DNA of 34,974 bases. Source: Rhodospirillales bacterium. Its GTDB lineage: Bacteria > Pseudomonadota > Alphaproteobacteria > Reyranellales > Reyranellaceae. The notes beneath the pieces were generated by a model, which worked only from the letters and a program-made list of their open reading frames with translations, did no database searches and was not told where the DNA came from. Every line of letters begins with the position of its first letter. Within the stretch, counting starts at the first letter, position 1. Where the stretch lies: NCBI GenBank assembly GCA_947469635.1, contig CANIRG010000011.1:1-34974 (forward strand). The letters are read 5' to 3'. Shown in pieces: positions 1-34,974 of this stretch. The position numbers were made by a program, and so were the translations under genes.

Positions 1-1
1 C

Positions 2-1027
2 GTGCAGCTCGGCGTCGAGGCGATCAACGCCGCGGGCGGCGTCAACGGCCGCAAGATCGAGCTGGTCTCGCGCGACACGCAAAGCGACCCGACCAAGGCG
101 GTGAACGCCGTGGCCGAGCTGACGCAGCGCCAGAAGGTCGCCATGATCTTCGGGCCGGTCAACTCGGGCGAGGCGCTGGCGGCGACGCCGCTGATCGCGC
201 GCGACAAGGTGCCGATGCTGCACCCGTGCTGGGTCGACGAGCTGATCGACGTCAAGAAGTACCCGATGGCCTATCGCATCGCGCCCACCAACACCCAGGT
301 CGGCGGCGGCGCCAACTACTACGTGGTTGATGTGCTCAAGCTGAAGAAGGTCGCGGTGATCAGCGACACCACCGGCTACGGCACGGCCTCGGTCAACACC
401 TACGTGCCCATGCTGAAGGCCAAGGGCGCCGAGGTCGTCTACCAGAACCATATCGACGCGGCGAACCCCGACCTCAAGCCCGAGATGCTGCGCATGCAGG
501 CCGCCGGCGCGCAGGCGATCATGCCGTGGAGCGTCAATGCCGGCTTCCTGTCGCGCATCTGCAACACGCGCGGCGCCATGGGCTGGGACGTGCCGATCGT
601 TGGCCAGACCACGCTCGGTTCCACTCAGACCAAGAACCTGCTCGAGAAGCCCGAATACTGGAACAAGGTCTACTCGAACAACTTCCGCAAGTGCTGCAAC
701 GTCGATGGCAAGCTACCACCGCGCACCGCGGAGTATGTCGAGCGGCTGAAGAAGGCCAAGGTCGAGTTCGGCGACACGCTGCTGTGGTGGGTGGCGCTCG
801 GCTGGGATAGCGCGCAGATGATGGCTGAGACGTTCAAGACCGCCGGCACCAAGAACGACGACGTTGTCGCCTACATGAACAAGGTCAAGGACTGGCCCGG
901 CATCTACGGCACCGTCACCTGGACGCCTGAGCAGCACAACGGCTTTCCCGACTCCGAAGTGGTGATGTGCGAAGTCAACTCGCTGAAGGACGGCGCCTTT
1001 AACCTCGCGCCGGGCTACAGCACCTAA
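2..1027 (+). CDS. Branched-chain amino acid-type ABC transporter substrate-binding protein (5' truncated by window)
   Basis: Translation shows periplasmic-binding type 1 pattern (LGVEAINAAGGVNGRKIELVSRDTQSDPTKAVNAVAEL, FGPVNSGEALA); runs directly into liv-type permease genes; no signal peptide visible because the start lies outside the window. Confidence 0.9.
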   Translation: MQLGVEAINAAGGVNGRKIELVSRDTQSDPTKAVNAVAELTQRQKVAMIFGPVNSGEALAATPLIARDKVPMLHPCWVDELIDVKKYPMAYRIAPTNTQVGGGANYYVVDVLKLKKVAVISDTTGYGTASVNTYVPMLKAKGAEVVYQNHIDAANPDLKPEMLRMQAAGAQAIMPWSVNAGFLSRICNTRGAMGWDVPIVGQTTLGSTQTKNLLEKPEYWNKVYSNNFRKCCNVDGKLPPRTAEYVERLKKAKVEFGDTLLWWVALGWDSAQMMAETFKTAGTKNDDVVAYMNKVKDWPGIYGTVTWTPEQHNGFPDSEVVMCEVNSLKDGAFNLAPGYST

Positions 1028-1030
1028 GCC

Positions 1031-1888
1031 ATGTTCGCATCGATCGTTTCCTACGGCCTCGCAGTAGGAGCGGTCTACGCACTGATCGGCATCACGTACA
1101 ACGTGATGTTCTCGGCCTCCCGTGTGTTCAGCTTCACCGCTGGCATGCTGGGAATGCTGGGCGGTGTGCTGGGCGCGCTCTTTATCGGCAAGATGGGCAT
1201 GCCGGTGATCGTGGGTTTCGTGCTCGTGCTCGCCTGCGGTGCGGTGCTCGGCCTGATCACCGAGATCCTGACGGTGCGACCGGTGCTGAAAAGCATCGAG
1301 CAGCACCTCTACGTGCTGTCGACGCTGGCCTTCGCGCTGATGATCCAGCAGCTCACCGCCATCGAATGGAGCACCGAGCCGCAGCCCTTCCCGCGGCTGA
1401 TCCCGATCGGGCCGGGCTGGCTCGACCAGCAGTTCTGGCTGCCGATGCTGGCCTGCGCCGCGACCATCCTTGGGCTCGAGCTGCTCTACCGCAAGACCCT
1501 GATCGGCCGCGCCTTCCTCGCCATCGCCGAGGACAGCTACGCCGCCCGTGCGCTCGGCCTGCCCGAGACGCGGCTGCGGCTCGCGAGCTATGCGCTCGCC
1601 GGCGTGATCGGCGCGCTCGCCGGCTTCACTGGTGCGGAGATGCTGCTGGCCTTCATCGGCAACCAGGCGATCCTGAATTTCTACGGCTTCGTGCCGGTTG
1701 CGCTCGGCGGCATGGGGTCCAACCGCGGCGCCGTGGTCGGCGGTCTCGCTCTCGGCCTCTTCCAGCAGGCGGCCAACTATTTCTTCGGCGGCATCTTCGC
1801 CGCGGTCGCGGTGTTCGTGGTCTTCATCGTCGTGCTGCTGCTCCGGCCCGAGGGCCTGGCCGGTGCGGCCTCGGCGCGGCGCGTATGA
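1031..1888 (+). CDS. Branched-chain amino acid ABC transporter permease (LivH-like)
   Basis: Multi-TM protein, LivH-type pattern (AVYALIGITYNVMFSASRVFSF, GLPETRLRLASYALAGVIGALAGF); 3 bp after the binding protein stop. Confidence 0.9.
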   Translation: MFASIVSYGLAVGAVYALIGITYNVMFSASRVFSFTAGMLGMLGGVLGALFIGKMGMPVIVGFVLVLACGAVLGLITEILTVRPVLKSIEQHLYVLSTLAFALMIQQLTAIEWSTEPQPFPRLIPIGPGWLDQQFWLPMLACAATILGLELLYRKTLIGRAFLAIAEDSYAARALGLPETRLRLASYALAGVIGALAGFTGAEMLLAFIGNQAILNFYGFVPVALGGMGSNRGAVVGGLALGLFQQAANYFFGGIFAAVAVFVVFIVVLLLRPEGLAGAASARRV

Positions 1889-3681
1889 GCGACGCGGCCT
1901 CCCCCGCGCAGCCGGCGCGCGCCTCGGCCCTTGCCCGGATCGAGGGCGCCCTGCCCTGGATCGCGCTCGGCCTGGTCGGCCTCCTTCTGCCGCTGCTGGG
2001 CGACTCCTACATCGGCGTCATTGCCCAGCGCGCCTACATCTACTGGATCCTGTCGGCCGGCCTGAACCTCGTGGTGGGCTATGCCGGCCAGATCGCCATC
2101 GGCTGGGTGGCGATGCTGACGATCGGCGCCTACACCACGGCCGCGCTGACGGCCGGCACCGCCACCGCGCCCTGGCATCCCTATCTCGCGCTGGCCGCCG
2201 GCGGCGTGGTCGGCGCGCTGGCCGGCGTGGTCGTCGGACTGCCGGCGCTGAGGCTGCGCACCTTCTACTTCGCCATGACGACGCTGGGCTTCGCCACCAT
2301 CGTCACCCAGGTAGCGCTCGCCTGGAAAGACGTCACCGGCGGAGGCGTCGGCACGCCCGGCCCGGTATTTCCCTGGCCCTTCGAGCCCGGCTGGGGCTTC
2401 TACTATTTCTGCTTCCTTCTGGCGGCGATCGCGACCTGGATGACGGCCAACCTCGCGGCGAGCCGCTTCGGTCGTGCCCTTGTCGCCATCCGCGACGCCG
2501 AGGTCGCGGCCGAAGCCTCGGGCATCGCCAAGCCGAAGCTCCTGATCGCGGTGTTCCTGTTTGCCGGTGCGCTCGGCGGGGTCGCGGGCGGCTTGTTCGC
2601 CTCGCTGCAGTCCTACATCACGCCCGACGCCTTCACCTTCGAGATGTCGGTGCTGTTCTTCATCGCCATCCTGATCGGCGGACGCGGCTCGATCCTCGGA
2701 CCGGCGCTCGGCACCATCATCCTGACGGCGCTGCCCGAGTTCGCGGCGCCGTTGGTGCAGTGGTCGACGTTCCTCTACGCCACCCTCCTGCTCGTCATCG
2801 TCCTGGTGATCCCGGGCGGCATCGCCGACCTGCTGGACTACAAGAACCGGCGGCCGCTGAAGCAGCACCGCGAGATCGCGCCGCGGCCGGAGCTGCTGTC
2901 CCGTGTTCTCGATACGAGCAGCGACCGGAATGTTCTTTCCCTCTCCAACATCGCGCTGCATTTCGGTGGTGTGAAGGCGATCGACGGGCTCGACCTGGAA
3001 ATCCGCTCCGGCCAGGTGCACGGGCTGATCGGCCCGAACGGCAGCGGCAAGACCACGACGCTGAACGTGATCTCCGGCTACTACGCCCCACGCACCGGCC
3101 AGGCACAGCTGAACGGCACCGCGCTTCCGTTCGATGCTCCCCACGCCCGCGCCGCCCATCGCATCGCCCGCACCTTCCAGACGCCACGGATGATCGGCGG
3201 GGCATCGGTGCTCGACAATGTGATGATCGGCGGCACCACCCAGGGACGAGGCACCTTCGTCGAATCGCTGCTGCTGCTGCCACGTCGTCATAGCGACGAA
3301 GCCCATCTGCGCGACGCGGCGATGCTCGCGCTGCAGACCGTCGGCCTCGAATCTCTCGCGTCGGTGCGCGCGGACCGCCTGCAGCACAGTGAGCTACGCT
3401 TCATGGAGATCGCCCGCGCCCTGATGCTGCGGCCGGCCTTCCTCCTGCTCGACGAACCGGCCGCCGGCCTGTCGGCCGAGGAGATCCGCCGGCTGGGTGC
3501 ATTGATCGTCGCCATCAGCCGCGCCGGCGTGGGCGTGCTGCTGGTCGAGCATCACGCCGACCTGATCTTCGACATCTGCGATCGCGTGACGGTGCTCAAT
3601 CTCGGCAAGGTGCTTGCCGCCGGCACGCCCGACGAGATCCGCTCGCACCGGGAGGTGGTGAATGCCTACCTCGGCGGCTGA
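1885..3681 (+). CDS. Fused ABC transporter permease / ATP-binding protein (LivM-LivG fusion)
   Basis: ATGA overlap with the upstream gene at 1885; N-terminal LivM-like TM region followed in the same frame by an ABC ATPase (Walker A GPNGSGKTT, Walker B LLLDEPAAGLS, LLVEHHADLIFDICDRVTVL). The ORF track start at 1366 is an upstream extension. Confidence 0.9.
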   Translation: MSDAASPAQPARASALARIEGALPWIALGLVGLLLPLLGDSYIGVIAQRAYIYWILSAGLNLVVGYAGQIAIGWVAMLTIGAYTTAALTAGTATAPWHPYLALAAGGVVGALAGVVVGLPALRLRTFYFAMTTLGFATIVTQVALAWKDVTGGGVGTPGPVFPWPFEPGWGFYYFCFLLAAIATWMTANLAASRFGRALVAIRDAEVAAEASGIAKPKLLIAVFLFAGALGGVAGGLFASLQSYITPDAFTFEMSVLFFIAILIGGRGSILGPALGTIILTALPEFAAPLVQWSTFLYATLLLVIVLVIPGGIADLLDYKNRRPLKQHREIAPRPELLSRVLDTSSDRNVLSLSNIALHFGGVKAIDGLDLEIRSGQVHGLIGPNGSGKTTTLNVISGYYAPRTGQAQLNGTALPFDAPHARAAHRIARTFQTPRMIGGASVLDNVMIGGTTQGRGTFVESLLLLPRRHSDEAHLRDAAMLALQTVGLESLASVRADRLQHSELRFMEIARALMLRPAFLLLDEPAAGLSAEEIRRLGALIVAISRAGVGVLLVEHHADLIFDICDRVTVLNLGKVLAAGTPDEIRSHREVVNAYLGG

Positions 3682-4381
3682 ACCATTGCTCGAGGTCAGG
3701 GGCCTCACTGCCGGCTACGGCAAGATCGGCGTGCTGGAGGGCATCGATTTCCGGATCGACGCCGGCGAGATCGTGGCGCTGCTCGGTCCGAACGGCGCAG
3801 GCAAGAGCACGCTGCTGAAGGCCATCTCCGGCCTGCTGCCGCGCTCGGGCACCATCCGCTTCGCTGGCCAGGACATCAGCCGGGCCAGCCCCGGCGACAC
3901 GGTGCGCGCCGGCTTGGTGCACGTCGTCGAAGGCCATCGCGTATTCACCCAGCTCAACGTCATCGACAACCTCATGCTGGCCGGCTACGGCCTTCCGCGC
4001 GACCGGCTTTCCGTCCAGGTCGAGGAAGCGCTGTCGTTCTTCCCCGAGATCGCCGAGAAGCGCAACGACCGCGCGGTCACCCTCTCCGGCGGCCAGCAGC
4101 AGATGCTGGCCGTGGCACAGGGGCTGGTTCGCCGTCCGCGCCTGCTGATGCTCGATGAACCCTCGGCCGGCCTGTCGCCGGTGCTGGTGGATCGCGTGCT
4201 CGCCGCCGCCGCACGTCTGCGCGAATCGGGCACCGCCGTGCTCCTTGTGGAGCAGCTGATCGAGAAGGCCCTGAAACTCGCCGACCGCGTCTATGCCCTG
4301 GCGCGCGGCTCCATCGTGCTGGAAGCCCGGGCCGACGAGGCCGATCTGCCGAACCGGCTGGAGCGCGCCTATTTCGGATAG
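3662..4381 (+). CDS. ABC transporter ATP-binding protein (LivF-like)
   Basis: Walker A GPNGAGKST, signature LSGGQQQMLAVAQGL, Walker B LLMLDEPSAGLSP; overlaps the 3' end of the LivM-LivG fusion. Confidence 0.92.
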   Translation: MPTSAAEPLLEVRGLTAGYGKIGVLEGIDFRIDAGEIVALLGPNGAGKSTLLKAISGLLPRSGTIRFAGQDISRASPGDTVRAGLVHVVEGHRVFTQLNVIDNLMLAGYGLPRDRLSVQVEEALSFFPEIAEKRNDRAVTLSGGQQQMLAVAQGLVRRPRLLMLDEPSAGLSPVLVDRVLAAAARLRESGTAVLLVEQLIEKALKLADRVYALARGSIVLEARADEADLPNRLERAYFG

Positions 4382-4418
4382 GGCGCCGGCGTATCGATCA
4401 TGAAGCGGAGGAATTGCG

Positions 4419-5330
4419 ATGAGTGAGGTACGTATCGTGGCGACCGGTCTCGGCTTTCCCGAAGGTCCGATCGTGATGCCCGACGGTTCGGTGATCCTGA
4501 CGGAGATCCGCAAGAACCAGTGCTCCCGCATCACGCCGGACGGCAAGGTGTCGCTGTTCTCCGCCGCGGGCGGCGGGCCGAACGGCCTCGCCGTCGGACC
4601 CGATGGGGCGATCTACTGCGTCAACAACGGCGGCAATCGCTATGTCGAGGGCGTCTCGATGGGCCAGGGGCCGTCCCCCGACTACAAGGGCGGCTCCGTC
4701 CAGCGCATCGACCGCACCACCGGCGCCGCGACGACGCTCTACACCGAATGCGACGGCCATAAATTGTCCGCGCCCAACGACATCGTGTTCGACGCGCACG
4801 GCGGCTTCTATTTCACCGATCTCGGCAAGCGCTACCCGCGCCATCGCGATCACGGCGGCGTCTATTACGCGCTGCCCGACGGATCGAAGATCGTCTGCCT
4901 CGCCTATCCGATCCTGAGCGCGAACGGCTGCGGCCTCTCCCCGGATGGCAAGATCCTCTATGTCGCGGATACCGAAGGCGCACGCCTGTGGGCCTTCGAC
5001 GTCGAGGGACCGGGCATGCTCCGCAAGCCCGGGGGCCACGCGCCGCACGGCGGCCGCACCATCGCCGGCCTCGGCGGCAAGGCGCGCTTCGACAGCCTGG
5101 CGGTGATGCAGAGCGGCAACATCACGGTGGCGACGCTCACCACAGGCATGATCACCGAGATCTCGCCCGCCGGCGCGATCGTGCGCGAGGTGAAGATGCC
5201 GGACGTCTATCCCACCAACATCTGCTTCGGCGGCGCCGACATGCGCACCGCCTACATCACCCTGTCGGATGCCGGTCAGCTTGCGACCATGCAGTGGCCC
5301 GAACCCGGCCTGAAGCTCAACTACAATTGA
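4419..5330 (+). CDS. SMP-30/gluconolactonase/LRE family protein
   Basis: Six-bladed propeller pattern (GLGFPEGPIVMPDGSVILTEI, PNGLAVGPDGAIYCVNNGG, APNDIVFDAHGGFYFTD, NGCGLSPDGKILYVADT); RBS-like ggag upstream. Confidence 0.88.
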   Translation: MSEVRIVATGLGFPEGPIVMPDGSVILTEIRKNQCSRITPDGKVSLFSAAGGGPNGLAVGPDGAIYCVNNGGNRYVEGVSMGQGPSPDYKGGSVQRIDRTTGAATTLYTECDGHKLSAPNDIVFDAHGGFYFTDLGKRYPRHRDHGGVYYALPDGSKIVCLAYPILSANGCGLSPDGKILYVADTEGARLWAFDVEGPGMLRKPGGHAPHGGRTIAGLGGKARFDSLAVMQSGNITVATLTTGMITEISPAGAIVREVKMPDVYPTNICFGGADMRTAYITLSDAGQLATMQWPEPGLKLNYN

Positions 5331-5341
5331 GGGAGATTCCC

Positions 5342-5716
5342 ATGGCTGGCAACGGACAGACGATCATCGACCTCGACAAGAAGCGCATGCACGCCATGGC
5401 GGCGAAGGATATCGCCACGCTGGAGGCCGTGCTGGCCGACGACCTGATCTACACCCACTCCTCGGCACGGCTCGACACCAAGAAGAGCCTGATCGGCGGC
5501 ATGACCTCGGGCTCGACCGTCTACACCAGCGTCGAGCCGTCCGAGGTGAAGGCGCAGGATCTCGGCGACACGGTGGTGCTGACGGGAATCGCCCAGATCA
5601 AGGTCGTCTCGGGCGGCACGCCCAACGCCTTCGGCGTGCGCTTCACGGATGTTTACGCCAGACGCGGCGGAAGCTGGCAGATGGTAACGTGGCAGTCGAC
5701 GCGCCTGCCGGCGTGA
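5342..5716 (+). CDS. NTF2-like / DUF4440-type small protein
   Basis: ATG at 5342 after gggagatt; sequence IIDLDKKRMHAMAAKDIATLEAVLADDLIYTHSSARLDTKKS...WQMVTWQSTRLPA resembles the nuclear transport factor 2-like family. Confidence 0.8.
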   Translation: MAGNGQTIIDLDKKRMHAMAAKDIATLEAVLADDLIYTHSSARLDTKKSLIGGMTSGSTVYTSVEPSEVKAQDLGDTVVLTGIAQIKVVSGGTPNAFGVRFTDVYARRGGSWQMVTWQSTRLPA

Positions 5717-5736
5717 CCCTCAGCAAGGAGACTTCG

Positions 5737-6201
5737 ATGACCGAAGCCACGCTTCCGTCCAACCTGCCGCAATGGATGAAGGACCATGTCGACCGCTACC
5801 TCTCGAGCGGCGGCACCGACGGCCATATGTACACGATCAAGCTGCCCAACCTGCCGGAACGGGCGGTGCCCTCGCTGCTGCTCACCACCACGGGCCGCAA
5901 GTCCGGCAAGAAGCACCTGTTCCCGCTGTTCTACGGCGAGTCGGGCAAGGGCTACTTCATCGTCGCCTCCAAGGGCGGCGCGCCGGAGCATCCCGGCTGG
6001 TACCGCAACCTGCTCGCCCATCCCGAGTGCGAGGTCCAGGTCGGCACGAAGAAGATGAAGGCCCGGGCTCGCACCGTCTCGGGCGAGGAACGGGCGAAGC
6101 TGTGGAAGGAAGCGGTCGTCTTCTGGCCGCCCTACACCGAGTATCAGCAGAAGGCCGGCTCCCGCGAGATCCCGGTCGTCATGCTCGATCCCATCGGATA
6201 A
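5737..6201 (+). CDS. Nitroreductase/deazaflavin-dependent oxidoreductase family (DUF385-like)
   Basis: ATG at 5737 with aaggag upstream; TTTGRKSGKKHLFPLFYGESGKGYFIVASKGGAPEHPGWYRNLLAHPECEVQVG is the typical F420/DUF385 pattern. Confidence 0.85.
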   Translation: MTEATLPSNLPQWMKDHVDRYLSSGGTDGHMYTIKLPNLPERAVPSLLLTTTGRKSGKKHLFPLFYGESGKGYFIVASKGGAPEHPGWYRNLLAHPECEVQVGTKKMKARARTVSGEERAKLWKEAVVFWPPYTEYQQKAGSREIPVVMLDPIG

Positions 6202-6213
6202 CGCTCTTGCTTG

Positions 6214-6335
6214 CCTCCCCATTCATATGGGGAGATGCCCTCGTCATACGAGGGCGGAGGGGTCATGAGCGCCAAATGGATCCCCTGACCCCTCCGTCAC
6301 GTATGACGTGACACCTCCTCCGATGACGGGGGAGG
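6214..6335. repeat. Intergenic multi-hairpin palindromic element (family A), five consecutive hairpins with outer complementarity
   Basis: Hairpins: 6215-6234 (CTCCCCAT/ATGGGGAG), 6237-6255 (GCCCTCGT/ACGAGGGC), 6256-6295 (GGAGGGGTCA/TGACCCCTCC, 20-nt loop), 6296-6312 (GTCACGT/ACGTGAC), 6314-6335 (CCTCCTCCG/CGGGGGAGG); outer CCTCCCC (6214-6220) can also pair with GGGGAGG (6329-6335). Lies between convergent stops at 6201 and 6346. Confidence 0.85.
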
Positions 6336-6345
6336 AAAGGAGACT

Positions 6346-6969
6346 TTAGCGCAGCGGCGAGAACTTCGCCGGCACCGCGAACATGCTTTCCTGGCGATGC
6401 AGGATGGTGCTGGCATCGCGCGGCGGCGGCCAGCTGCCGGGCTTGGTGCCCAGCGCACGCAGGCGCTCGCGCTCGCCCATGTTCTTGTAGGCCCAGACAT
6501 GGATCCACTGGTTGAGCGGGCCGATCTCGGTGTAGCCGGCGAAGATCAGCGGCGAGACGGCAGCCCGATCCTTGATGCGCGGCGTCCAGGCTTCGATGAC
6601 CTTGGGGATCGCGCCGGGGCCGTAGGTATAGGTGCGGAACTCGTAGAGGTTGCCGTGCTCGGCCGGCTCGAAGTGCGGCGAGAAGGGCGCGGGATAGACG
6701 ATCTTGGCCTCCATCTCGAGGACGAAGTCGGCGATCTTGGGCGGCCAGACCTTGGTCGCGACGGCCTCGGCGCGGATGCGGTCGCGCTCGGCGGTGCTCT
6801 CGTAGGGCCAGATATGGATGATCTTGTTGAGCTGGCCGACCTCGGTGCGCCAGAAGCCGCCGAGGCGCGACAGCTTCTCGCGGCCGGGCAAGGCAACTGC
6901 GAAGGCTTCCTCAGCCTGCGGCACGGTGCCGGGCTTCAGCAGGTAGGTACGGATTTCAAAGATCATCAT
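6346..6969 (-). CDS. NIPSNAP family protein (two tandem NIPSNAP-like domains)
   Basis: IFEIRTYLLKPGTVPQAEEAF...WRTEVGQLNKIIHIWPYESTAERDRIR and a second copy YEFRTYTYGPGAIPKVIEAW...YTEIGPLNQWIHVWAYKNMGERERLR. Confidence 0.88.
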   Translation of the reverse strand: MMIFEIRTYLLKPGTVPQAEEAFAVALPGREKLSRLGGFWRTEVGQLNKIIHIWPYESTAERDRIRAEAVATKVWPPKIADFVLEMEAKIVYPAPFSPHFEPAEHGNLYEFRTYTYGPGAIPKVIEAWTPRIKDRAAVSPLIFAGYTEIGPLNQWIHVWAYKNMGERERLRALGTKPGSWPPPRDASTILHRQESMFAVPAKFSPLR

Positions 6970-6985
6970 TCTCTCCTTGTGAACG

Positions 6986-8167
6986 TCAGTTGGCCGCAGC
7001 GGCCTGTGCCGGCTTGAAGGCCGGGATCACTTCCTTGCCGAAACGCTCGAGCTGCTCCAGCGCCACGGCGAGCGGCGTGCCCAGCGCCATGCCGCAGCTC
7101 ACGCGGTCGAGGCCGGGATAGCGCTTCTCGATGGCCTTGAGCTGCTCGACGATGTCGGCCGGCGTGCCGGCGAGGAAGCCGCCTGCCTTCACCGCGTCCT
7201 CGATCCGGGGCAGCTTGATGTTGGCCGCGAGTCGCGGATCGCGCATCGCGGCGATCTGCTCCTCGGAGAGCGCACGCACCAGGCGCAGCTCGCCGAACAT
7301 CTTCATGTTCTCCTCGTAGTATTTTCCCGCCGCCTTCATCGCCGCCTCGCGGCTCTCGCCGATGAAGAACTGGAAACCGAGCGAAAGCTTCTCGCCGATC
7401 TCGAGCTTGATGCCGCGGCGCGCGTAAGCAGCCTGGAAGGCGGTCATGTGGCGATCGACGGCGCCGCCCTCGGCCGAGCCACCGCCGATCACGCCGGAGA
7501 TGCCGTGCTTGGCCATGAAGTCGAAGGCGCGATCCGAGCCGCTCTGGATCGGCTGCCAGCATTCCACCGGCAGGCGCAGCGGGCGTGGCACCAGCGTGAT
7601 GTCCTTCAGCGTGTAGCCGCGATAGGGCACCGCCGGCGGGATCGTGTAGTAGGTGCCTTTGTGGGAGAATTTCTCCTCGTTGAAGGCCTTGAAGATGACG
7701 TCGCAGCCTTCCTCGAACATCTCGCGGTTGGCCGCTTGGTCGGTGAGCGGCGCGCCGAAGCTCTCGACCTCGCGCGTGTGATAGCCGCGGGCGACGCCGA
7801 AGATGACCCGGCCGCCGCTCAGCACATCGGCCATGGCATAGTCTTCCGCCAGGCGCAGCGGGTGCCACATCGGCACGACATTGAAGCCGCAGCCGATCCG
7901 CAGATTCTTCGTCACGTTGGTGAGATGCAGCGCCATCATCAGCAGGTTGGGGATGCACTCCGTCCCCTCGGGCTGGAAATGGTGCTCGGCCATCCAGAAG
8001 GTGTTGTAGCCGAGGCGATCCATCTGCTTGGCGTAGGCCACCGCCTTGTGCAGCACGCCCGCCAGCTCCTCGTTCGGATAATGGCGCTCGTTGACCGGGG
8101 TGCCGGTATAGCCGGGGTTCTCAAGGTCGACCGAGCCGACATAGGAGCTGTCGAATTTCGTGATCAT
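6986..8167 (-). CDS. LLM class flavin-dependent oxidoreductase (bacterial luciferase-like)
   Basis: Start MITKFDSSYVGSV at 8167; DRLGYNTFWMAEHHF, RIGCGFNVVPMWHPLRLAEDYAMADVLSGGRVIFGVARGY. The ORF-track extension to 9001 is antisense to the VOC gene. Confidence 0.9.
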   Translation of the reverse strand: MITKFDSSYVGSVDLENPGYTGTPVNERHYPNEELAGVLHKAVAYAKQMDRLGYNTFWMAEHHFQPEGTECIPNLLMMALHLTNVTKNLRIGCGFNVVPMWHPLRLAEDYAMADVLSGGRVIFGVARGYHTREVESFGAPLTDQAANREMFEEGCDVIFKAFNEEKFSHKGTYYTIPPAVPYRGYTLKDITLVPRPLRLPVECWQPIQSGSDRAFDFMAKHGISGVIGGGSAEGGAVDRHMTAFQAAYARRGIKLEIGEKLSLGFQFFIGESREAAMKAAGKYYEENMKMFGELRLVRALSEEQIAAMRDPRLAANIKLPRIEDAVKAGGFLAGTPADIVEQLKAIEKRYPGLDRVSCGMALGTPLAVALEQLERFGKEVIPAFKPAQAAAAN

Positions 8168-8239
8168 GGGCGATTCCTTCCCGGCCTCGACGGCCAAAAA
8201 ACGCGCTAGAATGTCCGCCTGACCGAACGGAGGCAAGCG

Positions 8240-9181
8240 ATGGCCAAGCAGTACGACCGCAGCGCGGAGGATCTGGGCAATATCGTGGGGCTGGAGCACG
8301 TCAACCTGCAGATCGCCGACCAAGGGCTCGCGACCGTCTTCTACATGAGCGGGCTCGGGCTCACCCGCGACCCTTACATGATGACCAGCATCGACAATAT
8401 GTGGGTCAATGTCGGGCGCAGCCAGTTCCACCTGCCGACCGGCAAGGCGCAGAATCTGCGCGGGCGTATCGGCCTGGTCCTGCCCGATCGCGAGGCACTG
8501 CTGACGCGGCTCGGACGGGTCGCCAAGATGCTGGAGGGAACGAAGTTCGCCTTCAGCGAGCACGAAGACCATGTCGAGGCGATCTGCCCCTGGGGCAACC
8601 GCTTCCTCTGCCACGACCCTGCTCCCCGCTTCGGCCAGATCGCGCTCGGCATGGCCTATGTCGAGTTCGACGTTCCGGCCGGTGCCGCCCCGGGTGTCGC
8701 CGATTTCTACCGCCGCGTCTTCGACACGCCGGCCCACGTCGACGAGGGCGCGGCCCATGTCTCGGTCGGCATGAAGCAGGAGCTGGTGTTCCGCGAGACG
8801 GAGGCGCCGCTGCCGGCCTACGACGGCCATCACATCCAGGTCTATGTCGCGAGCTTCTCCGGCCCGCACAAGAAGCTGCTCGAGCGCGGCCTGATCACCG
8901 AGGAAAGCAACACGCATCAATACCGCTTCGAGAGCATCGTCGATCCCGAGAGCGGCAAGCCGCTGGTCCAGGTCGAGCACGAGGTGCGCAGCATGACCCA
9001 TCCGCTCTATGCGCGGCCGCTGGTCAACCGCAACCCGCAGCAGACCAACCGGAACTACGTGCAGGGACGAGACGCCTGGGTGCCCGATCCGATGGAAGCG
9101 GAGATGGACGACCCGCGTGTCGCCATGCGCCAGCGCCGCTTCGACGAGGCGATGCAGACTCCTGCTCGTCAGCCGGCATAA
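8240..9181 (+). CDS. VOC (vicinal oxygen chelate/glyoxalase) family protein
   Basis: GLEHVNLQIADQGLATVFYMSGLGLTRDPY...GHHIQVYVASF; two-domain extradiol-dioxygenase-like length. Confidence 0.75.
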   Translation: MAKQYDRSAEDLGNIVGLEHVNLQIADQGLATVFYMSGLGLTRDPYMMTSIDNMWVNVGRSQFHLPTGKAQNLRGRIGLVLPDREALLTRLGRVAKMLEGTKFAFSEHEDHVEAICPWGNRFLCHDPAPRFGQIALGMAYVEFDVPAGAAPGVADFYRRVFDTPAHVDEGAAHVSVGMKQELVFRETEAPLPAYDGHHIQVYVASFSGPHKKLLERGLITEESNTHQYRFESIVDPESGKPLVQVEHEVRSMTHPLYARPLVNRNPQQTNRNYVQGRDAWVPDPMEAEMDDPRVAMRQRRFDEAMQTPARQPA

Positions 9182-9192
9182 AGGGAGCCGTC

Positions 9193-9669
9193 ATGGACAT
9201 AGCGTTCACGGTGAATGGCAAGCAGCACCTGGTCGGCGCGGCCGAGACCGTGTCGCTGCTCGAGGTGTTGCGCAATCACCTCGGCCTCATGGGCACGCGC
9301 TACGGCTGCGGGCTCGAACAGTGCGGCTGCTGCATGGTGCTGGTCGACGGCCAGCCCGCCTATTCCTGCACCCGCGAGGTCGGCACGGTTGCCGGCTGTG
9401 ACGTTACCACCATCGAGGGGCTCGGCACCGCCGCCAAGCCGCATCCGCTGCAGCGCGCGTTCCTCGACGAGCAGGCCGGCCAGTGCGGCTATTGCCTGTC
9501 GGGAATCCTGATCTCGGCCAAGGCGCTGCTCGACCGCAATCCCAACCCGAGCCGTGCCGACATCGTCACGGCGCTCGACAAGCATCTCTGTCGCTGCGGC
9601 GCTCACCAGCGCATCCTGAACGCCGTGCAGCGCGCCGCCGCCAGCCTGCGGGAAGGGAGCCCGGCATGA
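9193..9669 (+). CDS. (2Fe-2S)-binding subunit of a xanthine dehydrogenase-family hydroxylase (IorA/CoxS-like)
   Basis: ATG at 9193; [20 protein letters not shown]...SCTREVG and [18 protein letters not shown]...[10 protein letters not shown] cysteine motifs of both [2Fe-2S] clusters. Confidence 0.92.
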
Positions 9670-11789
9670 CCGCGCCTGCCTTGCCCGCCAGCCTGATCGA
9701 GAACCCACGCCTCGACCGCTGGATCGCCTTCCAGCCCGACCTCACCGTCCGCATCGCCACCGGCAAGATCGAGATGGGCCAGGGCATCGTCACCGCCATC
9801 GGCCAGATCGCCGCGGACGAGCTCGACATTCCGTTCGCCCGCGTCGCCGTCCTCTCCGGCGATACCACCCATGGGCCCGACGAGGTCTATACGACCTCGT
9901 CGCTGTCGGTCGACGTGTCCGGCGGCTCGGTGCGGCTGGTCTGTGCGGAGGTCCGCGCCAAGGCACTGGACCGCGCCGCCCTTCGCCTCAATTGCAGCCG
10001 CGACGAGCTCACCGTGGCCGACGGAAAGTTCGTGCAGAACGGCGTCGTGACCGACCAGGACTACTGGACCGTGGCCGGCGAGATCGACCTCACGCAGGCC
10101 GTGACCGGCACGTCACCCGTCAAGCTGCGCGCGGCTTACAGCGTGGTCGGCCAGAGCGTGCCGCGCGTCGACCTGCCCGGGAAGGTGAGCGGCGCCGCCG
10201 CCTATGTGCACGATGTCCTGCCGGCGGGCGTTCTCCATGCGCGCACCTTGCGCCAGCCCAATCGCGGTGCGGTGCTCGCGTCCCTCGACGAGGCCGCAAT
10301 CCGTCACGCCGCCAGGGGCGAGCTGCAGATCGTTCGCGAGGCCAACTTCGTGGCCTTCGTCAGTCCCGTCGAGAGCGTGGCGCAGGCCGCCGCCGTTGCG
10401 GCCCCTCTCCATGCCAGATGGGACAATGTCCGCCAGTTGATACCCGAGCAGCAGGAAGCCGCCTGGCTGAAGGGCCAGCCGAGCGACGACCGACGCGTCG
10501 GCGCCTGGCCTGCGCCGACCACGCCGCCGAAGAACCTCGTGCGGGCGACCTTCTCCCGTCCCTACATCGCCCATGCCTCGATGGGGCCGTCCTGCGCCTT
10601 GGCCGAGTTCCGCGACGGCCATCTCACCGTGCGCTCGCACGGCCAGGGCATGCATCCGTTGCGCCAGAACCTCGCGGCGGCGCTCAAGCTGCCGATCGAA
10701 TCGATCACCGCGCAGCATCTGCACGGTGCCGGCTGCTACGGCCACAACGGCGCCGACGATGCCGCCCTCGACGCAGCACTGGTCGCATTGCGCCTGCCCG
10801 GCAAGTGCATCCGCCTGCAATGGCGGCGCGAGGAGGAATTCGGCTTCGAGCCGGTCGGGCCCGCCATGCTGGTGACGCTGCACGTCGATCTCGACGAACG
10901 GGGCCGCCCCGCCGACTGGACAACGGAGATTTGGAGCCCCACCCATGTCCAGCGGCCGGGCAACGGCACCGGCTTCCTGCTGGCGTCGGAGGCCATGGCT
11001 AATCCGCCGCCCGAGGTTGCACCCTTCGATCCGACGGAGCAGCGCGGCGGTGGCGGTACGCGCAACGCATTGCCGATCTATGACGTGCCGGCGCATCGCA
11101 TCCTGCACCATCTGGTGGTGCGCCCGCCCGTCCGCACCTCGGCGCTGCGCGGGCTCGGCGCCTTGCCCAACGTCTATGCCATCGAATCGCTGATCGACGA
11201 CCTCGCCGCGCGCGTCGGCGAGGATCCCGTGGCCTATCGGCTCTCAATCCTGTCCGAGCCGCGGGCGCGGCGGTTGGTCGAGCTGGTCGCCGAGCGTTCC
11301 GGCTGGGCCTCGCGTGGACCGTCCGGCACCGGCACGGGGCTGGGCATCGGCTTCGCTCGCTACAAGAACCGCGCGGCCTATGCCGCCGTCGTGGCGGCCG
11401 TCACCGTGCAGGAGACGGTCAAGGTCGATCGCGTGTGGTGCGTGGCCGACGCCGGGCTGGTGGTCAATCCCGACGGCGCGCGCAACCAGCTCGAAGGCGG
11501 CATCGTCCAGGCGGTGAGCTGGACGCTGAAGGAGCAGGTACGGCTCGACGAGCACGGCATCGCCTCACTCGACTGGGACAGCTATCCGATCCTGAGGTTC
11601 AGCGAAGTTCCCGAGATGCGCGTGGAGTTCGTCGAGCCGGGCAGCAATCCCTCGCTCGGCGTCGGCGAATGCACCGTGGGTCCCACGGCGGCAGCCATCG
11701 CCAATGCCGTCAACCATGCGCTCGGCGTCCGCATCAACGACATGCCGCTCACGCGCGACCGAATCATGGCGGCGTTGCTGAAGGTATGA
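9666..11789 (+). CDS. Molybdopterin-binding large subunit, xanthine dehydrogenase family (IorB-like)
   Basis: ATGA overlap with the small subunit; KIEMGQGIVTAIGQIAADEL, SGDTTHGPDEVYTTSSLSVDVSGG, C-terminal GVGECTVGPTAAAIANAVNHALG with the active-site Glu pattern. Confidence 0.92.
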   Translation: MTAPALPASLIENPRLDRWIAFQPDLTVRIATGKIEMGQGIVTAIGQIAADELDIPFARVAVLSGDTTHGPDEVYTTSSLSVDVSGGSVRLVCAEVRAKALDRAALRLNCSRDELTVADGKFVQNGVVTDQDYWTVAGEIDLTQAVTGTSPVKLRAAYSVVGQSVPRVDLPGKVSGAAAYVHDVLPAGVLHARTLRQPNRGAVLASLDEAAIRHAARGELQIVREANFVAFVSPVESVAQAAAVAAPLHARWDNVRQLIPEQQEAAWLKGQPSDDRRVGAWPAPTTPPKNLVRATFSRPYIAHASMGPSCALAEFRDGHLTVRSHGQGMHPLRQNLAAALKLPIESITAQHLHGAGCYGHNGADDAALDAALVALRLPGKCIRLQWRREEEFGFEPVGPAMLVTLHVDLDERGRPADWTTEIWSPTHVQRPGNGTGFLLASEAMANPPPEVAPFDPTEQRGGGGTRNALPIYDVPAHRILHHLVVRPPVRTSALRGLGALPNVYAIESLIDDLAARVGEDPVAYRLSILSEPRARRLVELVAERSGWASRGPSGTGTGLGIGFARYKNRAAYAAVVAAVTVQETVKVDRVWCVADAGLVVNPDGARNQLEGGIVQAVSWTLKEQVRLDEHGIASLDWDSYPILRFSEVPEMRVEFVEPGSNPSLGVGECTVGPTAAAIANAVNHALGVRINDMPLTRDRIMAALLKV

Positions 11790-11900
11790 CCTCACCCTGA
11801 GGAGCGCCCGAAGGGCGCGTCTCGAAGGGTCGGCCATAGGCACCATCTGTGGGGCCCATGCTTCGAGACGCCACGCTTTGCGTGGCTCCTCAGCATGAGG
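11790..11900. repeat. Intergenic cloverleaf-like palindromic element, family B copy 1
   Basis: Outer arms CCTCACCCTGAGGAGC (11790-11805) / GCTCCTCAGCATGAGG (11885-11900); side arm GCGCCC-GAA-GGGCGC (11804-11818); central stem GCGTCTCGAAG (11817-11827) / CTTCGAGACGC (11861-11871); side arm GCCACG-CTTTG-CGTGGC (11870-11886). Second copy at 26753-26861. Confidence 0.9.
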
Positions 11901-12498
11901 TTGTGCTGGCTCGCCTGAAAATCACAGACAGGTTGTTCGCGGGCATTGCTACCACGTGCGGCGTGCCGAAGCCGTGCTCCCGCGCGAGCGCGATCACTGC
12001 CTCCAGGTCGCGCACGCCCCAGGCGGGGTTGCGGTGGCGCAGGTCGCGGTCGAAGTCGGCGTTGCTGGCGGAGGTCGGGGCGCCGTTGCGGTGATACGGG
12101 CCGTAGAGGAACAGCAGCCCGCCGACACGCAGCAGCCGGGCCGCGCCGCGCATCAGGCCGATGGCCGACTCCCACGGCGAGATGTGGATCATGTTGATGC
12201 AGACCACGGCGTCCGCCGAAGCGATCGGCCAGCTCGCGGCCGACGCATCGAGCGCCAGCGCCGGGCGGACATTGGCGAGAGCTTCGGTGCTCGCCCAATC
12301 GTCGATGCTGGCGCGCGCCACCTCGTCGGGATCGCTGGGCTGGAAGGTGAGCTGCGGTAGCCCCGCTGCAAAAAATACGATGTGCTCGCCCGAGCCGCTG
12401 GCAATCTCCAGCACCAGGCCTTGCGCCGGCAGATGCGGCGCCAGCACATCGAGGATAGGCTGGCGGTTGCGCGCGACAGCCGGCGCCCGCCGCCTCAC
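11890..12498 (-). CDS. DUF938 family protein (SAM-dependent methyltransferase-like)
   Basis: PAVARNRQPILDVLAPHLPAQGLVLEIASGSGEHIVFFAAGLPQLTFQPSDPD...NMIHISPWES is the DUF938 pattern; likely GTG start at 12498; 3' end overlaps the repeat by 11 bp. Confidence 0.82.
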   Translation of the reverse strand: MRRRAPAVARNRQPILDVLAPHLPAQGLVLEIASGSGEHIVFFAAGLPQLTFQPSDPDEVARASIDDWASTEALANVRPALALDASAASWPIASADAVVCINMIHISPWESAIGLMRGAARLLRVGGLLFLYGPYHRNGAPTSASNADFDRDLRHRNPAWGVRDLEAVIALAREHGFGTPHVVAMPANNLSVIFRRASTTSC

Positions 12499-12511
12499 GT
12501 ATAAATTTCCA

Positions 12512-13396
12512 TCAGGCCGCCAGCTGCGCGACGGTCGGGCCGTCACCGGCCAGCGTCGTGCGGCGCATGTCGCGCGGCTCATGCGCAGGGAAGGGCCGTG
12601 CGCGATGCATGGTCTGGCGGTTGTCCCACATCACCAGATCGTCGACCCGCCACTTGTGGGCGTAGACGAACTCACGCTGGGTGGCGTGCTCGATCAGGTC
12701 GCGCAGGTAGCCGCGCGCCTCGGGCATCGGCCAACCGACGATCTCGCCGGCATGGGACGACAGGTACAGCGACTTGCGGCCGGTCACGGGATGGACGCGG
12801 ACCATGCACTGGCGCACCGGCTTGAAGCGCTGGCGCTCCTCGTCGGTGAAGTCGCTGAAGCCGATGAGCTGGCGCGAGAACATCTGCGAGTGCTCGCACA
12901 CCATGCCCTCGACCTCGGCCTTGGTCTCGTCGTCGAGGGCATCGTAGGCCGCGCGCATGTCGGCGAACTGCGTGTTGCCGCCCTTCGACGGGATGCTGAT
13001 CGCGTGCAGCAGCGAATACTTGGCCGGCGTCGTCTTGAACGAGCTGTCGGAGTGCCACAGCCGGTTGCCGATGGCGAACAGCCGGCGGCGGTCCTCGCGG
13101 GCAAACGGCTTGTCGTTCTTGTCGAGATTGGAGACGTCGGCGAAGGTCGTGGGCAGGCGCGCCTCGGTCTCGGAGCGCAGGCTGGTGCCGATGGCGTGCT
13201 CGATGTCGCCCAGGCTCTGGGTGAAGGCGAGCTGCTGGGCGTCGGTGATCCTCTGGTCGTGGAACACCAGCACGGCATATCTGTCCATGCCGGCATGGAT
13301 CGCCGCCACCTCATCGCGCGTGAGGGGCTTGCGCATGTCGATGCCGTCGACCTCGCCCGCGAAGCAGGGTCCGACCTGGCGGATGGTGACTGTCAT
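12512..13396 (-). CDS. TauD/TfdA family Fe(II)/2-oxoglutarate dioxygenase
   Basis: LWHSDSSFKTTPAKYSLLHAISIPSKGGNTQFADMRAAYDAL (HxD) and LVMWDNRQTMHRARPFPAHEPRDMRRTTLAGD (distal His, Arg). Confidence 0.92.
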   Translation of the reverse strand: MTVTIRQVGPCFAGEVDGIDMRKPLTRDEVAAIHAGMDRYAVLVFHDQRITDAQQLAFTQSLGDIEHAIGTSLRSETEARLPTTFADVSNLDKNDKPFAREDRRRLFAIGNRLWHSDSSFKTTPAKYSLLHAISIPSKGGNTQFADMRAAYDALDDETKAEVEGMVCEHSQMFSRQLIGFSDFTDEERQRFKPVRQCMVRVHPVTGRKSLYLSSHAGEIVGWPMPEARGYLRDLIEHATQREFVYAHKWRVDDLVMWDNRQTMHRARPFPAHEPRDMRRTTLAGDGPTVAQLAA

Positions 13397-13432
13397 TGCC
13401 GTGTCTCCTCCTTCTGCCTTCTGCTCTCTTTT

Positions 13433-15097
13433 CTACGCTTCGCCGTAGTGGACGCGGCGATAGGCCCGCGAGGGGATCAGGTCGTCGATATGGACGTCCC
13501 ACAGCGTGCCGATATTGGCACCCTGATGTTCCTTGAACAGCGGAGCGAAGCGGCCGGGCTGGGTGACCGACGCGCCGCGCAGGCCGAAGCCTGTGGCGGC
13601 GGCGGCGAGGTCGCCGCGGCCGTGCACCGCCTCCTTGGCCGTGATCTTGTTGGCGCGGAACTTGTGCACCTCCGCGCCATAGCCGCCGTCGTTCATGATC
13701 GCCATCAGCATGCGGATGCCCTGGCGGCGGACGGTCTCGAGCTCCTGCACATGCATCATCAGGCTGCCGTCGCCCTCGACCAGCAGCACCTTGCCGTCGC
13801 CGCGCGCCGCGGCGATGCCGATGGCGGCGGGCAGGGCCGAGCCGATGGCGCCGAAGTCGTTGACCACGTGATAGCGCGCGGCCGGCCGGCCCTTCATGTG
13901 GGTCATCACCATGCTGAAGTAATGGCCGGCGCCGACCACGACCTCCCAGTCCTTCGGCACCGCCTGGTCGAGCTCGACCACTGCCTTGCGCGGGTCGACG
14001 GTGTTGGGCTGCACCGGGAATTCCTTGCTGTCGGGCGAGTCGGCCGCGATCAGCTTGGCCATCTCGTTGGTGCGGAAGCCGGTGCGCGAGATGCCGCGCT
14101 GCTGCATGCGGGCGAGGATGGCCTCGGCTGCCGCCCGTGCGTCGGCGCGGACGTGAAGATCGGCGGTGCGCAGGCCTTGCCACAGGCCGCGCGGGTTGGT
14201 GTCGATCTGGACGGTGCGCGCGCCGGGATAGAGGTAGCCGCCCTCGGTCGTGTAGTGGCCGAGCGCCGCGCCGGCACCGATCACCAGGTCGGCCTCGGCG
14301 AAGCGCTCGCGCGAGAAATCGCTGGCGAAGGCGCCGGCGATGTCGAGCGCGTAGGGATTGCCGTCGAACAGGCCCTTGCCGAGCAGCGACGTCGCCGTCA
14401 GCGCGCCGGCTTGCGCGGCCAGTGCCTCGAGCGCCGGGGCGGCGCCGGACAGGATGGCGCCGCGGCCGGCAATCAGGATCGGCCTCTCGGCCTCGGCGAT
14501 CATGTCGACGACGCGGTCGACGATCGCGGGATCGGGCACCGGCCGCTGCGCCACGGGCGCCAGGTCGGAGGACGGCGTGTAGTCGGTGAGGTGCGGCCAG
14601 GCCTGCTTCTGCAAGTCCATCGGCACGCTCAGCACGACGGGGCGCTGCTCGAGCTGCGCCACCAGGAAGGCCTCGCGCACGTTGTCGAGCAGGCGGTCGA
14701 TGTGCTTGACCGTGACGTAGTGCGCGCCGCAGGCGAGCGCGAGCGGCGCCATGTCGATCTGCTGGAGGTACCACGCGGCGGCGAGCGGCGAATCGCCCGC
14801 GAACACCACCAACGGCACGTTGCCGCGCGCGGCGATGGTGAGCGCCGTCATGATCTGGGTGAAGCCCGGGCCACAGGTCGTCGAGGCGACGCCGACCTTG
14901 CCGGTGGCGCGGGCGTAGCCGTCGGCCATCGCCACGGCGCAGTGCTCGTGGCGGGCGTGCACGACCTTCATGCCGGGCAGCTCGGCCATCGCCGTCGACC
15001 AGTACATGTTGGCGTCGCCCATCAGGGTGAACAGATGATCGACGCCTTCCGCCGCAAAGGCGCGGGCCAGCATGTCGGACACCAGCAGCTTGCTCAT
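13433..15097 (-). CDS. Thiamine diphosphate-dependent enzyme (acetolactate synthase large subunit-like)
   Basis: ARHEHCAVAMADGYARATGKVGVASTTCGPG (catalytic Glu region) and GDGSLMMHVQELETVRRQGIRMLMAIMNDGGYG (ThDP-binding GDG...N motif). Confidence 0.9.
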   Translation of the reverse strand: MSKLLVSDMLARAFAAEGVDHLFTLMGDANMYWSTAMAELPGMKVVHARHEHCAVAMADGYARATGKVGVASTTCGPGFTQIMTALTIAARGNVPLVVFAGDSPLAAAWYLQQIDMAPLALACGAHYVTVKHIDRLLDNVREAFLVAQLEQRPVVLSVPMDLQKQAWPHLTDYTPSSDLAPVAQRPVPDPAIVDRVVDMIAEAERPILIAGRGAILSGAAPALEALAAQAGALTATSLLGKGLFDGNPYALDIAGAFASDFSRERFAEADLVIGAGAALGHYTTEGGYLYPGARTVQIDTNPRGLWQGLRTADLHVRADARAAAEAILARMQQRGISRTGFRTNEMAKLIAADSPDSKEFPVQPNTVDPRKAVVELDQAVPKDWEVVVGAGHYFSMVMTHMKGRPAARYHVVNDFGAIGSALPAAIGIAAARGDGKVLLVEGDGSLMMHVQELETVRRQGIRMLMAIMNDGGYGAEVHKFRANKITAKEAVHGRGDLAAAATGFGLRGASVTQPGRFAPLFKEHQGANIGTLWDVHIDDLIPSRAYRRVHYGEA

Positions 15098-15112
15098 CGC
15101 GAATCCTCCTGA

Positions 15113-15709
15113 CTATTTCTTCTTGCCGGCGAGACCGCGCAGCCACGAAAGGAACGCCCGCCACAGCAGACCGCCCGCGCTGAGCTCGGTCGCTGCCGCC
15201 GGTGGAGGCGATGGTGCAGGTGCCGGCGACGGCGAAGCAAGCTCTGGCTCGACCGGAGCAGTGCGCCGCTCGGCTACCAGCTTTGCCATATTGGCGGCGA
15301 ACTCGGCCAGCAGGGCGCGCGCCACATGGACGCCGCCGGCATTGGCGAAGGTCTCGAGCGGACCGCTCACGGTGAAGCTGCCGTCGATGGCGAGCTCGGT
15401 GACGTCGCTGCCCGTGGCCCTGACCACACCCGACGCCAGCGCGCGCGACGCCCCGCGCCCGTCGATGCCGCGGCCCTCGATGGTGCACTGCCGTGCCGCG
15501 TGGTCGAAAGTGAGTGTCGCCTCACCGCGGAACACCGCAACAGTGGGGCCGAACTTGATGCGGATGGAGCCGCGCCACAGCCCGTCGCCCTGGGCCGCCG
15601 CGAGCTGGGCCCCCGGGACGCAGGACGCCACCAGCGCCGGGTCGCCAAGCAGCGGCCAGACCTGATCCACAGGAAATGGGATCGTCGTCGTCTCGGTCAG
15701 CGCGACCAC
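15113..15709 (-). CDS. CoxG-like SRPBCC protein with Pro-rich linker and amphipathic C-terminal tail
   Basis: PFPVDQVWPLLGDPALVASCVPGAQL...GPTVAVFRGEATLTFD...GSFTVSGPLETFANAGGVHVARALLAEFAANMAKLV matches the CO dehydrogenase subunit G family; tail SPSPAPAPSPPPAAATELSAGGLLWRAFLSWLRGLAGKKK. Confidence 0.85.
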   Translation of the reverse strand: MVALTETTTIPFPVDQVWPLLGDPALVASCVPGAQLAAAQGDGLWRGSIRIKFGPTVAVFRGEATLTFDHAARQCTIEGRGIDGRGASRALASGVVRATGSDVTELAIDGSFTVSGPLETFANAGGVHVARALLAEFAANMAKLVAERRTAPVEPELASPSPAPAPSPPPAAATELSAGGLLWRAFLSWLRGLAGKKK

Positions 15710-15728
15710 GGGGGGCAGCCCCCGCCTG

Positions 15729-16799
15729 TCAGGCGGCGGCCGCCTTCTTGCGGTTGGCGTCGAGCCGGGCGTCGACCAGGGCCACGCCGGCGTCGATCAC
15801 CGGATGGCTGAGGCCCTTCTGCTTGGCGATCAGCTGCACCAGCTTGTCCGCCCGCTCGATGTTGGGCACGCCGTTCTGCAAAGCACGCGCCGCCGAGGCC
15901 GGGCGGATGAGGCTCTGCGCGGCAGCGGCGTATTTCTCGAACGGCACGAGATCCTTGGGATCGGCACCGATCTTGACGCTGAGGTCGTAGACGAAATTGT
16001 AGACCGAGCGCGAGGTCTCGATGTCGGTGTGGACCGCTTCCTGCGCCGTCCGCATGCCGTCGGGCGTGACGCAGCGATAGTTGCCGGCGAGCAGCATCGC
16101 CCATTTGGCCAGCGGCACGAAGATGCCGTCATAGACGCGCAGCTTGACCGGCAGCTCGATCTTGCCCTCTGGCGTGTCGAAGCGAACGGCGTCGATATCC
16201 TTCTCGAGCTGGCGCAGGATGGCGGTCGCCTTCTCGTCCTTGAAGCGCGCGACCTTGAAGTTGGTCGGCAGCGTCACCTGCAGCACATTGACCTTCTCGT
16301 CGGGCGGGCGGATCGCCTGCGGATCGGGGCTGCACAGCGTCAGCTGCTCGGGATCGAAGCTGTCCCACACGGTGGGGTCGGTGTAGGCGGCTTTCAGCAG
16401 ATCGTGATCGAGGCCGGGGATGCGTCGCACATAGGGCAGCGGCGGCATGTTCATGATCGACATGCAGGGGACGCGGGACTTGCCCACGGCATCGAGCAGC
16501 TCGCGCACGCCCGGGGAGCGGTACTGCGGCTCCTGCATCGCAAGGCCGATGAGGTCGTAGTCGGCCGGGTTGACGCCGGCCGTGCCGCCCGCGGTCACCT
16601 TGCCCGGCAGCTTGCGCGAATCGATCTCGATCGGGTCCTTGCGGCCGCGGATCGGCATGCGGACGCGGAAGCCTTCGGCATTGATCAGGTCGGCCTCGGC
16701 GGGGAGGCAGATGAGGTGGACCGAATGGCCGCCGAAGAGGATTTTGGATGCCAGCAGAGAGCCGTACGAGGCACCCATGATCATGATCTTGTAAGCCAT
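15729..16799 (-). CDS. Ketopantoate reductase-like (ApbA/PanE family) protein
   Basis: N-terminal Rossmann-like MAYKIMIMGASYGSLLASKILFGGHSVHLICL, C-terminal helical domain; length 356 aa. Confidence 0.65.
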   Translation of the reverse strand: MAYKIMIMGASYGSLLASKILFGGHSVHLICLPAEADLINAEGFRVRMPIRGRKDPIEIDSRKLPGKVTAGGTAGVNPADYDLIGLAMQEPQYRSPGVRELLDAVGKSRVPCMSIMNMPPLPYVRRIPGLDHDLLKAAYTDPTVWDSFDPEQLTLCSPDPQAIRPPDEKVNVLQVTLPTNFKVARFKDEKATAILRQLEKDIDAVRFDTPEGKIELPVKLRVYDGIFVPLAKWAMLLAGNYRCVTPDGMRTAQEAVHTDIETSRSVYNFVYDLSVKIGADPKDLVPFEKYAAAAQSLIRPASAARALQNGVPNIERADKLVQLIAKQKGLSHPVIDAGVALVDARLDANRKKAAAA

Positions 16800-16929
16800 C
16801 AGCCTGTTTCCCCTTGAGATTCCTTGGGCGCCCGTCTCCTCGCCCGTATTGCCGCGATGTTAGAGCGGCCGGGCCCCGGTGTCAGCAGGTACCGATCTAC
16901 GCTAGCCTGAATGCCTTGGAGGAAACGGA

Positions 16930-18024
16930 ATGAAGATCACCAGCTACGAAGCAACGACCCTCAATGTCCCGGAAGATGACCCGCTGGCCAACATGCCGGA
17001 GGAGGCAGGCCGCACGCGCCCCATCGTCATCCTGCGGCTGCGCACCGATAGCGGTGTCGAGGGCATCGGCGTCACCCTGTACGGGGGCAAGATGACGCGA
17101 AGCCTGCATGCCGCCGTCGAGGATCTCGCGGCGCTCACGGTAGGCGAAGACCCGCAACGGGTGGAGAAGATCATCGCCAAGCTGCGTGCCGGCACCGGCG
17201 ATGCCTGCGGGCCGGGCGGCATCTTCACCCTGGCGCTGTCGGCCATCGACACCGCCCTGTGGGACATCAAGGGCAAGGCGCTGGACCAGCCGCTGTGGAA
17301 GCTGCTGGGCGGCCATCGCGATCGCGTGCCGACCTATGCCTCGGGCTCGCTGCGGCGTGGGCTCACGGACCAGCAGGCGCAACGCGCCGCGCAGATCCTG
17401 CTGCAGAAGGGGTTTCGCGAGATGAAGACCCAGATGGCGCTGCCCGGCGATCCGACCCCGGCCGAGGAAGTGCGCCGCGTCCGCGTGGTCCGCGACGCCA
17501 TCGGGCCGGACATCAAGCTGATGTGCGACATCAACCAGCGCTGGCGGCCGGAGCAGGCGATCGACATCGGCAGCCGCATCGAGGATGTCGGCCTCTCCTG
17601 GCTGGAGGACGTGACGGCCGCCGACGATTTCGCCGGCCTCGCCCGCGTCACCGCGGCGCTCAAGACGCCGATCGCCGGCGGCGAATATGTCTGGGGCATC
17701 GTGCCGTTCCGCCACATGATCGAGGCGCGGTCGGTCGACATCGTCATGGTCGACCTCGCCCGCGTGGGCGGCGTCACGCAATGGATGAAGGTGGCCGGCA
17801 TGGCGGAAGCCTTCAACCTGCCGATCGTCAGCCACGTGATGCCGGAGATCCTGGTCCACATGGTCGCCGCCTGCCCCAACGGGCTCACGGTCGAGTACAT
17901 GCCGTGGATGCTGGCGCTCTACGAGGAGACGCCGGCCATCGTGGACGGCCAGCTCGTCCTGCCGACCAAGCCCGGCCTCGGCCTGAAGTTCGACGAAAAG
18001 GCGATCGCGTCGTTCAAGGCGTGA
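16930..18024 (+). CDS. Mandelate racemase/muconate lactonizing enzyme (enolase superfamily) protein
   Basis: ALSAIDTALWDIKGKALDQPLWKLLGG; metal ligands in CDINQRW, WLEDV, GGEYVWG; SHVMPEILVHM. Confidence 0.9.
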   Translation: MKITSYEATTLNVPEDDPLANMPEEAGRTRPIVILRLRTDSGVEGIGVTLYGGKMTRSLHAAVEDLAALTVGEDPQRVEKIIAKLRAGTGDACGPGGIFTLALSAIDTALWDIKGKALDQPLWKLLGGHRDRVPTYASGSLRRGLTDQQAQRAAQILLQKGFREMKTQMALPGDPTPAEEVRRVRVVRDAIGPDIKLMCDINQRWRPEQAIDIGSRIEDVGLSWLEDVTAADDFAGLARVTAALKTPIAGGEYVWGIVPFRHMIEARSVDIVMVDLARVGGVTQWMKVAGMAEAFNLPIVSHVMPEILVHMVAACPNGLTVEYMPWMLALYEETPAIVDGQLVLPTKPGLGLKFDEKAIASFKA

Positions 18025-18058
18025 TCGCGTAGCGCTCTCGAGGGCGGGTTGGCCGACG

Positions 18059-18958
18059 ATGGAACTGAAATGGCTTGAAGATCTCATGAGCCTGGCCGAG
18101 ACGGGCAGCTTCTCCCAGTCGGCGGATCAGCGCTTCATCACCCAATCCGCCTTCAGCCGGCGCATCAAGGCACTGGAGGAATGGCTGGGGGTGCGGCTGA
18201 TCGATCGCAGCACCTACCCGACCCAGCTGACGCCGGCCGGCAAGGAGTTCCATGAGACAGCCAGAAAGGTCATCGCCTCGATCTACGACATGCGGCAGCA
18301 GGCCCAGCAGGTCGACAAAGGCAACAGGTGGGTCGAATTCGCCGCTCCCAGCACCATCGCGGCGCGTTTCTTCCCCGGCTGGCTGGAGACGATCGAGCAG
18401 GACGTGCCGCCGATCCGCGCCCGAATCTTCGCCAGCAACCTGCACGATTGCGTGCAGAGCTTCGTCAGCGACAGCGTCGATTTCCTCTTCGTCTACAGCC
18501 ATCCCGCCTCCCCGTTGAATCTGGACGCGGTGAGGTTCGAATCGATCCTGGTCGGCCGCGATCGCCTGGTGCCGGTATGCGGGGTCGGAGGTGGACGCGC
18601 CGTGCTGTCGTTGCGCGACGACAACGTCACGACATTTCCGCTCCTGTCCTACGGCGCGCATTCTCCGCTGCATCGAATTGTCCAGGATCGCGTCGGCCGC
18701 AACAGCGGGGAGCGTATCTTCGAGCCGGTGTACGAGAACTCCCTCGCCGATGCGCTGAAGGGCATGGCGATCGCCGGACATGGAATTGCCTGGATCCCGC
18801 TGATGTCGGCCGCGCCCGACCTGGAGGCGGGCCGCCTCGCCCTGGCAGGCGACGACATCTGGGAAATCTCCCTGGATATCCGCCTCTATAGAGCCAAGGA
18901 CGCCAGCAAGAGCCCGCTCGACCGGATCTGGTCCGCTGCCCGAAGCCGCGCATTCTAA
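18059..18958 (+). CDS. LysR family transcriptional regulator
   Basis: N-terminal HTH MELKWLEDLMSLAETGSFSQSADQRFITQSAFSRRIKALEEWLGVRLIDRSTYPTQLTPAGKEF. Confidence 0.95.
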   Translation: MELKWLEDLMSLAETGSFSQSADQRFITQSAFSRRIKALEEWLGVRLIDRSTYPTQLTPAGKEFHETARKVIASIYDMRQQAQQVDKGNRWVEFAAPSTIAARFFPGWLETIEQDVPPIRARIFASNLHDCVQSFVSDSVDFLFVYSHPASPLNLDAVRFESILVGRDRLVPVCGVGGGRAVLSLRDDNVTTFPLLSYGAHSPLHRIVQDRVGRNSGERIFEPVYENSLADALKGMAIAGHGIAWIPLMSAAPDLEAGRLALAGDDIWEISLDIRLYRAKDASKSPLDRIWSAARSRAF

Positions 18959-19005
18959 ATCGGCATAGGGTCAGTCACTTTTGGAATTGGCGCGGTCCGC
19001 CGCCG

Positions 19006-19022
19006 CTGGCTACCGTTTTGCA
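19006..19022 (+). promoter_or_regulatory. Possible sigma-54-type -24/-12 element (cTGGCTACCGTTTTGCA)
   Basis: GG-N10-GC spacing with TGGC and TTGCA blocks intact, 44 bp upstream of the ATG at 19067; three mismatches in the middle of the consensus TGGCACG-N4-TTGCW. Confidence 0.35.
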
Positions 19023-19066
19023 ACAGGGCTCGAATTGCCGCTCCCTGGCGCGAAGGCAAAAATTCC

Positions 19067-20026
19067 ATGGCGCGAACCGTCGTCGTCGGCGCGGCCCAGA
19101 TGGGCCCCATCCAGCGCCATCAGGGCCGCGAGGCGGTCGTCGAGCGGCTGCTCGTCCTCATGCGCAAGGCCAAGGACGAGGGATGCGAGCTGGTGGTGTT
19201 TCCCGAGCTTGCCCTGACAACGTTCTTTCCTCGCTGGTACATGCCGGCCCAGGACGAGGTCGACGCCTTCTTCGAAGAGCGGATGCCGAGTCCTGCAACA
19301 CAGCCCCTGTTCGTCGAGGCCCGAAAATTGGGCATCGGCTTTCATCTTGGATACGCCGAGCTCGAGCGGGTTGGAGATTCGGTACGCCGCTTCAACACCG
19401 CGATCCTCGTCGACAGGACTGGGCGGATCGTCGGTAAATATCGGAAGATCCATCTGCCCGGCCACGACAGCTACGAGCCCTGGCGGCCCTTCCAGCACCT
19501 CGAGAAGAGGTATTTCGAACCGGGCGATCTGGGCTTCCCGACGCTGTCGGCCCATGGCGGCACGGTCGGTATGCTGATCTGCAACGACCGGCGCTGGCCG
19601 GAAGCCTTCCGGGTGCTGGGGCTGCAAGGCGTCGAGCTCGTCCTGATCGGCTACAACACGCCGGCCCTCTATCCGGCCGCCCCCAGCAACAGCCGGCTGG
19701 TCGACTATCACAATCACCTCTCCCTCAAGGCCGGAGCCTATCAGAACGGCACCTGGGTGGTCGCGGTCGCCAAGGCGGGAAAGGAGGAAGGCTGCGATCT
19801 CATTGGCGGCAGCTGCATCGTCTCCCCGACGGGCGAGATCGTGGCCGAAGCCAGGACGCTGGACGACGAGCTGATCACAGCCGAGTGCGATTTGGATCGC
19901 TGCCAGGACATAAAGGGACATATCTTCAATTTCGCCCGGCATCGGCGGCCGGAGAACTATGCGCTGATCTCTGCGCCGACGCCGCAGGCGCAGCTCGCAA
20001 GCAACCACAAGGGAGTGGCCAAATGA
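19067..20026 (+). CDS. Nitrilase-superfamily hydrolase, N-carbamoyl-D-amino acid hydrolase-like
   Basis: E-K-C triad motifs FPELALTTFFPRWYM, KYRKIHLPGHD, MLICNDRRWPEAFRVLGLQG. Confidence 0.85.
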   Translation: MARTVVVGAAQMGPIQRHQGREAVVERLLVLMRKAKDEGCELVVFPELALTTFFPRWYMPAQDEVDAFFEERMPSPATQPLFVEARKLGIGFHLGYAELERVGDSVRRFNTAILVDRTGRIVGKYRKIHLPGHDSYEPWRPFQHLEKRYFEPGDLGFPTLSAHGGTVGMLICNDRRWPEAFRVLGLQGVELVLIGYNTPALYPAAPSNSRLVDYHNHLSLKAGAYQNGTWVVAVAKAGKEEGCDLIGGSCIVSPTGEIVAEARTLDDELITAECDLDRCQDIKGHIFNFARHRRPENYALISAPTPQAQLASNHKGVAK

Positions 20027-20643
20027 GCCCCGACGACGCCGGCACACCTTCGAAAGTGTCCTTCACGCGCTTGGACAGCGGCACTCGGGAGGAACATCTC
20101 CGGGTCCGGCAGTTCAATCTACAGACCTGGCGAAGCAATATCGGCAAGCGCATCCTCGACGAGCTGCGGGCAATCGCCGAGATTCCCCTGATCGTGAAGG
20201 TGAACGAGCTCGAGCACTCGCTGCAGACGGCAACGCGATGCCTGCGCGACGGCGAGGACGAGGAAACCGTCGTCTGCGCCCTGGTCCACGACATCGGAGA
20301 ACGGCTCGGCCCGACCAATCACGGCGAGTACGCCGCCGCCGTCCTTCGGCCCTACGTGTCCGACGCCAACTACTGGATCATGAAATATCACCCGATCTTC
20401 CAGGGCTACTATTTCTGGCATCACAGCGGTCGCGACCGCAACGCACGCGACCAGTTCCGCGACCATCCTCTGTACGACCGGACAGTGCGCTTCTGCGAAC
20501 GCTGGGACATGCCGTCGTTCGATCCGGACTACGACAGCCTGCCGCTCGAGTTCTTCGAGCCGATGGTCCTGCGGATATTCGAGCGCGAACCGTACAGCCA
20601 CTCGGGCGAGCGCAGTGCGGCATTCGCGGCGAAACAGGACTGA
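20023..20643 (+). CDS. HD domain-containing protein, resembling PhnZ/MIOX-like HD-domain oxygenases
   Basis: ATGA overlap; NELEHSLQTATRCLRDGEDEETVVCALVHDIGERLGPTNHGEYAAAVLRPYVS...KYHPIFQGYYFWHH...RWDMPSFDPDYDSLPLEFFEPMV. Confidence 0.75.
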   Translation: MSPDDAGTPSKVSFTRLDSGTREEHLRVRQFNLQTWRSNIGKRILDELRAIAEIPLIVKVNELEHSLQTATRCLRDGEDEETVVCALVHDIGERLGPTNHGEYAAAVLRPYVSDANYWIMKYHPIFQGYYFWHHSGRDRNARDQFRDHPLYDRTVRFCERWDMPSFDPDYDSLPLEFFEPMVLRIFEREPYSHSGERSAAFAAKQD

Positions 20644-20762
20644 GGCAGCCGAGTGCGGGAATTTTGGGCGAAACTATTCCTGCAAGGCATAGATCGGAGC
20701 GTCGATCTCATTGGCCGGGGCACCGGATTGTCGGGGATATTTCGGCCAGAAGGAGAGACCCC

Positions 20763-21632
20763 ATGACGTCAACCCTGCGCATTTTCGGCTACGCGCTGCT
20801 CTTGTGCGCGAGCCTGTCGACCATCGGCTGGGCACCGCCAGCCTCCGCCGAGACCACCCTCGACCAGCTACGCAAGCGCGGCGTCGTCCGCCTGGGCTTC
20901 GCCAACGAAACGCCGTTCAGCTACGCCGCCTCCGACGGCACCCTGGCGGGCGTGGACTACGACGTCATGAAGCAGGTGTTCGAGGACCTCGGCATCAAGA
21001 AGATCGAAGGGGTGCTCACACCTTTCGGCTCACTCATCCCGGGCCTCAAGGCGGATCGGTTCGACGTGATCGGCACCGGCCTCTACATCAGGCCCGATCG
21101 CTGCAAGCAGGCCGCCTTCTCCGAGCCGACGATCGTGGTCGGCAGCGCCATCATCGTGGCGGCGGGCAACCCGAAGAAGTTCCATTCCTTTCAGGATATC
21201 GCCAAGGCCAGCACGGCGAAGCTCGGATACATCGTCGGCGGCACCCAATCGAACGCGACGGCCGGCGGCGTGCAGAACGATCAGTTCGTGAGCTTTCCCG
21301 ACGTCCTGACCGCCGTCTCCGCATTGAAGGCAGGCCGCGTCGATGCCGTGCTGCGCACCTACATCGACGCCGTCCAGGTCGTGCGCCAGATGGCCGATGC
21401 GGCGATCGAGGTCGCGGATCCCTTTACGATGCCCATCAAGGACGGAAAACCCCTGGTGAACTACATCGGCTTTGCGTTTCGTCCGGACGACAAGGAGCTG
21501 GTGAACGCCTTCAACGAAAAGCTCGAGAAGTTCCTCGGATCGGCCGAGCATGCGAAGATCCTCGACAAGTACAAGATCGGGCAGCAGGCCTACCCACCGC
21601 CGCTCAAGACCGCCGCCATCTGCGGCGGCTGA
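20763..21632 (+). CDS. Polar amino acid/ectoine-type ABC transporter substrate-binding protein
   Basis: Signal peptide MTSTLRIFGYALLLCASLSTIGWAPPASA; TTLDQLRKRGVVRLGFANETPFSYAASDGTLAGVDYDVMKQVFEDLGI; resembles EhuB but substrate is unknown. Confidence 0.88.
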   Translation: MTSTLRIFGYALLLCASLSTIGWAPPASAETTLDQLRKRGVVRLGFANETPFSYAASDGTLAGVDYDVMKQVFEDLGIKKIEGVLTPFGSLIPGLKADRFDVIGTGLYIRPDRCKQAAFSEPTIVVGSAIIVAAGNPKKFHSFQDIAKASTAKLGYIVGGTQSNATAGGVQNDQFVSFPDVLTAVSALKAGRVDAVLRTYIDAVQVVRQMADAAIEVADPFTMPIKDGKPLVNYIGFAFRPDDKELVNAFNEKLEKFLGSAEHAKILDKYKIGQQAYPPPLKTAAICGG

Positions 21633-21668
21633 GCGGGCACTTCGTCCCGTGCCGCCGAAAGCTCTCCC

Positions 21669-22340
21669 ATGAGCGCCGTCCTCGACGCCAGGGCGATCCT
21701 GCTCGACGGAGCCCTGATCACGATCCAGCTTTTCCTAGCCGCGGCGTGCCTCACGATCGCGATGTCCATCGCGGCCGGTGTGCTGAGGCAGTCTCCCATT
21801 CGATGGATCCGATGGGCCGTGGTCGTCTATGTCGAGACCTTCCGGGGGACCTCGGTCGTCGTGCAGATGTTCTGGATCTACTTCGCGCTGCCGTCGCTCG
21901 GCCTCAAGCTCGACGCTTTTCCGACCGCCATCGTGGCGCTGGGGCTTTGCTTCGGCGCCTATGGCTCCGAGGTCGTGCGCGGCGCGATCGCCGCAGTGCC
22001 CAAGGAACAGTATGAAGCCGCAATCGCCCTCAACATGCGGCCCCTCGAACGGCTGCGAAGCGTCATCCTTCCCCAGGCCTTCATCGTGGCGCTGCCGCCC
22101 TACACCAACATTCTCGTGCTGCTGCTGAAGTCGACGTCGGCCGCCTCGCTGATCACCATTCCCGAGCTGACGTTCCGTGCGACGGCGCTGAACCAGATCA
22201 CCTACCAGACGACATGGATCTTCGGCACGATCCTGGTCGTCTATTTCCTGCTGGCGTCGGTGATCTCCAGGGCAATGCGGCTGCTGGAATCCAGATGCAG
22301 CCACTGGCGCCGGCCCATCCAGTCGGCATCTCCGGCATGA
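21669..22340 (+). CDS. Amino acid ABC transporter permease (EhuC/HisM-like)
   Basis: VYVETFRGTSVVVQMFWIYFALPSLG...AYGSEVVRGAIAAVPKEQYEAAIALNM...ILPQAFIVALPPYTN (EAA loop). Confidence 0.92.
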   Translation: MSAVLDARAILLDGALITIQLFLAAACLTIAMSIAAGVLRQSPIRWIRWAVVVYVETFRGTSVVVQMFWIYFALPSLGLKLDAFPTAIVALGLCFGAYGSEVVRGAIAAVPKEQYEAAIALNMRPLERLRSVILPQAFIVALPPYTNILVLLLKSTSAASLITIPELTFRATALNQITYQTTWIFGTILVVYFLLASVISRAMRLLESRCSHWRRPIQSASPA

Positions 22341-22999
22341 GCTTCGATTGGTCGTTTGCCCTCGGCATCCTTCCCGCGCTTCTGCGGGCGGCCCTGATCA
22401 CGGTCGTCGTGACGATCCTGTCGTTCGGCCTGGCGCTGGTGGGCGGGCTCGTTCTCGTCCTGTTGCGCCGCGCACACCCGATCGCCAGCAGGATCGTCGG
22501 CGGCGTGGTCGAGTTCATTCGCAACACGCCCTTGCTGGTCCAGATCCTTTTCCTCTACCTGGTTCTGCCCGAGCACGGCATCGTGCTGACCTCGTTCCAG
22601 ACCGGCGTCCTGGCGATGGGCATCCACTACAGCGTCTATCTGTCCGAAGTATACCGGGCGGCCATCGACGCCGTGCCGCGCGGTCAGTGGGAAGCGGCCC
22701 GCGCCCTCAACTTCACGACCTTCTCGACCTACGCCTACGTCGTCCTGCCACAGGCCGTGCCCGTTGTGGTCCCCTCCGCGGGCAACATCCTCGTCTACAT
22801 GTTCAAGGACTCGCCCCTTTTGGCGGCGATCTCGCTCGTCGAGCTGGTATTCACGGCACAGAACATCGCGGCCGAAACCTTCAACTATCTCGAGCCCATG
22901 ACCCTGGTCGGATTGATCTTCCTCGCCATGGGGCTGGCCTCGGCACAGCTCGTCCGCATGGTCGAGCGCCATGTCGGCTCGAGATGGATGAAGCGGTAG
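22337..22999 (+). CDS. Amino acid ABC transporter permease (EhuD-like)
   Basis: ATGA overlap; EFIRNTPLLVQILFLYLVLPEHG...SVYLSEVYRAAIDAVPRGQWEAARALNF...VLPQAVPVVVPSAGN. Confidence 0.92.
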   Translation: MSFDWSFALGILPALLRAALITVVVTILSFGLALVGGLVLVLLRRAHPIASRIVGGVVEFIRNTPLLVQILFLYLVLPEHGIVLTSFQTGVLAMGIHYSVYLSEVYRAAIDAVPRGQWEAARALNFTTFSTYAYVVLPQAVPVVVPSAGNILVYMFKDSPLLAAISLVELVFTAQNIAAETFNYLEPMTLVGLIFLAMGLASAQLVRMVERHVGSRWMKR

Positions 23000-23004
23000 G
23001 CCCA

Positions 23005-23790
23005 ATGATCCAAGCTCCTTCCACCGAACCCATGGTCGTCCTGCGCGGCGTCACCAAGCGCTTTGGAGCGCACACCATCCTGAACCGGTTCGACCTGGAG
23101 ATCGGCAACGGCGAGAAGCTCGCCATCATCGGTCGAAGCGGTTCGGGAAAATCGACGCTCCTGCGTGTCCTGATGACACTCGAAGACATCCAGGAGGGCG
23201 ATGTCCTGATCGATGGCGAATATCTCTGGCGCGCGACACCGACCGCGGCGGAGCAGGCGAAGGGCGGGCAGCTCCGCGCCATTCGCGGCAAGGTCGGCAT
23301 GGTGTTCCAGCAGTTCAACCTGTTTCCGCACATGACCGCACTCCGCAACGTGGCCGAAGCCCCTTTCCGGGGGCTCGGCCTGAAGCGGGACGAGGCCTAC
23401 GAGCGGGCGCGGGAGCTCCTCGCGACGGTCGGCCTTTCCGACAAGGCCGACTTCTATCCGGTGCAGCTTTCGGGTGGCCAGCAGCAGCGTGTGGCGATCG
23501 CACGCGCCTTGGCAATGAGACCCAAGATTCTCTTGTTCGACGAAGTCACCTCGGCGCTCGATCCCGAGCTGGTCGGGGAGGTGCTCAACGTCATTCGCGC
23601 CCTGTCGCACACCTACCGATGCACCATCGTGATGGTGACCCATCAGATGGGATTTGCCCGCGAGTTCGCCGACCGGGTGTGCTTTGTGGACGAAGGTCTC
23701 ATCGTCGAGGAAGGAAACCCGACGGAGATATTCCGGTCGCCGAAGAACGAGCGGACCCGATCGTTCCTAAAGGCGGTCCTGGAGGCCTGA
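23005..23790 (+). CDS. Amino acid ABC transporter ATP-binding protein (EhuA/GlnQ-like)
   Basis: Walker A GRSGSGKST, signature LSGGQQQRVAIARALAM, Walker B ILLFDEVTSALDPE. Confidence 0.94.
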   Translation: MIQAPSTEPMVVLRGVTKRFGAHTILNRFDLEIGNGEKLAIIGRSGSGKSTLLRVLMTLEDIQEGDVLIDGEYLWRATPTAAEQAKGGQLRAIRGKVGMVFQQFNLFPHMTALRNVAEAPFRGLGLKRDEAYERARELLATVGLSDKADFYPVQLSGGQQQRVAIARALAMRPKILLFDEVTSALDPELVGEVLNVIRALSHTYRCTIVMVTHQMGFAREFADRVCFVDEGLIVEEGNPTEIFRSPKNERTRSFLKAVLEA

Positions 23791-24102
23791 TCCTCCGACC
23801 TTTCTCGCCCACTTCTCCGACCAGACATGCAGCGGCAGGAACAGCTTCAGCAATTCCTGCCCCAGGGGCGTCAGCCTGTAGCCGGTCGCGTCGTCGAGCT
23901 CGACCAGTTTGGCCTCGCGCAGGTCGGCCAGGCGCGCATTGACAATGGTCGGGCTGGCGCCGATGGCGTCCTGCAATTCCCGGAAGCGCTTGGGCTCCTC
24001 GCGCAGCTCCCAGACGATGCGCAGCACCCACCGCCTTCCCAGCAGATCGAGCAGCGCCATGATCGGCCGGCCGGTCTTCGAGCCACGGACGGGCTTTGCC
24101 AT
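23767..24102 (-). CDS. HxlR-like winged-helix transcriptional regulator
   Basis: MALLDLLGRRWVLRIVWELREEPKRFRELQDAIGASPTIVNARLADLREAKLVELDDATGYRLTPLGQEL; 3' end overlaps the ABC ATPase gene by 24 bp. Confidence 0.85.
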   Translation of the reverse strand: MAKPVRGSKTGRPIMALLDLLGRRWVLRIVWELREEPKRFRELQDAIGASPTIVNARLADLREAKLVELDDATGYRLTPLGQELLKLFLPLHVWSEKWARKVGGSGLQDRL

Positions 24103-24114
24103 TGATCGGCTCCT

Positions 24115-24133
24115 TGCTACACTTTCTGTAGCA
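24115..24133. promoter_or_regulatory. Perfect inverted repeat TGCTACA-N5-TGTAGCA, putative operator
   Basis: Located in the 49-bp divergent gap between the HxlR start (24102, minus) and the CMD start (24152, plus). Confidence 0.7.
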
Positions 24134-24151
24134 TCAACATGGAGCCGCATC

Positions 24152-24694
24152 ATGCCACGCATCGCCCCGGCCGCCGCGCCCTATGAGCCACAGATCGCCG
24201 AGGCGCTAGAGCGCATCATGCCGCCCGGCCTGGAACCGCTGGTGCTGTTCCGCACCATGGCCAGGAACCCGCGCGTCTTCGCCAAGATGTTCGCCGGCGG
24301 CCTCTTGGACAAAGGCGCGCTCGGCCTGCGCCAGCGCGAGATCGTGATCGACCGCACGACGGCGCGGCTGGGCTGCGAGTACGAATGGGGCGTTCATATC
24401 GCGCTGTTCGCCGAGAGGGTGAAGCTCGACGCCACGCAGGTCGACGCCATCGTGAAGGCGCCGGCCGACGCCGCCTGCTGGACGCCCGACGAACGCGCGC
24501 TACTGGCGATCGTCGACGATCTCGTGGACCAGCGCACCATCGGCGACGCCGCCTGGAGCGACGCACGCGCCCATTTCGACGAGGCCCAGATCATCGAGGT
24601 GATCGCCCTGGTGGGCTATTACCACACGATCACCTTCCTCTGCCGCGGGCTCGAGCTACCGCTCGAGCCCTACGGCGCGCGGTTCCCGGCCTAG
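24152..24694 (+). CDS. Carboxymuconolactone decarboxylase family protein (AhpD-like fold)
   Basis: MFAGGLLDKGALGLRQREIVIDRTTARLGCEYEWGVHIALFAERVKL...DLVDQRTIGDAAWSDARAHFDEAQIIEVIALVGYYHTITFLCRGL. Confidence 0.88.
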   Translation: MPRIAPAAAPYEPQIAEALERIMPPGLEPLVLFRTMARNPRVFAKMFAGGLLDKGALGLRQREIVIDRTTARLGCEYEWGVHIALFAERVKLDATQVDAIVKAPADAACWTPDERALLAIVDDLVDQRTIGDAAWSDARAHFDEAQIIEVIALVGYYHTITFLCRGLELPLEPYGARFPA

Positions 24695-25569
24695 TTCGGC
24701 CGGCGCGTCCATTGCACGATGCGATAGACGCCCTCGATGTTGAGCTGGCTCATCGCCTCGAAGCCACCCCAGTCCTTGTACTTGGACAGGTCGACCAGCT
24801 TCTTGGTCTCCTCCAGCGTCTTGCCGGCGCGGACGGCGGCCATCACCTGGGCGCGCAAATCCTCGAGGTAGCCGCGGAAGGCCACGACGTCGGCCTTGGT
24901 GCCAAGGGCGCCGTGACCAGGCGCCAGGATGTCGAACTCCATCGCTTCGACCCGGCGCAGGGACTCGATCCATTCGTCGAGATAGGCGTCGGGGAAGTCG
25001 CGGAAGGCGACGCCCTTCACCGGCATGAAGTCGACCGCGAAGATCAGTCTCTCCTTGGGGAAGCGCAGCACCACCGAATTGTTGGAATGGTTGCGCCCGA
25101 CCCAATGCAGCTCGGCGACGGTGCCGCCTAATTCAATCGTAGCCTTCTCCGAGAAGGTGATCTGCGGCGCCGGCGTCGGCCGCTTCTCGCCGATGATCGG
25201 CTCCTTGGCATTCTCGTGCGCGACGAAGATCGCGTCGGTCCAGACCTCGCCGCCCGAAATATGGTCGGCATGGTCGTGGCTGTAGATCGCATATTTGATA
25301 GCGAGGTTCGGCCAGCGCTTCTTCAGCTCGTCCTTCAGCCAGGTCGCCGCGGCTGCGTTGATCGGATCGGTGGCGATGATGCCGGCCGGCGTCACGGCAA
25401 ATACCGAGTAGTGGGCGTTGTTGCGAAAGCGATAGACCTCACCCGCGATCTTGGTGATCTCACGGACGACGGGCGGTGGCGGCGTCGGAGCCTGCGCCAT
25501 CGCCGGCCCCATCAGCCCAGTCCCTGCCAGCCCGACGAGCATCGCCGCGGCGATCAGAAAACGTGTCAT
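24691..25569 (-). CDS. MBL-fold metallo-hydrolase with signal peptide
   Basis: MTRFLIAAAMLVGLAGTGLMGPAMAQ; HxHxDH motif in YSHDHADHISGGEVW; the track ORF extends upstream antisense/out of frame of BenE. Confidence 0.88.
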   Translation of the reverse strand: MTRFLIAAAMLVGLAGTGLMGPAMAQAPTPPPPVVREITKIAGEVYRFRNNAHYSVFAVTPAGIIATDPINAAAATWLKDELKKRWPNLAIKYAIYSHDHADHISGGEVWTDAIFVAHENAKEPIIGEKRPTPAPQITFSEKATIELGGTVAELHWVGRNHSNNSVVLRFPKERLIFAVDFMPVKGVAFRDFPDAYLDEWIESLRRVEAMEFDILAPGHGALGTKADVVAFRGYLEDLRAQVMAAVRAGKTLEETKKLVDLSKYKDWGGFEAMSQLNIEGVYRIVQWTRRPN

Positions 25570-26738
25570 CGAAGTCTCCCCTTTGCCTTGCTGTAGGCGC
25601 GCTCCAGGCCAAGGGTCATCAACCCGAAGCAGAGCCCCCAGAAGGCCGAGCCTACACCGAGCAGCGTCACGCCCGAAACGGTGACGGCGAGCGTGCCGGC
25701 GGCGGCGAGCCGGTCCTTGTCGGGGCCGAGCGCACTGCCGAGGGCTCCAGCCGTCGAGCCCAGCAGCGCCGTGCCGGCCACCGTCGCCAGCAGCGCCGGC
25801 GGCAGGGCGCCGAACAGGCCGACCAGGGAAGAGCCGAACAGCGCCATCAAGCCCCACCACAGTGCGTAGAAGGGTCCCGTCATCCAGCGCTTGGCCGGAT
25901 CGGCATGTGCCTCGGGGCCGGTGCAGAGCGCTGCGGAGATCGCCGCCAGGTTGGAGGTATGGGCGCCGAGGAAGGCCGTGCCGAGGGACGCCGCGCCGGT
26001 CACGGCGAGGATCGGCTGGGTCGGTGGGTGATAGCCCGAGGCCCGCAGCACGGCGAAACCCGGCAGGTTCTGCGACGCCATGGTGACGAGATAGAGCGGT
26101 ACGCCGAGCCCGACCAAGGTTGCCACATCCCATGCAGGAGCGGTCACCACGAGCGTCGAGATACCGAGCGGCGGGATCGGGTTCACCAGCCCCAACGCCA
26201 AGGCAAGAGCCGTCCCCGCCGCCAGCACGACGAGCGAGGCGAGTGCGGGCATGACCAGGCGCATCACCAGGAACAGCACGATCAGCGGCAGGACGAGCAA
26301 CGGCTGGTGCGGCACTTGATCGACCATCGCCACCACGAGCCGAAGCAGGATGCCGCCCAGCATGGCCGCTGCGATGCTGACCGGAATCCTCTCGATCAGC
26401 CGCGCGAGCGGACGCACCGCCGCGGTCAGCAGGATCAGCACCGCGGCCAGGACAAAGGCGCCGACGGCCGCCTCGAATCCCGGCACGCCCGACGTCGAGG
26501 CAATCAGCGCCGCGCCCGGCGTCGACCAGGCGGCAATGATCGGCATGCGGTAGCGCAGGCTGAGATAGAGCGCCGATACGGCAGTGGCGATGCCGAGGCC
26601 CGACACCCACGAGCTCGCCTGGTCGGGCGTGGCGCCGACGGCCTGCGTCGCCGCCAGCACGATCGGCAAGGCGCCGCCGACGCCCGCCACCGTCGCCACC
26701 AGCGCGGCCGTGGCGGCGGAGACGACTCCGGATTTCAC
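25566..26738 (-). CDS. Benzoate/H+ symporter (BenE-like) family transporter
   Basis: Multi-TM; YRMPIIAAWSTPGAALIAS, QNLPGFAVLRASGYHPPTQPILAVTGAASL. Probable GTG start at 26738 (VKSGVVSAATAAL); the track start at 26834 lies inside the family B repeat. Confidence 0.88.
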   Translation of the reverse strand: MKSGVVSAATAALVATVAGVGGALPIVLAATQAVGATPDQASSWVSGLGIATAVSALYLSLRYRMPIIAAWSTPGAALIASTSGVPGFEAAVGAFVLAAVLILLTAAVRPLARLIERIPVSIAAAMLGGILLRLVVAMVDQVPHQPLLVLPLIVLFLVMRLVMPALASLVVLAAGTALALALGLVNPIPPLGISTLVVTAPAWDVATLVGLGVPLYLVTMASQNLPGFAVLRASGYHPPTQPILAVTGAASLGTAFLGAHTSNLAAISAALCTGPEAHADPAKRWMTGPFYALWWGLMALFGSSLVGLFGALPPALLATVAGTALLGSTAGALGSALGPDKDRLAAAGTLAVTVSGVTLLGVGSAFWGLCFGLMTLGLERAYSKAKGRLR

Positions 26739-26752
26739 GCGACCGGGAGTGC

Positions 26753-26861
26753 CCTCACCCTGAGGAGCCGCGCGCAGCGTGGCGTCTCGAAGGGTGGGAC
26801 CCAGCCTTGGTGTGGCCCATGCTTCGAGACGCACGCCTGCGGCGTGCTCCTCAGCATGAGG
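26753..26861. repeat. Intergenic cloverleaf-like palindromic element, family B copy 2
   Basis: Outer arms CCTCACCCTGAGGAGC (26753-26768) / GCTCCTCAGCATGAGG (26846-26861); side arm GCCGCG-CGCAG-CGTGGC (26767-26783); central stem GCGTCTCGAAG (26782-26792) / CTTCGAGACGC (26822-26832); side arm GCACGCC-TGC-GGCGTGC (26831-26847). Confidence 0.9.
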
Positions 26862-26867
26862 TTGGGC

Positions 26868-28127
26868 TCACGCATTGGCCCGCTCGACCATCGCCTGCAG
26901 GAGGATCTGGCAGCCCGCGCCGATATCGACCTTGGTGGCGTCCTCGATCTCGTTGTGGCTGATGCCGTCCTTGCAGGGCACGAACACCATCGCCGTGGGC
27001 GCGACGCGCGACACGTAGCAGGCGTCGTGACCGGCGCCGCTCACGATATCCATGTGCGGATAGCCTGCCTGCTCGGCACCGCGGCGCACCGCCTCCACGA
27101 GCTCCTTGGCGAAGGGCGACGGCGGGAAATACCAGATCTGCTCGATCTTCACCTCGAGCCGATGACGCTTGGCGATGTCGGCCGCCGCCGCGCGTATCTC
27201 GGCGTCCATCCTGGTGAGCTCGCCATCATCGGGATGGCGGAAATCTAGTGTCATGAACAGGCGGCCGGGAATGGTGTTGCGCGACTGCGGCTGGCTCTCG
27301 ATCACGCCCACCGTCGAGCGTCCGTTGGGTCGATTGCCGATGCGCCGCGCCTCGACGATCAGCTCGGCGGCACCGACCAGCGCATCGCGCCGCCCTTCCA
27401 TCGGCGTGGTGCCGGCGTGGCTCTCCATCCCGGTCCAGTTGATCTCGTACCAGCGCTGGCCCTGCGCACCCGTGACGACGCCGATGGTCTTCTTCTCGCG
27501 CTCGAGGATCGGCCCCTGCTCGATATGCGCCTCGAAGAAGGCGCCGACCTTGCGGCCGCCGACCGGCTCCTTGCCGTCATAGCCGATCTTCTTCAGCGCC
27601 TCGGCAAAGGTCACGCCGTCGCGATCCTTGATCGACAGCGCATGGTCGAGCGTGAAGGCGCCGCCGAACACGCCCGAGGCCACCATGGCCGGCGCGAAGC
27701 GGCAGCCTTCCTCGTTGGTCCACACCGCCACCTCGATCGGTGCCTCGGTGACGTAGTTGGAATCGTGCAGCACGCGCAGCACCTCGAGACCCGCCATCAC
27801 GCCATAGGCGCCGTCGAACTTTCCGCCGGTGGGCTGGGTGTCGAGATGGCTGCCGGTCATCACCGGCGCCTTCGAAGGATCGCGCCCCTCGCGCCGGGCG
27901 AAGATGTTGCCGAGCCGGTCGACCTTGATCGTGGCGCCGGCTTCCTTGGCCCAGCGCACGAACAGGTCGCGGCCGATCCTGTCGAGATCGGTGAGGGCGA
28001 TGCGGCAGACGCCGCCCTTCTCCGTACCGCCAATCTCGGCCAGCTCCATCAGGCTCGACCACAGGCGATCCGAATCGATCCTGAGATTGCGGCGGTCGGC
28101 GGGGGTCATGGCGGGCTCCATTGTCAT
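26868..28127 (-). CDS. Zn-dependent hydantoinase/carbamoylase family amidase (N-carbamoyl-L-amino acid hydrolase/allantoate amidohydrolase-like)
   Basis: MTGSHLDTQPTGGKFDGAYGVMAGLEVLR, VWTNEEGCRFAPAMVASGVF, EAHIEQGPILE, ESHAGTTPMEGRRDAL, SGAGHDACYVSRVAPTAMVFVPCKDGISHNEIE. Confidence 0.93.
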   Translation of the reverse strand: MTMEPAMTPADRRNLRIDSDRLWSSLMELAEIGGTEKGGVCRIALTDLDRIGRDLFVRWAKEAGATIKVDRLGNIFARREGRDPSKAPVMTGSHLDTQPTGGKFDGAYGVMAGLEVLRVLHDSNYVTEAPIEVAVWTNEEGCRFAPAMVASGVFGGAFTLDHALSIKDRDGVTFAEALKKIGYDGKEPVGGRKVGAFFEAHIEQGPILEREKKTIGVVTGAQGQRWYEINWTGMESHAGTTPMEGRRDALVGAAELIVEARRIGNRPNGRSTVGVIESQPQSRNTIPGRLFMTLDFRHPDDGELTRMDAEIRAAAADIAKRHRLEVKIEQIWYFPPSPFAKELVEAVRRGAEQAGYPHMDIVSGAGHDACYVSRVAPTAMVFVPCKDGISHNEIEDATKVDIGAGCQILLQAMVERANA

Positions 28128-28175
28128 CGAACTGTTAACGGACTAAATTCAGGCTTCAGATCGAGGAGAGCCTAC

Positions 28176-28463
28176 ATGCCTCGCGCCGCCCGCATCAAGC
28201 CGATCAGCTATTTCAAGGCCAACGCCGCAGAGATCATCAAGGAGCTGGGCGAGGTCGGCGAGCCCATGATCATAACCCAGAACGGCGAGGCCACGGCCAT
28301 CGTGCAGGATATCGTCTCCTATGAAAAGACGCAGGAGACGCTCGCCCTGCTCAAGATCCTGGCACTCGCCAACCGCGACATCGAGCAAGGCCGCTACCGG
28401 CCGGCCAAGGACGCATTCGCGGACCTGCGCAAGCGATTGAACGCACGCAAGACAGGCAAGTGA
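28176..28463 (+). CDS. Type II toxin-antitoxin antitoxin, Phd/YefM family
   Basis: IKPISYFKANAAEIIKELGEVGEPMIITQNGEATAIVQDIVSYEKTQETLALLKIL; ATG at 28176 with gaggag upstream. Confidence 0.9.
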   Translation: MPRAARIKPISYFKANAAEIIKELGEVGEPMIITQNGEATAIVQDIVSYEKTQETLALLKILALANRDIEQGRYRPAKDAFADLRKRLNARKTGK

Positions 28464-28789
28464 AGAAATTCACGGTTGTCGTCAACGCCGGCGCCGAGCG
28501 GGATCTCGACGACATTACAGCCTACATAGGCGAGCGCGATTCGATCGATCGAGCAATGGTCGTCGCCACCAGGATCGAGCGCAGCATCGCCGCACTCGAA
28601 ACCTTCCCGAACCGTGGGGCATATCCGAAGGAATTGCTCGAATACGGAAACCGCGACTTCCGCGAGATCCATTTCAAGCCCTACCGCATCCTCTATCGCG
28701 TGCTCACCAACGAAGTCGTCGTCGTCCTGATCGCCGATGGGCGCCGCGATATGCGCACCCTGCTGGCCAGACGCCTGCTGGGTGCCTAG
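28460..28789 (+). CDS. Type II toxin-antitoxin toxin, RelE/ParE family
   Basis: 4-bp overlap with the antitoxin; AERDLDDITAYIGERDSIDRAMVVATRIERSIAALETFPNRGAYPKEL...FREIHFKPYRILYRVLTNEVVVVLIADGRRDMRTLL. Confidence 0.92.
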   Translation: MKKFTVVVNAGAERDLDDITAYIGERDSIDRAMVVATRIERSIAALETFPNRGAYPKELLEYGNRDFREIHFKPYRILYRVLTNEVVVVLIADGRRDMRTLLARRLLGA

Positions 28790-28832
28790 GCCGACGCTGG
28801 CCGAAACCGTCCGGCAACGCTATTGGTCGGGC

Positions 28833-30005
28833 ATGCTTCCCCTTTCCGACACCCTCGTCCTCGACCTCACGCAAGTCATCGCGGGACCCACCGCCGGCCA
28901 GATCCTGGGCGACATGGGCGCCGACGTGATCAAGGTCGAACCGCTCAAAGGCGAGCACTTCCGCCCGCACTTCGGCGGCGCGTGGGTCCCGTCGATGAAC
29001 CGCAACAAGCGCGGCCTGGCGCTCGACCTGCGCACGCCGGGCGGCCGCGACGTGCTGATGCGGCTGGTGAAGAAGGCCGACGTCTTCATGGAGGCCTTCA
29101 CGCCGGGCGTGATCGACAAGCTGGGCTTCGGCTGGGATGTCGTGGCGGCGGCCAATCCGCGGCTCGTCTATGCCTCGGTCTCGGGCTACGGCCAGACCGG
29201 TCCCTACTCCGGCCGTGCCGGCTACGATCCCTGCATCCAGGCGGAGATCGGCCTGATGGATGCGACCGGTCCCTATCAGGGCGAGATGTGCCGTGTCGGC
29301 ACCGCGCCGATCGACTATTGCACCGGCTCGTTCTGCGCTGCGGGAATCGCCTTCGCCCTGCTCGGGCGCCACAAGACCGGCAAGGGCCAGCGGCTGGACC
29401 TGTCGCTGTTCGATGTCGGCATGCACATGATGAGCCACTGGATCACCAACCATGGCCTCACCGGCGAGGACCCCGAGCGCATGGGCACCTCGAACACGAT
29501 CCTCTGTCCGCTGCGCGTCTTCCCGACAAAGACGCAGCCGGTCTTCATCGCCGGCACCAACGATGCCTTCTGGAAGCTTCTGTGCACCGCGCTCGGCAAG
29601 CCGGAGTGGCTGGCCGACCCGCGCTTCGCCACCAACAAGGATCGCGTCGCCAATCGCGCCATCCTCGAGCCGATGATCGAGGCCTATTTCCTGCAGCACA
29701 CCGCCGAGGAACTCTTGGGCAAGCTCATCCCCGCCGGCATGCCTTGCTCGGCCGCCTACAAGGTGAGCGACGTGATGGCCAACGCCCACACCAAGGCGCG
29801 CGGCTCGGTGCTCGAGGTCGAGTATCCAGGGATCGGCCCGGTGAAGTCGGCGGCCAACCCGATCAAGCTTTCCGATGCCGCCGTGGAGATGCGGCGCAAG
29901 GCGCCGGGCGTCGGCGAGCACACCGTCGAGATCATGCGCGAGGTCGGCTACAGCGATGCCGACATCGCGGACTTGCGCTCCTCCAAGGCGGTTGGCGCGC
30001 CATGA
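28833..30005 (+). CDS. CaiB/BaiF family CoA-transferase
   Basis: DLTQVIAGPTAGQILGDMGADVIKVEPLKGEHFR, NRNKRGLALDLRTPGGRDVLMRLVKKADVFMEAFTPGVIDKLGFG, GQTGPYSGRAGYD. Confidence 0.95.
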   Translation: MLPLSDTLVLDLTQVIAGPTAGQILGDMGADVIKVEPLKGEHFRPHFGGAWVPSMNRNKRGLALDLRTPGGRDVLMRLVKKADVFMEAFTPGVIDKLGFGWDVVAAANPRLVYASVSGYGQTGPYSGRAGYDPCIQAEIGLMDATGPYQGEMCRVGTAPIDYCTGSFCAAGIAFALLGRHKTGKGQRLDLSLFDVGMHMMSHWITNHGLTGEDPERMGTSNTILCPLRVFPTKTQPVFIAGTNDAFWKLLCTALGKPEWLADPRFATNKDRVANRAILEPMIEAYFLQHTAEELLGKLIPAGMPCSAAYKVSDVMANAHTKARGSVLEVEYPGIGPVKSAANPIKLSDAAVEMRRKAPGVGEHTVEIMREVGYSDADIADLRSSKAVGAP

Positions 30006-31027
30006 AGATCGTCTACTCCGACAAGCACGCGGGTCACGATCCGCAGACCTTCATCGTGCGCGGCGTGAAGCAGCGGAGCGCCGAGCAGCCCGAGCGTGCC
30101 ACACGGCTCCTCGCCGCCGCCCAGAGCGCGGGCCATCAGGTCATGGCGCCCAAGGCCCATGGTGCAGCCCCGGCCGCTTCGGTGCATACGCCCGAGTACA
30201 TCGACTTCCTACAGACCGCCGCCCGCGACTGGGCGAAGCTGTCGGGCGCCTCGGCGGAGGTCGTGCCCAACGTCCATCCCGCACGTGCGCACGCCAGCTA
30301 TCCCAAGGCGCTGGCCGGTCGGGCCGGCTGGCATCAGGTCGACATGGCCTGCCCGATCGGACCCGGCACCTGGGACGCGGCCCTGGCCTCGAGCGAAGTG
30401 GCGGCCACGGCTGCCGATCTCGTTCTAGACGGCGATCGCGAGGCCTATGCGCTCTGCCGGCCACCGGGCCATCACGCCTATGCCGACATGGCGGGCGGCT
30501 TCTGCTTCCTCAACAACACCGCCGTCGCCGCGCAACGGCTGCGCACGAAGCACGCGCGTGTGGCCGTGTTCGATGTCGACGTCCATCACGGCAACGGCAC
30601 GCAAGGCATCTTCTACGAACGCGCCGACGTGCTCGCCGTCTCGATCCACGCCGACCCCAACAACTACTACCCGTACTTCTGGGGCCACGCGCACGAGCAC
30701 GGCGCCGGCAAAGGCGAAGGCTATAACCTCAACCTGCCGCTGCCGCTGGGCTCGCCCGACGCAGCCTGGCTCGCCGCCGGCGACACGGCGCTGGCGCGCG
30801 TCAGCGAGTTCGCGCCGACGGCTCTGGTGGTGGCGCTGGGCCTCGACGCCAGCGAGAGCGATCCCTTGCAGGGGCTGAAGGTGAGCGGTGCCGGCTTCCA
30901 CGCCATGGCGCAAAAGATCGCGCGGCTCGGCCTGCCGACGGTGCTGGTCCAGGAAGGCGGCTATCTCAGCGACGATCTCGGCCGCAACCTCGTGCAGTTC
31001 CTGAGCGGCTTCGAGAGCGGGCGTTAG
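30002..31027 (+). CDS. Histone deacetylase-superfamily protein, acetylpolyamine amidohydrolase-like
   Basis: ATGA overlap; ALCRPPGHHAYADMAGGFCFLNNTAVAAQRL, VAVFDVDVHHGNGTQGIFYERADVLAVSIHADP, VLVQEGGYLSDDLG. Confidence 0.85.
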   Translation: MKIVYSDKHAGHDPQTFIVRGVKQRSAEQPERATRLLAAAQSAGHQVMAPKAHGAAPAASVHTPEYIDFLQTAARDWAKLSGASAEVVPNVHPARAHASYPKALAGRAGWHQVDMACPIGPGTWDAALASSEVAATAADLVLDGDREAYALCRPPGHHAYADMAGGFCFLNNTAVAAQRLRTKHARVAVFDVDVHHGNGTQGIFYERADVLAVSIHADPNNYYPYFWGHAHEHGAGKGEGYNLNLPLPLGSPDAAWLAAGDTALARVSEFAPTALVVALGLDASESDPLQGLKVSGAGFHAMAQKIARLGLPTVLVQEGGYLSDDLGRNLVQFLSGFESGR

Positions 31028-31857
31028 CCTCCGCCCTCGCGGCCAACGGCGATCACCGTCAGCTTGGACGGAAGGTCGTCCTTCGACACGTCGATGACCT
31101 GCCGGTCGGGCCATTGGAAGTCGGGCTCCAGCGGCGCCATCAGCCCCATGAAGCGGTCGAGCTGGTACTTGCCCCAGTAGTGCATGGGCAGCACGATCCT
31201 GGGATCGATCTGCTTGATGACGTCGACCATGAAGGGCGTGCCCATGGTGAAGGAGCCGTCGATCGGCACCATCAGCACGTCGATGCGGCCCAGCACCTCG
31301 AGATGCTCGGGCGTCAGCCGATGATGCAGGTGGCCGAGATGGGCGATGCAGAGGTCGCCGATCAGATAGATGAAGATCGAGTTGCCGTTGATGCGGGCCG
31401 CGCCACCGCCCCAGTCGCGGGCGTTGGTCGGCACGTTCCACACCCGCATGTCCTTGAAGGTGATGTCGTGCCTGGCCTCGGTCTCGCCGGGCTCGCTCGG
31501 CCAGCCGCGCAGCACGTGGGTGACACCCTCCTCCGGATCGTCGGTGAAGTGCGTCGTGTGGGCATTGTTCATGGTGACGATGTCGGGCCGGCGGCCGAAG
31601 CCGTTGACGCCGTTGTAGTCGGTGATGGCGCGCACGCCCTGCGGCGTGTCGATCTGGTAGCTGGCGTGGCCCAGGAAGGTGATGACGGCGCGGCTGCCCG
31701 ACGGGTCGCTGGCCAGCTGCACGCCGTCGAGCGAGGCCATCTGCACGCCGGGACCCAGCCGCTCGACGAGGTTCTTCGAGCAGCGCGCCAGCGCCGAATT
31801 ACCCAGGAAGGCGAAGGCGGTCGCAAGAAGCGCGGCGAGCGGAAGGCGAAGGGTCAT
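31024..31857 (-). CDS. MBL-fold (UlaG-like) metallo-hydrolase with signal peptide
   Basis: MTLRLPLAALLATAFAFLGNSALA; VITFLGHASYQIDTPQGVRAITDYNG, LGHLHHRLTPEHLEVLGRIDVLMVPIDGSFTM, IVLPMHYWGKY. Confidence 0.82.
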   Translation of the reverse strand: MTLRLPLAALLATAFAFLGNSALARCSKNLVERLGPGVQMASLDGVQLASDPSGSRAVITFLGHASYQIDTPQGVRAITDYNGVNGFGRRPDIVTMNNAHTTHFTDDPEEGVTHVLRGWPSEPGETEARHDITFKDMRVWNVPTNARDWGGGAARINGNSIFIYLIGDLCIAHLGHLHHRLTPEHLEVLGRIDVLMVPIDGSFTMGTPFMVDVIKQIDPRIVLPMHYWGKYQLDRFMGLMAPLEPDFQWPDRQVIDVSKDDLPSKLTVIAVGREGGG

Positions 31858-31928
31858 CGGGACCTCCTGTCGGCAGCATCATGCGTGCCCCATGGACCTT
31901 TCGCAAACATCGTGCCGGCTGCCTCCAA

Positions 31929-32261
31929 CTAAAGCAGATCAATTATACCCGTCTCGTCTTCGGTTATCGCTTCGATGGCGGCCACGCGTTGACGCAGAAT
32001 TTGCTCGATAACCTTCGTCGAGCCGTTACCCGACCTGATCCAAACAACACGCGAAGCGCGCTGGCCAAAGGTCAGGCGAAGAGCGCGGAAGTCGGCATCC
32101 TTGGTGACGACAACGAAGCCGCTCTCACGTGCGAATTCGGAAATGATGCGATCCTCGGAACTGCCCAGACCGAGACCATGAACATGCGCCGAACCGGGGA
32201 AAACGTCCGCCAGCCGGCTCACGAGAGAGGGGCTGAGATTTTCGTCGAAAAGAAGCTTCAC
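31929..32261 (-). CDS. DUF5615 family PIN-like protein (putative toxin)
   Basis: MKLLFDENLSPSLVSRLADVFPGSAHVHGLGLGSSEDRIISEFARESGFVVVTKDADF. Confidence 0.9.
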   Translation of the reverse strand: MKLLFDENLSPSLVSRLADVFPGSAHVHGLGLGSSEDRIISEFARESGFVVVTKDADFRALRLTFGQRASRVVWIRSGNGSTKVIEQILRQRVAAIEAITEDETGIIDLL

Positions 32262-32491
32262 GCGGGCTGGGGTGTCGATCCCCGTTCACGTTCGCGTTCC
32301 GCGGCATAAGCCAAGCAGGCTAGAATGTCTTCGCGTTCCATGTAGGGAAAATCCGCCAGGATTTCCTCGATGCTCATGTCCGCCGCCAGATATTCGAGCA
32401 CATCGGCCACCGAGATGCGCATGCCCCGCACACAAGGCTTGCCCCCGAGCTTGCCCGGTTCAACCGTGATGCGAGAGTGCCAGTCGGACAT
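32258..32491 (-). CDS. DUF433 family protein (putative antitoxin)
   Basis: ITVEPGKLGGKPCVRGMRISVADVLEYLAADMSIEEILADFPYMEREDILACLAYAAER; overlaps the DUF5615 start by 4 bp. Confidence 0.92.
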   Translation of the reverse strand: MSDWHSRITVEPGKLGGKPCVRGMRISVADVLEYLAADMSIEEILADFPYMEREDILACLAYAAERERERGSTPQPA

Positions 32492-32539
32492 GACCTGAAT
32501 TTAAAGCCTCAGCGGCGACTTTACAGCCCATGACTCTCG

Positions 32540-32568
32540 TTGACTCTCTCTGTTTCCAAGAATAGAAC
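32540..32568 (+). promoter_or_regulatory. Predicted sigma-70-type promoter of imuA (TTGACT-N17-TAGAAC)
   Basis: -35-like TTGACT 32540-32545 (5/6), 17-bp spacer, -10-like TAGAAC 32563-32568 (4/6). Confidence 0.5.
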
Positions 32569-32579
32569 AAAAAGAGAAC
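32565..32579. promoter_or_regulatory. LexA (SOS) box, alphaproteobacterial direct-repeat type GAAC-N7-GAAC (GTTC-N7-GTTC on minus strand)
   Basis: GAACaaaaagaGAAC, 40 bp upstream of the imuA ATG and overlapping the predicted -10. Confidence 0.85.
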
Positions 32580-32619
32580 GAAACTTATCCCCAGTCTCTG
32601 GACAACTCCCGAGGGGACA

Positions 32620-33432
32620 ATGCCAGTCATTTCCCCGGATGTCTTCACTCCTCGCATCGCCAACGATCGGGGAGACCCTGTTTCGGCGGATCTACGCGAA
32701 AAGGTCCGCCGTCTGGAACGTGCCCACAGCGCCCAGCGCGCAGGGCAAGCCGCTGTGCCGCTCGGCCTGCCGTCTATCGATGCCCTGCTGCCGGAAGGCG
32801 GGCTGCTGACCGGCGCCCTGCACGAGATCGAGGCCGGCCCTGCCCCGTCCGGTCGCGTCGCCGTCCATGATGGCGCCGCCCTGGGCTTTGCCGCCTTCCT
32901 GATGAGCCGCTTTGCCACGACCAGGCCCGGCACACTCCTGTGGTGCCGCCAGGGTTCGAATGCCGATGCCCCGCCCTACGCCCCCGCCCTCTCAGCGTGG
33001 TTCGATCCGGCACGCCTGCTGATGGTCACGGCGCGACGCGACGAGGATCTGTTCTGGGCGATGGAAGAAGGGCTGCGCTGCCCCGGCATCGCCGCCGTGC
33101 TGGGCGAGACGCGCGCCGCCGATCCCACGGCCGGCCGTCGCCTCTCCCTCGCGGCCGAAAAGAGCGGCGTGCCGGCCCTGCTGCTGCGGCCGCAGCCGGC
33201 GCCGCCGCAAAGCGTCTGCACCACGCGCTGGCGCGTGGCTTCCTCGCCCTCGCTCGATCTCGGCGTCCCGCGCTGGCGCCTCGACCTCAAGCGCAACCGC
33301 TTCGGCACACCCTCTGCCGAAGAAACCCCTTCCTGGCTCGTGGAGTGGAACGATGAAACGCATTGTCTCGCTGTGGTTCCCCAAACTGTCGACCGATCGG
33401 CTGGCGAAGGCTGGCGGCGACTGGTCGGCTAA
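32620..33432 (+). CDS. imuA: ImuA, SOS mutasome accessory protein
   Basis: RecA/SulA-like pattern VPLGLPSIDALLPEGGLLTGALHEIEAGPAPSGRVAVHDGAALGFAAFLMSRF...LLWCRQG; followed by an overlapping Y-family polymerase gene. Confidence 0.88.
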   Translation: MPVISPDVFTPRIANDRGDPVSADLREKVRRLERAHSAQRAGQAAVPLGLPSIDALLPEGGLLTGALHEIEAGPAPSGRVAVHDGAALGFAAFLMSRFATTRPGTLLWCRQGSNADAPPYAPALSAWFDPARLLMVTARRDEDLFWAMEEGLRCPGIAAVLGETRAADPTAGRRLSLAAEKSGVPALLLRPQPAPPQSVCTTRWRVASSPSLDLGVPRWRLDLKRNRFGTPSAEETPSWLVEWNDETHCLAVVPQTVDRSAGEGWRRLVG

Positions 33433-34974
33433 GGCCGCCGCCACCGTCGCCTGGCTCGAGGGCTGCCCGCGGCTGGTGGCGCTGAACCCGCACGCCCGCG
33501 CCACCGGCCTGCGCACCAACATGCGCCTGGCCGATGCCCGCACCCTGGTGCCCGACCTGGTCACGGCGGAGAACCAGCCGCAGGCCGACCATCGCCTGCT
33601 CGAGGCCGTCGCCAACTGGTGCGACCGCTACACGCCCTGGGTGGCGATCGATCCGCTGGGCGGCGCCGTCGCCCAGGAAGGCATCGAGGCCTGCAGCACT
33701 GGCGGCTTCGGCGGCGATGCCGGCCTGCTGCTCGACGTCACCGGCTGCGGCCATCTCTTCGGCAAGGGCGAGGCGGGCGAGCGCGCCCTGCTGGCCGACC
33801 TGGTGGAGCGCCTGTCGCGGCACGATTACACCTGCCGCGTCGCCATGGCCGATACGGCGGGCGCCGCCTGGGCGCTGGCACGCTTCGCCGAGCGCCAGGC
33901 CGATCTCTTCTGCCCGGGCAACGCCCAGCGCGAGGCGCTGGCCGCGCTGCCGGTCGACGGGCTGCGGCTCGACGCGCCGATCCTCGAGACCTTCCTCAAG
34001 CTCGGCCTGCGCCGCATCGGCGATCTCTACTCCCTGCCGCGCGCGCCGCTCGCGCGCCGCTTCGGCGACCAGCCGCTGCACAGGCTCGACCAGGCGCTGG
34101 GCCGGGTCGAGGAGCCGATCGAGCCGCGCCGGCCGCCGCCCGCCTTCCGCACGCGGCTGTCCTTCGTCGAGCCGATCGGCCGGTCCGAGGACATCGCCGC
34201 CGCGACCAGCCGCCTGCTGGCCGCCCTCTGCAAGCAGTTCGAGCAGGCGGGGGTGGGCGCGCGCAAGCTCGAGATCGCGCTCTATCGCGTCGACGGCTCG
34301 GTCGACCGTACCTGGATCGGCACCAGCCGGCCCAACCGCGACAATCCCAAGCTGATGAAGCTCTTCGAGGAGAAGCTGGGCGAGCTCGATCCCGGCTTCG
34401 GCGTCGAGCTGATGATCCTGGCCGCCCCCGAGGTCGAGGCCTGGAGCGGCACGCAGGATCCGCTGCCAGAGGCGGTCATGGGCATGGGCATGGGCGCCCT
34501 TCAGTTCGGCGCGGATGGCACGATCGATCTCGCCGACCGGCTGGCGCTGCGGCTGGGGGCCGAGAACGTGGTGCAGCTGCTGCCGCGCGACAGCCATCTG
34601 CCCGAGCGGGTGCAGACGATGGCGCCCATCTCCACCTCGCCGGCGCCGGCCGGCGCCTGGGCGCGGCTGGCCTCGATGAAGGGCGCGCGGCCGACACGGC
34701 TGCTGCAGCGCCCCGAGGCGGTCGAGGTCACCGCCCTCATGCCCGACGATCCGCCCCGCCAGTTCAGCTGGCGCCGCCATGCCCACAGGGTGGTGAAGGT
34801 CGAGGGGCCGGAGCGGCTGGCCGACGAATGGTGGCGGCCGCGCTCGAACGGCCGCCATGCGCCGGCCAACAGCGTCCCCCTGGTGCGCGACTATTACCGC
34901 GTCGAGGACGACGACGGCGGCCGCTTCTGGCTGTTCCGCGACGGCCCGCACAATGCCTCGGCCGGCGGCGGCAC
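33353..34974 (+). CDS. imuB: ImuB, Y-family DNA polymerase-like protein (3' truncated by window end; not in supplied ORF track)
   Basis: My translation from ATG 33353: MKRIVSLWFPKLSTDRLAKAGGDWSAKAAATVAWLEGCPRLVALNPHARATGLRTNMRLADARTLVPDL...GDAGLLLDVTGCGHLFGKGEAG. I translated only the 5' portion codon by codon and did not check the full reading frame to the edge. Confidence 0.88.
   Translation, partial: MKRIVSLWFPKLSTDRLAKAGGDWSAKAAATVAWLEGCPRLVALNPHARATGLRTNMRLADARTLVPDLVTAENQPQADHRLLEAVANWCDRYTPWVAIDPLGGAVAQEGIEACSTGGFGGDAGLLLDVTGCGHLFGKGEAGERALLADLVERLSRHDYTCRVAMADTAGAAWALARFAERQADLFCPGNAQREALAALPVDGLRLDAPILETFLKLGLRRIGDLYSLPRAPLARRFGDQPLHRLDQALGRVEEPIEPRRPPPAFRTRLSFVEPIGRSEDIAAATSRLLAALCKQFEQAGVGARKLEIALYRVDGSVDRTWIGTSRPNRDNPKLMKLFEEKLGELDPGFGVELMILAAPEVEAWSGTQDPLPEAVMGMGMGALQFGADGTIDLADRLALRLGAENVVQLLPRDSHLPERVQTMAPISTSPAPAGAWARLASMKGARPTRLLQRPEAVEVTALMPDDPPRQFSWRRHAHRVVKVEGPERLADEWWRPRSNGRHAPANSVPLVRDYYRVEDDDGGRFWLFRDGPHNASAGGG

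Follow-up and report, generated by a model that had tools for sequence, protein, structure and literature searches.

The 34,974-nt stretch of DNA analysed here, which we call the window, belongs to an 88% complete draft genome of the genus Reyranella. Two elements in it had been described in the initial annotation as cloverleaf-like repeats whose side arms differ in sequence and still pair. What are these elements, what keeps their arms complementary, and which enzyme might carry them? Both copies are present at 11790-11900 and 26753-26861, with the arms as first given, and the features that concern them are as follows.

9483..11789, plus strand: molybdopterin-binding (xanthine-dehydrogenase-like) gene, its TGA stop (11787-11789) directly abutting copy 1
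11790..11900, no strand: copy 1, a head-to-head dimer of 111 nt
11790..11831, plus strand: left monomer of copy 1, type CC/GG, reading CCTCA-CC-CTGAGGAGC, the arm, then GTCTCGAAG-GG
11804-11818, plus strand: arm hairpin of this left monomer, GCGCCC-GAA-GGGCGC
11832..11856, no strand: inter-monomer spacer of copy 1, equal to the conserved tail/spacer segment of head-to-head dimers
11857..11900, minus strand: right monomer of copy 1, type TG/CA, with arm GCCACGC-AAA-GCGTGGC in the minus-strand reading
11890..12582, minus strand: convergent DUF938 methyltransferase-like gene, its stop codon (11890-11892) inside the right monomer of copy 1
25566-26834: ORF of the BenE transporter gene on the other side of copy 2, its true start probably near 26740
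26753..26861, no strand: copy 2, a head-to-head dimer of 109 nt
26753..26796, plus strand: left monomer of copy 2, type CC/GG
26818..26861, minus strand: right monomer of copy 2, type TG/CA
26868..28127, minus strand: M20 peptidase-like gene, its end just beside copy 2

A family of paired hairpins

The basic unit of this family is a hairpin monomer of about 44 nt, and the window copies are head-to-head pairs of it. A pattern search of the 6.3-Mb draft genome for exact half-elements (CCTCANNCTGAGGAGC, 0 to 30 nt of any sequence, GTCTCGAAG) returned 64 forward and 72 reverse matches, that is at least 136, while the same pattern read backwards returned none. Frame-matched copies occur in 35 of the 37 genomes of the genus, where they range from 0 to 387 per genome, and, at the level of the class, in 43 of 386 genomes. 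In 0.83 Mb of contigs we counted 176 monomers, which include 56 head-to-head dimers, their spacers 20-27 nt long, and 20 tail-to-tail pairs; head-to-tail pairs are absent among them. The monomer consensus is A-CCTCA-NN-CTGAGGAGC-arm-GTCTCGAAG-N'N'-TG-GGCAAC, the A at -1, before the CCTCA outer end, being present in 88% of monomers. A lone monomer folds into a single long hairpin with a GA bulge, and the left monomer of copy 1 on its own folds at -15.5 kcal/mol as DNA (z -4.2).

Within each half, the two nucleotides NN (CCTCA-NN-CTGAGG) are Watson-Crick complementary to N'N' (GTCTCGAAG-N'N'-TG) in 166 of the 176 monomers, with CC/GG (75), TC/GA (52) and TG/CA (39) as the types. The same NN appears in both halves of only 9 of the 56 dimers, against 19.6 +/- 3.3 expected, and none of 5000 permutations reaches this value. 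Because the two halves match each other less than chance would have it, the long outer stem is routinely interrupted. The mismatch of CC opposite CA that had been pointed out in the outer stem is thus present, but it is not a product of decay: the bases pair inside their own half, copy 1 being a CC half that faces a TG half.

Some further arrangements were seen in passing. Tail-to-tail pairs, as at L001:753-854 and 17 similar places, have linkers of 12-37 nt with variable sequence. A monomer with the arm GAGCGCAGCGAGC recurs at three loci (L063, L086 and L100) in a longer common context, with AACGCTTCTTCCAAAGACAA before the monomer and GACCACGGGCAAGGTCGTGG after it, which suggests a larger repeated unit. 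Reyranella-like repeats are also found in contigs titled Enhydrobacter aerosaccus or Asaia bogorensis (L230, L235, L236, L244), which may be misnamed MAGs. The dimer gave no blastn match on plasmids or phages, in a search whose sensitivity is limited by the variable arms.

Pairing in the side arms

The annotated observation that the side arms differ yet remain paired extends to the whole family: there are 92 distinct arm sequences in 164 monomers, and 472 of their 500 pairs are Watson-Crick, with another 12 being G-T. The proposed covariation check gave a strong signal as well. In the three main arm-length classes, 32/32, 193/205 and 232/246 cells are Watson-Crick (457/483 in total), while shuffled arms of the same classes give means of 21.5, 124 and 140 and maxima of 28, 141 and 160, and in none of the classes was the observed count reached in 1000 shuffles. 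Three quarters of the arm loops (75%) are GNA, a loop that is especially stable in DNA hairpins. The sole common arm to break Watson-Crick pairing, GCGAGC-GCA-GCGAGC, does so via tandem G-A mismatches in a CGAG context, where such mismatches form stable sheared pairs. Moreover, in ten comparisons of orthologous sites the arms almost always differ and the pairing is kept; re-insertion at the same site may also account for these differences.

That pairing in the side arms is kept by selection, or by a process that preserves pairing, is strongly supported. To this extent the earlier reading of selection on structure holds; the four-way junction named with it as the selected fold is not favoured, as it is contradicted by the within-half covariation and by the avoidance of matching halves. 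The complementarity could also come from a mutational process, template switching between the arms of a quasi-palindrome, and not from functional selection. Under such a process one would expect what is seen, namely arms altered by an entire palindrome or an entire base pair at a time, and orthologous sites at which nearly all arms differ and pair. It leaves unexplained why the frame is invariant, why GNA loops predominate, why the halves of a dimer avoid matching, and how the nuclease link described below arises. We regard template switching as a possible though doubtful source of the pairing; it is compatible with our main explanation, and both can act together.

GIY-YIG genes between inverted repeats

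The initial annotation had suggested looking for a RAYT. The genome, an 88% complete draft, contains no PF01797 match. Weak Y1_Tnp genes (L170-L199) are present in about half of the genomes of the genus, and inverted repeats lie at the ends of 11 of 26 Y1 loci, which served as a positive control; none of these repeats belongs to family B, as we call the family of the window, and no Y1_Tnp locus of the relatives carries it. Those genes would be the candidates if a RAYT-type Y1 transposase moved the repeats in trans, as for the GTAG REPs. However, a Y1 gene was found neither in our genome nor in near-complete genomes holding 58-107 copies (G015, G025 and G031, 99% complete; G002, 97%; G008, 98%), and we consider this route very improbable.

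A different gene keeps company with the repeats. The link was first seen through a repeat located directly 5' of an ORF starting MNDEPGAHIYMLRCAHGSYYIG. By PF01541 matches the genome has four GIY-YIG genes, UvrC and three small ones, and each of the small ones lies between inverted repeats, with a different family for each. On another contig (G000:C55) the window family stands on both sides of a gene for a GIY-YIG endonuclease of 98 aa. There the left monomer, tail TGGGCAAC included, reaches to just short of the ATG, and the right monomer, in inverted orientation, begins about 15 nt past the stop codon. The other two small genes (L346:1439-1842 and L347:1397-1785) lie between repeats of the families GTCATCCCGACCGG...GGAGGGACCT and GTCATCCTGAGCG...GAAGGATCTC.

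The association between GIY-YIG genes and repeats is strong. Using exact gene ends, a flanking inverted-repeat score of at least 20 is reached by 49 of 71 small GIY-YIG genes of the genus, compared with 4/576 and 7/412 for other genes and 0/165 for small genes of other kinds on repeat-bearing contigs. Similarly, a single repeat family lies inverted on both sides of 78 of 92 small GIY-YIG genes versus 8 of 945 other genes (Fisher 7.7e-93), a count that is partly circular because the patterns of families A, C, D and E were themselves derived from these loci; family B, defined beforehand from the window, and the inverted-repeat score are free of this circularity. When the control was rerun, the 11 flanked genes among 1119 comprised two GIY-YIG genes, one gene antisense to a GIY-YIG gene and eight apparently unrelated ones. 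These contrasts bear on the idea that the repeats act at the RNA level, as terminators or as stabilisers of mRNA selected on folded transcripts, with the nuclease link incidental. Such a role would fit their stable RNA folds and the stop codons that abut or sit inside copy 1, but a nuclease association so far above controls argues against it, as do the loop bias, the lack of a matching curated family in Rfam and the lack of a clear preference for gene ends in a check with crude ORF calls. We therefore hold an RNA role to be quite unlikely.

The gene-bearing and gene-less forms share more than their hairpins, as the inner tail TGGGCAACAGGCAAGGTG of one gene-bearing copy (L490) matches the spacers of dimers. 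In the gene-bearing elements of some genomes (L490, L491, L477, L497) we also observed an extra conserved segment, CCGGAAATGAATTGAATCGATTCAAACACTTA, outside the repeat. Empty sites were recovered at two places (L258 vs L275; L208 vs L204 and L220), and it is these presence/absence differences between species, at two sites, that suggest movement of the repeats; the junctions are highly diverged and resolve no target-site duplication. For copy 1, the 29 loci compared included no syntenic relative.

The repeat-flanked protein is a single-domain GIY-YIG protein that matches the UPF0213 structures 1ywl and 1zg2, and its GIY-YIG, Arg and Glu positions are conserved in nearly all aligned members. A weak structural match was obtained with Slx1 (E 0.5; model confidence 69), a nuclease that acts on branched DNA and belongs to the GIY-YIG superfamily. 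Searches of PADLOC, NCBIfam and PHROGs with the nuclease gave nothing specific.

Nuclease clades and repeat families correspond one to one. In a tree of 89 proteins, which is limited by the shortness of the sequences and by long branches in places, the 24 proteins with family B on both sides all group together as a clade (support 93/92; 94% of bootstrap trees; mean of 21.4 changes when shuffled), and the labels of all repeat families require 19 changes versus 53.6 when shuffled. This agreement would also arise from linkage alone if the gene and its ends were inherited together. In addition, genomes with a clade-B gene have a median of 70.5 family-B repeats versus 13 in those without (p = 0.0014), a comparison that in some genomes covers a subset of the GIY-YIG loci, and a p value that ignores phylogeny. 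Some near-complete genomes are rich in repeats without a clade-B GIY-YIG gene, such as G015, with 93 copies and UvrC only.

Repeats that persist without the gene are what one would expect if the gene were the invader, a homing-type endonuclease gene inserting into the REP-dimer spacers that it cleaves, with the repeats spreading by other means. The gene does occupy exactly the position of the dimer spacer, and GIY-YIG enzymes are classical homing endonucleases (PMC1564403). Yet a distinct nuclease clade goes with every repeat family, genomes that have the gene carry more repeats, the proteins are of the single-domain UPF0213 type, and no separate mobiliser was found, all of which makes an invading gene unlikely.

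We consider it probable that the window elements are non-autonomous and REP-like, and that their cognate enzyme, which would mobilise them, is a GIY-YIG nuclease of the UPF0213 type. The cloverleaf would then be a head-to-head REP-like dimer, the gene-less form, derived by gene loss, of a small element in which inverted hairpins surround a GIY-YIG gene. Most likely the nuclease would recognise the repeat of its own family in folded form, as a hairpin or as extruded DNA, and by cutting or nicking it would drive the copying of dimers into new intergenic sites, in analogy to the presumed role of RAYTs for the GTAG REPs. Recognition of folded DNA by the nuclease would account for a fixed frame combined with arms that can vary freely provided that their pairing is maintained.

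REP superfamilies and the reach of the association

A short palindrome with many copies, mostly in head-to-head pairs and in intergenic DNA, the window family is a REP in the broad sense. With the REP/BIME/REPIN elements and RAYTs of the GTAG superfamily it shares short, high-copy intergenic palindromes, head-to-head dimers, conserved spacers, one associated enzyme gene with the repeat on both sides, and cognate pairs of enzyme and repeat. Unlike the GTAG REPs, it has neither the GTAG tag (the outer end is A-CCTCA) nor a RAYT, and its enzyme partner belongs to the GIY-YIG nucleases. The CGTC REPs (PMC3733652) are likewise alphaproteobacterial, mostly head-to-head, commonly heterodimeric in some families and without a RAYT, and they too flank GIY-YIG genes, in other genera. 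The window family differs from them in its longer stem, GA bulge and variable arm, and in having no CGTC-ATYCC stem and no CCA tail. We examined whether it is itself a CGTC REP, as defined by a CGTC tag, an 8-9 bp stem from AT, a 4-5 nt loop and a CCA tail, and rejected this, as the monomer consensus has neither the tag position nor the tail. Like MITEs, it includes gene-less inverted-repeat elements whose ends are common to a gene-bearing element (the REP-GIY-YIG-REP loci), but there is no DDE or HUH transposase and no target-site duplication was resolved. The encoded nuclease has the fold and sequence family of the UPF0213/YhbQ/YazA proteins (PDB 1ywl, 1zg2), many of which, elsewhere, lack flanking repeats. 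Br-REP1 and Br-REP2 of Bradyrhizobium (PMC5082802) are also alphaproteobacterial intergenic palindromic repeats, with consensus sequences unrelated to ours.

The association reaches beyond Reyranella. In a survey of the class, a score of at least 20 was obtained at 23 of 60 GIY-YIG loci, against 0 of 20 UvrC loci (maximum 13) and 5 of 600 with random geometry; at exact gene ends, it was obtained for 27 of 86 GIY-YIG genes from alphaproteobacterial genera outside Reyranella. REPs of the CGTC...CCA type enclose 16 of these 86 genes and 0 of 20 UvrC genes, and such loci lie in several genera (L372, L360, L400, L352, L393 and others). The flanking CGTC REPs are multi-copy in the same genomes: in G051, REPs at 1556766 (plus) and 1557094 (minus) enclose the GIY-YIG gene 1556809-1557030, and there are 29 copies in all. 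Related GIY-YIG genes of Methylobacterium (NZ_LR743510.1, NZ_AP014705.1) adjoin CCTCATCCTGAGGTG repeats. Many GIY-YIG genes outside the genus have no flanking repeats, and outside Alphaproteobacteria these were found at only 2 of 19 GIY-YIG loci.

The CGTC superfamily, typical of Alphaproteobacteria, has been published as lacking a dedicated transposase (Di Nocera 2013, PMC3733652), and a search of openly accessible papers yielded none that connects GIY-YIG with REPs. A REP-like dimer is ordinary; its GIY-YIG company is not, and the flanking pattern points to an unreported enzyme that could copy or move such repeats. It is tempting to go further, and we lean slightly towards single-domain GIY-YIG nucleases being the dedicated mobilisers of bacterial REPs across an entire superfamily, the reportedly transposase-less CGTC REPs among them.

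If true, this would define a class of mobile elements in which a structure-recognising GIY-YIG enzyme takes the role that the HUH transposase has for the GTAG REPs, and thus a second, unrelated type of enzyme for REP mobilisation. It would also give the UPF0213 proteins a biological substrate that can be assayed. REPs are among the commonest repeats of bacterial genomes, and a cognate nuclease, usually annotated merely as a 'GIY-YIG family protein', would make their origin and spread directly testable.
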